Assembly: GCA_018653605.1 (NCBI GenBank) | Contig: JABHYY010000034.1 | Coordinates: 1-60,521 of the forward strand | Source: an archaeon | GTDB lineage: Archaea; Nanobdellota; Nanobdellia; SCGC-AAA011-G17; GW2011-AR17 | Direction of reading: 5' to 3' | Length of the DNA: 60,521 bases | Shown: in pieces, positions 1 through 60,521 of the stretch | Numbering within the stretch: the first letter of the stretch is position 1 | How the letters are laid out: every line of letters begins with the position of its first letter | Position numbers and translations under genes: made by a program | The notes under the pieces: generated by a model | Told to the model about the DNA's origin: nothing | Database searches by the model: none | The model's input: the letters and a program-made list of their open reading frames with translations, nothing else

Positions 1-131
1 ATTGACCGGGCTACACTACAGGGGCATGTTATACCTGAGATTATTTTTTCTTTATAAAATTTTGCTTTTTTTCTATTCTATATTTTAGAACAGATAAATG
101 GTTTTAAACTAACTTTATATGAAATTTATTT

Positions 132-1268
132 ATGCCAGTAGATGTTTTAGTGGGTTGCCATTGGGGTGACGAAGGAAAGGGTAGGTATGTAGATTTATTA
201 TCTGAGAGAGCTAATATTGTTACTAGATTTCAAGGTGGACCTAATGCAGGACACACTTTGGTTGTTGATGGTGAACAAACTATATTACATATGGTGCCTT
301 CTGGTGTTCTAAGACCTAATGTTACTAATGTTTTAGGAAATGGTGTTGTATTTTCACCTTCTCAATTTGCTGAAGAAGTTAGTATGTTAGCAAAAAAAGG
401 AATTTATCTTACTCCAAATAATATGAAAGTTTCTGATAGAGCTCATATAATTTTACAAAGTTGGATTGATGAAGATTTAAAAGGTTCTCATGAAAAAATA
501 GGTACAACTGGTAAAGGGATTGGTCCAACTTATCTTCATAAATTTAGAAGAGATGGAATTAGAGTAGGTGATTTGTTTGGTAGGTTTGAAAATAAACCTG
601 ATGGTATTTCTAAAGCTAGAGAAGAACTTTCAGGTTTGCTTAAACTTTTAGAACCTTTTGTTTGTGATACTGTTTCATACTTAAATAGATCTTTGGATGC
701 AGGTCTTTATGTGGTAGGTGAAGGTGCACAAGGAGCTGGTCTTGATGTTGATCATGGAACTTATCCTAATTGTACTTCTTCAAGTCCTACTGCTGGAGGT
801 TTTTGTACTGGTACTGGTATTGGTCCTAAAAGAATTCGAGATGTTTATGGTGTGGTAAAAGCTTATACTACTAGAGTTGGAGAGGGGACTTTTCCTACTG
901 AGTTGTCTGATGAGGTTGCTACATTTTTAGCAACAAGAGGTGGTGAGGTAGGTGCAACAACTGGAAGAGATAGAAGGTGTGGTTGGTTAGATTTGGATTT
1001 AACTAGAAAAGCTTACATGATTAATTCTGTTACTAAAGGATGTTTAACTAAACTTGATGTTTTGTCTGGGTTGAATGAAATTAAAGTTTTTGTTCATGGT
1101 AATTATGTTTCTTTTCCTGGCTGGTCTGAAGATATTACTGGTGTGAGAGAGTTTGGTGATTTGCCTGAGAATGCTCAAGAGTATGTTAGGAATATTGAAG
1201 GTGTGTTAGGTGTTCCTTTTGCTTATGTTTCTGTTGGTGCTGAAAGGAGTGCTATAATTTCTAGGTAG
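132..1268 (+). CDS. purA: Adenylosuccinate synthetase
   Basis: Makes adenylosuccinate from IMP, aspartate and GTP, the first committed step to AMP. The N-terminus carries the nucleotide loop WGDEGKG followed by the GGPNAGHT motif with the catalytic His; GTGIGP and TTGRDRRCGW-type segments further on also fit the family. At 378 residues it is longer than many short archaeal PurA proteins and shorter than the bacterial type. The Lys usually found after GDEGKG is Arg here, a mild deviation. A TTTTAAAC box lies roughly 26 bases before the ATG, so a leaderless transcript is plausible. The TAG stop lies inside a copy of the dispersed 27-bp element. Confidence 0.96.
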   Translation: MPVDVLVGCHWGDEGKGRYVDLLSERANIVTRFQGGPNAGHTLVVDGEQTILHMVPSGVLRPNVTNVLGNGVVFSPSQFAEEVSMLAKKGIYLTPNNMKVSDRAHIILQSWIDEDLKGSHEKIGTTGKGIGPTYLHKFRRDGIRVGDLFGRFENKPDGISKAREELSGLLKLLEPFVCDTVSYLNRSLDAGLYVVGEGAQGAGLDVDHGTYPNCTSSSPTAGGFCTGTGIGPKRIRDVYGVVKAYTTRVGEGTFPTELSDEVATFLATRGGEVGATTGRDRRCGWLDLDLTRKAYMINSVTKGCLTKLDVLSGLNEIKVFVHGNYVSFPGWSEDITGVREFGDLPENAQEYVRNIEGVLGVPFAYVSVGAERSAIISR

Positions 1269-1291
1269 GGAAAGTTTTATAATTGACTACT
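1265..1291 (-). repeat. Dispersed 27-bp element, copy 1
   Basis: Fits the pattern RTAGGG-N12-TTGACTRCT with exactly 27 bases. It lies between purA and tRNA-Ser, and its first bases supply the TAG stop of purA. The 12-base middle differs from the common TCAGTATTNGCT core, so this is a divergent copy. Strand is given for the AGYAGTCAA-first orientation. Confidence 0.5.
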
Positions 1292-1308
1292 GTGTTTTAC
1301 TTTCTTAT

Positions 1309-1392
1309 GCCGGGATGGCACAATCTGGTACTGCGCAGGCCTGGAAAGCCTGTTTCCGTATGGATATCTGGGTTCGAATCCCAGTCCCGGCG
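1309..1392 (+). tRNA. tRNA-Ser (GGA)
   Basis: The 7-bp acceptor stem GCCGGGA/TCCCGGC closes the gene. The anticodon stem CAGGC/GCCTG holds the loop CTGGAAA, anticodon GGA. A long variable arm follows (class II, as expected for Ser), and the T arm contains GGTTCGAATCC. The discriminator base is G, as is typical of tRNA-Ser. CCA is not encoded and no intron is seen. Confidence 0.95.
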
Positions 1393-1414
1393 TATATACT
1401 CTTCTTGCAGAAAC

Positions 1415-1423
1415 TTTATATAA
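1415..1423 (+). promoter_or_regulatory. TATA box of the dehydrogenase-ligase-dehydratase operon
   Basis: TTTATATAA is centred 26 bases before the ATG at 1445, the spacing expected for an archaeal TATA box driving a leaderless mRNA. It is the only good promoter candidate for the three-gene operon. Confidence 0.6.
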
Positions 1424-1444
1424 TGGGATTGGATTTCCTTTATT

Positions 1445-2917
1445 ATGGGAAATAAACTTGAAGTTCTAACTATTGGTGGTGGCCCTGTTGCTGAATTGAT
1501 GAATGCTACTCTAAAAGGTAAGACTGCTGGTTGGTCTGTTTTTGATGATAAATTAGAACAATTAAGGTTACATGGTACTCATCTTGTTAATGGTCCTAAA
1601 GTAAGACAAGGTTTAACTCCTCCTTTTTATGAAAGAGTTATTCTTGGTGATGGTATGAATTTTAATCCAGAAAATCCTCTCAGTGGTGGCTTTAATGTTT
1701 ATCCTACTTCTTATGGTGGTCCATTGAGTCCAAACATTGAACTTGTTGATGATCCACTAATTATTCTTGCTGTAAAATCACCTGATAATGAAAAAAGCCT
1801 TAGGCAGGTTGCACCTCTTTTAGCTCGTGCAGAAGATCCAACTATTCTTTTGGCACAAAATGGTTTTGCTCCTGAGGTTGGAATTACTGAATGGTTAACT
1901 AGAGAAGGTTTAGATCATGTTAATGTTGTAAGGAGTGTTGCTATGGGTCCTGTTACTCAAAAAGTTGATGGTAATGACAAACCTTATTTGGATAATAATA
2001 TTTTTGCATTAAAATTGGGACATTGGGATGCTGGTGAAGGTCATGATGAACTTTGTAGGAAAGTTGCTGGAATGTTTTCTTATATTCCTGTAGAAGTTCC
2101 AGGTGATCAATTTAGAAAAGAGGGTTCAGAGAAAGCACTTGTTAATTTAATCAATCCTATTACTGTACTTTTTGCTAATACAATTGGACAAGGTCTTGAT
2201 TCATATTTGATTAGACAATTCTATAAGGCTACTGCTGGTGAAGGAATTCAATGTTTGTTAAAACAAGATGTTGGTATAGATCCACTTCATGCACTTGACA
2301 TTGCTTGGTTGATGTATAATTCTGCAAGACCTCATATGGCTTCAATGGGAAATGATCCTATGGGCCAATATTTAAGTGGAGGAAAGTTACCTTTTCCTCT
2401 TGGAACTGAAGTAGGTGATTTATCTGGTCAGGTTGTTGAGTGGGGTAAAGAGTATGGTGTAAATACTTTTTGGAATAGTTTCCTTCTTGAAATGATATCT
2501 GATTTTACTGATAGTTATAATGAAATTAAAAATCAAGATCCTTCTAAGGCTGTTGACTTTGGAATGAGGTTTGCTCATAGAAATAGATGGCTTGTTGGGT
2601 TTACTGAGGATGAAACTTATAATCTTTCTCAGTATGGTTCTCAATTGGCAAGGTTAGACAGATTATTTAGAGAGCAATTCCCTCAAGATAGATCTTCACC
2701 TCAGTCAGTTTATCTTTGTCCTCATATTGTTGATGAGAGTACAGAGTTGAGTAATTTGCCTTCTCTGTTAGTTGCTTCTTATAGAGCTTTGAAAGAAGAG
2801 TATAGTGAAAGAGGGTTGTTAGATGATTCTAATTTTGAGCTAAGTCAAGAAGTTTGTACTCAGGCTGATGCTTGTAGAAATTTAGAAAGAAGAGCGTGTT
2901 ATGATCTGCGAGGATAA
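1445..2917 (+). CDS. Ketopantoate-reductase-like (PanE/ApbA superfamily) dehydrogenase
   Basis: A probable NAD(P)H-dependent 2-oxoacid reductase. An N-terminal Rossmann motif (IGGGPVAEL) is followed by LLAQNGFAPE, like the family's LQNG-x-E segment, and by a C-terminal helical domain with NLINPITVL and a SMGNDPMGQYLSGG...TEVGDLSGQVV stretch matching the family's S-M-x-x-D...E-x-x-x-x-x-G signature. It is 490 residues, far longer than about 300 for PanE, because of an insertion near residues 45-90 and a C-terminal extension of about 100. It leads an operon: the next ATG is 2 bases after its stop. Some PanE relatives reduce 2-oxoacids to (R)-2-hydroxyacids, which would suit the ligase and dehydratase downstream. 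The substrate is unknown. Confidence 0.72.
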   Translation: MGNKLEVLTIGGGPVAELMNATLKGKTAGWSVFDDKLEQLRLHGTHLVNGPKVRQGLTPPFYERVILGDGMNFNPENPLSGGFNVYPTSYGGPLSPNIELVDDPLIILAVKSPDNEKSLRQVAPLLARAEDPTILLAQNGFAPEVGITEWLTREGLDHVNVVRSVAMGPVTQKVDGNDKPYLDNNIFALKLGHWDAGEGHDELCRKVAGMFSYIPVEVPGDQFRKEGSEKALVNLINPITVLFANTIGQGLDSYLIRQFYKATAGEGIQCLLKQDVGIDPLHALDIAWLMYNSARPHMASMGNDPMGQYLSGGKLPFPLGTEVGDLSGQVVEWGKEYGVNTFWNSFLLEMISDFTDSYNEIKNQDPSKAVDFGMRFAHRNRWLVGFTEDETYNLSQYGSQLARLDRLFREQFPQDRSSPQSVYLCPHIVDESTELSNLPSLLVASYRALKEEYSERGLLDDSNFELSQEVCTQADACRNLERRACYDLRG

Positions 2918-2919
2918 AA

Positions 2920-4740
2920 ATGACATTAGATGAAGTTCTGGGAATGAATGTTGCTGAGGTTATTGAGCATCATGGTACAACTGAAGGTTTTAGGGATAGA
3001 GTTTTTTTAACTTTTAGAGATGATGCAGGTGAGTTACAACAAGTTACTTTTGAAGATTATTTTCAAAGATCAGTTGAGTATGGTGCAATGTTTTCTGAAA
3101 TGAAGGTTGAGCAGAATGTTTTGGATGGGCAAAGATTTCATGTTGGAACTTTTATGCAGAACACTCCTGAATTTCTTTATGCTTTTGGTGGTTGTGCTTT
3201 TAGTGGTTCTACTTTAGTTGGAATAAATTCTTCACAAGTTGGTGAGGGTCTTGCTTTTGATATTAAAAATATTGGTTTAAATGTTTTGATTGCTGATAAT
3301 GTTGCTCAGGAACCTAAAAAATCCCCTAAAACTTTTTTGGAAAATGTTTTGGATACTGAAGACTTATGGAAAGATTCCTTAGGTTATGAAAGTATTCTTG
3401 CTAGGGATAGGCAAGTTAAGAATCATCCTATTGATATTCTTGATGTTGGTATGGAGATTGAAAATATTGCTGATGAGGTTGATGCTTTTGAACCTAGAGA
3501 ATTAAATCCTGATTCTCCAGGTGTTATAATTTTTACTTCAGGTACTACTGGTGCTCCAAAAGGTATTGAAGTTAGTTGGGATAAGTTGGTTGATGTTGGT
3601 GTTACTGCTACAAATATTTTAGATTATACTGAAGATGATGTTGGTTATGTTTGTATGCCTTTGAATCATTCTAATTCACTTTACTTGAATGTTATGCCTG
3701 CTTTGTTGCATGGCGCAAATTTATTTTTAAGAAGAAAGTTTAGTTCAAGTCAGTTTGCTTCTGATGTTGCTGAACATAGTTGTACAATTTTTAATTCTGT
3801 TGGTGATCCTGTTCAGTATGTTTTGAACAAAGAAGGTGATGCTGATCATTCTAGTTCTTCTTTGAGAGCTGTTATTAGTACTGGAACAAATGCTGTTAAT
3901 AGAGCTAAGTTTGCTGAAATGTTTGGTTTATCATTTGTTGAAATTTATGGTTCAACTGAGGTTGGTGCTTTAACAATGGTTGATGCAAATACTCCTGATT
4001 GGAGTGTTGGTAAACTTTTGAAGGATGTTAGGATTTTAGGTGAGAAAGGTATTTGTGATCTTGCTGATATTGTTGATGATAGAATTACTAATCTGAAAAA
4101 GAGTGCTGGTGAAGTTATTGTTTCAATGGAAAGTTTAGGTGCTTCTGCTTTTAGTGGTTATTTTAATTTGCCTGAAGTTAGTGTTGAAAGGTTGATTGAA
4201 ATTGATGGTGAAGAGTTTTATCGAATGGGTGACTTAGGTGCTATTGCTGATGTTGATGGTGTTAAGTATTTGAATTTTTTAGGTAGAACTGGTGATTGGA
4301 TTAGGTATAAAGGTGAAAACTTTGCTCCTATTGATGTTGAAAAAGTTTTAGATGGTTTGGATGGTGTTGTTAACTCTGCTGTTATTGGTGTTCCTCAAAC
4401 TGAGGGGAAAGAAGATGATCCTATGTATGTTTTAGAAGTTACTGAGGGTTTTGATATTAATGATTTTTTAGAAGTTTGTAGAGATAGGTTAGCTCACTAT
4501 CAACAACCTAAGTTTGTTAAGATTGTTAGTAGTTTGCCTATGACTGGTACAATGAAAGTTCAGAAAGGTCCTTTGAAAGAAGATTTCTATGACCCTTCTA
4601 GAGAGGGTCAAGTTTATCATGTAATTGGTCCTGCTGCCTGGGATTTTGGTGAAATGGATTTTGAAGTTGCATTAGCTCAGTGTGAAGATCCTTCTGATCA
4701 AGATAGGTTATCTGTTTATGTTGGGAGAGATTTGTTTTAA
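2920..4740 (+). CDS. AMP-forming acyl-CoA synthetase (FATP/FadD6-like)
   Basis: An adenylate-forming enzyme that should activate a carboxylic acid to its CoA thioester. Visible motifs: FTSGTTGAPKG (phosphate loop, about residue 204), YGSTE (about 341), RMGDLG (about 434), GRTGDWIRYKGENF (about 453, hinge and Arg), and TGTMKVQK (about 540) with the C-terminal catalytic Lys. The last two resemble the fatty-acid-transport-protein branch more than acetyl-CoA synthetase. At 606 residues it is full length. It lies 2 bases after the dehydrogenase and its stop abuts the next start codon, so the three proteins are probably made together. The substrate cannot be read from sequence; a hydroxyacid is the operon-based guess. 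Confidence 0.88.
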   Translation: MTLDEVLGMNVAEVIEHHGTTEGFRDRVFLTFRDDAGELQQVTFEDYFQRSVEYGAMFSEMKVEQNVLDGQRFHVGTFMQNTPEFLYAFGGCAFSGSTLVGINSSQVGEGLAFDIKNIGLNVLIADNVAQEPKKSPKTFLENVLDTEDLWKDSLGYESILARDRQVKNHPIDILDVGMEIENIADEVDAFEPRELNPDSPGVIIFTSGTTGAPKGIEVSWDKLVDVGVTATNILDYTEDDVGYVCMPLNHSNSLYLNVMPALLHGANLFLRRKFSSSQFASDVAEHSCTIFNSVGDPVQYVLNKEGDADHSSSSLRAVISTGTNAVNRAKFAEMFGLSFVEIYGSTEVGALTMVDANTPDWSVGKLLKDVRILGEKGICDLADIVDDRITNLKKSAGEVIVSMESLGASAFSGYFNLPEVSVERLIEIDGEEFYRMGDLGAIADVDGVKYLNFLGRTGDWIRYKGENFAPIDVEKVLDGLDGVVNSAVIGVPQTEGKEDDPMYVLEVTEGFDINDFLEVCRDRLAHYQQPKFVKIVSSLPMTGTMKVQKGPLKEDFYDPSREGQVYHVIGPAAWDFGEMDFEVALAQCEDPSDQDRLSVYVGRDLF

Positions 4741-6006
4741 ATGGGTTTGTTTGAAAGAGTACAAGGAAGTTCTTTGACTAAACTAAGAGGAGAATTTATG
4801 AGAGGCCATTATGCTGCTGCTAATAAAGCTAAGTCTGCTGGGGTGCCTATTGTTTTTGTAACTGCAACTTATCCTGCTGAAATTGTTAGAGCTTTTTCAC
4901 CTGATGTGTTTATGGTTTATCCTGAAAATCATGCTGCTCTTTTGAATGCAAGACATTTGACTGATGACTTATCTGCTGTTGCTGAAGCTGAAGTTGGGTT
5001 AACTCCAATGGATTGTTCTTATGAATTGGCTAATATTGGTTATTTGTTAGAGAAAAGGAATGGAAAAGATTTTGGTAAGAAGATTCCTGTTTTACCTGAA
5101 CCTGATGTTTTGCTTTCTTGTAATAGTCAGTGTGATGTTGTTTGTCATTGGTATGATACTTTGCAAAGTTTAGTTCCTGGTTCTGTTGCTCAAGCAATTA
5201 ATGTTTTTGATAGGTTTGATGGACAGATTACTCCAGAGAGAGTGGCTATTGTTAAAGATCAAATTTTGGATGCTATTTATTTGTTAGAAAGGCAGAGTGG
5301 GAAAAAATTGGATAGAGATAAACTTTTTGATGTTGCTGATAAATCTAATCAAGCTGTTAGGTTGTGGAGAGAGTATCTTGCATTTGGTAAGGAACAACCA
5401 TCTCCTGTTACTAGTTTTGAAGGTTTTTTGAACATGGCTCTTATTGTTTCTGAAAGAGGGACTCAACAAGCTATTGATTATTATCAACAATTGGTGGATG
5501 AAACTCAAGGAAAAGTTGATAGAGGTGAATCTGTGTTAGGTGAAGAGAGAAGAAGATTGTTATGGGATAATTTAGCAATGTGGCACAGAGATGGTTTATG
5601 GGATTTGAGTGATACTTTAGAAGGTGAAGGTTATGCTCTTGTTGGTTCAAATTATTTGGATGTTTGGCAAAGGGAATTAGATACTTCTAGTTTTGATGGT
5701 TTATTAGATAGCATGGCTGCTGCTTATTGTAGAATGTATACAAATTTAACTCTTGGTCAAAGGATTGATAGTTGGGATAAAATGGTTACTGATTATAATG
5801 CTGATGGAATTTTGTTCCATGCGAATCGAAGTTGTGTCACTTTTTCACGACAGCAAGAAGTTGTTGCTAAAGGTGTTGAAGCAAAGCAAGAAGAAAGGGG
5901 TAATAAAGTTCATGGTATTGTGTTTGAGGGTGATATGGGTAGAAGAGGAATTTTTAATCCTGATAGGTTAAGTTTATTATTGCAACAAAAGTTTGAAGAA
6001 AGTTAA
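4741..6006 (+). CDS. 2-hydroxyacyl-CoA dehydratase / benzoyl-CoA reductase-family subunit (HgdB/BcrB-like)
   Basis: Member of the oxygen-sensitive HGD-D family, whose subunits bind a [4Fe-4S] cluster and carry out radical dehydration of 2-hydroxyacyl-CoA or aromatic ring reduction. Likely ligand cysteines are present: C92 (MDCSYELANIG), C127/C131/C135 in the CNSQCDVVC stretch, and C365 in HANRSC. At 421 residues it is the usual subunit length. The ATG directly follows the ligase stop. Family enzymes normally need a second subunit and an ATP-dependent activator (HgdC/BcrA type); neither is in this window. The operon implies 2-oxoacid to 2-hydroxyacid to CoA ester to enoyl-CoA, which is inference. 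Confidence 0.82.
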   Translation: MGLFERVQGSSLTKLRGEFMRGHYAAANKAKSAGVPIVFVTATYPAEIVRAFSPDVFMVYPENHAALLNARHLTDDLSAVAEAEVGLTPMDCSYELANIGYLLEKRNGKDFGKKIPVLPEPDVLLSCNSQCDVVCHWYDTLQSLVPGSVAQAINVFDRFDGQITPERVAIVKDQILDAIYLLERQSGKKLDRDKLFDVADKSNQAVRLWREYLAFGKEQPSPVTSFEGFLNMALIVSERGTQQAIDYYQQLVDETQGKVDRGESVLGEERRRLLWDNLAMWHRDGLWDLSDTLEGEGYALVGSNYLDVWQRELDTSSFDGLLDSMAAAYCRMYTNLTLGQRIDSWDKMVTDYNADGILFHANRSCVTFSRQQEVVAKGVEAKQEERGNKVHGIVFEGDMGRRGIFNPDRLSLLLQQKFEES

Positions 6007-6007
6007 T

Positions 6008-6334
6008 TTAGAATGCAAAAGCTTGTTGTTCTTTAGGTGGATCTGAAATCATAACTATGTTTTCTATTGTATCTAGTTTTAATTCTTCATCCATAGCTTG
6101 TTTTACTAACTCTAATAAATCTGGTAATGGTTCTTCATAAAGTCCAGGTTCTATATTTATTTCATCTGGATAACCTCCCAAATTAGGATTATGTGAAAGT
6201 TCAATTAGGTGATGTGGATTTGTGCAGGAATAACTCTCATCTACAACTATAGGGTTTTTCCCATGCTGATTTAAACCCCACCATTCGATGCAATATCTTG
6301 CTTTTTTTTCACAACCATCATATGAACATTTCAT
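6008..6334 (-). CDS. Hypothetical protein with Cys/His pairs
   Basis: A 108-residue protein not recognised. The first third has C3, C8, C15 and a later SCTNPHH segment, which could form one zinc site. The remainder is acidic and Leu-rich. It converges with the dehydratase gene, with one base between their stop codons. A CxxxxC plus CTNPHH arrangement suggests a small zinc-binding protein, but no family is assigned. Confidence 0.55.
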   Translation of the reverse strand: MKCSYDGCEKKARYCIEWWGLNQHGKNPIVVDESYSCTNPHHLIELSHNPNLGGYPDEINIEPGLYEEPLPDLLELVKQAMDEELKLDTIENIVMISDPPKEQQAFAF

Positions 6335-6379
6335 AGTAATATCTAGATTAATCTTTTATTTAAGAATTGTTGTGAAGAA

Positions 6380-6592
6380 TTATTTCAATCTTGTGTCTAA
6401 GTCATCAGCTTTAGGAGCGTTTTTTGCTTCAGCTTCTAAATCTACACCAAGATCTTTAAGTGCTTTTACATGTGCTTGAATTTGTTGTTGTACAACTTGT
6501 AAAAGTTTTGCGAATTCTTGTTGTTCAATTGCTAAGACTGATAATGCACCTTTATGGATGCCAATTTGCTCATCTTTATTTGGTTCTGCCAT
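6380..6592 (-). CDS. Small coiled-coil hypothetical protein
   Basis: 70 residues from the ATG at 6592 (MAEPNKDEQ). The longer upstream reading is rejected because it would run through the shared promoter. The middle (QQEFAKLLQVVQQQIQAHV) is Gln-rich and strongly helical, like a short coiled coil. The start sits 26.5 bases from the centre of the palindromic TATA box at 6614-6623, so the mRNA is probably leaderless. Function unknown. Confidence 0.6.
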   Translation of the reverse strand: MAEPNKDEQIGIHKGALSVLAIEQQEFAKLLQVVQQQIQAHVKALKDLGVDLEAEAKNAPKADDLDTRLK

Positions 6593-6613
6593 AGTTTGAT
6601 GAGATTTAGTAAT

Positions 6614-6623
6614 CTTTATAAAG
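6614..6623. promoter_or_regulatory. Palindromic bidirectional TATA box
   Basis: CTTTATAAAG is a perfect palindrome. Its centre is 26.5 bases from the ATG at 6592 on the minus strand and 26.5 bases from the ATG at 6645 on the plus strand. One box therefore appears to serve two leaderless divergent genes. Confidence 0.6.
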
Positions 6624-6644
6624 GTTGTGTTAAAACACAGGTTT

Positions 6645-6932
6645 ATGGTAGAAGACAAATTATGGGAAGTTGGATATGAAAGGTTAGATGGCGGTCAACA
6701 TGAAGAAACTGAAACTTTTTATACAGTAGCAGGAAGTAAACCAGAAGCTATTGGAAAGTTTTATGGTAGTGATGAGTTTCAAATGGGTCTTTGGAGATCT
6801 GGAGAAACTCCTGTTGATGGTATTATTCCTGAGCATGGAAGAATCTTTGCAATAGAACTGAATTCTGGAAGATTAATTGCTTCAGATAGAGAAAGATTTA
6901 ATCTTAAAGTATCAATTGAAGATAAGACTTAA
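6645..6932 (+). CDS. Hypothetical protein
   Basis: 95 residues starting MVEDKLWEVGYERLDGG. The ATG at 6645 is preferred over a GTG at 6627 because it fits the TATA spacing exactly. The sequence looks like a small alpha/beta domain with alternating hydrophobic strands and a conserved-looking YTVAGSKPEAI segment, but no family is recognised. The next ATG lies one base after the stop, so the two genes are probably co-transcribed. Confidence 0.6.
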   Translation: MVEDKLWEVGYERLDGGQHEETETFYTVAGSKPEAIGKFYGSDEFQMGLWRSGETPVDGIIPEHGRIFAIELNSGRLIASDRERFNLKVSIEDKT

Positions 6933-6933
6933 A

Positions 6934-7257
6934 ATGGCAGATAAGAAACAAGGTGGACTAGAAAAACTGATTAGTAAAGTATTTTCTGTAGTTGAAAAAG
7001 TTTGTAGTCCTATTACTCAATATGCTCCTAAGGTCTGTAAAGATGCTTATCAAAGTTTTAAAAGTATTACTCTAGAGTATGCTTGTAGAAGTTTGGATAC
7101 TGTTGCTGGTGGTATTGATAATTATATTTTTACACCTATTGGTAATGTTGCTACAAAATATCCTATTGCTTTTTCTTTGGCTTGTGGTGTTGGTGCGTTT
7201 GGATTGTATACTGGTTGGGCAATTGGTGCGATGCAACCTGTATTGTATGGTTTTTAG
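6934..7257 (+). CDS. Hypothetical protein with C-terminal membrane segment
   Basis: 107 residues from MADKKQGGLEKL; the upstream in-frame extension overlaps the preceding gene and is rejected. The N-terminal two thirds are amphipathic helix with three Cys; residues about 78-103 (FSLACGVGAFGLYTGWAIGA) are a probable membrane helix. Its 3' end overlaps the end of the truncated dph2 on the other strand by 4 bases. Function unknown. Confidence 0.58.
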   Translation: MADKKQGGLEKLISKVFSVVEKVCSPITQYAPKVCKDAYQSFKSITLEYACRSLDTVAGGIDNYIFTPIGNVATKYPIAFSLACGVGAFGLYTGWAIGAMQPVLYGF

Positions 7258-7490
7258 AAAAATTGATTGTGTCCGAAATGAATTAATAAGTCTACATCCC
7301 TTTCTGGTATATCACAGGCACCAAAGTTTGAATTGAGATGAATGAAGATTTCTGCTTTTGTATTTTTTTTAAGATGATCAACTATTTCAGTTGCTTTTGG
7401 TTTTAATCCATCTGGTAACTGGATTAGTACTGTCTTTGCTTTTGTGTTTTCTATTTCTTTTACTGCTTTTTCTAGTTCTAGGTTGTACAT
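7254..7490 (-). pseudogene. dph2: Truncated diphthamide synthase Dph2 (N-terminal fragment)
   Basis: 78 residues that match only the first domain of archaeal Dph2: LELEKAVKEIENTKAK, VLIQLPDGLKPKA, the first cluster cysteine in FGACD, and DLLIHFGH. A normal protein is roughly 330-350 residues with three cluster cysteines. After IHFGHN the frame stops (QFF, TAA), and the DNA beyond holds an intact gene on the other strand, so the rest is not nearby in another frame. Dph2 starts translation-factor EF2 diphthamide synthesis by a radical SAM reaction; this piece cannot do so alone. It is either a decaying remnant or a repurposed domain. Confidence 0.75.
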
Positions 7491-7533
7491 AGGTTTTTTA
7501 GAGTAAATTTGTGTTTTTATATCTTTTGGCTTG

Positions 7534-7866
7534 CTATTTTAGGCTTTGAATCCTTTGGTATTGGTCTTCTGTGATGTCTTCTACTCTTGCTATTTGGGAA
7601 ACTCTTTTGAATGTTGGGTGGCTTATTTTTGATTGAGCTTGTTCAAAGATTTCTAACAATTTTTTTCCTGCTGGTACTCTCCTTGTTTCTCTTTCTGTTA
7701 TACCATCAAGTTGAATCCCAAGACTTGTTTCATGAGCCACTATTCCTACTCCTACTTTGTATATATTCATGTGGGTTTTTTGATTATGGTTTTGAGGTGT
7801 GTTGTTATAAGTTGCAGGTTTGCCTTCTCTTCCTACTTGCATTAAGTATGCTATGTGTTTTGTCAT
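7534..7866 (-). CDS. Hypothetical protein
   Basis: 110 residues from MTKHIAYLMQVG; the 15 residues upstream in frame look like leader sequence. The C-terminal half (KKLLEIFEQAQSKI...EDITEDQYQRIQSL) is helical. It is similar in size and position to the gene upstream at 7902-8195 and may form a pair with it. Function not recognised. Confidence 0.5.
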   Translation of the reverse strand: MTKHIAYLMQVGREGKPATYNNTPQNHNQKTHMNIYKVGVGIVAHETSLGIQLDGITERETRRVPAGKKLLEIFEQAQSKISHPTFKRVSQIARVEDITEDQYQRIQSLK

Positions 7867-7901
7867 AAAAATTAAAGAAAACTTGGTGTTTAAAAAAGTT
7901 G

Positions 7902-8195
7902 CTAAGCACACTCTTTTCTTTTGGATTTATTGACTACTGCTTGATACTCTGCTTGTGCAATTCCTGATAGTGTTGGTTCTCCAAATGAGATTTCTGAATT
8001 AGGTTTGTGATTAATGGCTCTTACCTTTCCTTGATTTAAAATATCTAAAGGTCTTCCTGTTAGATTTGTTTCTATTTCAAATATTTCATCTAAATAAATT
8101 ATTGTTCCTTCTGGCCTATTTATGATTGCAACACCTGCTGTGTATTTTTTAGAGCCTTTTGAAGGGATTAAGTATTCGACATATTGTGTTACCAT
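7902..8195 (-). CDS. Hypothetical protein
   Basis: 97 residues, MVTQYVEYLIPSKGSKKYTAG at the start. The pattern of short beta strands (GVAIINRPEGTIIYLDEIF) followed by a basic tail suggests a small beta-rich domain. No family assigned. A gap of 35 bases separates it from the next gene on the same strand. Confidence 0.5.
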   Translation of the reverse strand: MVTQYVEYLIPSKGSKKYTAGVAIINRPEGTIIYLDEIFEIETNLTGRPLDILNQGKVRAINHKPNSEISFGEPTLSGIAQAEYQAVVNKSKRKECA

Positions 8196-8219
8196 AGAAA
8201 AAAGTTTAATATTTAGTGT

Positions 8220-9833
8220 TTAAAAAAGTTCTGAAAGATTAAGTTCTAGTGCTGCAACAGGGAATTCAAGTCCAAAGTTCTTTAATACTTTAGGATTTAC
8301 TTCTCCGATGTATGCTACTTCTTTCCCTTTTACTGTAACTCTGCCTGTTCTACCCTCAATAAATGAAGAATGTTTTGTTGATGTTACTTTGTATTTTAAA
8401 TCAAGCATTCTCATTAAGTAATCTAAAACTTGTTTTATTTTTGTGAAATTAGCATTTGAATCACACAAAACAATTGCAAGTCTGTCATTCTCTATATTTG
8501 TTTTAAAAACTCTTCCAATTGTGAACAGGTTTTGTGGATAATCATAATGTTTGTTTTCTTCTAATATTTGTAACATGTTTGGAAGTACCCATGCTCTTAG
8601 AACATTGTACTCTTGGCTTACTGAATTTTCTAATGGGATTAAAGATATTTTACAATCCATTTTTTTTGTTTGAAGTTGATCATTAGTGATGTTATAGGTT
8701 TCACATTCTAAAAGTTGCAAGCCCACTAATATTTCTGAAACTTTTCTTTTGAATATTTCAAATTCATCTTCTTTTCCTATTGTTGAAACATTTGGTATTT
8801 CTGGACTAAAGTTTTCATAACCATAAGCAATTGCAATGTCTTCTATGAAATCAACTTGGTGCATGATGTCTGCTCTGTATGCAGGAACTGAAACTTTTCC
8901 TTTTTCATAATCAAAACCCATTTTTTCTAACAGAGTTTTCATTTGTTTTTCTGTTAAATTTAATCCTAACCTTTGGTTGATGTATTTGATATCAATATCC
9001 CATTTTGTTGCTTCAAGGTTTGGAGTGATTATTGGTTTTTCATACTTGACTTTTGTTTCATGGATAGTTCCACCCATGTCTGCTAATGCTGTTACAATGA
9101 TGTTTAAACATTTTTTTTGTGTTTCAAGCTCAAATCCACTCACTTCAATGAAAACTTCTTTTGTTTTTTCTGAAACTTTGCCTGTTTTCTCTGAGTTAAT
9201 TATAGGTGGCATAGAAAGTATTTCTTTGTTTGCATCTCTAAATATAGGATAAAGCTTTTTTCCTTCTAAAAGGTATGCATATTCTCTTCCTGTTGGATGC
9301 TGTTGTAGTATTTGTAAGCCATTTAGTTCTTTTTTTGATTCTAATGGTTGGAATTTGATTTCTCTTGGTTTAAGTGCTAAATAATCTATTGGAAATTTTA
9401 TTTCTTCCATAGGATATATGCCAATAGCACCTTTTTTTCTGTTTCTTAATAGGGTGACATGTAACTTTTCTTGAATTTGAATTATTTCTCTTATTTTTTC
9501 ATCATTTAGTTTTAGATTCTTTACTACTGCACATGCTGTGTATGGTCTAATATCTTTTACTGATTTGTCAATGTTTACTTCATATTTGGATTTGTTAACT
9601 TTGTATTTTCTTAAACCTGTTTTTATTCCCATGAATGAAGAAAAAGCTCTTGCAAAACCTTGTTCAGAAAGCATGTCTGGTCTGTTTGGGAATATTTCTA
9701 CTGTGATTTCATTGCCTTCAATATCTTCTAAGTCAGTTCCAAGCATTGAAATTCTATCTTTTAGTTTTTCAATAGGTAGTTTCTTTCCTACTAACTTTTC
9801 AAATACTGTTTTGTTTAGTTTTACTGTTGGCAT
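8220..9833 (-). CDS. pheT: Phenylalanyl-tRNA synthetase beta subunit (archaeal type)
   Basis: The 537-residue beta chain partners PheS to charge tRNA-Phe. The start (MPTVKLNKTVFEKLVGKKLPIEKL) and NRPDMLSEQGFARA are typical of the archaeal/eukaryotic beta subunit, which lacks the bacterial EMAP-like N-terminal domain. A B5-like DNA-binding-fold domain appears around residues 270-340 (INQRLGLNLTEKQ), and the C-terminal core includes ENSVSQEYNVLRAWVLPNML. It starts 2 bases after the pheS stop, a classical pheST operon. Confidence 0.95.
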   Translation of the reverse strand: MPTVKLNKTVFEKLVGKKLPIEKLKDRISMLGTDLEDIEGNEITVEIFPNRPDMLSEQGFARAFSSFMGIKTGLRKYKVNKSKYEVNIDKSVKDIRPYTACAVVKNLKLNDEKIREIIQIQEKLHVTLLRNRKKGAIGIYPMEEIKFPIDYLALKPREIKFQPLESKKELNGLQILQQHPTGREYAYLLEGKKLYPIFRDANKEILSMPPIINSEKTGKVSEKTKEVFIEVSGFELETQKKCLNIIVTALADMGGTIHETKVKYEKPIITPNLEATKWDIDIKYINQRLGLNLTEKQMKTLLEKMGFDYEKGKVSVPAYRADIMHQVDFIEDIAIAYGYENFSPEIPNVSTIGKEDEFEIFKRKVSEILVGLQLLECETYNITNDQLQTKKMDCKISLIPLENSVSQEYNVLRAWVLPNMLQILEENKHYDYPQNLFTIGRVFKTNIENDRLAIVLCDSNANFTKIKQVLDYLMRMLDLKYKVTSTKHSSFIEGRTGRVTVKGKEVAYIGEVNPKVLKNFGLEFPVAALELNLSELF

Positions 9834-9835
9834 TT

Positions 9836-11305
9836 TTATCTCATCCAGTGTTTTGTTTCTTTTAATTGTTTAATATCATTCTTGTAAAGTTCTCTTATGT
9901 CTTTTATTTTGTAAGCTGATGTTATGATTCTATCAAAACCAGGACCCCATGCTAAAACTGGAATGTCTTCTCCTAATAATGGAACTACAACTTCTGGTCT
10001 AAACACTCCTGCTGCAATAAATTCAACCCATTTTTTATGAATTGGGTCGTATACATCACCTTCTACACTTGGTTCTGTGTATGGGAAGTGTGCAGGTCTG
10101 AACCTTACTTTGGGAAATCCCATTTTTTTTGCGAATTGTGTTAAATATCCTAAAAGGTGTTTGAAGTTTGCATTTGGATCTATTACAATACCTTCTGTTT
10201 GGTTGAATTCAAATATATGGCACCAATCAAGTGATTCATTTCTATAACATCTTCCTAGTGAAAAGAATTTTTTTGGTATGTCTTTTTTATCTAGATTAGC
10301 TAATGTTCGTGCTGAAAGGTTTGTTGTGTGTGTTCTTAAAACATTTTTCTTTGCTTCTTTTTCATCCCACTTGTATTGCCAACCTTTACTTCCTTTGATT
10401 CCATTTTCATGTGCTTGTTTTACTTTGTTCACCAATTCTTTTTTTGGTAGTTTTGAATTTGATTTAATGTAAAAAGTATCTTGCAAATCTCTCACTGGAT
10501 GATCTTGTGCTGTGAATAATGCATCAAAAACCCAAAAGCTTGAGTCTAAGTGTGGACCTGTCATTTCTTCAAAACCCATTTCTAGCCATACTTTTTTTCC
10601 ATATTCAGACGCTGTTTTTACAAAGTGTCTTTTTCCACCTTGGATCTTTGGAACATTAATTTCAACATCATAATGTCTAAACTCTTTTCCTTTCCAAGCA
10701 TTGCTTTTGATCATTTTAGGTGTTAAAGCTTCAATCATGTTTGTTTTAATCTTTTGTTTTGTTAGTTTCTTTCCTAAAGTTGTTAATTCGATAGTTCTAA
10801 TCTTTTCTAGTTTGGTTTCAATTAGATCTTTTCTTTTCTTTAGATTTTCATAAGCATGTTTTTCTTGTGCTTGCAAATTTTTTATTTCTCTTGGTAATGT
10901 TTTTAGAAACTTTTCTTCAAGGAATTCTTCTTTAGGTTTATTTTTTATTTTTATTTGTTTGCCAAGTTCAATAATTCCTCTTTTTTTTAGTTCACCAATT
11001 GCAATGTTTAATTCTGCTTTTGGTAGTTTAACATCTTTCATTGCTTTAGGTAGTTCTTTTAGTAGTCTTCGCTCTGGAAGTCCTTTTGTTTTGTATTTTT
11101 TACCTAATTCTCCTAAATGAATGATTTCTTTTAATTCTAATTTAATCTTTAGAGCTTTTTTATTTTCTAACCATTGTAGAGCTCGCATTACTTCAACTTC
11201 TTTTCTTTTTGATTTGATTGTAAGTTCTATAGAAGTGATTCCATCTTTTAGTAAAGGTATAATCTCTCTCTCTAATGGGTGTAATGACTTTATTATGTCT
11301 TGCAT
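9836..11305 (-). CDS. pheS: Phenylalanyl-tRNA synthetase alpha subunit (archaeal type)
   Basis: 489 residues. The N-terminal 150 or so residues are winged-helix, Lys-rich DNA-binding-like repeats (EKEREIIPLLKDGITS-type), as in archaeal and eukaryotic PheS. The class II catalytic core follows: motif 2 in FSLGRCYRNESLDWCHIFEFNQ and motif 3 in GVFRPEVVVPLLG...LAWGPGFDRI. First gene of the pheST pair. Confidence 0.95.
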   Translation of the reverse strand: MQDIIKSLHPLEREIIPLLKDGITSIELTIKSKRKEVEVMRALQWLENKKALKIKLELKEIIHLGELGKKYKTKGLPERRLLKELPKAMKDVKLPKAELNIAIGELKKRGIIELGKQIKIKNKPKEEFLEEKFLKTLPREIKNLQAQEKHAYENLKKRKDLIETKLEKIRTIELTTLGKKLTKQKIKTNMIEALTPKMIKSNAWKGKEFRHYDVEINVPKIQGGKRHFVKTASEYGKKVWLEMGFEEMTGPHLDSSFWVFDALFTAQDHPVRDLQDTFYIKSNSKLPKKELVNKVKQAHENGIKGSKGWQYKWDEKEAKKNVLRTHTTNLSARTLANLDKKDIPKKFFSLGRCYRNESLDWCHIFEFNQTEGIVIDPNANFKHLLGYLTQFAKKMGFPKVRFRPAHFPYTEPSVEGDVYDPIHKKWVEFIAAGVFRPEVVVPLLGEDIPVLAWGPGFDRIITSAYKIKDIRELYKNDIKQLKETKHWMR

Positions 11306-11331
11306 TGAGTTTAGAAAGGGTTAAGAGACTT

Positions 11332-12018
11332 TTAAATCTTTTGTTGAGGTGCTATTTCTACTAACTCTTTATGGATCTTTTGTAGTGTTTCTAATTGTTC
11401 TGGGTTGTACATTTGATTTGCTAAATGTACATATACACCTACTGATTTTACAGAATCTCTTCTAAAGTGTCTATACCCACTAAATGCAGTGTATGGTACA
11501 GTACCTAAAAATCCTACTGTTGCAAGAAGAGGTGTACCCATTGTTATAGTTTCTACTACTCCTCCTCCCAGGTTTGCTGCAATTGGAATTAATTCACCTT
11601 TATCATAATCTGGTCTTGTGTATTCTGTTTGAATTCTACCATTTACAAGGTCTGTGTGAAATCCTACTGAACAATGTTGTTCAGCTTGAGAATCTCTCCT
11701 TTCTACTTCTGCTCTTAATTCTGTAATTTTTTCTTCATGATCATTATAAATGTGTCTACTAGCAATATTACTTAATTTTCCTGTTTGTGGATACATAAAT
11801 TGTATTGTTCCATCTGTTTTAATATCTTCACCTTGTGCTATTGCTACAATCATTTCATCTATAACATCTAGCAAACCATTATTTGTCATTTCTTTTGGCC
11901 ACTTTAATGTTTTTGATCTTTCGTGGTGTAGAAAACTTCTTTTAAATAATTCTGTTGCTTTATCTGTTCTTTCTACTGCATTTCTTACTCTTTGTTCTGT
12001 GGCTGTATTAATAGACAT
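11332..12018 (-). CDS. Hypothetical membrane-anchored protein
   Basis: 228 residues, unrecognised. The N-terminal 140 residues are soluble and helical, with a coiled-coil-like EEKITELRAEVERRDSQAEQ segment. A Gly-rich hydrophobic stretch (about 148-175, NLGGGVVETITMGTPLLATVGFLGTV) may be a membrane hairpin. A TTTAAA box about 30 bases upstream of the ATG supports an independent transcript. Confidence 0.55.
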   Translation of the reverse strand: MSINTATEQRVRNAVERTDKATELFKRSFLHHERSKTLKWPKEMTNNGLLDVIDEMIVAIAQGEDIKTDGTIQFMYPQTGKLSNIASRHIYNDHEEKITELRAEVERRDSQAEQHCSVGFHTDLVNGRIQTEYTRPDYDKGELIPIAANLGGGVVETITMGTPLLATVGFLGTVPYTAFSGYRHFRRDSVKSVGVYVHLANQMYNPEQLETLQKIHKELVEIAPQQKI

Positions 12019-12099
12019 ATTATTCTGTAGAAAACTCTGTGTTTTTAAAGTTTATGTAAAAAAAGAATAAGGCTTGGATTGTTTTGTATTGAATCCTAT

Positions 12100-12900
12100 T
12101 TATAACCTTTTCAAACTTTTCCAGTTCATTTCAAATAACTGTGTTAAAGATTGTGCAAAGTAAGGTGTGTTTACCCAGATACCTAAGTCGTAAGCTTCGT
12201 GAACTTCTTGATCATCTGCAAGCATAAACATCAATTCTTGACCATCAACAATCATAAACCTTGCTTTTGTTTCATCACATGATCTAAACTCTGCAAGTTC
12301 TCTAATTTCTTTTGACAAGAAAGACAATTCTTTAACAGGAGCAACAATTTTTACTTTTACTCCTCTTGCTTTTGCTTTTTTAAGAACATTTTTTAGGGTA
12401 TCCAACTTACTCAATAATGTTTTTTCAGTTGTTTGAATAAATACAGTTTTTTCTGCATTTGAGATTATTGTTTTTAGGTGTTCATAGACATTTTTTCTGC
12501 CTTTTAATACACCAGAAAGATCTGAAGGTTCTAATTTGTCAATTCCTTGATTGAATAACAAATCAATTTCTTCGAAAACTGAAGTTTCTTTTACATCATT
12601 CAAAGCTGTAATTTGATCTTTTGCTTCTGTTTCAATCTTTTTCTTTACTCTTTTTAGAATTTCTTCTGGTTTAACTGCTAGATATTTGATTGGTTTACCT
12701 AACTTCATTACAATAAAACCTTTTTTTTCTAGACTCTCAAGCACATCATAACTTCTTGACCTAGGTACATTTGAAATGTCTGCTAGTTCACCTGCGCTTG
12801 CTACTCCTCTAGAGAGTAATGCTGTCCAAATTTTCACCTCATAGATGTTTAAATCGAATATTGATCTTAGTTTTTTTAAAAATTGTTCATTCACTATCAT
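12100..12900 (-). CDS. TrmB-family transcriptional regulator
   Basis: 266 residues. The N-terminal winged helix-turn-helix is clear (LNIYEVKIWTALLSRGVASAGELADISNVPRSRSYDVLESLEKKGFI), followed by a coiled linker and a C-terminal phospholipase-D-like ligand domain, the TrmB architecture. It lies 76 bases downstream of, and on the same strand as, an ABC-2 exporter operon, so it is a candidate regulator of it. Its own promoter is visible: TTTTATAAAG at 12938-12947, and AAAGGAG just before the ATG, so this transcript has a short leader with a Shine-Dalgarno site, unlike many neighbours. Confidence 0.88.
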   Translation of the reverse strand: MIVNEQFLKKLRSIFDLNIYEVKIWTALLSRGVASAGELADISNVPRSRSYDVLESLEKKGFIVMKLGKPIKYLAVKPEEILKRVKKKIETEAKDQITALNDVKETSVFEEIDLLFNQGIDKLEPSDLSGVLKGRKNVYEHLKTIISNAEKTVFIQTTEKTLLSKLDTLKNVLKKAKARGVKVKIVAPVKELSFLSKEIRELAEFRSCDETKARFMIVDGQELMFMLADDQEVHEAYDLGIWVNTPYFAQSLTQLFEMNWKSLKRL

Positions 12901-12976
12901 TTTTTGCTCCTTTATGAGTGTAGAAAATTAGAAGATCCTTTATAAAAGTTTCGGTTTTGTTGTTACTGGTTGGTTG

Positions 12977-14608
12977 TTAAATTTGGCTATGTCTTGATAA
13001 TCTCATAGCTAGAATAGCTCCAATCATGGTTACAAAAATGATTCCACCTAGTACATACATGTAAAAGGCTATTTCTCCAAGTCCTGAGCCAAATAATAAC
13101 ATCTTTTTAATAATACTTTCACCTATTACAAATGGGTTGTATAGAAGTATTTTTCTTGTTGCACTTGACATAATCTCTAGTGGTAGCAAAGTATTTGAGA
13201 AAAAGAATAAGATTATTGCTAGTGATATGGATGCTAAACTTACTGATTGTTTTGTGTTGAATAGATATCCTATTATCATCCCAATGAATATGAATATTGA
13301 TGCTATCATGAAAAGTACAATTCCTGAAAATGCAAATAATTTCCAGCTTAAATCATCAAAGAAGAAGTATAATAGGGTTAGCATTGCTACTATTTGAAAG
13401 CCTATAATTATTCCATTACTAATGAATTCTCCTATAAGAGGTAATAAGCTGCTTGTAGGGGTGATATAATTCCTGAAGTGTGATGTTGATGCTCTTTCTG
13501 ATATAATTGAACTAGAACTCATTAAAAGGCTTACAAACATAACTAATAATACTAGGATTGCTGGTAATAAGTAAAGTAAGTATGAACTTGATGAACTGAT
13601 AGGTTCAACTGAAGTTTTTATTGGGCTTACAATGTTGTCAACATTTGTTATTTTGATTGTATCAATTTGTGATTGAATTAAGGTTAATGATGTATCAACT
13701 GAAGTAATTTTTTCTTCTTCATTTGCTAGGTTTGTACTTATAGATCCTAAGTATGTGTTTACTGTGGTTGTTGATGCTTCAGCTGTTGATAGTTTGCTTG
13801 TTGCTGAAGAATATGCATCTTGTAATGAATCTATGTAAGTGTTTAGTGTTGTGAAAGTACTACTACTGATGTTATTTCCACTAATTATAGATGAGATCTC
13901 TGTGTCAATTGTTGTCGTATCAACTGTTGTGTATGATAGATCTAATCCACTAGCTTCTGATGTTGCAGAGCTTGTACTTGATTGTAATTGTGTGTTATAA
14001 GATTGTAAGTTGTCTACAACTGCTGCTGCTTGTGCTGTTTCAGTGTTTACTGAGTCTAATACTGTTAATATTTGTGTTACAATTTCTGTGCTAAGTTCTG
14101 AAGCTTCTACACTTACTTTTGAAGAAATTTGGCCTGCAATCAGGTTTGCAATGTTAATCCTTGAATTATCTACATATATATCTATAATGTTGTTTGCACT
14201 ATTATCGAGTATCATGTTCGATGGAAATATTATACATACTTGGAAATCGTCAAATTTTACTGAATCAATACATTCTTCTTGTGAAGTTAGTTCTACGACA
14301 TTGTATTGTGAGTCTGAAAGGTTTGTTACAATCCCTTCTGAAATACTTGAATATGTTTCTGAGTATGTTGCTATGTTTAAATCATATAATGTTGAATTGT
14401 TAAATGATAAAGCAACTAGAAAAATGATTAGTAATGGACCAAAAATAAAAATGAGTGAGGATATTTTGTTCCTAATTATTAATTGGAAATTTTTAATACA
14501 AATGTACAGGAGCTTTGTTAAAGGGTTTAACCTTGGTCTTTCAATGAAAACATCATAGTTTTCTTTTATTTTCGCTCTATTTTCTTTTATTTTTGTGATG
14601 AAACTCAT
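12977..14608 (-). CDS. ABC-2 type exporter permease with large extracellular insert
   Basis: 543 residues. One membrane helix near residues 45-70 (IFGPLLIIFLVALSF) is followed by about 290 residues of Ser/Thr-rich, helical extracellular domain, then five or six C-terminal helices. This is the YhgE/Pip-like ABC-2 permease layout, with a long coiled extracytoplasmic domain (repeated short TxSS and DSLQ elements). Its ATG overlaps the ATPase stop by four bases, so the two are translationally coupled. The substrate is unknown; lipids, polymers or drugs are typical of the family. Confidence 0.85.
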   Translation of the reverse strand: MSFITKIKENRAKIKENYDVFIERPRLNPLTKLLYICIKNFQLIIRNKISSLIFIFGPLLIIFLVALSFNNSTLYDLNIATYSETYSSISEGIVTNLSDSQYNVVELTSQEECIDSVKFDDFQVCIIFPSNMILDNSANNIIDIYVDNSRINIANLIAGQISSKVSVEASELSTEIVTQILTVLDSVNTETAQAAAVVDNLQSYNTQLQSSTSSATSEASGLDLSYTTVDTTTIDTEISSIISGNNISSSTFTTLNTYIDSLQDAYSSATSKLSTAEASTTTVNTYLGSISTNLANEEEKITSVDTSLTLIQSQIDTIKITNVDNIVSPIKTSVEPISSSSSYLLYLLPAILVLLVMFVSLLMSSSSIISERASTSHFRNYITPTSSLLPLIGEFISNGIIIGFQIVAMLTLLYFFFDDLSWKLFAFSGIVLFMIASIFIFIGMIIGYLFNTKQSVSLASISLAIILFFFSNTLLPLEIMSSATRKILLYNPFVIGESIIKKMLLFGSGLGEIAFYMYVLGGIIFVTMIGAILAMRLSRHSQI

Positions 14609-15537
14609 TTTCTTGTTAGTGCTTCGAACACTTCTTCAATTTTTGGTTTGTTAATTTCTATATTTTTTATTTTGTCTTTTTTACTTTTGATTAATTGAAT
14701 CATATTTTCAAGTAAGCTGTCTGTGTAAGGTGTGTATAGATATAGATGGTCATCTTTTTCATAGATTGTTCTAATTCCTAGTGCTTTTAGGTCTGGGATT
14801 AATTTTTCATATTCTTTATTTTCTGTTTCTAATCTGATTTCTCTGTTTTTTGTGTATCTATCTTTTAATTCATCAGGTGAACCATCTGCAATAATTTGTC
14901 CATGGTGTAAAATTGCTAAGTCATCACAAATTCTTTCTGCTTCATCAAGTAAGTGAGATGTCATGATAATCTTTGTACCATCATCATCAATCTTTTTTAT
15001 TAAAGCAAGAATCCTTTTTCTTAAGACTGGGTCCATGTTACTTGTTGGCTCGTCCAGGATTAGAACTCTTGGTTTGTGAATCATTGAACATGCAATATCT
15101 AGTCTTCTAAACATTCCTGTTGAAAGTTGTTCAACTGTAAGATCTTTTGAATCTTCTAAGTCTATGAATTTTAAAAGTTCTGGAACTCTTTGTTTAAGAT
15201 CCTTTTTTGTCATGTTATACATTCTTCCAAAATGATACATATTTTCTTCAACTGTAAGTTTTTGGTAAACTGATCCTGCTTGTGATGCAAATCCAAACAT
15301 TTGGTTCATTATGCCTTTATTTTTTAGAATGTCAATAGCATTGTACAAAACTTTTCCTTTGTCTGGGGTCCAGTAGCCAATTAAGATGTTTAGTAGAGTT
15401 GTTTTGCCACAACCACTTAAGCCCATGATACCAAAAATACCTTGATGTGGGATTGATAATTCTAGATTGTTTAGAACTTTATTTTTACCAAAAGTTTTAG
15501 TAATTTTGTCTATTTTAATAAACTCCTCTTTCCCCAT
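14605..15537 (-). CDS. ABC transporter ATP-binding protein
   Basis: 310 residues, the ATPase of the exporter encoded just downstream. Walker A is GLSGCGKTT (about residue 40), the signature is LSTGM in place of the usual LSGGQ, Walker B is VLILDEPTSNMDP, and the switch His is in MTSHLLDEAE. A C-terminal domain of about 80 residues follows, as in the DrrA/CcmA group. The start at 15537 is close to the divergent presenilin-like gene, with about 60 bases of shared promoter region. Confidence 0.93.
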   Translation of the reverse strand: MGKEEFIKIDKITKTFGKNKVLNNLELSIPHQGIFGIMGLSGCGKTTLLNILIGYWTPDKGKVLYNAIDILKNKGIMNQMFGFASQAGSVYQKLTVEENMYHFGRMYNMTKKDLKQRVPELLKFIDLEDSKDLTVEQLSTGMFRRLDIACSMIHKPRVLILDEPTSNMDPVLRKRILALIKKIDDDGTKIIMTSHLLDEAERICDDLAILHHGQIIADGSPDELKDRYTKNREIRLETENKEYEKLIPDLKALGIRTIYEKDDHLYLYTPYTDSLLENMIQLIKSKKDKIKNIEINKPKIEEVFEALTRK

Positions 15538-15598
15538 GTTATTTGTTTGGTCTTTTTTATTAATAAATGTTTTGGAAAGGGTTTTAAATATGTAGGAT

Positions 15599-16411
15599 AT
15601 GAATATTTATATGAAGCACAATTTAAAGATTATTAGTATTCTTTTAGGATTATTTCTTTTAGCACAATTTGTAGGGTTATTGGTAACTAGTAGTTATATA
15701 CAAGTTGATGATTTGCCTTTAGGTATTGAAAGGCCTGAGGTTAATGAGAAAACATCTTTTGTTCCAATATTCATTTTTATTCTGATTGCCACTGCTTTAG
15801 TTTTTGTTTTATTGAGGTTTAAATTGTTTAGGTTGTGGAAGCTTTGGTTTTTATTAAGTGTATTTTTTTGCTTAACTGTAAGTTTTGCTGCTTTTGTTAC
15901 TGATTTTATTGCTATTATATTAGGTGTTATTTTGGCTGTGTGGAAATTGTTTAAGCCTAATGTGATAATTCATAATTTAACTGAGTTGTTTATTTATGGT
16001 GCTCTTGCTGCAATCTTTGCTCCTTTGTTGGGTCTTTACTCTGCAATTATTCTTTTAATTTTAATTTCTGTTTATGATTATATTGCTGTTTGTAAAACAA
16101 AACATATGGTTGAGATGGCTCAGTCGCAAGAAAAAGCTAAAGTGTTTGCTGGGTTGTTGGTTCCTTATGGAAAGAATACTGCAATTTTAGGTGGTGGAGA
16201 TATTGGGTTTCCACTTTTGTTTTCAGGCGTTGTAATGACACATTTTGGTTTAGGTTTGTTTGATTGGCAAGTTTATTTGATTCCAATTTTTTCAGGGCTT
16301 GGTTTGTTATACTTATTTTTATGGGGTGATGGTAAGAAATTCTATCCTGCAATGCCTTTTATTACAGTTGGTTGTTTGATTGCTTTAGGTTTAGTGTTTT
16401 TATTTACATAA
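15599..16411 (+). CDS. Presenilin-like A22-family membrane protease
   Basis: Polytopic membrane aspartyl protease, 270 residues, with about seven to nine helices. The catalytic Asp pair is visible in VYDYIAV (helix 6) and GGGDIGFP (helix 7, the GxGD motif), and PAMPF near the C-terminus corresponds to the PAL motif. This matches archaeal presenilin/signal-peptide-peptidase homologues. The in-frame ATG at 15611 may be the true start, because TTTTAAATA at 15581-15589 is about 26 bases before it. Substrates are probably membrane proteins or signal peptides; a signal-peptidase-like gene is close by, though convergent. Confidence 0.88.
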   Translation: MNIYMKHNLKIISILLGLFLLAQFVGLLVTSSYIQVDDLPLGIERPEVNEKTSFVPIFIFILIATALVFVLLRFKLFRLWKLWFLLSVFFCLTVSFAAFVTDFIAIILGVILAVWKLFKPNVIIHNLTELFIYGALAAIFAPLLGLYSAIILLILISVYDYIAVCKTKHMVEMAQSQEKAKVFAGLLVPYGKNTAILGGGDIGFPLLFSGVVMTHFGLGLFDWQVYLIPIFSGLGLLYLFLWGDGKKFYPAMPFITVGCLIALGLVFLFT

Positions 16412-16465
16412 AATCTAGAGTAATGCTCCATATTGTTTATAAGGGATTTTTACTTGTTATAGATT

Positions 16466-16645
16466 ATGGAAAAAGAGAGTTTAAAATTGTGTGGTGTTAC
16501 TGTTTCTGATCAAAAGAAAGATATTGTGTTTGAATTAGTTTATGGGCCTAGTTCTAATGGTAAGTTTGAAAAAATCCCACTTGATGTTCTTAATGATGCT
16601 TCAAGTGAAATACCTAAAGAATTAGTTTTTACAGTTAATAAATAA
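16466..16645 (+). CDS. Small hypothetical protein
   Basis: 59 residues (MEKESLKLCGVTVSDQKKD...FTVNK). TTTATAAG lies about 26 bases upstream of the ATG, and codon use matches neighbouring genes, which supports it as a real short gene. It looks like a small beta-rich domain with no membrane segment. Its last 11 bases overlap the end of the signal-peptidase-like gene on the other strand. Confidence 0.5.
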   Translation: MEKESLKLCGVTVSDQKKDIVFELVYGPSSNGKFEKIPLDVLNDASSEIPKELVFTVNK

Positions 16646-17075
16646 TTGCAATCAATTTGTATTTGATCTGTTCGAATCTAACTTTGTTTGAGTCTTGTGT
16701 TGAGTTGTTGTCACCTTTTAGAATGTAATAAACACCTTCTTCATCTTCACTAATTTCTACAATTCTGTGTGAAACTAAAGTTTGGTTCCATTTTGCTTCA
16801 TAGGAAACAATGTCTCCAACTTCTAATGTAGTGCTTGCAGTTACTGGAATTTCTATGCCATTTGCAGTTGAGTCTAAAACTGGGTCCATTGAGTTTGTGT
16901 TTGAATAACTTACCCATGTTGCGTTTTCAATGTTAATGTAAACTCCATCTTCTGAAATTATAATCTGACTTTCTTGGATTGTATCTGAAGGTGAAATTTG
17001 ATCATATGTGTAAGAAGATGCTATAATTAATGTTACAAAAATAAGGGCTATTATCGGTAAAACTAACTTTTTCAT
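16635..17075 (-). CDS. Signal peptidase I-like S26 protein (archaeal type)
   Basis: 146 residues with one N-terminal membrane anchor (LVLPIIALIFVTLIIASS). The candidate catalytic Ser is in TNSMDPVLD and a His sits in TLVSHRIVEI, replacing the bacterial Lys, as in archaeal and ER signal peptidases; GDIVSYE and LKGDNN are further family boxes. It may process secreted proteins such as its neighbours. It may instead be a specialised paralogue, since this window does not show whether a main signal peptidase exists elsewhere. Confidence 0.8.
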   Translation of the reverse strand: MKKLVLPIIALIFVTLIIASSYTYDQISPSDTIQESQIIISEDGVYINIENATWVSYSNTNSMDPVLDSTANGIEIPVTASTTLEVGDIVSYEAKWNQTLVSHRIVEISEDEEGVYYILKGDNNSTQDSNKVRFEQIKYKLIAIIY

Positions 17076-17099
17076 TAGTTTGGGCTGAAAAAAAGGTAT

Positions 17100-18122
17100 T
17101 TATATAATTTGTGCTTTAAGCTGATCTATAAATCTTGTAAAATCTTGTTCTGGTACATTTGCTGCACTTGCTAAGTCATGGCCACCACCATAGCCTTCAA
17201 TTCCATCTAGTGCTTTTCTTATCAAAGGAGGCAATACTATTTTAGTTGATCTAAGACTCATTATTACTCTGTCATCTTTTCTTCTTGCAATTATTACAAT
17301 TTTGTCTGGATGTTTGTATGATATTTCATTTGAAACTACGCTTGTGAAGCTATCTTTTGCTGCGTATGTGTATAATAATAATTTCCCTTCTGGTTTTGTT
17401 TTTATTGCATCATTGTATACAGCTTCATATTTTTTGTTTATTTTTTCAAAAATTCTGTAAAGAAATCTTCCTCTAGGTGTTTCTTGGTTTAGAATTTCTT
17501 CTGGTGTTTCTATTCTTGTTAGAATTTTAATGCACTTCATTGTGTCTGAAGTATTGCATTTTAATATGAAATTGAAAATTTTAATTAGTTTTCCTAATTT
17601 TGAGTTGTATAGAAGTTCATTTATTGTTAGCTTTTCTGGAACTAATGTTGGGTGTTCTTTTTTGAACTGTTCTATGAAATCTGGAACATGGTAGTCTCCA
17701 ACTGATCCTACTGTTGCAATCCAAATATCTTGCTTTACTACTTTATAGCACCAGTATGCAGCTGGTCTGTTGTCTTTGACATCATTGAATTGTGGATTGT
17801 AGTAATGAACTCCTTTTAGTTTGTTGACTTTGTGATGGTCAATATAAATTATTGGAATGTTTACTTGGTCTACAAATTCTTGGGATAAGACTGGTTTGTC
17901 TAAAATGAATAGTTTGTCTGCTTTGTATTCATGAATTTTTTTTATGTAACTCATGTCAACAAAAGGTGGACCTTTTATCAGTACTCCATGACCCTTTTTT
18001 ACAGATCTCCATAAAAGTAGAAATGATGCTAAACCATCATGGTCATCATCAAAGAAAAATAGTGGATTTTCTGATTCTTCCAAGTGTTTATGAATCTCTT
18101 TGATCTGTACTTCATTTATCAT
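17100..18122 (-). CDS. DHH/DHHA1-family phosphoesterase
   Basis: 340 residues. The DHH domain has FFDDDHDGLAS (motif I metal ligands) and YIDHHK (the DHH motif); the DHHA1 domain ends with GYGGGHDLAS. This is the RecJ-like single-strand nuclease or nanoRNase/phosphatase superfamily. The archaeal GINS-associated nuclease is one possibility, but motif similarity alone does not separate nuclease from small-nucleotide phosphatase. It shares strand and spacing with the signal-peptidase-like gene. Confidence 0.88.
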   Translation of the reverse strand: MINEVQIKEIHKHLEESENPLFFFDDDHDGLASFLLLWRSVKKGHGVLIKGPPFVDMSYIKKIHEYKADKLFILDKPVLSQEFVDQVNIPIIYIDHHKVNKLKGVHYYNPQFNDVKDNRPAAYWCYKVVKQDIWIATVGSVGDYHVPDFIEQFKKEHPTLVPEKLTINELLYNSKLGKLIKIFNFILKCNTSDTMKCIKILTRIETPEEILNQETPRGRFLYRIFEKINKKYEAVYNDAIKTKPEGKLLLYTYAAKDSFTSVVSNEISYKHPDKIVIIARRKDDRVIMSLRSTKIVLPPLIRKALDGIEGYGGGHDLASAANVPEQDFTRFIDQLKAQII

Positions 18123-18158
18123 AAGTTGTTGGAAGTTTGGGTCCTTTTAATAAGTTTG

Positions 18159-19703
18159 CTATTTTTTCTTGTAGAAATCTGTGTAATCTGCTGGTGGTGC
18201 TTGTTGTGTTGGGTTGTATTGGAAGGGCGTATTATCTGATGTTTTACCTACTTTTTTTGCTGTTGTGAAGTAATATATCCCTACTACAACTATTAATATG
18301 ATTGCTACGATTAAAATGAAAAGTATTATTGTTTTTGTTGCACTTTTTTGTTCTATACACACACTGTTTTCACAAACAAAGCCTGATTCACAAGGTACAT
18401 CTAGTAAACAAGTTGAACATGTTTCACCTTCTTCTGCAATTCCATTTCCACATCTTGAACTTGAAGTTTGGTCACCAATTATTGAGTCTACATCTAAATC
18501 TTCACTAACTTCTGTTATTCCTTCTGTTCCAACAGTAACTGTCCATGTGTGTTCTGATATTGTTGTTCCATCTGAAACTTGTGCTTTTATTGTGAAAGTT
18601 CCTAGTGCATCTGCAGTGTAAGTAAACTCAGAGCTTGTTGAAGATTGTTCAGTGCTACCCACATACCATTTTACTGTCATTGTGTCATTGTCTGCATCTG
18701 AATATGTGATTAAGAAATCTTGAGTGTCTCCAACTCCTAATGCTGGAGTTGTAGTTGGTGAGTAAGTGTCAATTGAAGGTGCTGTGTTTGATGATGTTGT
18801 ATTAACTGTAAAACTTGCTGTTGTTATAGATGAAAGGTTTCCATCTGAAACATTGAATGTAATACTTTCTGTTCCTGACCAGCCTGATGTATGAGTTAAT
18901 GTTGCACTTGTGCTTGATATTGTAACATTTATGTGTGAAGAATTTGTTGCTTTGTATGTTAAGGATGAACTGTCTGGGTCTTCGAAAAATGTATTTAACT
19001 CTAATATAAGAGTATTACCTTGTTGCCAAGTTGTATTTGCAAATGATCCTATTAGTCTTGGTGCATCTTCAACTGAAGTAACATTTAGTGTAATATAGTT
19101 ACTTGTGTTTGTAAGTACACCATCTGATGCAGTGAATATTATTGTTTCTGTTCCTGACCAGTCAGCTGTTGGATATATTGAAACTGTTGCAGTTGATATA
19201 GATACATTAATGTTTGAGTTTCCTGAAACTGTGTATGTTAATGTTTCAGTGTCAGAGAAAAAGTTGCTTAGAGTTATGTTGTTGGTTAAGTTATTGTCTT
19301 CTTCCCATGTAATATTATTAATAGGTCCTGAGAAAGTTGGTGCTGTGCTTGTTTCAGCTACTGTGAATGTGTAGTTTGCAGATGCAAATGCTGAATCTAG
19401 GTTTGTGTTTGTAACTTCACAGTTCCATTGATACATTTTTGCTGTTAAGCTTGATAGTGAGAATGTTGTTGTGTTACTTGAACCTGTAACTGTAGTTGCT
19501 GAACCATATTGTGTCCATGCTCCTGAAGTGTTTGTGTATAGTGCTATACTTGCTAAATCATATGTGTCATCTGTTGCTGAACATGTGAAATCTACAGTTG
19601 TACTTGTTGTTGCAGCGTTAGTAGGAGTGCTTAAAGTTGTTGATACTGCACTGATACTTGGTATTAAAATAAGTAAAAATAATATTATCAAACCTCTCTT
19701 CAT
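18159..19703 (-). CDS. Secreted surface protein with Ig/cadherin-like repeats and C-terminal anchor
   Basis: 514 residues. There is a signal peptide (GLIILFLLILIPSISA), then Thr/Ser-rich beta domains. Two tandem cadherin-like units share the pattern W-x-x-x-x-L-x-L-x-x-F-F-x-D...L-T-Y...W-S-G-T-E...F-x-A/V-S-D-G. Next come a PKD-like domain with DADNDTMTVKWYV and a short Cys cluster (CGNGIAEEGETCSTC...CESGFVC). A membrane helix (ILFILIVAIILIVVVGIYYF) is followed by a basic cytoplasmic tail. Many N-x-S/T sequons suggest glycosylation. Probably a cell-surface adhesin-like protein. Confidence 0.82.
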   Translation of the reverse strand: MKRGLIILFLLILIPSISAVSTTLSTPTNAATTSTTVDFTCSATDDTYDLASIALYTNTSGAWTQYGSATTVTGSSNTTTFSLSSLTAKMYQWNCEVTNTNLDSAFASANYTFTVAETSTAPTFSGPINNITWEEDNNLTNNITLSNFFSDTETLTYTVSGNSNINVSISTATVSIYPTADWSGTETIIFTASDGVLTNTSNYITLNVTSVEDAPRLIGSFANTTWQQGNTLILELNTFFEDPDSSSLTYKATNSSHINVTISSTSATLTHTSGWSGTESITFNVSDGNLSSITTASFTVNTTSSNTAPSIDTYSPTTTPALGVGDTQDFLITYSDADNDTMTVKWYVGSTEQSSTSSEFTYTADALGTFTIKAQVSDGTTISEHTWTVTVGTEGITEVSEDLDVDSIIGDQTSSSRCGNGIAEEGETCSTCLLDVPCESGFVCENSVCIEQKSATKTIILFILIVAIILIVVVGIYYFTTAKKVGKTSDNTPFQYNPTQQAPPADYTDFYKKK

Positions 19704-19740
19704 GAATTATTCTATAGTGAGTTTATTTATATATTTTTTG

Positions 19741-19767
19741 TTAAGGGGGATTGATGTTTTGACTACT
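19741..19767 (-). repeat. Dispersed 27-bp element, copy 2
   Basis: Between the L15e gene and the surface-protein gene. It keeps the 3' half TTGACTACT and the 27-base length, but begins TTAAGG in place of RTAGGG. It lies 11 bases past the L15e stop on the coding strand. Confidence 0.45.
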
Positions 19768-19778
19768 ATATTTTGCTT

Positions 19779-20357
19779 TTATTTAGATCTTCTTAGGTTT
19801 GCTCTTCTGCTAGGTCTAACCTTTTCTGTACCTATACCTTTACTATGCAATCCTCTTGATCTTCTTCCAGCTGAGGTTTTCCCTCTAAGAACTCTGTTAG
19901 TATGTTTTCTTTTACAAATCCATTGTAATTTTTTATCAGATTTGATTTCTGGTCTGTATGGATCTACTAGAATAACTTCGTACCAGTAATATAAACCATC
20001 TTTGTTAACATAATATGAATTTAAAATTTCTAAATTTTTGAAATATTTTTGTGCTCTTTCTTCACAAACACTTTGGTAACTTTTTCCTACTACTTTTTTC
20101 CTTCTTTGTGTTTTGGATCTTCTACCTTTTTTAATCTGCTCTCTTTTCCTTCCACCTCTCTTTACTCTTACTCTAGCTACAACTATTCCTCTCTTTGCTT
20201 TGTAACCTAGGGATCTAGCTCTATCTAATCTAGTTGGTCTGTCAATCTTTGTTACAGCGTCGTCTCTTCTCCACTGGATTAATCTCTCTTTGTTTAACTG
20301 ACCTAAGTTAGCTTTTGGTTTTTTCCATAAATCTCTAATTGCTTGGTAAAGTCCCAT
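19779..20357 (-). CDS. rpl15e: Ribosomal protein L15e
   Basis: 192-residue basic large-subunit protein found only in archaea and eukaryotes. The sequence is diagnostic: MGLYQAIRDLWKKP, RLDRARSLGYKAKRGIVVARVRVKRGGRKR, and the C-terminal AGRRSRGLHSKGIGTEKVRPSRRAN. Full length. It stands alone here, with its promoter in the divergent region before the cold-shock gene. Confidence 0.97.
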   Translation of the reverse strand: MGLYQAIRDLWKKPKANLGQLNKERLIQWRRDDAVTKIDRPTRLDRARSLGYKAKRGIVVARVRVKRGGRKREQIKKGRRSKTQRRKKVVGKSYQSVCEERAQKYFKNLEILNSYYVNKDGLYYWYEVILVDPYRPEIKSDKKLQWICKRKHTNRVLRGKTSAGRRSRGLHSKGIGTEKVRPSRRANLRRSK

Positions 20358-20483
20358 GGATAGTTTGGAAATTTCCGAGCTTTTTAAATCTTTGCATTTG
20401 GGAAAGGTTTATAAAGAGTTATATTTTCTGTAGGGATGAGTTAATACATGAAGTTATACTTCTTAGTATTATTGGAGGAAAAT

Positions 20484-20831
20484 ATGAAAGGAACAGTAAA
20501 ATGGTTTAATACCAGAAAAGGCTACGGCTTTATTAAAGGCGAAGACGGCGAAGAATACTTTGTACACCACACAGCTTTGGGTCAAGGAACATTCGTTAGA
20601 GAAGATGATGAAGTAGATTTTGAAGCTGCTGATACAGATAGAGGAAAACAAGCAAAGAACATAACACTCTTGAAGAAAGGTAGTGAAGTAAGATCAGATG
20701 ATGATGATGGTGCTGAAGCAACAGAAGATTCAACTGAAGATTCTGAAGAAGAAGCAAAAGATGATCCTGCTGAAGAAGAAGCTGAACAAGCTGAAGAAGC
20801 TCCAGCTGAAGATGAAGCAAAAGAAGAGTAA
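20484..20831 (+). CDS. Cold-shock-domain protein with acidic tail
   Basis: 115 residues from the ATG at 20484, chosen because GGAGG lies 5 bases upstream. Residues 1-66 are a standard cold-shock domain with RNP1 KGYGFI and RNP2-like EYFVHHTAL; it binds single-stranded nucleic acid. The remaining 50 residues are almost entirely Asp, Glu and Ala. Cold-shock domains are uncommon in archaea. The first 60 codons use GGC, GAC, TAC, CAC and AAC much more than neighbouring genes do, which points to high expression or foreign origin. The 3' flank carries a 37-bp sequence repeated after the next gene. Confidence 0.92.
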   Translation: MKGTVKWFNTRKGYGFIKGEDGEEYFVHHTALGQGTFVREDDEVDFEAADTDRGKQAKNITLLKKGSEVRSDDDDGAEATEDSTEDSEEEAKDDPAEEEAEQAEEAPAEDEAKEE

Positions 20832-20850
20832 ATCTCTTTATTTTTTATTT

Positions 20851-20887
20851 TTTTTATTTTTTTCTTAGAAATATTTTTAACTATTTA
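20851..20887. repeat. 37-bp direct repeat, left copy
   Basis: T-rich sequence ending CTTAGAAATATTTTTAACTA plus TTTA, starting 20 bases after the cold-shock stop codon. It is identical over 37 bases to 21504-21540. It may be a duplicated U-rich terminator. Confidence 0.8.
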
Positions 20888-20990
20888 TAATTTTAATAAT
20901 TCCTGCTTACTAAAACCTTTTAGAATATAGAAATATTTATATATCCTTAATCCTATTAAAAATAGTATTATAATAAAGGAGGATAGTAAT

Positions 20991-21503
20991 ATGGCTGAAG
21001 AATTTGAGAGAGAGGAAGAATATCTTAGTATTTTTACAAGTGCAGATGAAAAAACTGGCGAAGGTAAAAAAATATTTTTAAGAGCATATAAAAACACTAG
21101 AAAAATTATTCAAAAAACATTAAACGATAAATCCTATGGTGACAAACTTCTACTTCAAAGAATAGGAGATGGAGGAGATTTGACGCGATTATTATCAGGT
21201 TTTATGAATCTATACTCTAAAGAAGAGGGGATATATAAAATGGATCCTTTAGCTAGAATTACTGCATATGTTGTAACTATTTTAGATGAAATATTAACTA
21301 AAGAACCTAGAAGAATATCTACTATTAATGCTTTTAAAAAGGAATGTAAAGATATTGTTAAATTCTTTAAATCAAATAAAATTCAGGTAGCTGATAGTTT
21401 TATTAGAAAGAGAATCGAAGCAATTGCAATTAAACATGCAGGCAAATTATCCACTGAAGTACAAAAAGAAGTTGTAAAATTAGCTATGTCTTTTTCTTAT
21501 TAA
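20991..21503 (+). CDS. Hypothetical helical protein between 37-bp repeats
   Basis: 170 residues, acidic N-terminus then an all-helical, Lys/Ile-rich body; not recognised. A strong AAAGGAGGA ribosome site precedes the ATG. The gene is enclosed by exact 37-bp direct repeats that form the 3' flanks of both this gene and the cold-shock gene. Codon use (many ATA, AGA, AAA) differs from the GC-ending bias of the cold-shock gene. This looks like a gene inserted into, or duplicated with, the cold-shock 3' region. Confidence 0.65.
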   Translation: MAEEFEREEEYLSIFTSADEKTGEGKKIFLRAYKNTRKIIQKTLNDKSYGDKLLLQRIGDGGDLTRLLSGFMNLYSKEEGIYKMDPLARITAYVVTILDEILTKEPRRISTINAFKKECKDIVKFFKSNKIQVADSFIRKRIEAIAIKHAGKLSTEVQKEVVKLAMSFSY

Positions 21504-21540
21504 TTTTTATTTTTTTCTTAGAAATATTTTTAACTATTTA
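21504..21540. repeat. 37-bp direct repeat, right copy
   Basis: Exact copy of 20851-20887, beginning immediately after the stop codon of the 170-residue gene. The two copies are 653 bases apart. Confidence 0.8.
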
Positions 21541-21555
21541 GATTATTTTTAATTT

Positions 21556-22779
21556 ATGGAATGTTTTAGATGTCAAGGTAGATTATATCAAAAACCTTTG
21601 GTTTGTGGTAAAAAGGTTTGTCCTATTTATTCTAAAGTTAATCTTTTCAAATCTCAAAAACTAACTAAAAAGGATTTTATGGCAACTGCACCTGGTGTTT
21701 TTGTTGGGAGACATTCTTATCCTGATATAAATGTTGGGATTATTTCACCACCTGAGCAGGTTGATCAAGCACAATTGTATGAATCACCTAAAGAGTGGGT
21801 TTCAAGAGGTTTGAACATTCCTGAAATTGTTGATTTTAGATCTGTTTTAATTAATTCAAAGTTCAAAGCTAATGTAAAGTTAAAAAGTAAGATGCTTAAC
21901 ATGTCCCAAGAGGTGGCAATGGCGTCAAAGCCAGTTGATTTAGAATTTAATTTGATAAAAAAGCCTTTCTACTTTTATAAAACTTCTAATATTGAATCGC
22001 CAATGGGTGCAACTGCTTCCTTGAAAAAAGTTTCAATAACTGAAAACATTAAAATTGATAGGAGAGTTGATTATATTGTTAATGATGTTGATTTGAAATC
22101 TATGTATGGGTTAAAAGATCTTTATGACAGAGGGTATGATGAGAATTTCTTAACTAAACTTCTTTCTGTTGGGAATTTAGGGTTGAAAAAAGATAGGAAG
22201 TTGGTTCCTACTCGTTGGTCTATCACTGCTGTCGACGATACTTTGGGTAAAAAAATGATTGAGGAGGTTAAGGATTATAAAGAGTCAGATTTCAAATTAT
22301 TTTTTGGTGGGACTTTTGGGAATTATTATTTGATTATGTTTTTTCCTAGGGTTTGGAGTTATGAGTTGTTTGAAATGTATATGCCTAAAGGTTTGTTGAA
22401 TCCTTCTGAAAATATTGAGGTTATGACTGATCATGAGTTTTATGATGGAAGAAAAAAGTATGCTGAGAATTGTGTTGGTGGATATTATGCTTGTAGGTTG
22501 TCAATCTTAGAAAAACTTAGAGAAATGAAAAGGCAAGCTATGGTTGTAACTTTAAGATTTATTACAGATGAGTATACAACTCCACTTGGTGTTTGGGTTT
22601 GTAGAGAGTCTACTAGGAAAGCTTTGAACCATTCTTGGGATTTTGATTCTAAAGAAGAGATGGTTAAGTTTGCTGGGTCTTTAGTTTTTGATAAGTTTGG
22701 GTTTGATATAACTAATACTATGAAACAGAGTAAGTTGTATGCTTATATGAATACACAGAAAACTTTGTTTGAATTTTGA
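21556..22779 (+). CDS. nreA: Archaeal DNA repair protein NreA
   Basis: 407 residues. The N-terminal Cys cluster (CFRCQG...LVCGKKVCP) is a zinc-binding site. The core has FVGRHSYPDINVGIISPP and VPTRWSITAVDDTLG, both hallmarks of the Nre family. The C-terminus ends QKTLFEF, a PCNA-interacting (PIP) motif. NreA is linked to repair of DNA damage through the sliding clamp in other archaea. Full length, monocistronic. It starts 15 bases after the right 37-bp repeat. Confidence 0.94.
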   Translation: MECFRCQGRLYQKPLVCGKKVCPIYSKVNLFKSQKLTKKDFMATAPGVFVGRHSYPDINVGIISPPEQVDQAQLYESPKEWVSRGLNIPEIVDFRSVLINSKFKANVKLKSKMLNMSQEVAMASKPVDLEFNLIKKPFYFYKTSNIESPMGATASLKKVSITENIKIDRRVDYIVNDVDLKSMYGLKDLYDRGYDENFLTKLLSVGNLGLKKDRKLVPTRWSITAVDDTLGKKMIEEVKDYKESDFKLFFGGTFGNYYLIMFFPRVWSYELFEMYMPKGLLNPSENIEVMTDHEFYDGRKKYAENCVGGYYACRLSILEKLREMKRQAMVVTLRFITDEYTTPLGVWVCRESTRKALNHSWDFDSKEEMVKFAGSLVFDKFGFDITNTMKQSKLYAYMNTQKTLFEF

Positions 22780-22814
22780 TAAAATTTATAAAAGGTAGTT
22801 TTACTTAGGATGTT

Positions 22815-23018
22815 ATGAATAATTATTATGTAAAAAGAAATGTTTCTCTTGTTGCATCTGTTGTTGGTTTTGCAGGAGTGTGTGCTGGCTTTGCAACTGG
22901 TGATGATAGGTATTTAACTTTAGGTTCTTTAGTTTTTTTCCCTTCTGTTAGTTATCATTTGTATATAGAAAGTAGGCCTATTGAGAGTTCTGATTTAGAG
23001 AAGATTGTTGATGAGTAG
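22815..23018 (+). CDS. Small two-helix membrane protein
   Basis: 67 residues. Two hydrophobic segments (LVASVVGFAGVCAGFATG and LTLGSLVFFPSVSYHLYI) separated by a DDR turn make a membrane hairpin. A TTTATAAAAG box is about 25 bases upstream. Function unknown. Confidence 0.55.
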   Translation: MNNYYVKRNVSLVASVVGFAGVCAGFATGDDRYLTLGSLVFFPSVSYHLYIESRPIESSDLEKIVDE

Positions 23019-23058
23019 TTTAATAAAATATATATACTCTTTCTGTTAGATTTAATTT

Positions 23059-23343
23059 ATGACTCAGAATAGAGAATTTGCTTTGGAAGCTTGTTTGGAA
23101 TTTTGGAATGATTATTCTGGTGCTATTCTAGGGTTAGGTTATCTTTTGAGTAAGGATTCGTTGATGATGGAGACTAAAGGGATTTCTATTGTTGCTACTA
23201 TTAGGCCTGCTTATTCTCGTGATATGTTAGAAGAGTTTAGAAAAGTTTTACCTAAAGAGTATGAGTTTAAAGGCGAAGTATTTCCTGTTAAAATTTTCCC
23301 ACCTGTTGCTAGTTTGGCTTTAGATGATCTTTTTGAACTGTAG
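23059..23343 (+). CDS. Hypothetical protein
   Basis: 94 residues, soluble, with an alpha/beta pattern (GISIVATIRPAYSRDMLEEFRKVLPKEYEF). Not recognised. Its TAG stop lies inside the 27-bp element at 23339-23365, so the element supplies the gene end. Confidence 0.55.
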   Translation: MTQNREFALEACLEFWNDYSGAILGLGYLLSKDSLMMETKGISIVATIRPAYSRDMLEEFRKVLPKEYEFKGEVFPVKIFPPVASLALDDLFEL

Positions 23344-23365
23344 TCAGAGCTTATACTGACCCTAT
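23339..23365 (+). repeat. Dispersed 27-bp element, copy 3
   Basis: Plus-strand orientation (GTAGTCAGAGC...ACTGACCCTAT); its reverse complement fits RTAGGG-TCAGTATNNGCT-YTGACTACW. It contains the stop codon of the preceding gene and marks the left edge of the accessory zone. Confidence 0.6.
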
Positions 23366-23378
23366 AATAAAAGTGGTT

Positions 23379-23639
23379 TTAGTTATCTTGAAAATAAGTG
23401 TCTATTTCTTTTTCTAGTCTGGTATCTTCCCAAACAATTAATCTTTCAGTTTCTGGTAAAACAAGAATCCCTGTCATTTCATTTTTTCTTAAATCATAAA
23501 TCGATCCCACACTTTTACGACCAATTCTGAATCCTTTACTTTCTAAATAGTCTAAAAGTTGGGATACTTCAGAAGGATTGGTAGAATCATATTGAACCAT
23601 ATGTTCTCGTAAAAATTTTGGTAATTCTCTTTTTTGCAT
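23379..23639 (-). CDS. Hypothetical protein
   Basis: 86 residues from MQKRELPKFLREHM. The upstream extension in the same frame runs into the arsR promoter and is rejected. It has a helical start, then SEVSQLLDYLESKGFRIGRKSVGSIYDLRKNE, which resembles a small winged-helix DNA-binding region, and a short strand-rich end. Divergent from the ars operon. Function unknown. Confidence 0.5.
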   Translation of the reverse strand: MQKRELPKFLREHMVQYDSTNPSEVSQLLDYLESKGFRIGRKSVGSIYDLRKNEMTGILVLPETERLIVWEDTRLEKEIDTYFQDN

Positions 23640-23763
23640 AAGAATGGAAAAAGGTAATTGTTTATAAGATTTATTATTGATTGTTTTTAATTTATGTCCC
23701 TCTATATTATAATCTCTAACTACCAAAACCTTTATATATATCAACATATCAACATGTATTGAT

Positions 23764-24297
23764 ATGAATAAAAAACAAAATTTAAAATTGTTAAAGGCCT
23801 TATCCGAAGAAACAAGATATAGAATCATTGAAGTTTTATTGAAGGGTGAAATTTGTGCATGTAAAATTCCTGCATTAATTGGTAGAACCCAATCAAATAC
23901 TTCTATGCATCTTTCAAAATTAGTTGAATTAGATATTGTGCAATTTCGTAAAGTTGGGAAAACTTCGCCATATTCAATTAAAGATGAAATGGTTTATGAA
24001 ATATTTAAAATATTTGGTTATGGAATTAATAAAAAGCAGAAACAAAGGAGGCATAAGATTATGAGGATTGAATTATTAGAAACTGGATGTTCAACATGTA
24101 CTGGACTTGAGGATAATGTGAGGAAAGCATTACAAAAAACTGGTAAAAAGGCTGAGATTATTATAATAAATGAATTTAATGATATTATAAAAAAGGGAGT
24201 TATGTCCACACCTGCAATTATTATTAATGGTAAAATTAAATCATCGGGTGTTGTTGTTGATGTGAAAAAAATAGAGGAATGGCTAAATGAAAAATAG
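23764..24297 (+). CDS. arsR-arsE: ArsR repressor fused in frame to ArsE-like thioredoxin
   Basis: Residues 1-95 are an ArsR/SmtB winged-helix repressor (SEETRYRIIEVL, then QSNTSMHLSKLVELDIVQFRKVGK) with C31-x-C33 in the ICACKI metal site, as in As(III)-responsive ArsR. Residues 100-177 are a small thioredoxin-fold protein (MRIELLETGCSTC with C109/C112, STPAIIINGKI), like ArsE of arsEFG operons. There is no stop between them. AAAGGAGG lies before an in-frame ATG at 24061, so a free ArsE of 78 residues may also be made. The next gene overlaps the end by 11 bases. Likely induced by arsenicals. Confidence 0.82.
   Translation: MNKKQNLKLLKALSEETRYRIIEVLLKGEICACKIPALIGRTQSNTSMHLSKLVELDIVQFRKVGKTSPYSIKDEMVYEIFKIFGYGINKKQKQRRHKIMRIELLETGCSTCTGLEDNVRKALQKTGKKAEIIIINEFNDIIKKGVMSTPAIIINGKIKSSGVVVDVKKIEEWLNEK
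24061..24297 (+). CDS. arsE: Possible internal start producing free ArsE
   Basis: In-frame ATG (99 codons after the arsR start) with AGGAGG ending about 9 bases upstream. Translation here would yield a 78-residue CxxC thioredoxin-like protein of the usual stand-alone ArsE size, in addition to the fusion. The start is inferred from the ribosome site only. Confidence 0.5.
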   Translation: MRIELLETGCSTCTGLEDNVRKALQKTGKKAEIIIINEFNDIIKKGVMSTPAIIINGKIKSSGVVVDVKKIEEWLNEK

Positions 24298-24736
24298 TTT
24301 ATTTTATTGTCTTTGCCTAATACTTATGCTTTTTTTAGCTGGTTGTTCAAATAATTTAACTGGAGATGTTACATTAGAAGTTGAAGTAACCCCTATTGAG
24401 AAAATAGAGGTATACCATTTTCATAGTGATCGTCAATGTAGTACGTGCAAAACAATAGGTGAAAATTTGGATGAAACTATAGAGAGATATTTTTTAAATG
24501 AAGTTAATTCAGGAAAAATTACTTATGGTCATATTAATGTTCAAGACTCAGAAAATAGGGAGATAACTAACAGATATGGTGCTTCAGGAACTTCTCTTTG
24601 GATAGGTATTTATGATGAGAATGGATTTCGTGCTGAGAATGATCAAGGGATCTGGTATAAATTAAATGACAAAGAAGAGTTCATAGATTATCTGAAAAAT
24701 CTTATTGAAAAAAGATTATCTGGAGAGATGAATTAA
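24287..24736 (+). CDS. arsF: ArsF-family thioredoxin-like lipoprotein
   Basis: 149 residues. Signal peptide ends in a lipobox (LFLAGC), so the protein is probably lipid-anchored outside the membrane. The mature part has YHFHSDRQCSTCKTI with a CxxC redox pair, the ArsF signature. With ArsE and ArsG this set has been linked in bacteria to reduction of nitroaromatic arsenicals and efflux of the products. It overlaps arsE and is followed one base later by arsG. Confidence 0.8.
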   Translation: MKNSLFYCLCLILMLFLAGCSNNLTGDVTLEVEVTPIEKIEVYHFHSDRQCSTCKTIGENLDETIERYFLNEVNSGKITYGHINVQDSENREITNRYGASGTSLWIGIYDENGFRAENDQGIWYKLNDKEEFIDYLKNLIEKRLSGEMN

Positions 24737-24737
24737 T

Positions 24738-25439
24738 ATGAGTTTTATGGAGTTAATGAGTACAAGTAATATCCCTATTCTGGCTGCTTTTTTCATTGGT
24801 TTAATGAATGCAATAAGTCCTTGTCCATTAGCTGCAAATATTACTGCTATCGCATATATCAGTAAAAAAATTGATAATAATAAGCACACTATAATTGTTG
24901 GGTTATTATATACACTTGGAAGAATGTTTACTTATGTAATAATTGCATCACTCATTATATGGTTTGGATTAAATACGCAAATAACTTCCTTAGCTCTTCA
25001 AAAATATGGAGATATGATAGTAGGACCTTTTCTTATCATTTTAGGATTCATCATGTTAGACATAATTAAACTTAAATTTTTTAAGAAAAGTGAAAAATTT
25101 ATTAAATTTAAAGAAAGACTTTCAACCAAAGGATATTTTGGAAGTTTTATGCTTGGTGCAATCTTAGCATTAGCATTTTGTCCATTTAGTGCAGTATTAT
25201 TTTTTGGAATGTTAATACCTCTTGCAATTAGTGCAGGAGATGGAATAGTGCTGCCTAGTGTATTTGCTATTGCAACAGGACTGCCAGTTATAATATTTTC
25301 ATTTATTCTTGTTTATAGTATCAATAAACTAGGAACTGTAATGAACTATCTTAAGAATATTGAGAAAATTGTAAGAAAATCTACTGCAATAATTATTATT
25401 GTGATTGGGTTATATTATGTGTATAAATTATTTATGTGA
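24738..25439 (+). CDS. arsG: ArsG-family (CcdA/DsbD-like) membrane permease
   Basis: 233 residues with six predicted helices. Two half-repeats each carry the CcdA-type Cys-Pro motif: SPCPLA near residue 28 and FCPFSA near residue 138. In arsEFG operons this protein is the efflux permease for aromatic arsenicals; in general the fold transfers reducing equivalents across the membrane. Its position directly after ArsF fits both ideas. Confidence 0.82.
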   Translation: MSFMELMSTSNIPILAAFFIGLMNAISPCPLAANITAIAYISKKIDNNKHTIIVGLLYTLGRMFTYVIIASLIIWFGLNTQITSLALQKYGDMIVGPFLIILGFIMLDIIKLKFFKKSEKFIKFKERLSTKGYFGSFMLGAILALAFCPFSAVLFFGMLIPLAISAGDGIVLPSVFAIATGLPVIIFSFILVYSINKLGTVMNYLKNIEKIVRKSTAIIIIVIGLYYVYKLFM

Positions 25440-25449
25440 GGTAAATAAA

Positions 25450-25761
25450 ATGGAAAACAAATGGAAAAATGTAAGTGAAATTATTAATTATTCAGATGAG
25501 GGAATAATTAGTAAAGTTATTGAAAAAAATGATGTTGGAGATGTGACTCTTTTTAGTATGTCAAAGAAAACTGAGATTGGAGAACATACATCCACAAAAG
25601 CAGGTTATGTTTATGTTGTTGAAGGTGATGGGATCTTTAATCTTGAAGGTGAGGAAATTCATATGAAACCTGGTGTATTAATATTCATGAGTGCAAATGC
25701 CAAACATTCCTTGTGTGCTAAAGAAGATACTTCATTTATTTTGATTTTAAATAAGAGCTAG
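25450..25761 (+). CDS. Small cupin-domain protein
   Basis: 103 residues from the ATG at 25450, which has GTGAGG about 9 bases upstream. Single cupin barrel: motif 1 GEHTSTKAGYVYVVEGDG and motif 2 around PGVLIFMSANAKHSL, with His positions for a metal. Last gene of the ars operon; it may bind or modify a small molecule linked to arsenical handling, but that is inferred from position. Confidence 0.75.
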   Translation: MENKWKNVSEIINYSDEGIISKVIEKNDVGDVTLFSMSKKTEIGEHTSTKAGYVYVVEGDGIFNLEGEEIHMKPGVLIFMSANAKHSLCAKEDTSFILILNKS

Positions 25762-25968
25762 AAGTTTTTGTGTGTAAATGTGCGTAGCACTGACTTTCTT
25801 TCCTTTTTTTTAAATTTATATTTTAACTGGGTTTATAAAATTTATTCAAAGTATAATGTTCCAGTTTAGGTTTGATTAAATAATTGTCCACAATGGTCTT
25901 GTATTCCTACCTAAGTGAAATAATAGTAAATTTTATATTCTATTTATTTTATTAATTTATATGGAACT

Positions 25969-26550
25969 ATGAAAAAAATAACTGCATTTGATAGAATGGA
26001 TTTTAGGAGATGGTTGATAAATAATCATGATAAAGAAGATAAGGTCTCTGTTATAGTTTATAAAAAACATACTGGTAAGTCATCTCCTTCTCACAGAGAG
26101 TTGATGGAAGAAGCAATTTGTTTTGGTTGGATTGATACAATACTTAAAAAATTAGATGAAAACAGATATATAAGAACATTTTCTAGAAGGAACAAAAATA
26201 GTAAGTGGAGTGATAACACTCTCGGATATGCTAAAGATTTGATTAAACAAGGAAAAATGACTTCTGAGGGTTTGAAATTTTACAAAGAAGGATTAAAGAA
26301 GCCAACACATGATTTTGGGATTCCAAAAAATCCAGATATGCCTCTTGAGTTAAAGAAAGCCTTGAATAAAAATAAGAAAGCTAAAGATAATTTTGAGAAT
26401 TTTTCTCCTTCTCTCAAAAAGGTGTTTTATAGATGGATCTTACGTGGGAAGCGTGAAGAAACCAGAACTAGGAGGATTAAGTTAATTGTTGAGAAAGCAA
26501 AGGTTGGTAGGAAAGATATTTTTGGAACCCAAGAAAAGATTAATGTTTAG
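25969..26550 (+). CDS. YdeI/OmpD-associated-family protein
   Basis: 193 residues. The block FGWIDTILKKLDENRYIRTFSRRNKNSKWSDNT is the hallmark of this widespread family, and the C-terminal basic helical region (ALNKNKKAKDNFENFSPSLKKVFYRWI...ETRTRRI) completes it. The biochemical role is unclear; family members have been annotated as bacteriocin-protection proteins. The 207-base region upstream holds no convincing gene, only AT-rich DNA. The family is mainly bacterial, so transfer is possible. Confidence 0.82.
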   Translation: MKKITAFDRMDFRRWLINNHDKEDKVSVIVYKKHTGKSSPSHRELMEEAICFGWIDTILKKLDENRYIRTFSRRNKNSKWSDNTLGYAKDLIKQGKMTSEGLKFYKEGLKKPTHDFGIPKNPDMPLELKKALNKNKKAKDNFENFSPSLKKVFYRWILRGKREETRTRRIKLIVEKAKVGRKDIFGTQEKINV

Positions 26551-26609
26551 TCTATTACTGTCTTAGGAATTGGGGAAAGTGCAGGCTTACGAAGTGGAAG
26601 AAGTAATTT

Positions 26610-27023
26610 TTAGTGACCCCTTACTGTTGTAATATTACCAGACAAATATCCATGTAAAGTTGTTTTCTTTAGGATTATTATAGGTAATTGTAGAACTAAC
26701 ATATTGAATAAAAATAAATCAAAAGGAAAGAAAATCCAAAATAATAATGTTGAAAAACTTAATGTGTACAAAATTGAATACAAAAAATGTTGTAATTTAG
26801 AATATTTTTTTGCATAGTTTGTTTTCATAATTATCATTCCTAAGCATTTATTATCATTAAAAATAAGGAATATTAAATTATAACAAAAGAATATTCCTAT
26901 GAAAACAAGTTTTTTTGTAAAACTATTTGTAATGCTAAAATAGAATGGTAAGAAAATAATAAATGCAAAAAATACATTGAGTACAGATGGTATTAATTTT
27001 TCAAATGCATTTGTTTTTCTCAT
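26610..27023 (-). CDS. RDD-like small membrane protein
   Basis: 137 residues with four hydrophobic segments. N-x-K-C-L-G-M-I-I-M-K followed by KLQHFLYSILYTLSF, and a C-terminal LHGYLSGNITTV, resemble RDD-family proteins (the G-M-x-x-M/L-x-V core), though the namesake Arg and Asp residues are not clear. Function unknown. It sits just left of the cassette array and could be an older cassette, but no matching ends were found. Confidence 0.5.
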   Translation of the reverse strand: MRKTNAFEKLIPSVLNVFFAFIIFLPFYFSITNSFTKKLVFIGIFFCYNLIFLIFNDNKCLGMIIMKTNYAKKYSKLQHFLYSILYTLSFSTLLFWIFFPFDLFLFNMLVLQLPIIILKKTTLHGYLSGNITTVRGH

Positions 27024-27086
27024 ATTTGATATTTATCTTTTGTTTTTTATAAATTATTCTATAGATGTGCTAATTTATTCATTTAA

Positions 27087-27131
27087 GGGTTTTAGATAGT
27101 GAGCGAATGGAGGGAATAGTTTTTAAGAAAA
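27087..27131. repeat. Cassette junction Z (left end of cassette 0, degenerate)
   Basis: Holds the loop-type motif GAGCGAATGGAG (27101-27112) and the inner arm TTTTTAAGAAAA (27120-27131), exactly complementary to 27486-27497 at the other end of cassette 0. The outer box is eroded (GTTTTAGAT). Confidence 0.55.
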
Positions 27132-27145
27132 TGGGTTGGGGGGAT

Positions 27146-27442
27146 TTATTGTAAATACTTACCAAAAATTGTTGTAAGTTCTGTTTCTATCCTGTCTACA
27201 AGAGGTTTATGTTCTCCTAATATTCTAACATGAATGTCTATTTTTAATTCAGGTTCTGAGGTTTCTTGTTCACAAAGGAATACTGTACATCCATAGATAT
27301 GTCCAAGTAAACTAGGATCATTAGTAGGAATCTGTTGGCCTTGATTTTTTCTAATATATCCATCAAATATATTGCTAACTACTAAATATTCATGTTCAGA
27401 ATTACATCGAAGATCAAATCCTGCTTTTTCAATTTGTGCCAT
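27146..27442 (-). CDS. Cassette 0 gene: hypothetical protein
   Basis: 98 residues (MAQIEKAGFDLRCNSEHEYLV). Alternating hydrophobic strands and a helix, ending in RIETELTTIFGKYLQ; the shape suggests a small alpha/beta sandwich, not recognised. TATTAATTAG about 26 bases upstream of the ATG gives it its own promoter. It runs opposite to most other cassette genes. Confidence 0.55.
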   Translation of the reverse strand: MAQIEKAGFDLRCNSEHEYLVVSNIFDGYIRKNQGQQIPTNDPSLLGHIYGCTVFLCEQETSEPELKIDIHVRILGEHKPLVDRIETELTTIFGKYLQ

Positions 27443-27485
27443 AAATTTGGTTTCTAACTACTAATTAATAAATCTTTGGGTGGGG

Positions 27486-27588
27486 TTTTCTTAAAAATTG
27501 CGTACAACCTTGTTAGTTGCGTCTGCAAGACCAAGGGTTAGTGCAACGGTCGGCAAAGCCGAAACCCGCAGAGTTAAGAAAAAAGTCC
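27486..27588. repeat. Cassette junction A
   Basis: Order: inner arm of cassette 0 (27486-27497); GTACAAC box, CTT spacer, GTTAGTTGC box (27512-27520); a hairpin closed by TCTGC/GCAGA (27522-27572) with nested GGGTT/AACCC and TCGGC-AAA-GCCGA; inner arm of cassette 1 (27574-27588). The spacer is CTT where most junctions have GAT. Confidence 0.7.
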
Positions 27589-27624
27589 GTTAACTTTATA
27601 TTCTGTTCCAATTTATTCTTTTAT

Positions 27625-28146
27625 ATGAGTTTTTCAAATAAAGATAGAGAATTTATGAATCTTGCTTTAGATGAAGCGAGAAAAGCATTAGATAATGGAG
27701 ATTATCCTGTTGGTGCAGTTCTTGTTATTAATGGAAAGTTAATTGAAAAAACAAGAAATTCTCTTTATTCTGGAAAAGACTGGGTTTCTCATGCTGAATC
27801 AAATTTAATTAGAAAATGTTCCCCAATAATAAAAGAAGAAATCAAATCTAATAATTCAAAAGTAGAATTATTTACAACATTAGAACCTTGTCTTATGTGT
27901 TTAGGTACTTCGATTTTAAATAGAATCTCTAGAATTGTTTTTTCATGTCCTGATCCGCATGGTGGTGCAACAACTTTAGATAAACAGAGTTTATCTGATT
28001 GGTATAATCGAAAATGGCCAATTATTGAAGGGGGGCTATTTAAAGATGAATCTTATGATTTAATGATTGATTTTATGAAAAAACAAAACACTGATTCATG
28101 GAACAGAATATTGAAAATGTATGAAGATATGCATAAAGATTGGTAA
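27625..28146 (+). CDS. Cassette 1 gene: cytidine/guanine deaminase-family protein
   Basis: 173 residues from the ATG at 27625, 26.5 bases after the centre of CTTTATAT. Zinc-dependent deaminase signature: HAESN (zinc His and catalytic Glu) and EPCLMCLGTSIL (two zinc Cys). The N-terminal FMNLALDEARKALDNGDYPVGAVLV is typical of the TadA/guanine deaminase group. The substrate could be a free nucleobase, nucleoside or tRNA adenosine. Its flanking arms are a perfect 15-base inverted repeat (27574-27588 and 28147-28161). Confidence 0.87.
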   Translation: MSFSNKDREFMNLALDEARKALDNGDYPVGAVLVINGKLIEKTRNSLYSGKDWVSHAESNLIRKCSPIIKEEIKSNNSKVELFTTLEPCLMCLGTSILNRISRIVFSCPDPHGGATTLDKQSLSDWYNRKWPIIEGGLFKDESYDLMIDFMKKQNTDSWNRILKMYEDMHKDW

Positions 28147-28223
28147 GGACTTTTTTCTTAATTGCAACTAACGATGTTGGGTGACCCGAAGGGCGAATTC
28201 TGAAAGAATTCGAGTTGGTGTCC
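28147..28223. repeat. Cassette junction B
   Basis: Inner arm of cassette 1 (28147-28161), GCAACTAAC box (28164-28172), GAT, GTTGGGTGA box (28176-28184), a hairpin CGAATTC-tgaaa-GAATTCG (28194-28212), and the inner arm GGTGTCC of cassette 2 (28217-28223). GCAACTAAC is the exact complement of GTTAGTTGC in junction A. Confidence 0.75.
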
Positions 28224-28259
28224 GATAAATTAAAATACTTTGTTTACTTCTATTTTTTT

Positions 28260-28517
28260 ATGGCTTTGAATGAATTAAAAAAAGAGGTTGCTAAGTTTGA
28301 AAAGAAAGTTGGTTTTGATAAGACTAAATCCTCTGAACTTCTAAAAATGTTGCAGAAGGAATTAACAATCTTAAAGAAGGCTAAAAATAAAAAAGTTAAA
28401 GATCATCAATTGATTGATATCCAAGTTTTACTTCTTCAACTTGCAAATAGATATAAAACCAACTTGAACTTAGAATGGAAGAAACAGTGGAATAAAAAGC
28501 AGAAATATAAAAAGTGA
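28260..28517 (+). CDS. Cassette 2 gene: MazG-like helical protein (degenerate)
   Basis: 85 residues from MALNELKKEVAKFEKKVGF. The length, the helical pattern and the end (LIDIQVLLLQLANRYKTNLNLEWKKQWNKK) look like the MazG-type nucleotide pyrophosphohydrolase fold. The metal-binding acidic pattern EExxE...ExxD is mostly lost (QKELTIL, HQLID), so activity is doubtful. A TTAAAA box about 27 bases upstream serves as promoter. Confidence 0.55.
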   Translation: MALNELKKEVAKFEKKVGFDKTKSSELLKMLQKELTILKKAKNKKVKDHQLIDIQVLLLQLANRYKTNLNLEWKKQWNKKQKYKK

Positions 28518-28518
28518 A

Positions 28519-28633
28519 GGACACCTATTTCACCCAACGATGTTAGGTTCCCTCTCGAGATAATGAGCGAAGTGAACACTCCTTGAATGTCAACTGATTG
28601 AATTGAGTGAAGGAGAAGTTAAAAAGGAAAATT
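28519..28633. repeat. Cassette junction C
   Basis: Inner arm GGACACC of cassette 2 (28519-28525), TCACCCAAC box (28530-28538, exact complement of GTTGGGTGA in B), GAT, GTTAGGTTC box (28542-28550), an insert with TGAGCGAAGTGAAC and a CTCCTT/AAGGAG stem, then the A-rich inner arm of cassette 3 (28619-28633). Confidence 0.75.
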
Positions 28634-28661
28634 TATAAATAATCTATAAATCTCCTAAAAT

Positions 28662-28967
28662 ATGATAAATGAGGATATTGAAATACTTTTTGCAAAACTT
28701 CCTGAAGGTTCTAGGTTTAGAGAAGTAGATAATATTGAAATGATTGCTGAATTTTTTACTTGGTCTGGTATTGCTTGGCATCATTTGGTTTTATGTGAAA
28801 CAGAAGAAGGTACTGTTACTTGCCATTTGGCTTGTAAGGACTGGAAGTTGGAATATATTCTTCAACGTGGAGGATATGAAATAGATGTTTCAAATTGGAG
28901 AGGAAAAAGTCTTAGATTTAGGGAAGTTTATAATAAACCTTCTGATCAACATTATTTTATTAATTAA
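28662..28967 (+). CDS. Cassette 3 gene: hypothetical protein
   Basis: 101 residues, acidic N-terminus, with CETEEGTVTCHLACKDW in the middle and an amphipathic strand-rich second half. Not recognised. TTTATAAA is centred 26.5 bases before the ATG, predicting a leaderless mRNA from a promoter inside the cassette. Confidence 0.55.
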   Translation: MINEDIEILFAKLPEGSRFREVDNIEMIAEFFTWSGIAWHHLVLCETEEGTVTCHLACKDWKLEYILQRGGYEIDVSNWRGKSLRFREVYNKPSDQHYFIN

Positions 28968-29074
28968 TTTCTTTTTTAATTGTGTACAATGATGTTGTAT
29001 TCCTCTCGAGATAGTGAACGGAGTGAACGATTTCCTGAGAGGTCCGAGCATAGTGAGAAAGTCAGAGAAGATTC
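28966..29074. repeat. Cassette junction D
   Basis: Inner arm of cassette 3 (28966-28979), GTGTACAAT box (28982-28990), GAT, GTTGTATTC box (28994-29002), a hairpin closed by CCTCTC/GAGAGG (29002-29042) with GAACGGAGTGAAC in the loop, and the inner arm of cassette 4 (29062-29074). Its left outer box does not match that of junction C, so this junction has drifted or was formed by an irregular event. Confidence 0.65.
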
Positions 29075-29110
29075 GTAAACCTTATATTGAATTAAGTATT
29101 AATAGTTTAT

Positions 29111-29314
29111 ATGGATGAACTATATCAAATACTAACCTTTACTTCAGATTATCTGGGGTGGGGAATTTCTATTGGAAGTTCTGTAGCTATGTTGGGAATA
29201 GTGTATAAATCTGCAAGAGAAAATAATAGGTGGAGGGAAGATAATCGAGAATTTTTACAGAGTCTTCCTAGATTAGAAAAGAGAGTTGATAATCCTAGAA
29301 TTTTTTCTGATTGA
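29111..29314 (+). CDS. Cassette 4 gene: small membrane protein
   Basis: 67 residues with one membrane helix (YLGWGISIGSSVAMLGIVY) and a charged, basic cytoplasmic tail. TTATAT is centred about 26 bases upstream. The TGA stop overlaps the outer box of junction E. Function unknown. Confidence 0.55.
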   Translation: MDELYQILTFTSDYLGWGISIGSSVAMLGIVYKSARENNRWREDNREFLQSLPRLEKRVDNPRIFSD

Positions 29315-29421
29315 GTCTAACGATGTTAGGTTCCCTGTCCTCGATATTTTGGAGTGAAACGGAAAAATATCAGAGCTGACAGGTCCGGAATCCCGGAGGG
29401 ATGGAGGAAGTTTAAGGAGGG
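29298..29421. repeat. Cassette junction E
   Basis: Inner arm of cassette 4 (29298-29310), GAGTCTAAC box (29313-29321), GAT, GTTAGGTTC box (29325-29333), a long stem with CCTGTC/GACAGG and GATATTTT/AAAATATC around GGAGTGAAACGGAA, then the inner arm TTTAAGGAGGG of cassette 5 (29411-29421). Confidence 0.75.
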
Positions 29422-29467
29422 AGTTTTTGTTACTACCAAAAAGTTTATAAATAATGGTTTTTTCCTA

Positions 29468-29758
29468 ATGAAGATGACAATCAGAGGACAAACACCAACT
29501 ATTATAGAACTTGTAAATACAGTGGAGTCTTTAGGTATTCTAAAAAAAACAGAAGCAGAAACCAATGCTTTGCTTGATTCAATGGGTGCAAGAGCAGAAT
29601 TTGATCAGTTTAATAGATATGTGAGAGATACTGTTGGTGGTGCAGCAGAGCTTGTTTATGCATATGCTAGTGAAGAAGGAATTGGTTACTTTGCTGAATT
29701 GTTTACTAAAGTTAAAGGTAAACCATTTGATCAAGACGAAGTGGTAGTTAGAAGATAA
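29468..29758 (+). CDS. Cassette 5 gene: hypothetical protein
   Basis: 96 residues from the ATG at 29468 (MKMTIRGQTPTIIELVNTVESLGI). The upstream in-frame stretch is part of the junction structure and is rejected. Helical, with an N-terminal half like a small DNA- or protein-binding helix pair. TTTATAAA lies about 20 bases upstream. Not recognised. Confidence 0.55.
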   Translation: MKMTIRGQTPTIIELVNTVESLGILKKTEAETNALLDSMGARAEFDQFNRYVRDTVGGAAELVYAYASEEGIGYFAELFTKVKGKPFDQDEVVVRR

Positions 29759-29806
29759 ACTTTTCTATTTTATTCGAACAACTTTAGTTGTAAGTCTATA
29801 TATTTT

Positions 29807-29870
29807 CCCCTACTTAAATTGAACCTAACGATGTTGGGTACTGAGCGAAGCGAAGGAACAGTAAATTTCT
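29807..29870. repeat. Cassette junction F
   Basis: Inner arm of cassette 5 (29807-29818), GAACCTAAC box (29821-29829, exact complement of GTTAGGTTC in E), GAT, GTTGGGTAC box (29833-29841), a short hairpin TACTG/CAGTA around AGCGAAGCGAAGG, and the inner arm AAATTTCT of cassette 6 (29863-29870). Confidence 0.78.
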
Positions 29871-29882
29871 AAGGGAGGGAGG

Positions 29883-30224
29883 TTAAACTTCCTTAAATTC
29901 TATTTCAATAGTTTTAAAGAATTCTTGTGTAAATTTGACTGCTGTATCAACATCAAAATTCTTACAAGTGTAAATATCAGCACTGAAGAATGGAAATGGC
30001 TTATCCCAAGCATAAAAATGACAACCAGAAGATTCCCAATGTATCCATCCTGCCCATCCAAATTTAGATGAAAGATGAGTAACTGGTTCAGTTAGTGTTT
30101 TCATGTCTAATGCAGTTGATAACTTGCTTAGATATTCCTTTATTTCAGAATCAGTAATTTCTTTTTGACATTTGCCTTCAATAACTAATCTTTGTCGGAA
30201 TATCGTAGGAGATAAATCTTTCAT
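29883..30224 (-). CDS. Cassette 6 gene: hypothetical protein
   Basis: 113 residues from MKDLSPTIFRQRLVIEGKCQ. It has a clear fold-like pattern, with GWAGWIHWESSGCHFYAWDKPFPFFSADIYTCK rich in aromatic residues. Its layout (start, ESSGCH segment, C-terminal helix with VKFTQEFFK) is reminiscent of S-adenosylmethionine decarboxylase-like small proteins, where an ESS-type segment self-cleaves, but this is a weak resemblance. Opposite in direction to its neighbours, with a TTAAGATATAG box 26 bases upstream. Confidence 0.58.
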   Translation of the reverse strand: MKDLSPTIFRQRLVIEGKCQKEITDSEIKEYLSKLSTALDMKTLTEPVTHLSSKFGWAGWIHWESSGCHFYAWDKPFPFFSADIYTCKNFDVDTAVKFTQEFFKTIEIEFKEV

Positions 30225-30267
30225 ATATAACAAGAATTAACTATATCTTAAATGCTTTTGGGTGGGA

Positions 30268-30361
30268 AGAAATTTATTGTACCCAACGATGTTGTGTGAC
30301 TTTCTGGAGTGGAACGGAAGAAAGCTCGGAGAACCTAAGGTTCAGAGAGAGTTAAGAATTT
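30268..30361. repeat. Cassette junction G
   Basis: Inner arm AGAAATTT of cassette 6 (30268-30275), GTACCCAAC box (30279-30287, exact complement of GTTGGGTAC in F), GAT, GTTGTGTGA box (30291-30299), a hairpin CTTTC/GAAAG around TGGAGTGGAACGG, a GAACC-TAA-GGTTC stem, and the inner arm TTAAGAATTT of cassette 7 (30352-30361). Confidence 0.78.
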
Positions 30362-30402
30362 GACCGGAAAATATATAAGAAAGAAGAAAATTCCTTGCAA
30401 AT

Positions 30403-30657
30403 ATGAAAAAAACTGTTTATGAAGGTAAAAATGATGGCTTATTTGATTACACTAATTTTCTTCTATTTTTAGAAAGTAATGCTGGAGAAAGGGTAATAGA
30501 AAGAGTTGGAGAGGTATTTGTTTTTCATTTAACTTCTTTAGGAGTAACTGTAAAATATAATGCACCATATCATATTAAAAATTACATAAGTATAAATGCA
30601 TTTGGTGAAGAAAAACAAATTGGAAAACTAGAAGAAATGATTAGGGAAAATTCTTAA
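30403..30657 (+). CDS. Cassette 7 gene: hypothetical protein
   Basis: 84 residues (MKKTVYEGKNDGLFDYTNFLLFLESNAGE), mixed alpha/beta, unrecognised. An ATATATAA box is about 28 bases upstream. Its stop codon lies inside the right inner arm. It is the cassette nearest the recombinase. Confidence 0.55.
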   Translation: MKKTVYEGKNDGLFDYTNFLLFLESNAGERVIERVGEVFVFHLTSLGVTVKYNAPYHIKNYISINAFGEEKQIGKLEEMIRENS

Positions 30658-30668
30658 TTTCACACAAG
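30648..30668. repeat. Terminal junction H (right end of cassette 7)
   Basis: Inner arm AAATTCTTAA (30648-30657, exact complement of 30352-30361), then TCACACAA (30660-30667, complement of TTGTGTGA in G) and G in place of the final C. The next boundary reads ATTGGAT, a weak GTTRRRY. It marks the border between the array and the recombinase region. Confidence 0.65.
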
Positions 30669-30841
30669 GGTCATTGGATGTATTTACTTAGATTTTATAC
30701 TCTGACAACTATAAAACACCTAAATTCTAAATCTTATACATTAACATATTTTCATAAAACATGTAAACTTTCCATAAAACCTGAAAGATTTTCAGATTTT
30801 TTACACCTGTTATTATAAATTGATTTTTCTAAATCTTATTT
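30669..30841. other. Candidate attI-like / promoter region of the recombinase
   Basis: AT-rich region holding two near-direct repeats 20 bases apart (TCATAAAACATGTAAAC at 30752-30768 and CCATAAAACCTGAAAGA at 30772-30788) and the dyad CTGAAA-gat-TTTCAG (30781-30795). In integrons the primary site beside the integrase gene also carries direct repeats bound by the enzyme. The role here is inferred; these could equally be operator sites. Confidence 0.4.
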
Positions 30842-31663
30842 ATGGACTTAATACTAAATATGCAGAAAGAAATGTCAAGAAGAAGGTATAGCCAAAGAAC
30901 TGTTGACTCTTATTCTGACTGTGTTACAAAATTCCTAGAATTTTCAAAAAAAACCCCTAGAAAAATAACTAAAAAGGATGTTCGACTATATTTAACAAAA
31001 TTAGATGAAAGAAATCTTGCAAGTAGTACTATGAATGTGTATTTGCAAGCGATTAGATTTGCTCTTGAAAACATTTTGAATAAACATTTTATCCTAAGGA
31101 TTCCTCTCTCTAAAAAGTCAAAAAGACTGCCTGATTTTCTTACTAAAAAGGAGGTTAAACAACTGTTTAGTGTTATTAAGAATAAAAAACACCTTTTGGT
31201 TGTAAAGTTAATTTATTCAGCAGGATTGAGAGTTGGTGAGGCAGTAAAACTGAGAATAAGGGATTTAGACCTTGAAAGTGGCATTGGTAAGGTTGTTCAA
31301 GGCAAAGGAAACAAAGATAGAATGTTTATTATTGCAAAGAGCATAAGAAAGGAATTACAGCACTATATATACAGTGAAAAATTGGATTTTGGAGACTTTT
31401 TGTTTCAGGGTCGGAGAACACACTTTTCTGTTAGATCTGTCCAGGAAGTGGTTAAAAAGGCTGGAAAGAGGTCTAAAATACCTAAAAATGTCCATCCTCA
31501 TGTTTTAAGGCATTCATTTGCAACACACCTTATTGAGGATAATTGTAGTCTTTCAACTTTACAGCTTTTAATGGGTCATAAAAGTCCTGAAACTACAATG
31601 GTGTATGTTCATTTAGCTAAACTTAGCTCTTTAGATGTAACTAGTCCTTTAGATGGTTTATAG
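30842..31663 (+). CDS. Tyrosine recombinase (Xer/IntI-like)
   Basis: 273 residues. The SAM-like N-terminal core-binding domain (RRRYSQRTVDSYSDCVTKFLEF) is followed by the catalytic domain with R130 (SAGLRVGE), K155 (GKGNKDR), H220-x-x-R223 (HPHVLRHSFATHL), H246 (MGHKSPETT) and the nucleophile Y255. The C-terminal TSPLDGL closely resembles the SPLDAL tail of integron integrases, and archaeal XerA usually ends differently. However, the roughly 35-residue IntI-specific insert between the Lys and the HxxR motifs is missing. It lies directly beside the cassette array and points away from it. Confidence 0.92.
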   Translation: MDLILNMQKEMSRRRYSQRTVDSYSDCVTKFLEFSKKTPRKITKKDVRLYLTKLDERNLASSTMNVYLQAIRFALENILNKHFILRIPLSKKSKRLPDFLTKKEVKQLFSVIKNKKHLLVVKLIYSAGLRVGEAVKLRIRDLDLESGIGKVVQGKGNKDRMFIIAKSIRKELQHYIYSEKLDFGDFLFQGRRTHFSVRSVQEVVKKAGKRSKIPKNVHPHVLRHSFATHLIEDNCSLSTLQLLMGHKSPETTMVYVHLAKLSSLDVTSPLDGL

Positions 31664-31674
31664 AATTTTAGGGT

Positions 31675-31709
31675 GTGTTTAAGGTGCCTATGAGGGCACC
31701 AATAAACAC
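31675..31709 (+). other. Strong 13-bp stem-loop downstream of the recombinase
   Basis: GTGTTTA-a-GGTGCC-tatgag-GGCACC-aa-TAAACAC: two paired blocks (7 and 6 bp) with a small bulge and 6-base loop, 12 bases after the recombinase stop. A T-tract does not follow. It could protect the mRNA end, act as a single-strand recombination site, or separate the array from the next gene. Confidence 0.6.
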
Positions 31710-31836
31710 GGGGAGGGTTGCCTAAATATATAGACTACTTAATAGTAGGTACGAGGTCATTTATAAACTTTTTGGTTTTGTAGTTACTGTTTGGTAGGAG
31801 CATTGATTTATATGTATGTGCCTTGTTTTTGGGATA

Positions 31837-32682
31837 ATGGCTTTAGACCACGATGAAATTGCAGATTTGGCACTAACTTTTAGGTACAATTTGAAAGAAA
31901 TTGGAGTTATGAATGATGTTTCTAAAGAAAGAATAAGGCAAATTGTTGTTGATTATGGGATTACTGGAATGGAATTGATTAAAGCAAGAAAATATTCTGA
32001 ACAAGATAAAAGAGCTAAGGTTGTTTTAGATGAAAAAGGTGTTGATTCTGAAAGTTTTATGAATATGCTTTATAGAGCTCGTTTGGAACATTCTGAGATG
32101 CATCAGCAAAGTTTGGATATCATGGCTCAAGTTTGTTTTGATAGATTCATTGAAGAGAGAGGTTTGCCTTATGCACTTGCTTGGAGAGATAAAAAGGATT
32201 ATCCTCAAGGTCAACTTTTTGATATTGATCAGTTAGAATTATTATTTAGAGCTAGGTTGCAAGGTGAAGGTTATGGTAGGTCTGCAAAAGCAGCTGGTAT
32301 GACAATTTTAGAAGCTTTAAATAATCAAAATCAAATTCGACTCCTTTTGAGAAGAGGTTTAAGGGATGTAAAATATGAAAAACCTGAAGATCTTGTATTA
32401 AAAGAACCAAATTATGAAAGAGATGCTATGATTCGTGAAGGTGATTTGTCAAATAAAGAGATTGCTTCTAAAACTGAAACAGATCCTAATTATGTTAGAG
32501 ATAGGAGGCTTGAATTGCAATGGGTAGATTGTCCAGGCCCAAAATTTAGCGTGAGAGGCTTAGCAAAATCATTGATTTTGAAAGGTTATTCTAATGCAGA
32601 AATTGCTGATAAATTAGTTTGGGATAGGAAAAAAGTTTGTAACATGAGAAATCATTTAAGAAGAAAATTATCTAATTCTTAA
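31837..32682 (+). CDS. HTH-containing DNA-binding protein
   Basis: 281 residues from the ATG at 31837; an ATG at 31816 is an alternative that fits the TTTATAAA box slightly better. The N-terminal VMNDVSKERIRQIVVDYGI is like sigma-factor region 4 helices (the VSRERVRQI pattern), and the C-terminal KGYSNAEIADKLVWDRKKVCNMRNHLRRKL is a second helix-turn-helix of the LuxR/GerE type. The middle is helical. It may be a regulator; the target is unknown. Its 3' end overlaps the aCPSF1 gene end by 15 bases. Confidence 0.65.
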   Translation: MALDHDEIADLALTFRYNLKEIGVMNDVSKERIRQIVVDYGITGMELIKARKYSEQDKRAKVVLDEKGVDSESFMNMLYRARLEHSEMHQQSLDIMAQVCFDRFIEERGLPYALAWRDKKDYPQGQLFDIDQLELLFRARLQGEGYGRSAKAAGMTILEALNNQNQIRLLLRRGLRDVKYEKPEDLVLKEPNYERDAMIREGDLSNKEIASKTETDPNYVRDRRLELQWVDCPGPKFSVRGLAKSLILKGYSNAEIADKLVWDRKKVCNMRNHLRRKLSNS

Positions 32683-34569
32683 TCCATCTAAATTTCTTGG
32701 TGCATTTGTTTCAACTCTAAATGTTTTGTGAGCTGAAGATGCTAGGTCTAAACACTTTGAACTTTCACCGTGATTTACAATGATTCTTTTTGGTTTTGGG
32801 TTTAGCTTGTGTAAGAATGCCATTAATTGTGATCTTGAACTGTGGTTTGAAAAGCCCTGAATAGTGTGAATTTCACATCTTACTTTTGTTATTTCTGACC
32901 TGTTTTCAGTTACTGAAAATGCAATTTCTTTTTCACCATTTTGTAGTCTTCTACCTAAAGATCCTTCTGGTTGGTAACAGCTCATAACCATACTATGTTT
33001 TGGGTTTCCTGCAAGTGCTTTGAAGTATTCAACTGAAGCACCACCTACCATCATTCCTGATGTTGCCATGATAATACAAGGTTCTTTTGTTTCAATTACT
33101 TTTTGCATTTCTTTATGACTTCCAACATGTGTGAATACATCTGATAAGAATGGATTTTTATTTTCATGGAAAATTGATTTTCTTATGCTAGGATTGAAAA
33201 AGTCAGGGTATGCTGTGTGAATTGCTGTAATGTCCCAAACCATTCCTTGCACAAAGATCGGCATTTTTTGAATTATTCCTTTTGACATTAACTCTTCTAA
33301 GATAAGCATAACTTCTTGTGATCTTCCAACTCCAAGAACAGGCATTAAAACTTTTCCTCCTCTTTTGCTGGTTTCTTTGATTATTTTTAGTAAGTAGTCT
33401 TCACATTCTTTTCTAGTTGGTAATATGTCATCTTTTGCACCATAAGTGCTTTCAATGATTACTGTTTCTAGTCTTGGGAATTTGGTTGAAGCAGGAGCTA
33501 GTAATCTTGTTCTTTCAAAATTGAAATCTCCTGTGTATAATAAATTGTGTAAACCATTTCCAATGTGTAAGTGTACCATTGCTGAACCTAATGTGTGTCC
33601 TGCATTGTATAGTGTGATTCTAATGTCAGGTGTGATGTCTGAAACCTCTTCATAGTTTAAGCAAATTGTTTGTTTAACCATTTGTTTAACATCAACTGTT
33701 TTGTATGGTGCGTTTTGCATCTCTTTGAAACCTATTGATATATAGTCCAAAGCTAAAAGAGCCATAATGTCTCTTGTTGGTGCTGTACAATAAATTGGTC
33801 CAGTGTAACCATATTTTACTAACAATGGAATCATTGCTGAATGGTCTAAGTGTGGGTGTGAAACAACTACTGCATCAATTTCATTTACTTTGAAATCTGG
33901 ACAGTCAAAATAAGGGTATGTGTTTTCTTTGTTTGCTGAAGGATTTATTCCACAGTCTAAAAGTACTCTTGATTCAGAAGTTTGAACTAAGATACATGAT
34001 CTTCCAACCTGTCTTCCTCCACCTAAAAATGATGTTCTTACCCAACCTTTCTTTTTTCCTTTTACCCAGTCACTGTAAATCCTTTTTCCTGTTTGGTTTA
34101 AGAATTTTGTTCTGTAATCGTTATTTTCATATAAAACTTTTCTAATGTTTTCAATAATTTTTGATTTTAATCCAGGTGTTCTTTTTACTAAAGGTACCCA
34201 TAGTGTTTTTTCTCTGATTTGTTTTAGATTTTCACCTGCTTGACCTATTGCAGATCCTGGTTTTTTTGATTCAATGATTACTGAAGATCTTTGTGGGTCA
34301 AAAGTGATTTCTGAAATGTCAGCTTCTTTTGGCATTATTTTTTTAATCTCTTTTTCTGCCTTTTCCATGTCCATGATTATTGATGGATCTGGTCTAAGTT
34401 CAATTCTTTTTTTGAATTCACCTACAAGACTTCTTATTAATCCTTTATTATCTAAGAAAAAATCTTTATTTTTAGTGTACACTATAATGTTTGCTGCTTC
34501 AAAGTTAATGTTAGTAACTTCTTTGTCCTTGGGCAATCTTGCCTTTAATTCTGTTAAAATATCTGCCAT
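32668..34569 (-). CDS. Beta-CASP ribonuclease aCPSF1 (transcription termination)
   Basis: 633 residues, the normal length of archaeal aCPSF1. Two N-terminal KH-type RNA-binding domains (GSAIGQAGENLKQI near residue 105), then a metallo-beta-lactamase core with SHPHLDHS and a beta-CASP insert, ending in HTIQGFSNHSSRSQL and a final IIVNHGE. In archaea this enzyme cleaves 3' ends at U-rich sites and mediates transcription termination. Its start lies 10 bases after the psmB stop on the same strand, so they are likely one operon. Confidence 0.96.
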   Translation of the reverse strand: MADILTELKARLPKDKEVTNINFEAANIIVYTKNKDFFLDNKGLIRSLVGEFKKRIELRPDPSIIMDMEKAEKEIKKIMPKEADISEITFDPQRSSVIIESKKPGSAIGQAGENLKQIREKTLWVPLVKRTPGLKSKIIENIRKVLYENNDYRTKFLNQTGKRIYSDWVKGKKKGWVRTSFLGGGRQVGRSCILVQTSESRVLLDCGINPSANKENTYPYFDCPDFKVNEIDAVVVSHPHLDHSAMIPLLVKYGYTGPIYCTAPTRDIMALLALDYISIGFKEMQNAPYKTVDVKQMVKQTICLNYEEVSDITPDIRITLYNAGHTLGSAMVHLHIGNGLHNLLYTGDFNFERTRLLAPASTKFPRLETVIIESTYGAKDDILPTRKECEDYLLKIIKETSKRGGKVLMPVLGVGRSQEVMLILEELMSKGIIQKMPIFVQGMVWDITAIHTAYPDFFNPSIRKSIFHENKNPFLSDVFTHVGSHKEMQKVIETKEPCIIMATSGMMVGGASVEYFKALAGNPKHSMVMSCYQPEGSLGRRLQNGEKEIAFSVTENRSEITKVRCEIHTIQGFSNHSSRSQLMAFLHKLNPKPKRIIVNHGESSKCLDLASSAHKTFRVETNAPRNLDGLRIR

Positions 34570-34579
34570 TTTGGAGAAT

Positions 34580-35206
34580 TTATTTTAATCTGTAATCAAC
34601 TGTTTTCCGGTTTTTGAAATTTACTCCATCCTTTGTGATTACTGCAACATGTATTCCATTTCCTGTTGCTGAGTCTCTTTGTATTGCTGTTTGAATACAT
34701 TTTTCTGCTAATTCGACACCTTGTTCTACTGTCATATTTTTTTTGTACAATGTTTCTAGTACACCTAATACTATAGTGCTACCTGAACCATCTGTTGCAT
34801 ATTCATCTGCTTCTAATACTGTCCCATCGAAAGTTAATTCGTATAAGTGCTGTCCTGATCTATCATGACCTGCAAATAGGAAACCAACGATACCTGGTAT
34901 CATACTAGGTCTTCTGATGTTTGAATATGCAAGGTTTCCAAGCATGTTTGCTGCTTCTTTTACACTTGGTTCTTTACCTTTTCTTAATTTTAAGAGCATT
35001 AATTGTCCTTTGATTATTTTTGTGAATAATTGAATGTCACTAACTAAACCTGCTGTGGTCATAGCCATGTAATTGCTAACTTGTACAACTTTCTGTACTG
35101 CTTTGTTTGCAATTAGTGTTCCTGCTGTAGCTCTGTTGTCTGCTGCTAGGATTATACAATCTTTGCAAATGATTCCTACTGTAGTAGTACCTTTTCTTGC
35201 TTCCAT
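34580..35206 (-). CDS. psmB: Proteasome beta subunit
   Basis: 208 residues. A six-residue propeptide (MEARKG) precedes the catalytic Thr of TTTVGI; Asp/Arg/Lys of the active site are in AADNRATAG and NKAVQKV, and DGSGSTIVLG and SATGNGIHVAVI are family motifs. The 20S core degrades unfolded proteins. The alpha subunit is not in this window. TTTATAAGC upstream may be the promoter; the 27-bp element lies just before it. Confidence 0.96.
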   Translation of the reverse strand: MEARKGTTTVGIICKDCIILAADNRATAGTLIANKAVQKVVQVSNYMAMTTAGLVSDIQLFTKIIKGQLMLLKLRKGKEPSVKEAANMLGNLAYSNIRRPSMIPGIVGFLFAGHDRSGQHLYELTFDGTVLEADEYATDGSGSTIVLGVLETLYKKNMTVEQGVELAEKCIQTAIQRDSATGNGIHVAVITKDGVNFKNRKTVDYRLK

Positions 35207-35284
35207 TTTTTTAACACCTCGAATATTTTCTTTAGAACTATTCTATAATTATTTGTTAAATTTATGTTGTTTATAAGCTTTTTG

Positions 35285-35311
35285 GTAGGGTCAGTATTGG
35301 CTTTGACTACT
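35285..35311 (-). repeat. Dispersed 27-bp element, copy 4
   Basis: GTAGGG-TCAGTATTGGCT-TTGACTACT, close to the consensus. It overlaps the TAG stop of the CCA-transferase gene and lies just before the psmB promoter. Confidence 0.65.
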
Positions 35312-36503
35312 ATTTTATCTTTGTAACTCTGCTTGTGACGAATTTGTCTTTCTTTAGCTCTTTTATTAGGTGTTCTGGCTCTTTGTATTGTCTTTCAAGT
35401 ATTACATATGAAGAAGTTTTTGTTGTTTTTGCATTTTTCCATTTCTTTTGAAAGTGTTTTAACCTGTCTTTGTGTGTTGTTGGTGGGCCTAGGTGTTTTA
35501 CTGTTTTTGAAAGTTTTTTTGGTTCAATTGCATAGTAAAGTAAAGCTTGGTTGTCCCAGTGCCAGCCATGATCCTTCACTTCAAATTCATGTTTATTAAA
35601 TTGTTTTAAGAAGTATTTGTGTACCTTTAGTAGTTTTGCTCCAACTACATCTCTTTTACCTTCTAATGGATTGATGTCTATTGTTAGTAGTTTTTTGTGC
35701 TTTTTCTTTATTTTTTCTATATTGAATGGTTGGATTTGGAAATATTTTATGTTTGGTTTTCTTGTGTATGCTTTTGCTAGCTTTTTGAATAGGTTGTATT
35801 TTTCTTTTGAAACTACTGCTGTAACATTTCTTGTGTCTTGAACTGGATCAACTATAACTATTGGTGAAAATGTTTTTGATTTGTTCATTAAAATTAGTGG
35901 ATCTTCTTTGTAATGTTTTTCTGGGTCTAGAACTGTTTTTGTTTTCCATTTTGATACTGCTTTTAGTAGTTTGTTGAAACCTTTGTAATGGATTGTTAAT
36001 ATTTCTAGTGCGTATCCTGAAAAACCTTGTATGTATGATTCTGCACCATAGAGTTTGTTTGCTTTGCAGAAAGCTTTTGCAAGTCTAATCTGGTCTGTGT
36101 ACTTTTCGTGTTTTTTTACCCATTTTACATGGAATGGTGAGATGTCTGTGATGTTTTGTGCGTGTTCTGGTTTTTTTATGTCTAGGATTGGAATTAGTTC
36201 AATTGTGTAATTGTTTTTTTTAATATGGTAGTAGTCTCTGGAACCATGCACTGTTTCAAATTCAAATTTTAGGTTTTCTTTTAGAATGTGTGAAATGTCT
36301 AGTTCTCTGTATGTTTTTGGATCAAATTTAATGTACATGTCAATTTCATTGTTGCCTTTTAAGAAAGTGTTTTTTGCTGATGATCCACCAAATGTGATTC
36401 TTGTTTTTGGAATTTTAATTTTGCTTTTTACTTCTCTTGCTATTTTTTTTATTTCTGCTTGTTCTTTTTTATCTGGTTTGATAAGTTTTAATGCTTGTTG
36501 CAT
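35310..36503 (-). CDS. cca: Archaeal class I CCA-adding tRNA nucleotidyltransferase
   Basis: 397 residues from the ATG at 36503; a start 19 codons earlier would lie upstream of the probable TATA element. The polymerase motif is FGGSSAKNTFLKGNNEIDMYIKF (GS...DxD-type metal site), with VKWVKKHEKYTDQIRLAKAFCKANKLYGAESYIQGFSGYALEIL following, typical of archaeal CCA transferases. The three tRNAs here lack encoded CCA, so this enzyme is needed. Confidence 0.94.
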   Translation of the reverse strand: MQQALKLIKPDKKEQAEIKKIAREVKSKIKIPKTRITFGGSSAKNTFLKGNNEIDMYIKFDPKTYRELDISHILKENLKFEFETVHGSRDYYHIKKNNYTIELIPILDIKKPEHAQNITDISPFHVKWVKKHEKYTDQIRLAKAFCKANKLYGAESYIQGFSGYALEILTIHYKGFNKLLKAVSKWKTKTVLDPEKHYKEDPLILMNKSKTFSPIVIVDPVQDTRNVTAVVSKEKYNLFKKLAKAYTRKPNIKYFQIQPFNIEKIKKKHKKLLTIDINPLEGKRDVVGAKLLKVHKYFLKQFNKHEFEVKDHGWHWDNQALLYYAIEPKKLSKTVKHLGPPTTHKDRLKHFQKKWKNAKTTKTSSYVILERQYKEPEHLIKELKKDKFVTSRVTKIK

Positions 36504-36576
36504 GTGTTTGTTTAGTGTTTTGTTGTTTATATTTGTTTTGTAAAAGTTTTTAAATAACAATGCTTTGTAATTCGGT

Positions 36577-37782
36577 ATGGCTTTAGATTATATTGCAAGT
36601 TTGTCTTGGTTATCATTGTTATTGTTACTTGGTGTACTAATTTCTATAATTGCTAAAAGGTTTAATTTGCCACAAATTTTGCTTCTTATATTAGTGGGTG
36701 TTGGGTTTGGTTTTTTTGGATGGTTTACTTTTGATGCTGAATTTTTAACTGGATTTGGTTTGTTTGCTTTGATTATGATTATTTTTGATGCAACTTCAAA
36801 GTTTAAGTTGAAAGAGGTGGCTGAGTTTTATCCAGTGGCTTTGAAATTGACGGGGTTGTTTATTGTTATTAATGGATTTATTTTGAGTTTGGCTACACAA
36901 GTTGTACTTGTTGGTTTTTCAATTGAAGGTATTTTGTTTTCTATTCTTTTTGGTTTTATGATGGCTGGAACTTCGCCTTCAACAATGTTGTCTATGCTTG
37001 AGGGGAAAAGAGAGAAAGTTGCAAAGATCTTGGAGTTTGAATCTATTTTAAACACACCTTTTATTATTATTATTCCTTTGATGATTTTGTATTATTTGTC
37101 TGGGGATTTGGTTACTAGTGATCTTGCATTGTATTTGTTTAGAGGTGTTATGGCTGGGATTGGAACTGGTTTGGTTCTTGGGTTTGTTGCTTTCAGGTTG
37201 ATGAAAAAAGAGTACATGGAAAACATTTCTCCTTTGGTTGTTGTTGCTATGGCACTGGTGTCATTTACTTTAGCTGAATATATTGGTGGTAATGGTGTGC
37301 TTTCTGTTACTACATTAGGTATTGTGTATAGTGTTTCTGTAGTTAAAGAAAAAGAAACAATGGGTAAGTTTGTTGATCTTTTTACTAGCTTTTTGACAAT
37401 TGTAATTTTTATTTTGCTTGGAATGGTTATTGCTGTTCCTTCATCTTGGCTATTTTTAGCTAAATCTTTAGGGTTGTTTATGGTTTATTTGGCTGTGCGG
37501 TATCTTGTTATTTGTTTGGCTTTGAAACAGGAAAAGTTGGTTTTCAAAGAAAAATTGTTTATGACTTTGAGTGTGTCAAAAGGTATTGGTGAGGCTGTTA
37601 TTGCATTAGTTATTATTGCAACTATGGGAGACCTTGGTGATGTTACTTATCTTGGTGAAATTATTAAAATGGTTTTCTTGTTTATCTTCTACAGTATTGT
37701 GCTTTCTTCATTTGTAGTAAGGTTTACTGACTTCTTCTTAAATGATAAAAATCGGAGTAGCGGGAATAGGAAACGGGATTGA
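36577..37782 (+). CDS. Na+/H+ (cation:proton) antiporter, CPA family
   Basis: 401 residues, about 12 helices: LLLLLGVLISIIAKRFNLPQILLLILVGVGFG at the start, AGTSPSTMLSML and ESILNTPFIII (the acidic pair region in helices 4-5 of CPA2 transporters), and SVSKGIGEAVIALVI near the end. TTTTTAAAT is about 26 bases before the ATG. Its last 41 bases overlap the start of the endonuclease IV gene in another frame. Confidence 0.9.
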   Translation: MALDYIASLSWLSLLLLLGVLISIIAKRFNLPQILLLILVGVGFGFFGWFTFDAEFLTGFGLFALIMIIFDATSKFKLKEVAEFYPVALKLTGLFIVINGFILSLATQVVLVGFSIEGILFSILFGFMMAGTSPSTMLSMLEGKREKVAKILEFESILNTPFIIIIPLMILYYLSGDLVTSDLALYLFRGVMAGIGTGLVLGFVAFRLMKKEYMENISPLVVVAMALVSFTLAEYIGGNGVLSVTTLGIVYSVSVVKEKETMGKFVDLFTSFLTIVIFILLGMVIAVPSSWLFLAKSLGLFMVYLAVRYLVICLALKQEKLVFKEKLFMTLSVSKGIGEAVIALVIIATMGDLGDVTYLGEIIKMVFLFIFYSIVLSSFVVRFTDFFLNDKNRSSGNRKRD

Positions 37783-38509
37783 TACAATCCCTGAACTTGT
37801 TAAGAGAGATATTGTTGCTGGTGAGGTTGCTTTTGTTAGACAAGTTTATATGAATAATCAGAAAGCTAAAGAGATTGGTGCTGTTGCAAAAAAGTTAAAG
37901 TTTGGTTTGTCTGTGCATGCACCTTATTATATTAATTTAAATTCTGTGGATAAGAAAATTGTTAATGCTTCTATGTTTAGGATTGCTCAGAGTTGTGAGA
38001 GAGGGCATTATTTGGGTGCAAAAAATATTGTTTTTCATCCTGGTTATCTTGGTAAGATGTCGCGTGAGGAAACTTATGAAAATATTCGGTTGAGGTTGTT
38101 AAAGTTGAAAGATAAAGTTAGTAGGTGGAAAGTTGTTCTTTGTCCTGAAACTGCTGGCAAAATTAATGTGTTTGGTTCTTTGGATGAAATTTTGGGTTTG
38201 GTTAAAGATGTGAAGTGTGGCTTTTGTTTGGATTTTGCGCATATGAAGGCTAGATCTTTGGGTGAAATTGAGTTTTCTGAAGTTGTTAAAAAAGTTCGTA
38301 AGTTTAAGCATATACACTGTCATTATTCTGGTATTGAATGGACTGATAAAGGTGAGAAAAGGCATGTTTTAACTAATCCTAAAGAGGCTAAAGAGTTGTT
38401 GAGTGTGTTGAAGAAGTATAAAGTTAACTGTACTATTATTAATGAAAGTCCTAACCCTGTTAATGATGTTTTGATGATGAATGGTATTTTGCATAAGGCT
38501 TTTAAATAG
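37742..38509 (+). CDS. nfo: Endonuclease IV-like AP endonuclease
   Basis: 255 residues, TIM-barrel of the AP endonuclease 2 family. Metal-site motifs: LSVHAPYYINL, IVFHPGYLG, LCPETAGKINVFGSLDEIL, CGFCLDFAHMKARS, and HIHCHYSG. It cleaves DNA 5' to abasic sites. The ATG lies 41 bases inside the antiporter gene, implying translational coupling to an unrelated membrane protein. Slightly shorter than bacterial Nfo, normal for archaeal members. Confidence 0.92.
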   Translation: MIKIGVAGIGNGIDTIPELVKRDIVAGEVAFVRQVYMNNQKAKEIGAVAKKLKFGLSVHAPYYINLNSVDKKIVNASMFRIAQSCERGHYLGAKNIVFHPGYLGKMSREETYENIRLRLLKLKDKVSRWKVVLCPETAGKINVFGSLDEILGLVKDVKCGFCLDFAHMKARSLGEIEFSEVVKKVRKFKHIHCHYSGIEWTDKGEKRHVLTNPKEAKELLSVLKKYKVNCTIINESPNPVNDVLMMNGILHKAFK

Positions 38510-38529
38510 TGGTTTTTTTTGTGTTGAGT

Positions 38530-38865
38530 ATGGTAACTTATTGTTTTGAATATGTTGATGGTAGAGTTCCTGCTGAAATGGAAATGTATGAAAGATATAC
38601 TGCTGATGATTTTGATAGTTATTATTATAGAACCGAAGATGGATTTAATATAGCAATCAGACCTGATGCTGATTTGCATGATGTCTTTAAAGTAAATTTG
38701 AGAGCTATGGTAGATAGTTTTGGTTTTGAATCAGTTAGAGGATTGAGATTGTTGGGTGTTTATGAAAGAGGTAAAATGGGTGAACATGAATATCGTAAGG
38801 GAAATTTAGTAAGGGCTTCTGAATCTGTAAGAAGTACTCTTAAACATATTTTTAGAAATATTTAA
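38530..38865 (+). CDS. Hypothetical protein
   Basis: 111 residues from the ATG at 38530 (MVTYCFEYVDGRVPAEMEMYERY). A GTG overlapping the previous stop is an alternative start that would couple it to nfo. Acidic, mixed alpha/beta; the end (RASESVRSTLKHIFRNI) is a basic helix. Unrecognised. Confidence 0.52.
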   Translation: MVTYCFEYVDGRVPAEMEMYERYTADDFDSYYYRTEDGFNIAIRPDADLHDVFKVNLRAMVDSFGFESVRGLRLLGVYERGKMGEHEYRKGNLVRASESVRSTLKHIFRNI

Positions 38866-38879
38866 AAAAAAGAAAAAAA

Positions 38880-40313
38880 TTAAAAATTTCCTGTTAAGAT
38901 TTTTCCTAATCTTGTAAAGAAACCTTCATCCTCTGCAAAGTCTTCTTGTGAAGGTGCTCTTATAAGCATGCTTTCTGTAGATTCTGCATCTCCTTCAGCT
39001 TGTGTTATGCTAGATAATTCATCTTCACTAAAGAAAGGACTGATACAATTGCTGTCAGGTCTAATGAAATTCCCTTCTATTTCTTCACAAGTTTTTTGTA
39101 ATTCAGGTAGATAACAATCTGTGCTACTTGTTGATGGAGTTTGTTGTCTGTTATCACATTTGTAAGAAGTTGTCTCATCAACTTTGCATGCTCCTGCAAA
39201 ATCAATTCTTCCATCACCATCATTGTCTTTTCCATCAGAACATCCTACACCATAAGTTACATAGTATCCAGTTTCACTGTCATCTTTGAAACTTGTACAA
39301 CAATCATCTGGCAAGTAGTATTTCCCTGCTTCTGCAGTTCCACATTCTTGTGCTATTAAGTCAATTACTTTATCTCCATCAATATCACAGCCTCCTTTGA
39401 AATCTATCTTTCCATCTCCATCATCATCTTTTCTATTTTCACATTCCCATGGACTTAATTGTGGTGGTTCTTCAGTTGGATCATCTTCTTCATAACAAAC
39501 ACCTTTTCCAAAGTAATTGCTATGTGCTTCTCCCCATTGAAGACAATATTCTTGTTGTTTCCCATCAAAATCTGGACAATTATGTAAATCCATTTCTCCA
39601 TCTTCTCCAACACATTCACAACAATCAAATTCTTCTTTTTGAGGTTTGTCTTCTGTTGGTTCTCCACACATATCATTAAAGTAACTTTCTGATTCTCCTA
39701 AATGTTCTCTACATTCAAGTGATTCAATAGGATTTTCACAAGTTGCTAAATCAAAACCAGTTTCTTCTGACCAACAATTACAACAGTCTACTACACAAGT
39801 CTCTTCTTTTTCAACTAATTGACTTTCACATGTGAATGCTGTATCAGTATAACCACCATTTTCCCTACACCCTCCACAGTATTCAAGATAAACTCCTGAA
39901 TTTAATTGTTCATCACTTCTTAATTCATATGTAGTACTAAATCCTTCTCCTTTTGTTCCTGTTAGTGTTGATGTAAAACATAGACAACAATCACATTGTT
40001 CTACTTCTCCTGTTGCTACTGTTGGCATACCCATTCCTACATCCTTGCCTCCATCTGTATTACCTAAAGGATTATTTAGTGCTACTTCTGCATCTCCAAA
40101 ATTTCTTCCTCCTGTATTATCTCCTGATTCTTCACTAATTGGATCTACTTGTGCAATCTCTGCATTTTCCATATCACCTATTGATCTTTCTCCTATTTGA
40201 ACTGCTGCTGGGGCACCTGTAATCCAATCAAACATTCCTGCCTCTGCAATTGATGCAGACATTAGTGTTAGTATCACAATACCAACCATTATTAACCATA
40301 TTTTTTTTCTCAT
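38880..40313 (-). CDS. Secreted Cys-rich protein with Asp-rich calcium-type loops
   Basis: 477 residues with a signal peptide (IWLIMVGIVILTLMSASIAEA). The mature part has many paired Cys and several C-x-D/N-x-x-D-x-D-G-D-G-x-I-D-F loops, like thrombospondin type 3 or EF-hand-type calcium sites. It carries no C-terminal anchor, so it is secreted or bound to its neighbour, which uses the same loops. Its start is 33 bases after the neighbour's stop, so the two are probably one transcript. Confidence 0.75.
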   Translation of the reverse strand: MRKKIWLIMVGIVILTLMSASIAEAGMFDWITGAPAAVQIGERSIGDMENAEIAQVDPISEESGDNTGGRNFGDAEVALNNPLGNTDGGKDVGMGMPTVATGEVEQCDCCLCFTSTLTGTKGEGFSTTYELRSDEQLNSGVYLEYCGGCRENGGYTDTAFTCESQLVEKEETCVVDCCNCWSEETGFDLATCENPIESLECREHLGESESYFNDMCGEPTEDKPQKEEFDCCECVGEDGEMDLHNCPDFDGKQQEYCLQWGEAHSNYFGKGVCYEEDDPTEEPPQLSPWECENRKDDDGDGKIDFKGGCDIDGDKVIDLIAQECGTAEAGKYYLPDDCCTSFKDDSETGYYVTYGVGCSDGKDNDGDGRIDFAGACKVDETTSYKCDNRQQTPSTSSTDCYLPELQKTCEEIEGNFIRPDSNCISPFFSEDELSSITQAEGDAESTESMLIRAPSQEDFAEDEGFFTRLGKILTGNF

Positions 40314-40346
40314 TTTATTTTTTCCTCCAATTCATTAGTATGAACA

Positions 40347-42353
40347 TTATTCTGTATTGTCCTCCCAACTTGTACAGTCTGGGTCCTGTTTGTAATCTGT
40401 TAATCCATCACCATCATTATCACTATTATCACCACACTCTGGTTTTATCTCTAAACATTCTTCTTCTGTTTCTTGTGGTTCTTCAGGTGGTCTTTCTTCT
40501 TTGTTATACTCATCATTATCTTCCCAAGATAAACAACCTAAGTCATAAGGGTAATCAACTAAACCATCTTCATCATCATCTAAACCATTGCCACATACTG
40601 GTTTTATTTCTTCACATTCTTCTTCTGTTTCTTGTGGTTCTTCTGGTGGTCTCTCTTCTTTGTTATACTCATCATTATCTTCCCAAGATAAACAACCAGG
40701 ATCATTAGGGTAATCTACTAAACCATCTTCATCATTATCTTTACCATCACCACAAACAGGTTTAATTTCTTCACACTCTTCCTCTTCTTCTTCAGGTGGT
40801 CTTTCTTCTTTGTTATACTCATCATTGTCTTCCCAGGATAAACAACCTGGATCATAAGGGTAATCTACTAAACCATCACCATCATTATCTTTGCCATCAC
40901 CACATACTGGTTTTATTTCTTCACACTCTTCCTCTTCTTCAATTACATTAAACTCATCATTATCTTCCCAAGATAAACAACCAGGATCATAAGGATAATC
41001 TACTAAACCATCACCATCATTATCTTTGCCATCACCACATACTGGTTTTATTTCTTCACACTCTTCCTCTTCTTCAATTTGATTAAACTCATCATTATCT
41101 TCCCAAGATAAACAACCAGGATCATTAGGATAATCTACTAAATCATCATTATCATTATCTTTTCCATCACCACAAACAGGTTTTATCTCTTCACACTCTT
41201 CCTCTTCTTCAATTTGATTAAACTCATCATTATCTTCCCAAGATAAACAACCAGGATCATAAGGATAATCAATTAAACCATCACCATCATTATCTAATCC
41301 ATCACCACATACAGGTTTAATTTCTTCACAATCTTCAGTTGGTTCTATAATTGGTTCTTTACAGTCTTGTGGACAAATATTAAAATTTTCTTTTTTATCA
41401 CAAACACCATCACCACATTCTCCAGTAATGTCTGGAACTGTTACTTCACAATCTGTTGGACAATCTTCATTAGAATCACAAATACCATCACCACAAACAC
41501 TTACATAACAATCTGTTGGACAGTCTTCATCAGAATCACAAACACCATCACCACAAACACTCACATAACAATCTTCTGGACAATCTTCATCACTATCACA
41601 AACTCCATCACCACAAATTGGATCTGTTGTAGTGGTTGTTGTTGTTCCTCCTCCACCACTTGAGCTTGAACCTCCACTACTGGAAGTGCTATCTGATTCT
41701 GTTGCATAGTAAGTTTTTTCTACACACTCATTATCTTCACACTCTTCATCATATTCACAATCATCATCAGTGTAACATTCTTTTTCTGTTTCTGTTGTTG
41801 GAGCTTCAAAAATTTCTTCTATACAGTTTTCATCAATGTAACCATCACAGTTGTTATCAATCCCATCATCACAGACTTCTGATGTTGCAGGGTTGATAGA
41901 AGGGTCTTCATCATCGCAGTCCATGTCAATACAATATCCATCTAAGTCAAAATCTGTACAAGCTTCAGGGGCTGTATAAGGTTCAGAACTTAAATAAAAA
42001 CCTGCCATGACTAGGCATAAAAGTATAACCAATGCAATAACTGCAACCATTGCATATTTGAATGTTTTGTTAACAAACCTTGAGAAAGCATGTTTTACCA
42101 CTTCTGTACTAACTTTTCCTGATTTTACATCAGGTGCATTAACTACTGAAGTTTTTATTTTTTCAATATTATAACCTTTGTCTAAGGAATTTTTAATAAA
42201 AGTAATTAGGTAATCTTCTTGTAAAAGTTTTAGAACTTCTTGTTTAGGGTGGCCTTTTTTAATTAACTCTGTAGCTATTTGATCATACGATGTTCCGTGT
42301 TCATGTTGTTTTATTACTTCATCAACTAAGTCATTGTAAAGTTTCTGATCCAA
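40347..42353 (-). CDS. Membrane-anchored surface protein with tandem Cys/Asp repeats
   Basis: 668 residues. The N-terminal 95 residues are cytoplasmic and helical (SYDQIATELIKKGHPKQEVLKLLQ), followed by one membrane helix (VAVIALVILLCLVMAGFYL). Outside there is a MopE-like segment (DFDLDGYCIDMDCDDEDP...CDDGIDNNCDGYID), four Cys repeats of the form CGDGxCDxxEDCPxDC, and eight longer repeats built on PVCGDGKDNDGDGLVDYP...DPGCLSWEDNDE with acidic linkers. The repeats should bind calcium and be disulfide-bonded. It is a surface stalk; partner and role are unknown. Confidence 0.82.
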   Translation of the reverse strand: MDQKLYNDLVDEVIKQHEHGTSYDQIATELIKKGHPKQEVLKLLQEDYLITFIKNSLDKGYNIEKIKTSVVNAPDVKSGKVSTEVVKHAFSRFVNKTFKYAMVAVIALVILLCLVMAGFYLSSEPYTAPEACTDFDLDGYCIDMDCDDEDPSINPATSEVCDDGIDNNCDGYIDENCIEEIFEAPTTETEKECYTDDDCEYDEECEDNECVEKTYYATESDSTSSSGGSSSSGGGGTTTTTTTDPICGDGVCDSDEDCPEDCYVSVCGDGVCDSDEDCPTDCYVSVCGDGICDSNEDCPTDCEVTVPDITGECGDGVCDKKENFNICPQDCKEPIIEPTEDCEEIKPVCGDGLDNDGDGLIDYPYDPGCLSWEDNDEFNQIEEEEECEEIKPVCGDGKDNDNDDLVDYPNDPGCLSWEDNDEFNQIEEEEECEEIKPVCGDGKDNDGDGLVDYPYDPGCLSWEDNDEFNVIEEEEECEEIKPVCGDGKDNDGDGLVDYPYDPGCLSWEDNDEYNKEERPPEEEEEECEEIKPVCGDGKDNDEDGLVDYPNDPGCLSWEDNDEYNKEERPPEEPQETEEECEEIKPVCGNGLDDDEDGLVDYPYDLGCLSWEDNDEYNKEERPPEEPQETEEECLEIKPECGDNSDNDGDGLTDYKQDPDCTSWEDNTE

Positions 42354-42396
42354 AATACCAACCCCTTTTAATTAAATATCTAATATTTATACTTAT

Positions 42397-43287
42397 TTAA
42401 AGCTTTCTTATCTTAGAAACAAAGAATCCTTCTGTGTCATTATCTTGTGGCCAGACTTTTAGTGCTTTTTTAACATCGCTGTCAAAACTTTGACCTTCAA
42501 AGTCAGTGTTAACTGAACCCCTCTTAATATCTAAAGAAAAATTTTCAATCTTTGCATTATCATATTTATTTATCAAAAAATCTAGTACTGCTTCATCTTC
42601 ATCAGGTTCTAATGTGCAAGTTGAGTAAATCATTGTTCCATTTTCTTCTAGACAGTTGAATGCTGTTTCAATTAATTGTCTTTGGATTCCTGCGAACTTT
42701 TTTATTGTGTTTGGGTTCCACATTCCTATTGTTTGGTATGATTTTCTGATTGTTCCTATGCCTGAGCATGGTGCATCTAGAAGTATTTTGTCGAACTTTT
42801 GTTTGAACCATCTGCCTTCCATCCTTGTGCTTACTGTGTTTGCTACTCCACATCTTTGCAAGTTTGCAGTTAGTGGTTTCATTCTTAGCATTTTGTTGTC
42901 GTTGGCTACAATTATTCCTTTGTTTTCCATCATTGCTGCCATTTGTGAAGTTTTTGATCCTGGTGATGCACACATGTCTAGAACTATGTCTTCTTTTTTT
43001 GGTTTTAGTACAACTGGTGGTATCATTGATGCTGCACCTTGAAGGTAGATGTAACCTAGCTGGTGTTCTAGTGTGTTACCAATTGCTTTTCCTTGAATGA
43101 AGAAACCTTCTTTGCACCATTTGACTGGTTTTAGGTCCTTGAATCTTGATTTTATTGTTTTAATATCTGTTTTTATTGTGTTAACTCTGATACTTTTTCT
43201 CATTGGTTGTAAAGAAGCTTCGGTGAACTTGTCTATGTTAGTTAAATTTTCATATCTTTCTAGAAATTTTTCTTTCCAGTCTGCCAT
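42397..43287 (-). CDS. NOL1/NOP2/Sun-family RNA m5C methyltransferase
   Basis: 296 residues from MADWKEKFLERY; the 14 residues upstream in frame look untranslated. SAM site DMCASPGSKTSQMA, motif IV DAPCSGIGTIRK, and motif VI STCTLEPDEDE with the catalytic Cys. It methylates cytosine in tRNA or rRNA. Its C-terminal PUA domain is absent, so this is the short archaeal form. Adjacent to tRNA-Gly, divergent. Confidence 0.92.
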   Translation of the reverse strand: MADWKEKFLERYENLTNIDKFTEASLQPMRKSIRVNTIKTDIKTIKSRFKDLKPVKWCKEGFFIQGKAIGNTLEHQLGYIYLQGAASMIPPVVLKPKKEDIVLDMCASPGSKTSQMAAMMENKGIIVANDNKMLRMKPLTANLQRCGVANTVSTRMEGRWFKQKFDKILLDAPCSGIGTIRKSYQTIGMWNPNTIKKFAGIQRQLIETAFNCLEENGTMIYSTCTLEPDEDEAVLDFLINKYDNAKIENFSLDIKRGSVNTDFEGQSFDSDVKKALKVWPQDNDTEGFFVSKIRKL

Positions 43288-43332
43288 GTGATTATTAAAT
43301 ATTGTTTTGTTAATAAGGGTTATGGTCAAATT

Positions 43333-43359
43333 GTAGGGGGTTTGTTTGTGTTGACTGCT
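43333..43359 (-). repeat. Dispersed 27-bp element, copy 5
   Basis: GTAGGG at the start and TTGACTGCT at the end, 27 bases, with a diverged middle. It sits between the RNA methyltransferase and the tRNA-Gly promoter. Confidence 0.5.
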
Positions 43360-43401
43360 ATGGAAAAACTTTTTAAAGGAAGAATATTCTTTTAGTGCTA
43401 T

Positions 43402-43473
43402 GCGCTGGTAGTTTAGTGGTTATAATTCTGCCTTGCCAAGGCAGAGACCCGAGTTCGAGTCTCGGCCGGCGCA
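43402..43473 (+). tRNA. tRNA-Gly (GCC)
   Basis: Acceptor stem GCGCTGG/CCGGCGC with one G-T pair. Anticodon stem CTGCC/GGCAG around TTGCCAA, anticodon GCC. T arm with GAGTTCGAGTC; discriminator A. No CCA and no intron. TTTTTAAAGG about 30 bases upstream is the likely promoter. Confidence 0.95.
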
Positions 43474-43519
43474 TATTTTTTTACATAATGTTTATAAATT
43501 TCCAAAATAAGATATAATT

Positions 43520-44464
43520 ATGCCTCCATTAACACCTTTGATAAAAACTGATTTTGAGAATATCTTGAAAAACTATCCTTTAGGAGAATATAAATCTCAT
43601 AAACACATAGATTGGGCTTTAGGAAACACAGTATATCTTCTTAAAACAACAAAATTAAAGTATATACTCAAAGTTTGTGAACAGTCTGGTGAGGATTTAT
43701 TAAAATTCCAAATTGATGTTCTAAATTATTTAAACAAAAAAGGTATACCTGTTGCTCCAGTCCTAAAAACAAAAACAAAAAGAAATCTTATTCATTATAA
43801 TGGTAAACCTGTTTTAATACAAAAATTTGTTTCTGGTAAACATCCAAAAAAAATTGATGAAGAATTAATGAAAGAAATAACTAACTTATTTGGTCTCATG
43901 CATAAGTATTTACTAAGATTAAAATTAAAAGGAAAACACACTTGTTTAAACCATTTCAAACCAAGTTTGGATAAGGTTGGTACAATTCCAAAAATTAATT
44001 TTAGAAGAGAAGAAAAAGATTTGATTAAACAACTTAAAAAATTGAATCAGAAATACTTGAGAAGATGTATAATTCACAGTGATTTGAGAGATGTTAATCT
44101 TCTTGTTGAAAATAATAAAGTGCAGGCTATAATAGACTGGGACGATGCACATGAAGACTATCTTGCTTATGATATTGGAGTTTTTCTTTTAGATCCCTCA
44201 GTAAAAAATGGAAGAGTTGATAAAAAAATTCTTAAAAGTTTTTTCAAGGGATATCAGAAACATGTTAAACTTACAGATGAAGAGAAAAAAGCTGTATATT
44301 ATTTTATTAAAGCAAGGTCATTATCAACTATAGCTTGGTGTTCAAGACAGATAAGGGTTCATAAAGAGCATACAGCTCGTTTGAAAAATATTAGATTAAA
44401 AATGATTAAAAGGTATCAAGTTTTAAATGATTTTGGTGTGGATAATTTCTTGGAACTTTTTTAA
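43520..44464 (+). CDS. APH/choline kinase-family small-molecule kinase (homoserine kinase type II-like)
   Basis: 314 residues, protein-kinase-like fold. Lys-containing strand YILKVCEQSG, catalytic loop IIHSDLRDVNLL (HxDxxxxN), and metal site IIDWDDAHEDYLAYDIG. This set belongs to aminoglycoside phosphotransferase-like enzymes; the layout is nearest homoserine kinase type II (ThrB2), but the substrate cannot be fixed. Leaderless start is likely, with TTTATAAATT about 25 bases upstream. Confidence 0.8.
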   Translation: MPPLTPLIKTDFENILKNYPLGEYKSHKHIDWALGNTVYLLKTTKLKYILKVCEQSGEDLLKFQIDVLNYLNKKGIPVAPVLKTKTKRNLIHYNGKPVLIQKFVSGKHPKKIDEELMKEITNLFGLMHKYLLRLKLKGKHTCLNHFKPSLDKVGTIPKINFRREEKDLIKQLKKLNQKYLRRCIIHSDLRDVNLLVENNKVQAIIDWDDAHEDYLAYDIGVFLLDPSVKNGRVDKKILKSFFKGYQKHVKLTDEEKKAVYYFIKARSLSTIAWCSRQIRVHKEHTARLKNIRLKMIKRYQVLNDFGVDNFLELF

Positions 44465-44502
44465 TAGTTTAATTTATAAATAATAAAATATTTTATAATG
44501 AT

Positions 44503-44676
44503 ATGGAAAATAAAAAAATTAAAGGATATATTATGGCTGGTGTTGGATTTTTAATGATTCTAGTTAATGCTTTAAGTTACCTTTTGAATTGGGAAGGAGA
44601 GTTTGTTCCAATTTTTATTATTGGTTTAGTTTTTGTTGCTGTTGGTATGAGTTGGGTTAGGTATAAATCAAATTGA
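44503..44676 (+). CDS. Small two-helix membrane protein
   Basis: 57 residues (MENKKIKGYIMAGVGFLMIL...SWVRYKSN), too short for usual ORF lists. Two membrane helices joined by NWEGEF, with positive residues on both ends. TTTATAAATAA about 27 bases before the ATG supports transcription. Confidence 0.5.
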   Translation: MENKKIKGYIMAGVGFLMILVNALSYLLNWEGEFVPIFIIGLVFVAVGMSWVRYKSN

Positions 44677-44719
44677 AGTTATAATAAGGTTTAAATAATA
44701 TTTTCTCTTATTTTATTTT

Positions 44720-44929
44720 ATGAAAACAAAAAATATGTTGGGATTATTAGTACTTGTTATCTTAATTGGGATTACTGGATGTAATATGGAAACTTCTTGT
44801 GCTCAATCAGATCCAGACATTTGTCAAGGACTTGCTGATGGAGATTCTGTTCCATCTTGTGATTCTTGTAACACATGTGCATGTAATCAAGGTTTTGCAG
44901 CTTGTACAGAAATTGGTTGTGAAGGATAA
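44720..44929 (+). CDS. Small Cys-rich lipoprotein
   Basis: 69 residues. Signal peptide with a lipobox-like LIGITGC; the mature 49 residues contain nine Cys (e.g. SCDSCNTCACNQGF), so it is probably a disulfide-knotted or metal-binding, lipid-anchored surface peptide. Stand-alone gene. Function unknown. Confidence 0.6.
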   Translation: MKTKNMLGLLVLVILIGITGCNMETSCAQSDPDICQGLADGDSVPSCDSCNTCACNQGFAACTEIGCEG

Positions 44930-44946
44930 TATTTTTTTATTTTTTT

Positions 44947-44973
44947 ATAGGGTCAGTATTTGCTTTGACTGCT
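44947..44973 (-). repeat. Dispersed 27-bp element, copy 6
   Basis: ATAGGG-TCAGTATTTGCT-TTGACTGCT, nearly identical to copy 4 (35285-35311) in all three parts. It lies between a lipoprotein gene and the tRNA thiolase gene, about 40 bases past the thiolase stop. Confidence 0.65.
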
Positions 44974-45013
44974 TTATTTACATTGGTTTTACTGTTTTAA
45001 ACTGCAAGCTCTC

Positions 45014-45868
45014 TTACTTCTTTTTTAACTCATCTAGAATCTGACAAGTTTTACAAGTATCATTACTTGCTGGTTCTCCACAAGTTTTGCAAAGTTCAAT
45101 CTTTACTGCTTTTTTTGGTTTTACTTTTTCTGCAATAAACTCGTGAAATTTTAGCAAATTATATTTTACATCTGGATGTTTTTCTTCAAACAGGTTTAGA
45201 ATGTTAATGAACTCTCTTCTGTATGCATTGACTGAACATGGACAGATTTCATAGTTAACTGGGAATTTTAGGATCTTTGAGTATCTTTTAACTTCTTCTT
45301 CTGATAGTAAATATAATGGTTTTACTCTTTGTACGAAATCTTTAGATTTTGTTATGCCTGAGATTGGACCTTGTCTACCTAATCTTTTTGTATCATTTCT
45401 AAAAGCATTCATTAGAAATGTTTGTGCTTCGTCGTCTAGGTTGTGTCCTGTTGCTAGGAAATCAAATTTTAATTTTTTTGAGTATTTGTTTAGCAAGTAT
45501 CTTTTTAGTATTCCACAGAGTTTACATGAAGCATAGTCATGGCCTTTTGATTTTAGGATGGATTGCATGTAGCACAAAGAAGTACCAAATTCTTCTCTGA
45601 AAGAGATAACATGTAGTTTAATTTTGTATTTTTTACATACTTTTTTTATGTTTTCTAGGTTTGTTTTAGTGTAATTTCCAATGTTTGCATCTATTGTGAT
45701 TGCTTCTAGATCATAACCTAGTTTTTTTAGGATGTATAAGCATACTGTTGAATCTTTTCCACCTGAGACAGCGACTGCTATCTTGTCCTTTTTTGTGAAC
45801 AATTTGTACTTTCTTATTGTTTTTCTTACTTTTTTTTCAAAGTATTCAACAAACTTTGTGTTAGCCAT
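45014..45868 (-). CDS. tRNA 2-thiolation enzyme (TtuA/Ncs6/TtcA family)
   Basis: 284 residues. The PP-loop AVSGGKDST adenylates the tRNA base; CKLCGILKR and the Cys in NYEICPC supply cluster ligands; the C-terminus has a zinc-type pair (CKTCGEPASNDTCKTC). This layout is the archaeal Ncs6/TtuA type that thiolates U54 or wobble U34. Complete; followed upstream by the homing endonuclease gene on the same strand. Confidence 0.9.
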   Translation of the reverse strand: MANTKFVEYFEKKVRKTIRKYKLFTKKDKIAVAVSGGKDSTVCLYILKKLGYDLEAITIDANIGNYTKTNLENIKKVCKKYKIKLHVISFREEFGTSLCYMQSILKSKGHDYASCKLCGILKRYLLNKYSKKLKFDFLATGHNLDDEAQTFLMNAFRNDTKRLGRQGPISGITKSKDFVQRVKPLYLLSEEEVKRYSKILKFPVNYEICPCSVNAYRREFINILNLFEEKHPDVKYNLLKFHEFIAEKVKPKKAVKIELCKTCGEPASNDTCKTCQILDELKKK

Positions 45869-45907
45869 GCTTAGAAAGGATTATTTTTTGTTTATAAGAG
45901 TTTTTAT

Positions 45908-47380
45908 CTATTTGTCAAGCTCTTTTTGGAGTTCAATTATTGCTTTCTTAATCTTTTTTCCTTTAATTGTTAATTTATTATTCTTGTTTAAAATATCCTT
46001 TTCTCTAAACCTCTTTAGAATCCAAGTTGAAGTTCTTTCTTTCTCTCTAGTTAAAAATAATGCTGTTGGAGTATAACAAAGCCTTTCAATTAGAATTTTT
46101 CTTCTTTTGGGATAGTATTTGAAAAGTTTATCCTTCAAAAAAAGTATATTCTCAATGATACTTAACCCTCCAATATTTGCATATACTTTCCCTGTTTTTT
46201 CTTCTTTATGTATTTTATAATTTAGATTGCTTACTTTAAGAAAGGTTTCTAAAATTACTATTTCTTTATCATTACTTGAAATTTGTATGTGTCCCCTCTT
46301 TCTTGCATTTAAACACCCATCTCCTTCCAATACTCCTGCAATAAAAAGAAGAGCATTATTTTTGTCTTGCTTTTTTACTATCTCTGATTGCAAGAGTTTA
46401 ATAAGCCTAATATAATATATCTTTGTAAGTTCTTTATTTTCTAGGAGTATCAATGTCCCATTTGGATTTCTATTATTTGAACTTTTATGATCAGAATAAT
46501 TGTATTTTATTTTTCTTATCTTGACATTACATTTATTTTTCCAAGGTTTTAAAATTTCTTCTGCTTCTACCTTTCTATCTTTATGAATCGTCACACTTAA
46601 ATTATATTTTATGTTGGTATTTTTGAGCAAATTATTGTGTTGATATTTATAAAAATTAGCTTGTTCAAATGTTGATGCACATATTGCCCAGGAATTTCCT
46701 TTTTTTGTTCCATCTGCAAAATAACACCCCAAATAATAAGATATATCTCCCAAATTTATTTTTGAATTTATAATAATGGGGACTCTATTCCCTTTGTAGA
46801 CAACAATTTTATTATTTTTTATTTCAGTAAAATGTGTTTCCTGTAATATCCTTAAAAAATCTAATCCTTTTTTTGATTTTAATTTATTCTTCTTTAATTT
46901 TACAATGTTCTTTATTAACCCTTTAGTTTCATAAAATTCTTTTGGCAATATTGCAAAAAATTCCTTATTCTTTCCTCTTTTTCTCACATTAAATTTAGTT
47001 AATACCTTATATAATTTATCTCTAATCTCAAAGGAAACCTTTGTAATATCATGCTTTTCAATCTTTATCTTTTTACCTTCTCGATGGTTCAAATAAAATC
47101 TTCCATCTTTTAGAACTTTGAAAGGTATTCCCTTTATTTTTTGTATTGATATGCTGTAAACTTCATCTAATTTAAGTTCTTTCATAATCTTTTTTGGGAT
47201 ATAAAAACCTAAGGCTCCTGTTTTAATTATTTGTCCATTGAAACTTTTATTTAATATCCCTTTTTCAATTTCAACTTTTATAAAATCATTTAAACAAAAA
47301 AACTTTCTTCTTTTTTTAGGCAAACTCATAAAAGCTGTTCCTTTTTTATTTATCCAATTTATTTTTGAAGAAAATTTCAT
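45908..47380 (-). CDS. Free-standing LAGLIDADG homing endonuclease
   Basis: 490 residues. Two LAGLIDADG-type helices: ISYYLGCYFADGTKKG near residue 215 and LLFIAGVLEGDGCLNARKRG near residue 350, each ending in an acidic metal ligand, so a monomeric two-domain enzyme. The N-terminal 180 residues are basic and strand-rich; the C-terminus (RTSTWILKRFREKDILNKNN) looks like a DNA-binding helix-turn-helix. Codons are richer in A than in neighbouring genes. It sits between intact genes, not inside an intein or intron, so it is probably a mobile gene that entered here. Confidence 0.85.
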   Translation of the reverse strand: MKFSSKINWINKKGTAFMSLPKKRRKFFCLNDFIKVEIEKGILNKSFNGQIIKTGALGFYIPKKIMKELKLDEVYSISIQKIKGIPFKVLKDGRFYLNHREGKKIKIEKHDITKVSFEIRDKLYKVLTKFNVRKRGKNKEFFAILPKEFYETKGLIKNIVKLKKNKLKSKKGLDFLRILQETHFTEIKNNKIVVYKGNRVPIIINSKINLGDISYYLGCYFADGTKKGNSWAICASTFEQANFYKYQHNNLLKNTNIKYNLSVTIHKDRKVEAEEILKPWKNKCNVKIRKIKYNYSDHKSSNNRNPNGTLILLENKELTKIYYIRLIKLLQSEIVKKQDKNNALLFIAGVLEGDGCLNARKRGHIQISSNDKEIVILETFLKVSNLNYKIHKEEKTGKVYANIGGLSIIENILFLKDKLFKYYPKRRKILIERLCYTPTALFLTREKERTSTWILKRFREKDILNKNNKLTIKGKKIKKAIIELQKELDK

Positions 47381-47450
47381 ATATTGTTTGTGTTTTTATT
47401 ATTTATAATCTTTCCTACAGTTACACTTAAATACCTTTTTTTGAGGTAAA

Positions 47451-49223
47451 TCATTCTACTGTGCAACTTTTGGCGAGGTTTTTTGGTTGATCCACATTTT
47501 TACCATTCATATCAGCAATATGATAAGCTATTAATTGCATTGGAATAACATTTACTATTGGAGTGAATTCCCATTTTACTTGTGGAACAACAATTATATC
47601 ATCTGCTAGCCTTTGTATTTCTTCGTTAATTTCATCGCAAATACAAATGATCTTTCCTTTTCTGGATTTTACTTCTTCCATATTAGAAATAACTTTGGGG
47701 AAAATGGAATCTTTAGTAACAATGAACACTGAAGGTACTTCTGAGTCAATTAAAGCAATGGGACCATGCTTCATTTCACCTGCAGGGTAACCCTCTGCTG
47801 GAATATAAGAAATTTCTTTTAGCTTTAGTGCACCTTCCATTGCAACAGGGTAATTTATGTCTCTTGCCATGAATAGGAAATATTTGGCATTTCTGTACTT
47901 TTCTGCAATTGGTTTTATGTTTTGATTTTCTAAAAGAGATTTTATTTGATCTGGTAGTTTTTTTATCTCTTCAATTACTTTCATTTTGTAATAAGGATCT
48001 TTGTTTATGTAAAGGTTTAACATGTTAAGTGCAATTATTTGTGAAGTGAATGCTTTTGTTGATGCAACTCCAATTTCTGGACCTGCGTGTAAGTAAATCC
48101 CTTGACCACATTCTTTTGCAATTGAAGAACCAGTAACATTAACCATACCTGCTGTTGAACAACCTATTTTTTTTGCTAATCTAATTGCTTCTAATGTGTC
48201 TGCTGTTTCTCCTGATTGTGAGATTGCAACTACTAAGTCAGTTGGATATAACATTGGTTGTCTGTATCTAAATTCTGATGCATGCTCTACTAAAACTGGT
48301 AAATGTGTTGTTTTTTCTATTATGTATTTTCCTACTAATGCTGCATAGTAACTTGTACCACATGCAACTAAAACAATTCTTTGGAAATTTTCTTTTTTTA
48401 TTGAAACCATTTCAATATCTTTTATTTTTCCTCTGAAACAGTTTTTTATTGTTTCATTTTGTTCATTTATTTCTTTTAACATGAAATGCTTGTAACCTTG
48501 CTTTTGAATAGATTCTATTCCATATGATATTTTCTCTACTTCTTTTTCTAGGTTATAACCATTAAAATCTTTAATTTGGTATGAGTCTGGATTAATTATA
48601 ACCATTTGTTTTTCATCTAAATAAACTACATTTTTTGTATGGTCTAAAAATGGTGATGGATCTGATGCTACAAAAGTTTCATTTTCTCCAATACCTAATA
48701 CTAAAGGTGAACCTTTTCTTGCGCAAATCATTTGGTTGTGGTTTTTGTGTAATGCTACTATTCCAAATGCTCCATCAATCTTTGTAAGCATTTTTCTGAA
48801 TGCATCTTCAAAATCTCCATCATAGAAAAAATCTATTAAATGTGCTATTACTTCTGAATCTGTTTGTGATTGAAATTTGTAATTGTATTTGTGCTCTAAT
48901 TCTTTTCTTAAACTTGCATGGTTTTCTATTATTCCATTGTGTACTATTGCAATTCCTTCTGAAGTGTGTGGATGTGCGTTTATGTGGTTTGGTTCACCAT
49001 GTGTTGCCCATCTTGTGTGACCTATTACTATATTGCTATTTTCACCATTAATTAGTGCTTTTAGTTGTTCAATTTTACCTTTTGCCTTTATGGTTTTAAG
49101 ATTATTTTCTTGTTTTAGGGCTATTCCAGCTGAATCATATCCTCTGTATTCTAGTCTTTTAAGACCTTTTAGAACGATTGGCACCCCATTTTTTTGGCCT
49201 AAATAGGCTATAATTCCACACAT
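47451..49223 (-). CDS. glmS: Glutamine-fructose-6-phosphate aminotransferase
   Basis: 590 residues from the ATG at 49223, chosen because the catalytic Cys must follow the initiator Met (MCGIIAYLG); the in-frame extension upstream would bury it. Glutaminase domain (GHTRWATHG, HNGIIENH, TDSEVIAHLI), then two SIS isomerase domains (ACGTSYYAALVGKY, AISQSGETADT, EIGVASTKAFTSQ), and the C-terminal KNLAKSCTVE tail. It makes glucosamine-6-phosphate for glycans. Confidence 0.97.
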   Translation of the reverse strand: MCGIIAYLGQKNGVPIVLKGLKRLEYRGYDSAGIALKQENNLKTIKAKGKIEQLKALINGENSNIVIGHTRWATHGEPNHINAHPHTSEGIAIVHNGIIENHASLRKELEHKYNYKFQSQTDSEVIAHLIDFFYDGDFEDAFRKMLTKIDGAFGIVALHKNHNQMICARKGSPLVLGIGENETFVASDPSPFLDHTKNVVYLDEKQMVIINPDSYQIKDFNGYNLEKEVEKISYGIESIQKQGYKHFMLKEINEQNETIKNCFRGKIKDIEMVSIKKENFQRIVLVACGTSYYAALVGKYIIEKTTHLPVLVEHASEFRYRQPMLYPTDLVVAISQSGETADTLEAIRLAKKIGCSTAGMVNVTGSSIAKECGQGIYLHAGPEIGVASTKAFTSQIIALNMLNLYINKDPYYKMKVIEEIKKLPDQIKSLLENQNIKPIAEKYRNAKYFLFMARDINYPVAMEGALKLKEISYIPAEGYPAGEMKHGPIALIDSEVPSVFIVTKDSIFPKVISNMEEVKSRKGKIICICDEINEEIQRLADDIIVVPQVKWEFTPIVNVIPMQLIAYHIADMNGKNVDQPKNLAKSCTVE

Positions 49224-49304
49224 GATATTTTGAGATAATTTGTTGTTTTTAAGGTTTGTTAAGCCTTGGTTGTTCTTTCTTACAAGTGGTGACAAAATAG
49301 AAAG

Positions 49305-49313
49305 TTTTATAAG
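49305..49313 (+). promoter_or_regulatory. TATA box for the leader peptide and kinase-like gene
   Basis: TTTTATAAG ends about 28 bases before the leader ATG at 49341, so transcription should start at or just before that ATG. Confidence 0.5.
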
Positions 49314-49340
49314 TGAGAAAAGAGGGCCAATATTAAGAAA

Positions 49341-49388
49341 ATGAGTGATCTTACTACCCAACAAAAAGCTGATGGTGTTGAAGAATGA
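49341..49388 (+). CDS. 15-codon upstream ORF (leader peptide)
   Basis: MSDLTTQQKADGVEE then TGA. The stop codon overlaps the ATG of the next gene (ATGA). With the TATA box at 49305 the transcript probably begins almost exactly at this ATG, so ribosomes must read the short frame before reinitiating on the kinase-like gene. Confidence 0.45.
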   Translation: MSDLTTQQKADGVEE

Positions 49389-50248
49389 CTAATATTAAAA
49401 TAAACTCAGAAAGAAAAGGTTCAAATCCAGGTGGTTACTGTTTAGTTGAATCTTCTCCCAAAGGACACTTTGATGCTTATTTAAAATTTTGTTCTCAATC
49501 ACGACTATCTCCCAGTCACCCATTCAAACCTATACATCAACCTGTTTATGAAGCTGTTGCATTATCCCTTGCTGAAAGATTCGGATTACATGTCCCAAGG
49601 TTTTTTGTGCTTGTAAATGGAGAAGATGTTAGTTTTGACCAAACTGAAATCCAAAGAAGTAAACAAATGAGTGAAAGAATGCCTTTTTATTTAGTTTCAA
49701 AAGTGGTAAAATTAAAAACTGACTATGAATCTCCATTGCTTAAGGATATGATGGTTAATGATAAATTTTATAGAGATCTTTTAATGGTTGGTGATGTTTC
49801 TGGAAGAAGACAAAATTTTGGAATGGTTGAATTTCCACACCCTCATGTTTTGTATATTGACTTAGGTTGTAGTTTTGTTGATGCACATGAGAACTTTATT
49901 TCCCAAAGAAAGGATGTTTCAAAATTAACTAGAGATAAAAAAGGATTAGAAAAAAGAGGTCTTAGGAAATCTATTAAAAATGCTGCAAGATACTTGAATA
50001 CTAGAGCCTTAATCACTGCACATGATGTTCCTTATCAAAAAGATATCCTGGAATTTCCAGAAATATTAGCTTCTATTAGATCTATGAATATTCCAACTCT
50101 TAATGCTGGAAAAATTCCTTTAGATTCTATTTTATGTAATTCTGAAATTACTGAAATTGAAAACCTTTTAACTCTAAATTTTCAAAGAACAATTAGAGCT
50201 TACAAAAGAAAAGGTACTGATTTAGAAAAAAAGGTTTTAAAAGTTTAA
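49385..50248 (+). CDS. Kinase-like protein (HipA/PI3K-like fold, tentative)
   Basis: 287 residues. YLKFCSQ and PFYLVSKVVKLK could hold the ATP-binding Lys; LLMVGDVSGRRQNFGMV followed by LYIDLGCSFVDAHENF matches the D-x-x-x-x-R-x-x-N-x-G...iDlG pattern of HipA and PI3K-type kinases. No N-terminal HipA domain or HipB partner is present. It could phosphorylate a protein or small molecule. The ATG overlaps the leader-peptide stop, suggesting translation coupling. Confidence 0.55.
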   Translation: MTNIKINSERKGSNPGGYCLVESSPKGHFDAYLKFCSQSRLSPSHPFKPIHQPVYEAVALSLAERFGLHVPRFFVLVNGEDVSFDQTEIQRSKQMSERMPFYLVSKVVKLKTDYESPLLKDMMVNDKFYRDLLMVGDVSGRRQNFGMVEFPHPHVLYIDLGCSFVDAHENFISQRKDVSKLTRDKKGLEKRGLRKSIKNAARYLNTRALITAHDVPYQKDILEFPEILASIRSMNIPTLNAGKIPLDSILCNSEITEIENLLTLNFQRTIRAYKRKGTDLEKKVLKV

Positions 50249-50886
50249 ATCCCGAACATAAATAAGTATTCATCAGCTGTAACAAAATAAACATACTTGT
50301 CATAATCTGTTGTAACTTCTACAGTAAAGTTTGTGTTCAAAGGTGTCACAATTGGATTTGCTCTAACTTGTTCAACAAAACCATATATATCATATAAATC
50401 AGAATCTATTTGTGCTGTTGGAGGTTGTGCTTCTTGGTCTATTATTTCCAAGTCCCAGTTAGTGCTAATTTCAACTCTTGTTCTTTGTATTTCTGTGTCA
50501 ACTGATTCTAGCTCTGAAACATCTTGACCATAATTACAATTCCTTTCTAAGTTATTTAACAAATAAGTAGAAATTTCATTTTCCATAGTATCAAGTGTAA
50601 ATTCATCATAAGAAATTCTGTTACCTTCTATTTCAATATAATTATTTAAATTAATATATCCACCTTGTAAACCTAATGTAATTAATGCTATTTGTGCATT
50701 CTCTTCTAAACAATCTTCCATTGTTTCTTCAAACTTTGAAACATCTTCAAAAGTTTCCCAAGTTTCAACTACATTTGTACTAAAAGCATCTGATAATTGG
50801 TCTGATGCAAAGAATACAAAGAAAAATATTATTAACATAACTATACCTAATATAATAAAAATAGTTGTCACACCTTTTTTGTTCAT
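50245..50886 (-). CDS. Pilin-like single-pass secreted protein
   Basis: 213 residues. It begins MNKKGVTTIFIILGIVMLIIFFFVF, a class III (type IV pilin-like) signal: basic start, Gly, then a long hydrophobic helix. The exported domain is acidic with four Cys. Common as an uncharacterised type in DPANN genomes. Its end overlaps the kinase-like gene end by 4 bases. Confidence 0.6.
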   Translation of the reverse strand: MNKKGVTTIFIILGIVMLIIFFFVFFASDQLSDAFSTNVVETWETFEDVSKFEETMEDCLEENAQIALITLGLQGGYINLNNYIEIEGNRISYDEFTLDTMENEISTYLLNNLERNCNYGQDVSELESVDTEIQRTRVEISTNWDLEIIDQEAQPPTAQIDSDLYDIYGFVEQVRANPIVTPLNTNFTVEVTTDYDKYVYFVTADEYLFMFGI

Positions 50887-50918
50887 TATTTTACAGAAGT
50901 GGTTTATATTTTTAAGAG

Positions 50919-51521
50919 TTACTCTTCGCCAAGAATTCTTTTTTCAAGCCATAAAGCATCTCTTCTGACAGCTGAATCAACATCTTGATGTTCAAGACAA
51001 AGACTTTTTGCACCCAAACCTCTTTCCAATGGTGATTCACTTCCTCCACCTATTAAAAAGATTTGAGGTCTTTCTACTAACTGGTATGAGTTTCTTACAA
51101 CCAAGTCACTTAAAGCTGTTTGGTTTAAGTCATCTCCAATGTTTAGATATACCCATAATGCTGTTTCATCATTTGCTTCTATATGGCCTACTACATTTCT
51201 TAGTTTTGTAAAATATCGCATTGCATTCCATTCATAGATTTGTCTTCTTTGATGATCTGTGTTTCTATCTGGTGATTCAACTAATGTGATAACTGGACCT
51301 GCATGGTCATGAATTCTGTCTAGAAATTCTTGTCCTGAATTTACTTGATTATAAAATGATTCTAGAACTGTATGTAATTCTTCTCTTGTGGGTTCTCCCA
51401 TTAATGTATAACTAGATGTAACTGGAGTTATTGCTTTACTTGCACATCCTACTGCTCCTAATACTGTTGCAGCTCCCATGCAATGCAAAAGATTTCTTCT
51501 TGTTAAATTACCATCATACAT
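50919..51521 (-). CDS. Tat-type lipoprotein, function unknown
   Basis: 200 residues. The N-terminus has a twin-arginine motif (TRRNLLHCMGAATVLGAVGC) ending in a lipobox-like Cys, so it is probably exported folded and lipid-anchored. The mature domain is alpha/beta (HDHAGPVITLVESP, ETALWVYLNIGDD, PQIFLIGGG) and may have a thioredoxin-like fold, but no CxxC is seen. No Tat genes lie in this window. Confidence 0.65.
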   Translation of the reverse strand: MYDGNLTRRNLLHCMGAATVLGAVGCASKAITPVTSSYTLMGEPTREELHTVLESFYNQVNSGQEFLDRIHDHAGPVITLVESPDRNTDHQRRQIYEWNAMRYFTKLRNVVGHIEANDETALWVYLNIGDDLNQTALSDLVVRNSYQLVERPQIFLIGGGSESPLERGLGAKSLCLEHQDVDSAVRRDALWLEKRILGEE

Positions 51522-51557
51522 CCACTGAGAAATTAATTTTAAGTTTTTAAGTATTGT

Positions 51558-51584
51558 GTAGGGTGATTATATGCTTTGACTACT
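51558..51584 (-). repeat. Dispersed 27-bp element, copy 7
   Basis: GTAGGG-TGATTATATGCT-TTGACTACT. The receiver-gene stop codon (TAG, 51580-51582) lies within it. Confidence 0.6.
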
Positions 51585-51927
51585 TTGTTAGTAATTTAGC
51601 TAGTGCATTTAGATAGACTTCAGATACTAAGGGCTTTCCAAACCTTACTAATCTGCCACTGTACTCTGGATCTGCCTCTGCACTTCCAGAAAGAATCATT
51701 ACTGGTGTTGTGTATCCTGCTTCTTGCATTTTGTCTATTAACTCTATCCCACCCATTCCAGGCATATCTATATCTGTTACAACTATGTCAATTCCACCTT
51801 GTGCAAGAATATCTAATGCTTGTTGACCTTCTTCTGCTTCTACTACTTTATAGTCTCTTGCTGTAAGCATTCTTCTAGAAGCTGACCTTAAACCACTATC
51901 ATCATCTACAACTAATATTTTTGACAT
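51580..51927 (-). CDS. CheY-like single-domain response regulator
   Basis: 115 residues, a complete receiver domain: acidic pair at D8-D10, phospho-acceptor D52 (VVTDIDMPGMGG), S80 in MILSG, and K98 in RFGKP. No output domain, and no histidine kinase gene in this window. Two-component parts are scarce in small DPANN genomes, so it may have been gained. Target unknown. Its TAG stop is provided by the 27-bp element. Confidence 0.92.
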   Translation of the reverse strand: MSKILVVDDDSGLRSASRRMLTARDYKVVEAEEGQQALDILAQGGIDIVVTDIDMPGMGGIELIDKMQEAGYTTPVMILSGSAEADPEYSGRLVRFGKPLVSEVYLNALAKLLTK

Positions 51928-51954
51928 AACTAAGAAAATTAAAGTACTATTTAA

Positions 51955-52326
51955 CTACTTTTCGGAGTTGTAATCTATGAATGCTTTGTCAATCTTTTCT
52001 TTTGGCCAGCCTTGCTTTTCTAAAGCTTGTCTTACAGTTGGTTCTTTTTGGCCATAGTGAAGGTTATATTTTACAAAGTCTTTTAATTCAACTCTTTCTT
52101 TGCTCCATTCAGGCTTCACAGGTTTAGCTTCCACTGTTTGAGTTGGTTTACTTTGTACAGGTTCAACCTTTTTCTTCTTGTGATAATAGATAGTTAAACC
52201 TAAGTAAACGCCATATGCTAAAACAAAGAATATTAAACTTATTAAAAATATTTCAGAAATAAATGCGTTTGTTACCAATAGGATGTATACAACTAAAATT
52301 CCTGTAATTATTAGATTTGCTATCAT
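51955..52326 (-). CDS. Two-helix membrane protein with cytoplasmic UBA-like end
   Basis: 123 residues. Two N-terminal membrane helices (LIITGILVVYILLVTNAFI and IFLISLIFFVLAYGVYLGLTI), a Lys/Pro linker, and a C-terminal helical region (FVKYNLHYGQKEPTVRQALEKQGWPKEKIDKAF). The same short helical type of domain appears at the N-terminus of the surface protein at 40347-42353. It follows the secretion-ATPase-like gene by one base. Confidence 0.65.
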   Translation of the reverse strand: MIANLIITGILVVYILLVTNAFISEIFLISLIFFVLAYGVYLGLTIYYHKKKKVEPVQSKPTQTVEAKPVKPEWSKERVELKDFVKYNLHYGQKEPTVRQALEKQGWPKEKIDKAFIDYNSEK

Positions 52327-52327
52327 T

Positions 52328-53206
52328 TTATAACCTCTTTATTGTTAGTCTTGAATTTGCGCCACCAATGCCTAGTGTTGCTTCAATTTTCAAGCCTTGG
52401 AAAATCACATCCAATATTGGATTGTCATTATTTACTGTTCTGTGTGATTCTTTTGCAAGCCTTTGTATTAGCTTGTTAATATTTTCATTGTTTTTGTACT
52501 TTAAATTAGTTTTTATTTTTCCAATGTTTGAAAATTCTATTTGAATTGGTTTTTTGGGACCATTTATTGTGATTGTTCTTACATTTTCGTCAAAGATTAA
52601 AGGGTCTATAACTCCAGTGCCATAAATATCCCTTTGTAAATAATATTTAATTTTTTGTAGACTGTGTTCATTATAGTCTTGGTTTGCTTTTGCATATGCT
52701 TTTTTTGCATTTGTCTCAATCAAAATATTGTTCTCAAGTAAATTAGGATTTTCTTTTGCCTTTTGTTTGAATTTTTTTAATCCTTCAAAAACTCTTTCTG
52801 CAACTAAAGGTTGGATTGCATTGTAGATGTAAATACCTTTTTCATTTTTTTCAACTAAAATTCCTATAGGGTTTCTGTAAATGTTTAGAACATATTCTCT
52901 CTTTTCCATTGCTTTTGGTGGAACTGGAATTGGTGCTTGCATTTCAATAGTTCTTAATCTTTGTTCTTCTGCTTTTTTTCTTCTATACTCTTCAATTTGT
53001 TTTTGTTTTTGAAAATCTGCAATTTTTTTTCTTTGAATTTCTAATCTTCTTTCTTCTGCAATAACATCAAAACAAGATTCTAAAAATGTTGCTAAGTGTG
53101 TTGCATCTTTGCTCGGATAGGGTTTTTTATTTGTTAGTGTAAGAATCTCTTCTATGGTTAGTTCATTTTTCCTTTGTTCATTGTCTAACACAAATTTTAT
53201 AGCCAT
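52328..53206 (-). CDS. Secretion-ATPase N-terminal-domain protein lacking the ATPase domain
   Basis: 292 residues. The last 130 residues match the N2 domain of type II/IV secretion or archaellum ATPases (GspE/CpaF/FlaI): YGTGVIDPLIFDENVRTITINGPKKPIQIEF and HRTVNNDNPILDVIFQGLKIEATLGIGGANSRLTIKRL. The protein ends exactly where the RecA-like ATPase with Walker A would start. The N-terminal 110 residues hold a coiled coil (QRKKIADFQKQKQIEEYRRKKAEEQ). It could be a scaffold that pairs with a real ATPase, or a split gene product. Confidence 0.7.
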   Translation of the reverse strand: MAIKFVLDNEQRKNELTIEEILTLTNKKPYPSKDATHLATFLESCFDVIAEERRLEIQRKKIADFQKQKQIEEYRRKKAEEQRLRTIEMQAPIPVPPKAMEKREYVLNIYRNPIGILVEKNEKGIYIYNAIQPLVAERVFEGLKKFKQKAKENPNLLENNILIETNAKKAYAKANQDYNEHSLQKIKYYLQRDIYGTGVIDPLIFDENVRTITINGPKKPIQIEFSNIGKIKTNLKYKNNENINKLIQRLAKESHRTVNNDNPILDVIFQGLKIEATLGIGGANSRLTIKRL

Positions 53207-53207
53207 T

Positions 53208-53537
53208 TTAAAAGTTTTTAGGCTGGGGTTTAGATTTTACATAATCTTCCAGCAGAGTTAATGCCTTAGCAAGGTTTTTGTTTTGTTCTAACAGATCATT
53301 GATTTTGTTTATCATTGGATCTTCATATTTTCCTGCTTTGATATGGTCTCCTGCTTTTTTGAAGATAGTTACTAGTTCAGAAACATTGCTGTTAAGATCC
53401 TTTGTTGTGATAACAAGGTCTGCTATTTTGTGCTGTAGCATTAAGTTTGATTCTAGGATTGCGTTAAGACCAACTGTAGAAGTTTTCTTTTTAGCTCTTT
53501 TTTTCTTTGTTACTCTCTTTTTTTTCTTTACTGGCAT
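53208..53537 (-). CDS. Basic coiled-coil hypothetical protein
   Basis: 109 residues from MPVKKKKRVTKKKRAKKK, an extremely Lys/Arg-rich start that should bind nucleic acid or ribosomes. The rest is a coiled coil (LMLQHKIADLVITTKDLNSNVSELVTIF). It lies one base upstream of the secretion-like gene. Small proteins of this style are common in DPANN archaea; the role is unknown. Confidence 0.6.
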   Translation of the reverse strand: MPVKKKKRVTKKKRAKKKTSTVGLNAILESNLMLQHKIADLVITTKDLNSNVSELVTIFKKAGDHIKAGKYEDPMINKINDLLEQNKNLAKALTLLEDYVKSKPQPKNF

Positions 53538-53599
53538 AGAAAAATACAAAGGATTTAGGTTTATAAATGTTTTTGTTTTAGTATGATGTTTGGTAAATT

Positions 53600-54031
53600 T
53601 TATTCTTCCTGAGGGAAATCATAAGGAGCTGATAAATCTGCATTTCCATCCACATCAAATAAACTATCTTCTAATTCTCTGTTAGCCAATAAATCTCCTG
53701 CTCTTGGAGATTTGATTCTTAATTCTTCTAAAGTTTTACAACCCATTCCTTCTACATGTTCAACTAAATCAACATCTCCTATGTAGGCTTCAGTATCTAC
53801 ATCCCACCTTTTTGCTGCAAGGTATAAACCTTTATGTCTATGTTCAAGGTAAAGAATTTCTTCAATTGAAAGACTATCCATAATTTCTTCTACATCGTTG
53901 TCTTCTATTCCACAAACAAAATAGCTTGTTCCACCATTATCTGTTGAAAAAACTTCTACTCCTAAAATTTGGTTTCCCATTGAATATACATCTGTTATTT
54001 GATCTGGTTTTATTTTTATATCTTCACTCAT
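53600..54031 (-). CDS. Hypothetical protein downstream of thermosome
   Basis: 143 residues, very acidic. VEEIMDSLSIEEILYLEHRHKGLYLAAKRWDVDTEAYI is helical; GMGCKTLEELRIKSPRAGDLLANRELEDS suggests a helix-hairpin-helix-like end. It begins two bases after the thermosome stop, so it is in the same operon. Not recognised. Confidence 0.55.
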   Translation of the reverse strand: MSEDIKIKPDQITDVYSMGNQILGVEVFSTDNGGTSYFVCGIEDNDVEEIMDSLSIEEILYLEHRHKGLYLAAKRWDVDTEAYIGDVDLVEHVEGMGCKTLEELRIKSPRAGDLLANRELEDSLFDVDGNADLSAPYDFPQEE

Positions 54032-54033
54032 TT

Positions 54034-55638
54034 TTACATCATTCCTGGCATACCTTGCGGTGGCATCTGTGGTTGTTCACCTGAACCTGAACCTGCAATA
54101 ACATCATCAATCCTTAAGATTAATTCAGTTACTTCAGAAGCTGATTTGATTGCTTGTGTTTTGATTTTCAAAGGTTCGATAATTCCTAACTCCCAAGCAT
54201 TGATAACTTTGCCTGAAAAAACATCTAAGCCTGCCCATTTTTCTGTTTCATGCCTTGATTTTAAATCTGTTAACATGTCAATTGGATCTAGTCCTGCATT
54301 CTCTGCTAATGTTCTAGGTACAACTTCAATTGCATCTGCAAAAGAGTTTACTGCTAACTGTTCCCTGCCTGATAAAGTGTTTGCAAAACCTCTTAATCTT
54401 TTAGCAAGTTCAATTTCGCATGCACCTGCACCTGCAACAACTTTTCCTACTTTGATTGCTGCAATAACATCGCCAAGTGCATCTTTTACTGCTCTTTCAA
54501 TTTCGTCAATAACATGTTCTGTTCCACCTCTGATAAACATTGTAACTGCTTTTGGATTCATACATTCTCTAACATAAACCATTTCTTCATCGCCAACTTT
54601 AACTTCTTCAACTGTGCCTGCATTTCCTAAATCTTCCATTGCTAATTCTGTAACTTTTGTTACAATCTTTGCACCTGTTGCACGAGCTAGTTTTTCCATG
54701 TCAGATTTTTTTACTCTTCTTGCTGCAAAAATACCTTTCTTTGCTAAGAAAAATTGTGCAATGTCATCAATTCCTTTTTGGCAAAAAACTACATTTGCAC
54801 CTGAAGAAACTATCTTGTCAACCATTCCTTGTAAAATCCTTTCTTCTTGGTCAATAAATGATTGTAATTGTGAAGGTTCTGTGATTTGAATCTTTGCATC
54901 TGTTTCTGGTGTTCTAACTTCTAATGCACCATCAAGTAATGCAACTTTACAGTTTGCAACTTTTTGTGGCATACTAGAGTTAACTCTTTCTTTATCCAAA
55001 ATTAAACCTTTGATCAATTCTGTATTTTCAGTGCCACCACCAACTTTTTTTTCTAGTTTAATATCATTTAAACTGATTCCATTATTTGAAACTTGTGAAA
55101 TTGCTTGAACTATTAAATTTGCAAGATGTTCTTTTGATGCTTCTGCACCTTTTCCTGTCATTGCTGTTTCTGCTATTTTTTTCAAAATATCTTTGTCTTG
55201 GAATGCAACTGGTTCTGAGATTTGTTGTAATATTTTGTGTGATTCTTCTGAAGCCATTCTATAACCTTTAGAAATAACTGTTGGATGAATGTTTTGGTCT
55301 AAAAGAGCTTCTGCATTTTTCAATAACTCACCTGTTAGGATAACTGCAGTTGTTGTACCATCTCCAACTTGGTCTTCTTGAGTTTTTGCAACCTCAACTA
55401 TCATTTTTGCTGCTGGATGTTCAATTTGCATCTCTTCAAGAATTGTTACACCATCATTTGTAACTGTGACATCACCTAATGAGTCTACTACCATCTTGTC
55501 CATACCTTTTGGACCTAAAGTTGTTCTTACTGTTTCTGCTACTAACTTTGCAGCTAAAATATTGTTTCTTTGTGCATCTTTGCCCATAAATCTTTTAGTG
55601 TCTTCTGGTAATATAAATATTGGTTGTTGATTGCTCAT
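54034..55638 (-). CDS. thsA: Thermosome (group II chaperonin) subunit
   Basis: 534 residues. ATP-binding motifs [18 protein letters not shown] and [16 protein letters not shown], the lid region, and the Gly/Met-rich C-terminus ([19 protein letters not shown]) are diagnostic. It folds proteins in a double ring. Prefoldin beta is encoded nearby at 57506. Its ATG overlaps the stop of the gene at 55635-56060. Confidence 0.97.
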
Positions 55639-56060
55639 CTTAATGCCTCCTGTTGCATGATTTGCGGTTGTTCTTTTTCTAATAATTCATAATGAAAATC
55701 TATCTTCCCACCTTGAATTAATTTGTTTACAACTTCTTCAGAAATTTTTATTCTAAAATAAGCTCCTAAATTATTCTGAGTTGCGTCTAATTCTGCTTCT
55801 ATTGTACCTTCTATTCCAAAAAGAGCTTTGTTTACCTTAATTGATATTTCAGCTTTATCTAACTCTTGCTCTAAAAATGCTTTATTAACTTCATGGGGTA
55901 AACCAGTTGAAGGAATACTAACATTTGCAAAATATACCCAGCTGTCCATTTGCCCATTACTATCAAAGCCTTTTGAGTCAATTTGTGGTATTGTGTACAT
56001 GTGACTTTTAGCAAAAACTATGTCTATATAAATCTTTTGAATGTCGTCAATACTGATCAT
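55635..56060 (-). CDS. Hypothetical protein coupled to thermosome
   Basis: 141 residues, strand-rich, with many Glu and Gln. The stop codon overlaps the thermosome ATG by four bases, so the two are translated together. It might be a substrate- or co-chaperone-type protein, but only the context supports this. Upstream DNA to 56151 holds no other gene. Confidence 0.55.
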
Positions 56061-56151
56061 TTTCCTTCATAATAACTACAACCTAGTGGTGAGCAAAGTT
56101 TTTATAGGAATGATGATACCAAATTGAAAACTTAAGTGCGAGATTACTAAA

Positions 56152-56274
56152 ATGACTGAAGATGATTTAATTGTAACAGAAAATGATGACTTTGTTGATC
56201 AAGAGGATAATGACGACTATAAGGATTCAGATTTTGAAGAAGATGTAAGTGATAATAACGAAGAAGACGATTAA
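56152..56274 (+). CDS. Possible 40-residue acidic protein
   Basis: MTEDDLIVTENDDFVDQED...EEDD, 22 of 40 residues are Asp or Glu. It lies in the only open stretch between two divergent operons and has no Lys-rich counterpart. A TTTATAGG about 50 bases upstream is a weak promoter. The bias could reflect chance, so this is tentative. Confidence 0.35.
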   Translation: MTEDDLIVTENDDFVDQEDNDDYKDSDFEEDVSDNNEEDD

Positions 56275-56795
56275 CCTTTTATTTTTTTTATTTTTGTTTT
56301 TTCTGAAATAATTGCTGAATTGCCTGATTTATCTGTAATTACTATTTTTAATGGTGCTTCGCCATATTCAACTTTTCTAATCTTTTTTAGTAAATTCTTT
56401 GCTTTTTTCCTAATATCTTTATCGTCAGCATTGTCTCTCTGTTCTTCTACTATTTTTTTGAACCTGTTAATCAAACCTTCAACATTAGAAATATAACCAT
56501 TTGAGTTTGCACCTGGATCTACTGACATTCTTAACTGAGGAATTTTTATTGAAGCTTCTGAACTCTTTACAACTCTTACCTTTAAATCTTCTTCATTCTC
56601 GACTGTAAAAGTTAGTTCACAAGGATTTTTTCTTTCCTCTGCTTCAATATCTGATTTGTGAAAATCGCAATTAGAACAATCCATTGAGAATACAAAAACT
56701 TTGCCAAAGTAAGGCATGTCCATCTCATCCTCCATCATTGTCATTGTTTTTTTATGACAAAATGGGCAAAGTTGGTTATCTATCTTATCTACCAT
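56271..56795 (-). CDS. ZPR1-type zinc-finger protein
   Basis: 174 residues. One CPFCHKKT...CSNCDF zinc site, then the ZPR1 domain with LRMSVDPGANSNGYISNVEGLINRFK. The archaeal form has a single ZPR1 module. In eukaryotes ZPR1 is a chaperone for elongation factor 1A; a related role in archaea is plausible. Located with other chaperone genes. Confidence 0.88.
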   Translation of the reverse strand: MVDKIDNQLCPFCHKKTMTMMEDEMDMPYFGKVFVFSMDCSNCDFHKSDIEAEERKNPCELTFTVENEEDLKVRVVKSSEASIKIPQLRMSVDPGANSNGYISNVEGLINRFKKIVEEQRDNADDKDIRKKAKNLLKKIRKVEYGEAPLKIVITDKSGNSAIISEKTKIKKIKG

Positions 56796-56827
56796 TATAA
56801 AAAAGAAGAATAAAAGGTTTAAAAAAT

Positions 56828-57220
56828 TTACTCTAATCCCTTTGATTTCATATTTCGGTCAACTATAGCAAAACTTGGTGTTGCAACAACCCAATCTTCT
56901 CCAAAACCTGCGATATCTCCTTCGATAGCATCACATGTTTTTTTAAGTTTGTTTACAACTCTCTTAAGCTCGATTAAATCCTTATCTTTCAAAGGCCTGA
57001 TATTAACCAATGTTACTGTGTAACCTTCACGTAAAGCATCAAGAACTGGCTTAACATCACTAAATTCTCTTATTGTGAATGGTTTAACTAGAACTTTGGG
57101 TTTTTTAATTGTTGATTCGGTATCGATTTCTAAGTAATCTTCCCCAAATTCATCAGGATAATCGTTTTCTTCTTCTGCTGGACCTAGAATCTTGTCTTTA
57201 AGTCTTGAAAATGCATTCAT
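56828..57220 (-). CDS. sepF: SepF-like cell division protein
   Basis: 130 residues. N-terminal amphipathic membrane-binding helix (MNAFSRLKDKIL), acidic linker, then the SepF fold (VLVKPFTIREFSDVKPVLDALREGYTVTLVNIRPLKDKD, ending DWVVATPSFAIV). SepF anchors FtsZ rings to the membrane in archaea that lack FtsA. FtsZ is not in the window. Confidence 0.92.
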   Translation of the reverse strand: MNAFSRLKDKILGPAEEENDYPDEFGEDYLEIDTESTIKKPKVLVKPFTIREFSDVKPVLDALREGYTVTLVNIRPLKDKDLIELKRVVNKLKKTCDAIEGDIAGFGEDWVVATPSFAIVDRNMKSKGLE

Positions 57221-57279
57221 GTTAAACCCTCCTTGTTTAGTTTTAATATTCTGCTCTATTATTTATAAATATTTCTATA

Positions 57280-57513
57280 CTATATAGACTCTAATTGACT
57301 TACAACATTCCAAATTTGTGTTCTTACATATGATGGCATGTTTGGATCTGATGATATATCGTCAAGTTCTTGCAAAGCTTTGTTTGCTTTAATTGAGTCT
57401 TCTTTGTCTTCTTGTTGTAGAGCTGAGATTGCATCACCTATTTTTGATCTAACATTTTTAGGAATTCCATTGTCCTCATTTATTTCTATTAGTTCATTAA
57501 TAAGTTCATTCAT
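57280..57513 (-). CDS. UPF0147-family protein
   Basis: 77 residues from the ATG at 57513 (MNELINELIEINEDNGIPKNVRSKIG). The repeated pattern P-x-x-V-R-x-x-I appears twice (PKNVRSKIGDAI, PSYVRTQIWNVV), typical of this small helical archaeal family of unknown function. The first codons overlap the end of the prefoldin gene by 8 bases. Confidence 0.88.
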   Translation of the reverse strand: MNELINELIEINEDNGIPKNVRSKIGDAISALQQEDKEDSIKANKALQELDDISSDPNMPSYVRTQIWNVVSQLESI

Positions 57514-57850
57514 CTTTTTTTGCCTCAAACTCTTTTAGTACTTCTGCTTGTATTGTCTCTGCTTTTTCTTTTATACTATCTTCTTGTTTTTTAATATTCT
57601 TTAATCTTAATTCAACAAGCTCTTTTTGTGATTGTAAATCTTGTTTAAGTTTATCTTTATCAGATGTAACCATGATATTTCCAACAATTTTGTAAACAGT
57701 TCCACTTGCTGTTTCTAATTCTTTTGTTGCATTTTCTGCTTCTAGAAGTTGTGATTGTAATTGTTGTTTTTGTGCTGCAAAATTTTGTAGATTTTGTTCA
57801 AAAAGTTGTAACTGGCCTATTTTTTCTTGTGTCTCTTGTGGAATTTCCAT
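57506..57850 (-). CDS. pfdB: Prefoldin subunit beta
   Basis: 114 residues: two coiled-coil arms around a short beta hairpin (ASGTVYKIVGNIMVTSDKDKLKQDL), the prefoldin beta pattern. It delivers unfolded chains to the thermosome. The alpha subunit is not here. It starts one base after the Rpo12 stop. Confidence 0.93.
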   Translation of the reverse strand: MEIPQETQEKIGQLQLFEQNLQNFAAQKQQLQSQLLEAENATKELETASGTVYKIVGNIMVTSDKDKLKQDLQSQKELVELRLKNIKKQEDSIKEKAETIQAEVLKEFEAKKDE

Positions 57851-57988
57851 TTAAATTGCCTCGACGCTTGTTTTTACTGTTCTTGGTTTGTCCAAGATTT
57901 TGCTACCACAGTAAGGGCACCTTACTTTTTTTCTTGTAAGATCAGATTTAATTTCTTTACTACAGTTAAAACATTTATATGATACCAT
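57851..57988 (-). CDS. rpoP: DNA-directed RNA polymerase subunit P (Rpo12)
   Basis: 45 residues, below usual ORF cut-offs (MVSYKCFNCSKEI...CPYCGSKILDKPRTVKTSVEAI). Two C-x-x-C pairs form one zinc site, and the C-terminal R-T-V-K tail is typical of Rpo12. It lies between L37Ae and prefoldin beta with one-base spacers. Confidence 0.93.
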   Translation of the reverse strand: MVSYKCFNCSKEIKSDLTRKKVRCPYCGSKILDKPRTVKTSVEAI

Positions 57989-57989
57989 T

Positions 57990-58208
57990 TTATTCTCCAA
58001 CTATATAGGCTTTGCCAGTAAACTTTGAATTGCACTTTGTACAGTTCCAAATACCAGCAGCAACACGTTTTGCAGTTGATCTTTTACAATAAGGACATTT
58101 TTGCTTTCCTCTTTGTACTTTTTCAACTGAAACAATTTTAGATCTTAATCTTCTACCATATCTTACACCAAATCTGCCTGAAGACCCTACTTTTTTTGTG
58201 TTTGCCAT
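57990..58208 (-). CDS. rpl37ae: Ribosomal protein L37Ae
   Basis: 72 residues: MANTKKVGSSGRFGVRYGRRLR then CPYCKRSTAKRVAAGIWNCTKCNSKF, a four-Cys zinc ribbon. Slightly shorter than the usual 80-90. First gene of the L37Ae-Rpo12-prefoldin cluster, an order kept in many archaea. Confidence 0.96.
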   Translation of the reverse strand: MANTKKVGSSGRFGVRYGRRLRSKIVSVEKVQRGKQKCPYCKRSTAKRVAAGIWNCTKCNSKFTGKAYIVGE

Positions 58209-58273
58209 TTTTTCTGTGTTTTGAAGGAATTTGACTCTTTTTAAAGATTTTGTTTTCTTAAGCCAATATTATA

Positions 58274-58347
58274 TGGGGCCACCCGGATTTGAACCGGGGT
58301 CACCAGGTCCCAAACCTGGAATCTTAACCAAGCTGGACAATGGCCCC
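58274..58347 (-). tRNA. tRNA-Pro (TGG)
   Basis: On the minus strand: acceptor stem GGGGCCA/TGGCCCC, anticodon stem CCAGG/CCTGG around TTTGGGA with anticodon TGG, T arm with GGTTCAAATCC, discriminator A. No CCA encoded and no intron. Confidence 0.95.
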
Positions 58348-58400
58348 ATATGTATAACTCATGAGAAATTCAGAATTTATAAAGTTATTGATAAAGAAAA

Positions 58401-59063
58401 TTATTTGGTTGCAGCGGGGGCTTCTACTGCCTTTTCTGCTTTTGCAACTTTTTGTGCATCTTTCTCTGCTTTTGCTTTCTTTGCTGTTGCGATCTTTTCT
58501 AGTTCGCCTGCAAACTTTTTTCTTACAGTTTCAAGTTGCTCTTTTAGAATTGCAGTTTTTTCTTCAGAATGTTCAGTTGTTCCTGCTTCAATTTCTTTAT
58601 CATATTTACCAGCATCAATTTCAGGATTAATTTCAACTGCTATTTTTCCTTCAACCAAAATACCACCTGCGTTTGCAGAACCAACTACTGTTTTTACTGC
58701 TGATTTAAGATTATTAACTAACAAAGAATCTTGTTTCATCTTTGCAACTTTAATTGCTTGTTCAATTGACATGTTTGCAACTTTATCTTTGTTTGGAATA
58801 CCTGAAGCACTTTTTAGGTTTAATTCCTTTTTGATAAGCTGTGACATTGGAGGTGTACCTATTTCTATATCAAACTTTTTTGTTTCAGTGTCTACAATAA
58901 CTGTAACAGGTACTTTCATTCCTTTGAATGCACTAGTTTTTTTGTTAATTTCAGCTACAACTTCGCCTATGTTAACTTTCAATGGACCTAAAGCTGGTCC
59001 TAATGGTGGAGCTGCGCTTGCTTTCCCACCTTCAACTAATGCATCAATTTTTTCCTTTGCCAT
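58401..59063 (-). CDS. rpl11: Ribosomal protein L11 with C-terminal extension
   Basis: 220 residues. MAKEKIDALVEGGKASAAPPLGPALGPLKVNIGEVV and the rRNA-binding domain with NANAGGILVEG-type sequence identify L11. After residue 160 there is an Ala/Lys/Glu-rich helical tail of about 60 residues beyond the normal end. It follows Spt5 by 36 bases. Confidence 0.95.
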   Translation of the reverse strand: MAKEKIDALVEGGKASAAPPLGPALGPLKVNIGEVVAEINKKTSAFKGMKVPVTVIVDTETKKFDIEIGTPPMSQLIKKELNLKSASGIPNKDKVANMSIEQAIKVAKMKQDSLLVNNLKSAVKTVVGSANAGGILVEGKIAVEINPEIDAGKYDKEIEAGTTEHSEEKTAILKEQLETVRKKFAGELEKIATAKKAKAEKDAQKVAKAEKAVEAPAATK

Positions 59064-59099
59064 TTTTTTATTCTTTTATTATGTTGTATTTAAAGATTT

Positions 59100-59570
59100 C
59101 TAATCTTCCATTTCGTCATCTTCTGATTCTCTTCTAATAACTTTAACAGAATCCATCTTTAATGTGATTGGAATTGGTACTGCTGTTTCTAGTAATTCAA
59201 CAATAACTTCTTCTTTTTGTTGGTCAATTCTTGTAATTTTTGCTTTTTCTCTCTTGAAAGGACCTGAAATAATTTCAACAATATCATATTTCTGAATGTT
59301 CATCTGAACTTTAACTTGTTCTAACATAGGTTCAATTTCAGAATATTCAATTGGTTTTGATAATAAACCTTTTGCATAGGGAATACCATAGTAAGCTTCT
59401 TCAGCAGATTCTCTATCTTTTGCTTCAATAAAAATATAACCTCTCATACCATGTGGTCTGATTATTGTGTAAACTTCAATTTTCTTTTTTTCTACATTTG
59501 AAGATAAAAAGTCTACAACTTGGTCTTCTCTGTTTGCTGTGGTTCTTAGTGCAAATATTTGATTTTCCAT
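59100..59570 (-). CDS. spt5: Transcription elongation factor Spt5
   Basis: 156 residues: an NGN domain (IFALRTTANREDQVVDFLSS, IIRPHGMRGYIFIEAKD) and a KOW domain (YDIVEIISGPFKREKAKITRIDQQKEEVIVELL). It binds the RNA polymerase clamp. It lies one base after SecE, the conserved archaeal secE-spt5-rpl11 order. Confidence 0.96.
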   Translation of the reverse strand: MENQIFALRTTANREDQVVDFLSSNVEKKKIEVYTIIRPHGMRGYIFIEAKDRESAEEAYYGIPYAKGLLSKPIEYSEIEPMLEQVKVQMNIQKYDIVEIISGPFKREKAKITRIDQQKEEVIVELLETAVPIPITLKMDSVKVIRRESEDDEMED

Positions 59571-59571
59571 T

Positions 59572-59760
59572 TTAAATTCCTATTAAGGTTGCTCCGATTG
59601 TGATTATGAAACCAAGAATTCCTATAACTACCATACCAATTGCACAAATTTTTACAATTGTTTGGAATTCTTCTTTGCTCGGCTTTTTTGTTATTTTTAA
59701 AACTCTTTTACATTCCTTTAAAAAAGTTTTGAATTTAACCCAGTATTGTTTAAGGTCCAT
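59572..59760 (-). CDS. secE: Protein translocase subunit SecE (Sec61 gamma)
   Basis: 62 residues: amphipathic helix (WVKFKTFLKECKRVLKITKKPSKEEF) then one membrane helix (GMVVIGILGFIITIGATLIG), the single-helix archaeal/eukaryotic type. Confidence 0.92.
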   Translation of the reverse strand: MDLKQYWVKFKTFLKECKRVLKITKKPSKEEFQTIVKICAIGMVVIGILGFIITIGATLIGI

Positions 59761-59919
59761 AATGGTTTAATCAGAAAAATTAGAGGTTTATAAAGGTTTT
59801 TGTTTGGATGCTTGTGATTTATTATACATTGAAGCCTTTTTATACTGTTATTAAAGAAACTTTTAAAAGGGAGTTTGATATGTAAATTGGTATAATATTT
59901 TTTATGGGGAGGTAAAAAT

Positions 59920-60521
59920 ATGAAAAGAGGTATATTATTAGTAATTATGTTTACAGTTTTAGCATGTGGATGCGTTAGTGCTGTTGACGGACTTAATGTT
60001 TCACTGTCTGATCAAGGATCAGGTGTGAAAAATTCTACAGGAAGTGTTTTAGCTTCTGGAGATTTGTATGTTAGTATCTGGGATAATCTTACTGGTGGAA
60101 ATCTTATTTATAATGAAAGTTTTTCTAGTGCGATTATAAATGGTTCATGGAGTGTTATGCTTGGTGAGAATGGTTCTAACAATTTAACTTTACAATTTGG
60201 AAATAAATATTACAAGGATTATGTTATTGCTGGTGAAGATGCAGACTTTACTGATTATACTGGTGCTACAGTTGAAAGACAGTTTTTCTTTTCACCTTTA
60301 GGAGAAATTGCTGATGCAGACATTTCTGATAGAACTAATCTTACTTTAAGTCAGAAAATTACTTTTGCTTTAGCTGAAACTATTGATAACATTGTTAATG
60401 GTTGGATCACTGTTACTGGAGGTTTAATTGTTAGTAATGGTTTGAATGTTACTGAGGCTGTAACTATTGGTTCTAACTTGAGTATTGGTGGTTTAGAAAA
60501 TCCAAACATAACTGTATACAA
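59920..60521 (+). CDS. Secreted surface protein, start only (runs off the window)
   Basis: The open frame covers at least 200 residues and continues past the end. Signal peptide with lipobox-like ACGC and signal-peptidase-type SAVDG nearby. Thr/Asn/Ser-rich strand repeats with many N-x-S/T sites follow, and NGWITVTGGLIVSNGLNVTEAVTIGSNLSIGG is a repeat pattern of trimeric or tail-fibre-like surface proteins. GGGGAGG lies about 8 bases before the ATG. Confidence 0.7.
   Translation, partial: MKRGILLVIMFTVLACGCVSAVDGLNVSLSDQGSGVKNSTGSVLASGDLYVSIWDNLTGGNLIYNESFSSAIINGSWSVMLGENGSNNLTLQFGNKYYKDYVIAGEDADFTDYTGATVERQFFFSPLGEIADADISDRTNLTLSQKITFALAETIDNIVNGWITVTGGLIVSNGLNVTEAVTIGSNLSIGGLENPNITVY

Follow-up and report, generated by a model that had tools for sequence, protein, structure and literature searches.

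A ligase-coupled, possibly activator-free branch of the BCR/HAD family in a woesearchaeal three-gene operon and in Desulfobacterota

The archaeal contig analysed here (the window, 60,521 nucleotides) contains an operon of three genes encoding a PanE-like reductase (P1), an acyl-CoA ligase (P2), and a BCR/HAD-family protein (P3). The best view of P3 is that it represents a new branch of this family that is ligase-coupled and lacks an activator, and whose chemistry we infer. That this branch works as a single subunit with no activator, receives its substrate directly from a dedicated CoA ligase, and either removes the 2-hydroxyl group of a 2-hydroxyacyl-CoA or alters it, with no ATP-driven electron activation, in both DPANN archaea and Desulfobacterota has, in our estimate, close to an even chance of being correct, though it falls short of one.

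The three genes are intact open reading frames on the + strand: P1, a PanE/ApbA-family reductase of 490 codons (1445..2917); P2, a FATP-type AMP-forming ligase of 606 codons (2920..4740); and P3, a HadB-type (alpha) BCR/HAD-family protein of 421 codons (4741..6006). The coordinates, the common strand and the intergenic gaps of 2 and 0 bases bear out the tight operon described in an earlier note on this DNA. The trio is directly preceded by purA and a tRNA-Ser (GGA) gene (1308..1393, + strand; ARAGORN and Rfam), the latter forming the operon boundary immediately 5′ of P1. The adenylosuccinate synthetase encoded at 132–1268, upstream of the tRNA, has only 378 residues and scores above its family cut-off. 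The arrangement is not a product of chance, since a member of another Woesearchaeota family (Candidatus Woesearchaeota SI039_bin115, denoted G065; a draft of 8 contigs, 97% complete) has orthologues that are 42, 52, and 48% identical to P1, P2, and P3, in the identical order and with gaps of 8 and 1 bases. The check for the trio in other DPANN genomes that the earlier note proposed therefore finds it conserved in one other Woesearchaeota family. The G065 locus lies on a 58,268-base contig, which is one and the same under the locus labels L021 and L032.

Contamination was considered and rejected for both copies: the window contig encodes PheRS, a thermosome and a proteasome subunit, and CDC48 adjoins the G065 trio. 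A mobile or viral origin was also rejected, as P1 has no relatives in plasmids or phages, neither P1 nor P3 has relatives in viral contigs, and P3 matches in plasmids are all about 27% identical or less. A gene for a tyrosine recombinase of the phage integrase family is present in the middle of the contig (30842–31663). There is strong strand asymmetry across the window, the third codon positions of most long + strand genes being T-rich and those of most − strand genes A-rich. Base composition proved uninformative as a sign of recent transfer, because T-rich third positions also occur in other + strand genes of the contig.

P1 is predicted to be an NAD(P)-dependent 2-oxoacid reductase of the PanE/ApbA family with a ketopantoate-reductase fold, but it is not assignable by score to ketopantoate reductase proper, as it falls below the TIGR00745 ketopantoate-reductase cut-off. 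The PanE-type dehydrogenase assignment made previously is upheld by an ApbA_C match above the gathering cut-off (E 2e-7; ApbA_N is just under its cut-off) and by residues K111, N139, K230, N234, S300, and E322, which align with a bacterial PanE and form a KPR-type set whose catalytic roles are presumably those of ketopantoate reductase. P1 shares these residues with ketopantoate reductase and the PanE-type D-2-hydroxyacid dehydrogenases, but departs from both in its weak family scores and in a C-terminal extension of ~130 residues. Three cysteines (Cys425, Cys471, and Cys477) are conserved in this extension in both known copies, those of the window and G065, and possibly form a metal or Fe-S site. 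The sole PDB match, to 3wfi, is non-significant (E 0.33), and the predicted model, made from an alignment of only two sequences, has a pLDDT of 38. P1 is present in two of 371 genomes of the phylum, namely the window genome and G065, and is absent from the bacteria that carry the P2–P3 pair.

P2 has both domains of a FATP/SLC27-type AMP-forming acyl-CoA ligase, with matches above the gathering cut-offs to AMP-binding (PF00501, E 3e-42) and AMP-binding_C (PF13193), and FATP2 is its closest relative among solved chains; the FATP-type CoA ligase proposed earlier is thus well founded. P2 is itself the single PF00501 match in each of the two archaeal genomes, as determined by family search, and it is 46–52% identical across all loci of the P3 clade.

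P3 matches HGD-D (PF06050) with an E value of 4e-45, above the gathering cut-off, and among NCBIfam models it scores best with HadB (E 3.5e-61). It also matches PDB 3o3m_A (E 3e-43 by sequence and 1.7e-66 by profile), the structure of HadB, which is the alpha subunit of the dehydratase for (R)-2-hydroxyisocaproyl-CoA. An AF2 model of P3 (pLDDT 85, pTM 0.86) superimposes on 3o3m chain A with TM scores of 0.87/0.92 and an rmsd of 2.3, compared with a TM score of 0.68 for the beta chain, and on 8s02 with a TM score of 0.81, so that the protein has the HGD-D domain and the two-domain HadB/BzdO fold. The designation of P3 as an HgdB-like Fe-S protein therefore stands as regards the HGD-D family and the cluster cysteines, but should be read as HadB-like, or alpha-like, in view of the best NCBIfam model and the best structural match.

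The active site of P3 is partly conserved and partly distinctive. Three cysteines predicted to ligate an open-site [4Fe-4S] cluster (C92, C131, and C365) are invariant across the seven intact proteins of the clade as well as 38 further relatives; loss of the cluster cysteine in relatives, which the earlier note had held to count against the proposed function, is not seen in any of the seven. They correspond by alignment to C84, C117, and C346 of HadB (positions counted from the profile alignment) and to the BzdO cluster ligands C95, C128, and C380 (PMC11971306). The catalytic glutamate (E62, equivalent to BzdO Glu65) is likewise kept in all seven, and Y94 and Y305, also retained in the clade, stand where BzdO has tyrosines holding the oxygen of the thioester. 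Several substitutions set the clade apart. Position 42, corresponding to HadB Ser37, is alanine in 7/7 members and serine in 28 of the 38 relatives, HadB included; in BzdO the equivalent Ser44 hydrogen-bonds the catalytic glutamate. Next to one ligand cysteine an Ala-Arg pair is replaced by Glu-Leu (95–96, with arginine giving way to L96), next to another the lysine at 366 is replaced by His or Val, and the aspartate present in all 38 other family members is Asn at position 154. Because the ligands, glutamate, and tyrosines are kept, yet these substitutions are fixed throughout the clade, the function of P3 has probably been kept but changed. The substitutions may influence the use of an activator, and they may mean a different chemistry.

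The window genome (a 961 kb draft in 42 contigs, 93.1% complete) contains one HGD-D protein, P3 itself, and G065 similarly contains one HGD-D protein and one AMP-binding enzyme; these and the other genome-wide statements of presence and absence rest on family searches. None of the 17 other genomes in the family of the window genome has an HGD-D protein, and in the 371-genome phylum sample four genomes encode HGD-D proteins that cover the domain. Two genomes of the same class, G087 and G327 (loci L022 and L023), carry a classical HGD-D pair with an activator and were used as positive controls. The G087 activator and part of its second HGD-D protein lie in a single open frame of 562 codons. No HgdC/BcrA-type activator was found in the window genome, in which the only PF01869 match (18.9 bits, below the cut-off) is a 320-residue protein that we read as Kae1-like, and G065 has no PF01869 match in a search that gives strong matches in both controls. 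Neither archaeal genome has a second HGD-D (beta) subunit by family search. Having one HGD-D protein each and no HgdC/BcrA activator, the two archaeal genomes give no support to a canonical radical dehydration driven by ATP activation, and the earlier note had itself named the absence of an activator from complete genomes with the trio as evidence against this function. An acyl-CoA dehydrogenase (PF00441) that could use an enoyl-CoA is also missing from both genomes, which counts against a net dehydration in the archaea.

Screening 84,980 species genomes with a P3 alignment identified, in addition to G065, five Desulfobacterota-type MAGs with close relatives (44–51% identity), and a phylum-wide P3 search added a further genome (G716), bringing the bacterial carriers to six Desulfobacterota genomes, all without P1. 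The clade is sharply bounded, since scores in the phylum-wide search fall from above 700 bits in two of 395 genomes to 290 bits for the best of the remaining matches. In all eight clade loci, spanning two domains of life, a P2 orthologue lies directly 5′ of P3. At one bacterial locus (L030) P2 and P3 have a four-base overlap (ATGA), and at another (L031:4832-8215) they lie within one open reading frame, a possible natural fusion, with a ribosome-binding-like stretch and an ATG preceding P3. Two bacterial copies are disrupted: at L034:3276-6178 a DDE transposase gene (3672–5009) interrupts the HadB-like gene, and at L029:5117-6993 the coding sequence of the ligase falls into two frames, with the break near 5760, through either a frameshift or an assembly error. 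Beta-subunit and activator profiles built in this analysis were applied to the locus neighbourhoods, and neither part was found near the pair at any of the eight loci (0/8 for each); more distant HadB-like control loci have a beta subunit alongside in 9/9 cases and an activator in 8/9. As the bacterial carriers hold several PF01869 activator matches elsewhere in their genomes, the genome-wide absence of an activator speaks from the archaeal genomes only.

The bacterial neighbourhoods also bear on the substrate. A D-2-hydroxyacid dehydrogenase gene lies 17 bases downstream of P3 at L034, and at L030 and L031 a TPP enzyme resembling acetolactate synthase and 2-hydroxyacyl-CoA lyase, although scoring under every family cut-off, is located upstream of the pair with an SDR and a second ligase. 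With the PanE-type P1 of the archaea, three types of enzyme from unrelated families that make or use 2-hydroxyacids or 2-hydroxyacyl-CoA adjoin the pair in different lineages, and it is mainly for this reason that the gene context points to 2-hydroxyacids as the substrate class. The conserved core is P2 and P3, and the hydroxyacid-making enzyme varies by lineage. FabH and a hydrolase are encoded near the pair at L033. An Ole-type (olefin) pathway drawn from the FabH, hydrolase, and SDR neighbours was rejected, as the FabH is a true match to its model and the SDR scores far under the OleD cut-off.

The seven intact P3 proteins form one clade with 100/100 support. The window copy is sister to the other six and has a long branch, whereas the G065 protein groups with a Desulfobacteraceae copy and not with that of the window. 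This grouping, together with the patchy distribution, suggests repeated transfer between DPANN archaea and Desulfobacterota, in either direction.

The trio could thus constitute a self-contained 2-hydroxyacid module. P1 would reduce a 2-oxoacid to the 2-hydroxyacid, and P2 would form its CoA thioester and pass this to P3. At its open iron site P3 would bind this 2-hydroxyacyl-CoA and alter C2, most likely with a 2-enoyl-CoA as the product after net loss of the 2-hydroxyl. P3 would act with neither a dedicated beta subunit nor an HgdC/BcrA-type ATP-driven activator. We hold this complete sequence of steps tentatively, as somewhat likelier to fail than to hold. The three-step route put forward earlier, from 2-oxoacid through 2-hydroxyacid and CoA thioester to enoyl-CoA, is plausible in outline given the enzyme families and the 2-hydroxyacid neighbours, but not as a canonical activator-driven dehydration.

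The closest known parallel is the LdhA-HadA-HadI-HadBC route of (R)-2-hydroxyisocaproyl-CoA dehydration in Clostridioides difficile. The order of logic is alike, with a 2-oxoacid reductase, CoA activation, and a HadB-type [4Fe-4S] alpha protein, and P3 shares with HadB its fold and the equivalent ligand cysteines and glutamate. However, the trio has a CoA ligase rather than a CoA-transferase, a PanE-family reductase rather than LdhA, and no counterpart of HadC or of the HadI activator, and P3 is only ~30% identical to HadB with an active-site signature of its own. P3 also resembles the class I benzoyl-CoA reductase subunits BzdO and MbdO (8s02 and 9g87) in fold (TM ~0.8) and in the equivalent cysteines and glutamate (PMC11971306), although its sequence is nearer to HadB; BzdO works with BzdN and the ATP-driven BzdPQ pair, and P3 has neither. 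A literature search found no prior description of a P2–P3 system.

Net dehydration is the first choice because the fold, cluster, and glutamate of P3 are those of HadB. The established radical mechanism of the family needs an ATP-activated electron, and a true dehydration without an activator has no known precedent. The main rival is that P3 has left radical dehydration and that its open-site [4Fe-4S] cluster acts on the acyl-AMP or acyl-CoA product of P2 by non-redox chemistry, such as a Lewis-acid epimerisation or elimination, or a sulfur transfer as in TudS. We consider this unlikely, though a serious contender, as the electron-activating machinery is missing both at every pair locus and in the two archaeal genomes, and TudS shows that the family is adaptable. 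The clade-wide replacements near the cluster and the catalytic glutamate, and the lack of a PF00441 enzyme for an enoyl-CoA product, are consistent with it. TudS is not known to require an ATP-driven activator. TudS is a desulfidase of the BCR/HAD family described as sulfur-transferring rather than radical-generating (PMC11971306), but it consists of one domain, whereas P3 retains the whole HadB alpha fold with its two domains, and both tyrosine positions for thioester binding. Furthermore, the neighbouring genes encode 2-hydroxyacid enzymes and not sulfur enzymes, and no particular non-redox reaction is positively indicated.

It is less probable still that P3 is an ordinary HAD alpha subunit, perhaps a homodimer, whose activator and partner act in trans, having been missed (through MAG gaps or a divergent ATPase) or being supplied by a host. 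The intact ligand cysteines and glutamate would fit such a role, as would the PF01869 matches elsewhere in the bacterial carriers and the 93% and 97% completeness of the archaeal genomes. Against it, both parts would have to be lost to two independent gaps in both archaeal genomes, which is improbable; the alpha, beta, and activator genes sit together in the control loci; and the Arg and Lys usual in the family beside the cluster cysteines are lost throughout the clade. A P3 that has lost catalysis, or that is in decay and simply travels with the ligase, is very improbable, for despite the transposase-split P3 and the frameshifted P2 in two bacteria, the window P3 is 47–51% identical to other clade members and all ligands and the glutamate are kept in 7/7 intact proteins.

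Returning to the activator-less, ligase-coupled branch, characterised BCR/HAD enzymes with alpha-type subunits need both a partner subunit and an ATP-driven activator, and a clade that keeps the catalytic cluster and lacks both parts raises the question of whether the hardest step of the family can proceed, or be replaced, when no ATP-driven activation is available. With only two or three genes, which can be expressed, and archaeal carriers that have no other AMP-forming ligase, the system should have a traceable role. Its carriers are two tiny archaea that are only distantly related to each other and a handful of bacteria of the sulfate-reducer type, in which P3 may use a new chemistry.

Follow-up and report, generated by a model that had tools for sequence, protein, structure and literature searches.

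The window analysed here, a stretch of 60,521 nucleotides of archaeal DNA, carries a row of short units next to a tyrosine recombinase gene, and the question it raises is whether these units are mobile cassettes and, if so, what kind of site would move them. Most probably the array belongs to a system by which DPANN archaea capture genes in an integron-like manner and which is not an IntI/attC integron; the recombination itself is inferred. The array and its surroundings consist of the following features, where the left end of a unit is given before its right end.

27087..27507 (+): unit 0, eroded, with a minus-strand ORF at 27146-27442 and an intact right end ATTGCGTACAA
27508..28171 (+): unit 1, CCTTG.TTAGTTGC to GCAACTAA, TadA-type deaminase ORF at 27625-28146
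28172..28537 (+): unit 2, CGATG.TTGGGTGA to TCACCCAA, small ORF at 28260-28517
28538..28989 (+): unit 3, CGATG.TTAGGTTCC to TGTGTACAA, ORF at 28662-28967, own-end core pairing lost
28990..29320 (+): unit 4, TGATG.TTGTATTCC to GAGTCTAA, ORF at 29111-29314, own-end core pairing lost
29321..29828 (+): unit 5, CGATG.TTAGGTTC to GAACCTAA, ORF at 29468-29758
29829..30286 (+): unit 6, CGATG.TTGGGTAC to GTACCCAA, minus-strand ORF at 29883-30224, AdoMet decarboxylase-type
30287..30667 (+): unit 7, CGATG.TTGTGTGA to TCACACAA, ORF at 30403-30657
30668..30690 (+): gggtcATTGGATGTATT, an attI-like half-site where the array faces the recombinase
30842..31663 (+): tyrosine recombinase without the IntI-specific insert, from a DPANN clade that lies apart from XerA proper

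The original prediction, made from sequence alone, was of eight cassette-like units with similar borders next to a tyrosine recombinase. The recombinase and the similar borders held. The count held in part, as there are seven good consecutive units (27508-30667) and an eroded unit 0 to their left, whose left core was not found, with no TTGTACGC upstream, and which retains as its sole pairing piece the inner arm TTTTAAGAAAA at 27121. Units 3 and 4 (28538-28989 and 28990-29320), taken to be like the others at their junctions, lack clean own-end core pairing; the left block of unit 4 is almost identical over 27 nt to that of unit 3, which suggests a past exchange. The outer boxes had been described as separated by a 3-nt GAT spacer. 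This was corrected: the functional border is YAA|CGATGTTR (the bar marks the crossover). Its loop is 5 nt long here and 6 nt long in most relatives, and it belongs to the right-hand unit, with which it travels. As for content, the predicted deaminase of unit 1 was supported (PF00383, 61.5 bits), as was an AdoMet decarboxylase-type protein on the minus strand of unit 6 (PF02675, 32.2 bits), while the ‘MazG-like’ assignment of unit 2 was too weak to keep (E 0.014, 15 bits against a cut-off of 148). Cassettes usually carry one ORF, in either direction (35 vs 29, n=64 ORFs), and cargo across arrays is diverse and mostly unknown.

Exact copies of YAACGATGTTR were found at 28169, 28535, 29318, 29826 and 30284, with variant junctions at 27505 (CAAC-CTT-GTTA) and 28987 (CAAT-GAT-GTTG) and a final, attI-type junction at 30658-30680 (TCACACAA|gggtcATTGG); all sites of the array share one orientation. 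The motif is not enriched genome-wide, since its 5 exact matches in 961 kb are equalled by the backwards control pattern (5 + 1). The 11-mer count was therefore dropped as evidence and only clustering was considered: all five exact copies lie within 2.1 kb on one strand, one at each unit border, which is not given by chance. When the family was searched for this motif, the matches were single and mostly unrelated, because the spacers of relatives differ and are mostly 6 nt long.

The anatomy of the site was established by comparison. The left end of a unit consists of a 5-6 nt spacer, TTRNNNN, hairpins and an arm, and the right end of arm' followed by ATTGNNNNYAA, with the crossover at YAA|N. 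The two ends of one unit pair with each other as a core hairpin and inner arms, using different letters in each unit, and this was seen in about 20 genomes. Junctions were collected with an unbiased motif from which the pairing letters were left out: 31/55 consecutive pairs were complementary at 4/4 positions, compared to 3% at random, and 7/55 at 3/4 positions (9% at random). In 49 unbiased circle junctions, 89.8% of cells pair (71.5 +/- 1.6 when shuffled), two-sided changes number 85 (34 +/- 5.7) and covariation reaches 0.527 (0.194 +/- 0.022; 0/500 shuffles), and sliding the alignment by 1-3 columns abolishes the pairing signal. The ends of a unit thus covary. When own ends were compared to swapped ends, own ends gave the best of 20 folds in 50/57 units, unit 1 of the window among them, and the inner arms by themselves, which were not used in detection, in 37/57. 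The detector that gathered these 57 units demanded core pairing; the only tests independent of this demand are the unbiased motif test, the 49-junction covariation test and the inner-arm test.

Computed folding shows a strand bias, with the YAA|N strand giving the more stable fold in 48/57 units (p 2e-8); an interior control gave 30/48, and base composition may account for part of the bias. Own-strand pairing with one strand favoured, a criterion for integrons, is therefore met, by computation only. The attC geometry R''-L''-VTS-L'-R' is not, since the paired box encloses 5-6 nt and the hairpins and second box lie outside it; the predicted geometry unlike bacterial attC and the extra hairpin at the left end of the unit both held. 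Several searches were discarded or restricted. In a naive search for complementary ends, chance matches swamped the signal. The first chain detector scored similarly to its control in several loci and was replaced by the unbiased motif test. A pattern search by element order was noisy in AT-rich genomes and served only for finding clusters.

At the array end, 5' of the recombinase (30842-31663), lies an attI-like site. In relatives its consensus is |CNNNNN-ATATRCGAA, it lies on the 5' side of the recombinase, mostly about 110-310 nt away, and it is conserved in most loci of the recombinase clade; the window's own half-site matches this consensus poorly and was not picked by scoring. The integron criterion of an attI beside the recombinase with cassettes inserted there is met on comparative evidence. 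Array-associated recombinases form one monophyletic clade (support 100/98), separate from XerA proper and carried by about 71/371 sampled genomes. The window's recombinase scores 215.9 bits against the archaeal XerA equivalog NF040815, under the cut-off of 220. The nearest solved fold to its predicted model is the integron integrase 2a3v (IntI4), but IntI4 residues 186-234, a 49-residue insert specific to IntI, have no counterpart; TIGR02249 is likewise unmatched at positions about 183-233, and no protein in 40 genomes exceeded its cut-off. Paired arrays were found in loci of the recombinase clade and in 0/20 XerA-proper, 0/80 IMG/VR and 0/15 bacterial loci (0/115 in all); the viral contigs carry distant recombinases and no arrays. 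In a second set of clade loci, the strict motif detected no array in 16/20, several of which were truncated by contig ends.

Units are shared and turned over among relatives. Loci L056 and L124 have homologous units that begin precisely at TGCCTGTTA, stop at YAA and have unrelated flanks, and the arms of these units have changed together (TTATGTGC/GCACATAA vs TTAAATGC/GCATTTAA); a second homologous pair occurs in L070 and L142. In L057 an ORF-less unit is present in three copies, each bearing its own spacer TACTTG. The recombinases of L114, L115 and L117 are 88-94% identical at the nucleotide level, and these loci together with L122 are conserved to the right of YAA| and unrelated to its left, so that four close relatives have recombinase and attI in common and wholly different content beyond. 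Comparing relatives for gain and loss of whole units, the check set out with the original prediction, was thus favourable: units are shared with exact borders and different neighbours, an ORF-less unit recurs, and content left of the attI cut changes completely. The two outcomes that would have refuted it, a fixed gene order with identical junctions in distant relatives and junction copies throughout the genome unrelated to units, were not seen. It had overlooked the own-end pairing, the one crossover point at YAA|N, the attI-like site, and the fact that the recombinase belongs neither with XerA proper nor, since it has no IntI insert, with IntI. Movement of the units, which it gave as inference, remains so: excision and insertion by the recombinase rest on comparative evidence only, without circles, reads or experiments.

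In the mechanism we propose, the cassette would be a circle, itself an inferred intermediate, whose joined ends build the site 5'-arm'-AAT(T)G-NNNN-YAA|(5-6 nt loop)-TTR-NNNN-(variable hairpins)-GTT-arm-3'. A single strand, the putative substrate, would fold, with NNNNYAA pairing with TTRNNNN and arm' with arm; as the pairing letters vary between cassettes, shape and not sequence would be recognised. The adjacent recombinase, whose cutting is likewise inferred, would join YAA|N of the folded strand to the attI-like site YAA|CNNNNN-ATATRCGAA 5' of its own gene. If integrons (PMC8946536) are a guide, a single strand would be exchanged at one point and the exchange completed by replication, an inferred resolution that would explain why spacer letters differ between sites and attI. 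The outcome would be an array of like-oriented cassettes, with half of each hairpin at either cassette end. A bolder reading, which we hold only tentatively and would not favour on balance, is that single-strand-folding cassette recombination evolved a second time and independently, as a class of its own. An Xer-derived DPANN recombinase would then cut the hairpin built from both cassette ends at its loop end, so that each integrated cassette bears a half-site per end, and the system would be a main platform on which these reduced genomes shuffle genes.

Three other explanations were weighed. Classical double-strand Xer/dif-type modules would have a duplex two-arm site, ATTGNNNNYAA-N6-TTRNNNN..., with both strands exchanged as on dif and pdif. 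The right end ATTGNNNNYAA plus 6 nt does resemble the left-arm layout of P. abyssi dif (ATTGGATATAA-TCGGCC), and the recombinase, at 215.9 bits for a cut-off of 220, resembles XerA. Two-strand exchange by tyrosine recombinases requires a matching overlap, however, and here spacer letters vary between sites of one array and against attI. Moreover, arm sequence is not conserved and arms co-vary within a unit, the other arm lacks a mirror ATTG, and the inner arms and hairpins would be left without a role; we consider this explanation unlikely.

A canonical integron or CALIN as reported in archaea (IntI and attC), with unusual attC sites, would account for the array of one-ORF units, for the attI-like site located on the 5' side of the recombinase, for a crossover that corresponds to G|TT when the complementary strand is read, and for IntI4 as the closest fold. 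It is very unlikely given that the IntI-specific insert is missing (IntI4 186-234; TIGR02249 about 183-233), that the boxes enclose 5-6 nt without L boxes or terminal structure and with hairpins outside, and that ORFs run in both directions (35 vs 29). Finally, there may be no mobile cassettes, only a row of small genes whose transcript 5' and 3' ends pair as RNA structure beside an incidental recombinase. Unit-end pairing could operate in RNA and the units are of gene size, but 29/64 ORFs lie on the opposite strand, ORF-less units have the same kind of ends, homology borders between genomes are sharp at unit ends, and arrays accompany one recombinase clade and attI, which all but excludes it.

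The preferred reading, the integron-like capture system, occurs in many related archaea with a new site shape, and so probably represents a previously unrecognised means for these archaea to collect and shuffle genes; the shape itself has, in all likelihood, not been described for bacterial integrons. If true, the shorter Xer-like enzyme and differently built site would show which parts of an integron are essential and bear on the origin of integrons from Xer, and uncultured, gene-poor DPANN archaea would gain a means to take up and swap genes. The site also supplies a rule by which metagenomes already available can be searched for cassettes.

The classic example of a recombinase that reads DNA shape rather than sequence is that of integrons, whose defining features are the IntI insert and the attC geometry. 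Archaeal integrons (IntI/attC/attI) were reported by Ghaly et al. 2022 (PMC9668308), the only relevant report on archaeal, DPANN or integron-like systems in the open-access literature searched, and a prior report is not excluded. Like integrons, the DPANN arrays have tandem one-gene cassettes with one end at an attI-like site adjoining a tyrosine recombinase, a site maintained by own-strand pairing with little sequence conservation, a crossover at a GTT/AAC box, and diverse, mostly unknown cargo. Unlike in integrons, there is no IntI insert in the recombinase, only a 5-6 nt loop lies within the paired box, cassette ORFs occur in both orientations, and hairpins and second box sit between the paired box and the cassette body, so that an integrated unit bears a half-site per end. 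Archaeal XerA/dif (PMC2958812) shares the size and family of the recombinase and the ATTGNNNNYAA-N6 layout of dif's left arm, whereas the DPANN recombinases form a separate clade (100/98) and their arrays contain many variable sites in place of a single conserved dif. The pdif/xrs modules of Acinetobacter (PMC11705084) are also gene modules bounded by Xer-type sites, but pdif sites are often inversely oriented and rely on host XerC/XerD, whereas the DPANN sites share one orientation, have arms that covary between the two ends of a unit, and are accompanied by an attI and a dedicated recombinase next to the array.

The original prediction of a row of units with alike borders beside a tyrosine recombinase held: the array was confirmed as real, and the following positions were determined.

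27505, 28169, 28535, 28987, 29318, 29826 and 30284: successive junctions of the form YAA(C/T)-NN-TGTTR
30667: right end of the last unit
30842-31663: tyrosine recombinase of 273 residues, adjoining the array

The exact form YAACGATGTTR occurs five times in the whole 961-kb assembly, which is not above the backwards control, and the five copies cluster in 2.1 kb of a single strand, each at a unit border. The leftmost unit (unit 0) is eroded, and the attI half (the array end at the recombinase) matches the attI of relatives poorly. In the arrays as a whole, relatives included, a unit usually carries one ORF (plus strand 35 ORFs, minus strand 29). The cargo includes a TadA-type deaminase, an AdoMet decarboxylase-type protein, a PLP enzyme, a HAD hydrolase, a metallo-beta-lactamase fold, SnoaL-like, DndB, HEPN-like and HTH proteins, and many unknowns.

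When the window's units were folded, a unit's right end was found to pair with its own left end, as in unit 1 (GCAACTAA...TTAGTTGC, plus a 15-bp inner arm) and unit 2 (TCACCCAA...TTGGGTGA, plus GGACACC/GGTGTCC). The natural object is therefore the joined, inferably circular unit, arm'-AATTG-NNNN-YAA^spacer-TTR-NNNN-hairpins-GTT-arm, where ^ marks the inferred crossover point. In a matrix of energies for every right end with every left end, the diagonal was strongest for most units and weak for units 3 and 4, in which own-end core pairing is lost. Since the left ends of these neighbours share a 27-nt block with 89% identity (28551-28577 and 29002-29028), their core boxes have probably been exchanged.

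Many genomes from the same order carry a recombinase clade with 46–58% identity to the window's enzyme, with Candidatus Woesearchaeota, Nanoarchaeota and Pacearchaeota among the named members; XerA proper, at about 37% identity, forms a separate second group. Scored with the clade profile, DPANN recombinases fell into two sets with a gap between them, at ≥335 bits (about 71 of 371 genomes) and at ≤304 (the rest), and in the tree a branch supported at 100/98 separates the clade from the other sequences. Upstream of the clade genes lie arrays of the same kind in other letters. Clade loci yielded paired arrays; 20 XerA-proper, 80 IMG/VR and 15 bacterial loci yielded none. Upstream of three recombinases scored as XerA-type (L287 on G228:C1, L282 and L286), sites resembling AATTGAACTTAA-caccta-TTAAACGAA were seen, which could represent either dif sites or an intermediate version of the system.

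To avoid circular reasoning, the junction motif was searched without the pairing letters, and pairing of consecutive junctions was asked only afterwards. Matches of 4/4 were obtained in 31 of 55 consecutive pairs and of 3/4 in a further 7, against 3% and 9% in random pairings. This set held a few duplicate loci of one genome, which were taken out before the covariation test. Across 49 distinct circle junctions, 89.8% of cells in the seven-pair core were paired, with two-sided changes in 85 cells (shuffled 34 ± 5.7) and a covariation score of 0.527 (shuffled 0.194 ± 0.022; reached in 0 of 500 shuffles); the core signal vanished when the partner was slid by 1–3 columns. Own ends outperformed 19 swapped ends in 50 of 57 units. 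The inner arms, which had no part in detection, alone ranked own ends best in 37 of 57. In 48 of 57 units the strand bearing YAA^ had the more stable computed fold of the two strands, a trend weaker in control sequence (30/48).

The spacer measures 6 nt in most relatives and varies inside one array (TTCCTG, TGAATG, TCACTG, TATGTG); that of the attI in L054 is CTCTTT. Most clade loci have an attI-like site, YAA-CNNNNN-ATATRCGAA, mostly about 110–310 nt 5' of the gene. At L067/L102, L068/L109 and L069/L108 the site is instead found 3' of the gene and mirrored, so that the recombinase gene is inverted with respect to the array, and the contigs end there.

Signs of mobility came from several relatives. 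L056 and L124 carry homologous units that align from TGCCTGTTA to YAA between unrelated flanks, and whose two end arms differ in concert (TTATGTGC/GCACATAA versus TTAAATGC/GCATTTAA); L070 and L142 provide a second case. L057 holds three copies of an ORF-less unit, two in tandem and one adjoining attI, and because each has its own TACTTG the cut is fixed at YAA^spacer. L114, L115, L117 and L122 are common from the cut (CAGTATATAACCTAAAG...) through the recombinase, with nothing in common left of it. Many contigs break off no more than a few hundred bases from the recombinase, in many cases towards the array, a pattern to be expected if arrays vary. In the nearest relative, G003, the array ends contig C25 (L143, at 140438) and the recombinase with attI ends contig C7 (L104, at 170789); the assembly is likely broken exactly at the array. 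Different units in L116 (3825-4401) and L122 (1918-2217) have a common 106-nt internal block, 82–96% identical, which suggests rearrangement within cassettes.

The window's recombinase keeps the family's catalytic residues (R130, H220/R223, H246, Y255) and lacks the IntI-specific insert, residues 186-234 of IntI4 (2a3v). Relatives show the same gap against the TIGR02249 profile, and no relative protein exceeded its cut-off. The model-predicted structure (pLDDT 86.5) is nearest to IntI4, then XerA, among solved structures; the tree places the enzyme weakly on the IntI side (73/44), which is not to be relied on. The window's genome encodes a second, distant tyrosine recombinase (27% identity) at G000:C11:5687-6433, and its 93% complete assembly yielded no XerA proper.

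The most likely mechanism is a single exchange on a folded strand; the fold, the strand bias and the borders rest on computation or direct observation, and the exchange of a single strand and the part played by the enzyme are inference. One strand of the cassette circle would fold, and the recombinase would cut at YAA^, at the hairpin's loop end, and join the cut end to attI; replication would follow this single exchange, by analogy with attC x attI in bacteria, where one exchange followed by replication has been shown (PMC8946536). This proposal would explain the conserved pairing in spite of changing letters, the variable spacers, the single crossover point, the strand bias, and the presence of half a hairpin at either end of every integrated unit.

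The literature searched yielded no description of such a system. Its way of working is like that of an integron, but it fails both defining features of IntI/attC integrons that were tested. The units' right end resembles the left arm of P. abyssi dif (ATTGGATATAA-TCGGCC; PMC2958812), and descent from, or kinship with, Xer, which would fit this likeness, is possible.

Follow-up and report, generated by a model that had tools for sequence, protein, structure and literature searches.

A tyrosine recombinase without the I2 insert as the probable dedicated enzyme of an archaeal integron-like cassette array

The recombinase gene and the array upstream of it

The window, that is, the whole stretch of DNA that was analysed (60.5 kb), lies on a contig that carries thermosome, archaeal-type proteasome beta and aCPSF1 genes, which mark the contig as archaeal. 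It contains an open reading frame for a tyrosine recombinase of 273 aa (Phage_integrase match of 128.4 bits in a Pfam scan), a probable attI site and an array of junctions and cassettes (Table 1). The array consists of seven one-gene cassettes, six of the genes being forward and one reversed, and all seven junctions share one orientation, as in the tandem array of an integron. The seven junctions were detected in the 60.5 kb with E values of 4.4e-6 to 1.7e-3 by the site model R1 (filters off), which was trained in part on these same junctions, and only two further matches were obtained elsewhere in the window, with E values of 0.19 and 0.54. A looser site pattern gave 19 matches in the window versus 9.8 ± 3.0 in shuffles. 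Junction 4 may be a later event, since the outer ends of cassettes 3 and 4 match each other when compared by eye. A further cassette, starting at W25899, was probably based on a false site and was excluded from the later pairing set along with two duplicates.

Table 1. Coordinates of the junctions, cassettes, attI-like site and recombinase gene in the window
Feature	Position	Strand	Basis
Junction 1 (left arm, centre CCTTG, right arm)	27497..27521	+	site model
Junction 2, centre CGATG	28161..28185	+	site model
Junction 3, centre CGATG	28527..28551	+	site model
Junction 4, centre TGATG, irregular: flanking cassettes pair poorly in core	28979..29003	+	site model, pairing
Junction 5, centre CGATG	29310..29334	+	site model
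Junction 6, centre CGATG	29818..29842	+	site model
Junction 7, centre CGATG	30276..30300	+	site model
Cassette 1, nucleoside deaminase gene 27625-28146, ends complementary	27513..28171	+	
Cassette 2, 85-aa gene of no assigned family 28260-28517, ends complementary	28177..28537	+	
Cassette 3, 101-aa gene of no assigned family 28662-28967, core ends not complementary	28543..28989	+	
Cassette 4, 67-aa gene of no assigned family 29111-29314, core ends poorly complementary	28995..29320	+	
Cassette 5, 96-aa gene of no assigned family 29468-29758, ends complementary	29326..29828	+	
Cassette 6, S-adenosylmethionine decarboxylase-like gene 29883-30224 on minus strand, ends complementary	29834..30286	+	
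Cassette 7, 84-aa gene of no assigned family 30403-30657, ends complementary	30292..30667	+	
Probable attI: left arm AATTTCACACAA (= last cassette's end), centre GGGTCA, worn right arm TTGGATGTATT	30656..30684	+	pairing with cassette 7 start
Group A tyrosine recombinase without I2 insert (P0001)	30842..31663	+	sequence, alignment, trees, AlphaFold model

An earlier note on this DNA had described the enzyme as complete in its catalytic residues and devoid of the IntI-specific insert, and our analysis bore out both statements. The catalytic set R130, K155, H220, R223, H246 and Y255 is complete and was invariant across nine aligned rows of the group of homologues to which the enzyme belongs (group A, see below). 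Alignment with the Vibrio atypicus IntI (L074) showed that the stretch from the KDR motif to the HxLRH motif lacks the insert, and the match to the best solved relative, 2a3v (IntI4), fell into two pieces that flank the gap of the missing insert; the window recombinase thus lacks the I2 that defines an integron integrase in the IntI sense. Its score with the integron integrase model TIGR02249 was 192.4 bits (curated cut-off 265), and the best NCBIfam model was that of archaeal XerA, with 215.9 bits, just below the cut-off of 220. The protein ends in SPLDGL, which the same note had likened to integron integrases. The motif is present as stated, but since SPLDxL or near variants also terminate many non-IntI recombinases (L045, L048, L056, L057, L058), it is no marker of IntI. 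A confident AlphaFold model (pLDDT 88.9) was used in a structure search, in which the nearest solved folds were the integron integrase 2a3v (Z 24.8) and XerA 5hxy (Z 23.2), with XerH also among the nearest; the search resolved no class beyond the recombinase family itself.

Two other features of the window were recorded. A repeat of about 45 nt resembling GTAGGGTCAGTATTGGCTTTGACTAC is scattered through it in both orientations, at 1259-1303, 23340-23372, 35279-35323, 44941-44985 and 51552-51596, and the minus-strand ORF 40347-42353, which perhaps encodes a calcium-binding repeat surface protein, contains tandem repeats of 135-159 nt.

Junctions, attI-like site and complementary cassette ends

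The left arm of the probable attI pairs with the start of cassette 7 (core 6/7). At the recombinase genes of relatives, whose homologues fall into three sets, namely group A, a XerA-like group B and a distant group C, we observed the recurrent motif TTGNNNNTAA - 6 nt - ATATACG, usually on the 5' side. With a leave-one-out attI profile, built on examples initially chosen by eye, scores of 14.1 or higher were obtained at 15 of the 21 group A loci, where an attI thus lies beside the integrase gene as in integrons, and at 1 of the 41 loci of groups B and C, the hit there being a dif-like palindrome; the window's own site scored 4.6 and was missed. The profile replaced a loose regular expression that matched 20/21 A loci but also 22/30 B and 8/11 C loci. 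At L025, L026 and L031 the motif was found on the 3' side of the recombinase, reversed and at the contig end, and at 6 of the 19 loci surveyed for the motif the sequence runs out within 300 bp towards attI, an effect expected of repeats. Group B genes with dif-like palindromes directly upstream, e.g. CACGCATATAATGTGTGTTATATGCGTG, were seen at L207, L208, L215 and L236, and the right arm of the group A attI matches one dif arm of the group B palindromes.

Farther out than attI, the junctions of relatives have the consensus AATTGNRYYTAA - C..TG - TTRRRYNCCC. The regular expression TAAC..GTT missed relatives with other centres, and those sites were recovered with a repeat finder and a profile. 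In nine pairs of junctions that agree by 94% or more on the left and differ on the right, the likeness stops directly after RYYTAA and no pair has its centre in common. The cassette boundary is therefore placed at AA^C or AA^T. This agrees with integrons, for which PMC4792948 locates the crossover between A and C; the boundary would thus match the integron AA^C cut. Where the right side was at least 90% alike (nine pairs), the centre was common to five, so the centre does not always accompany the right side. Centres also vary in sequence and in length (5 to 7) inside one genome.

We compared the start of each cassette (right arm, hairpin) with its end (left arm plus preceding sequence), using either its own ends or ends swapped within the genome. 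Own ends paired in 5.05 of 7 core positions versus 3.90 ± 0.17 for swapped ends, and the outer stem scored 33.9 versus 28.7 ± 0.84; in neither case did any of 10,000 permutations reach the observed value. The two arms of one junction paired no better than random (3.8/7, n = 38, permuted 3.9). Over 8 consecutive core pairs, of which the first two are AA/TT by construction, the Watson-Crick fraction per position was 0.68 to 1.00 in 59 distinct cassettes (0.35 to 1.00 when swapped within the genome) and 0.73 to 1.00 in a tight set of 49. Compensatory changes were found in the core, e.g. at position 3 with G-C in 19, T-A in 10 and A-T in 10 of the 49 cassettes, and such end-to-end covariation is what is expected of a structure-conserved site of the integron kind. 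The 8-bp core is followed by a conserved C-T mismatch at positions 8 and 9. The sequence of the outer stem is arbitrary, and a cassette's own partner was the best one in 18 of 49 cassettes, with 1 expected. A hairpin is present on one side only, between the right arm and the outer stem. Similar results were obtained with 18 cassettes from 8 of 20 new loci, where the own partner was best or tied best for the core in 16 and for the outer stem in 12 (0 of 10,000 permutations). In the window, cassettes 3 and 4 (two of the seven), which flank junction 4, fail the core pairing. Folds predicted for the joined ends of 16 hand-picked cassettes out of 62 had a common plan of outer stem, core hairpin and at least one side hairpin.

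If the enzyme is dedicated to the cassettes, as argued below, we lean towards a route in which one strand is recombined in folded form. A cassette would be excised as a circle, and its joined ends would fold on one strand into the outer stem, the side hairpin and the 8-bp core stem closed by a centre of 3-4 nt. The enzyme would cut AA^C on this strand and join it to double-stranded attI, and replication would complete the insertion, as in integrons. Having no I2 to hold extrahelical bases, it would read the arm sequence and the branched fold; the obvious asymmetry that it could use in place of the I2 contacts is the hairpin found on one side only, where core and outer stem meet. As to which strand folds, G-T pairs numbered 30 versus 13 A-C pairs in the core (p 0.21) and 88 versus 39 in the outer stem, where swaps gave 389 versus 278, so that the excess in the outer stem is only suggestive of a choice.

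The main rival to a folded substrate is recombination of ordinary double-stranded dif-like sites (11-6-11) in the manner of Xer, the complementarity of cassette ends then reflecting palindromic arms plus a separate role of the outer stem. The attI resembles dif, with the left arm TTGNNNNTAA, a 6-nt centre and the right arm TATATGCG or ATATACG; the same arms occur in the dif-like palindromes beside group B XerA; arms and 6-nt spacing fit the archaeal dif plan as given in the part of PMC8371274 that was available; and XerA and XerH are among the closest folds. Moreover, in the canonical geometry a second enzyme occupies the right arm, beyond the centre; this arrangement suits double-stranded DNA and is at odds with a cut in a hairpin loop. 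We nevertheless regard this reading as the less likely one. Centres differ in sequence and length within one genome, and therefore identity of the overlap is not kept; the arms covary within a cassette and not within a junction; arbitrary outer stems with a one-sided hairpin pair as well; and the mismatch at positions 8 and 9 is not predicted by binding alone.

Kinship, distribution and arrays at relatives

Group A, whose members gave 366 to 475 bits with the group A profile, was recovered as a clade both in tree 1 (SH-aLRT 100; 21 group A rows, rows shorter than 200 aa having been removed and the B, C and reference rows then thinned from 140 to 85) and in tree 2 (100/100; 12 group A rows out of 45). 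A single clade of A and B was rejected by the AU test (p-AU 0.0017), and a grouping of A with IntI was not (p-AU 0.237). The label 'IntI-like', which the enzyme had been given earlier, overstates the kinship, even though the AU test allows a grouping with IntI: IntI forms its own clade, and other insert-less enzymes stand closer to it than group A does. Among these is a recombinase on an Undinarchaeales contig (L045), nearest to IntI in the trees (96/87, tree 2), where two insert-less recombinases lie in tandem. In a Firmicutes MAG (PGZN01000027.1, 235-5959), an insert-less recombinase belonging to a clade other than group A lies 3' of five classical-looking attC-like pairs (RYYTAACGCCTATTGGCTAAACG ... 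CGTTTAGCCTGTTGTTAGGY). Viral and phage relatives of the window recombinase had best identities in the thirties.

Group B occurs in most genomes of the order. A group A gene with a score of at least 382 bits was detected in 27 of the 103, the next score down being 303; one of the 27 is interrupted by an internal stop codon, and two further genomes hold broken copies. In a sample of the phylum, 62 of 279 genomes contained group A at E ≤ 1e-100, exactly one copy each, a few of these genes with one internal stop codon; the members named include one Aenigmatarchaeota MAG and one Nanoarchaeota MAG. None of the 279 genomes had an IntI above the curated cut-off (TIGR02249, E 1e-72), which detected 4/4 positive controls. 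These results bear on the proposal that the gene is the housekeeping XerA, lying near the array by chance, which the earlier note had kept as a fallback. The proposal draws on the XerA model being the best NCBIfam match, if below its cut-off, and on the homologue search having found no group B gene in the source genome. We consider it very improbable: group A is a separate and patchily distributed clade that did not group with the XerA of relatives in either tree or in the AU test; it is not the sole Xer-type gene of the source genome, which has a second one on contig C11 (148 bits with the XerA model) and a weak third match below the cut-off; and attI and array adjoin the genes of relatives in other orders.

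Relatives share a package of dif-like attI, recombinase and single-gene cassettes. At 20 extra loci from other orders, which were outside the training of the site model, 29 of 33 sites lay upstream on the strand of the recombinase; of the other four, one was downstream on the same strand, and zero and three were on the opposite strand. No array was found near the Patescibacteria loci L049, L053, L059 and L062 or the Undinarchaeales locus L045; a cluster of three site matches at L049 was judged to be chance. At L034, positions 7298-8487 (counted on the reversed strand) contain 70-bp units without genes, made up of site and hairpins only, in three identical copies.

Across all cassettes examined, 38 ORFs face one way and 35 the other, and a role of the folded ends in mRNA is therefore unlikely. 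The 62 cassette proteins scanned matched 63 Pfam families, each of the 25 families listed occurring in at most two proteins, and PADLOC gave one weak match for 10 cassette proteins. One entire cassette is 78% identical over 687 nt between two families, and two species of one genus (G007 and G010) resemble each other from attI across the recombinase and further on, while their cassettes differ; the shared cassette and the turnover within a genus bear only indirectly on excision and insertion. A reading of the cassettes as transposon-like elements in tandem, with TTAGGY...RCCTAA as terminal inverted repeats, a target duplication as centre and an unrelated recombinase nearby, would agree with the inverted repeats at their ends and with the CGATG centre of five of the seven window junctions, and is hardly credible given that the two flanks of one cassette often differ in centre (L244, L247), that sites keep to the upstream side and strand of the recombinase (29/33), and that no transposase common to the cassettes was found in the Pfam families listed.

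We conclude from the sequence evidence that the gene probably codes for a recombinase dedicated to an integron-like cassette array of its archaeal host. The suggestion made earlier, that the enzyme serves the array and recognises its sites in another way, fits well with the finding that members of the clade adjoin an attI-like site and same-strand arrays. Close homologues are not always next to similar arrays: at least two sites were detected in 16 of 29 group A genomes of the order (two pseudogenes included) and fewer in the other 13, compared with at least two in 16 of 74 genomes without group A, counts obtained with a site model trained mostly on A-linked arrays. Several observations speak against the proposed explanation: the arrays in these 16 genomes without group A, the 13 group A genomes with fewer than two sites, the two window cassettes that fail the core pairing, the centres that do not accompany the right side, and the wear of the window attI, which made the profile miss it.

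Relation to known systems

With integrons, including archaeal ones (PMC9668308), the system shares a recombinase gene with adjoining attI, mostly one-gene cassettes of one orientation with varied functions, RYYYAAC and GTTRRRY boxes, the AA^C boundary, structured sites, and the occurrence of arrays also without a recombinase. It differs in the lack of I2, in the dif-like attI, and in cassette genes (38 and 35 ORFs) of both orientations. The archaeal IntIs of PMC9668308 are stated there to carry the IntI-specific domain; three of six were put aside because that domain was short or incomplete. The site geometry is also unlike classical attC, in line with what had been noted for the junctions: a classical attC lies whole at one cassette end in the order RYYYAAC - hairpin - GTTRRRY, whereas here it is split, half at each end, with the core boxes adjacent (3-4 nt apart) and the hairpin outside. 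Archaeal XerA/dif resembles the system in fold, length, related sequence and the dif-like attI, and group A differs in being a separate clade of patchy spread with arrays instead of a single site. The dif (pdif) modules of Acinetobacter plasmids are likewise gene modules bounded by Xer-type sites. These modules are moved by the housekeeping XerCD, and the orientation of their sites alternates. The present array has neither of these features and shows a dedicated enzyme, one site orientation, an attI and folded ends.

An integron-like subgroup of recombinases in which the insertion is not fully conserved is mentioned in the accessible part of PMC8138268, where the insertion is described as essential for integron function and no split-site array is described. 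We found no account of this system in the literature searched, from which most subscription papers and all preprints were out of reach. In the part of PMC4792948 available, I2 is presented as the innovation by which folded single-strand sites became usable, which poses a chicken-and-egg problem, neither I2 nor attC being selectable before the other. With a natural array that combines structured sites and an I2-less enzyme, this problem becomes testable, and such an array may show how gene-capture systems work, or began, without I2. The system would probably escape surveys in which the IntI-specific domain or a classical attC is a requirement, and archaeal gene capture may therefore be undercounted. 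We put forward, as a tentative reading of the sequences, an I2-less integron lineage spread over the archaeal phylum, in which a Xer-like enzyme would recombine folded split attC sites on one strand and which may have arisen independently from Xer/dif or before IntI gained I2. If this is true, the lineage would supply the unrecognised integrases of some archaeal arrays listed as integrase-less and would explain how selection could act on folded cassette sites when there was as yet no I2.
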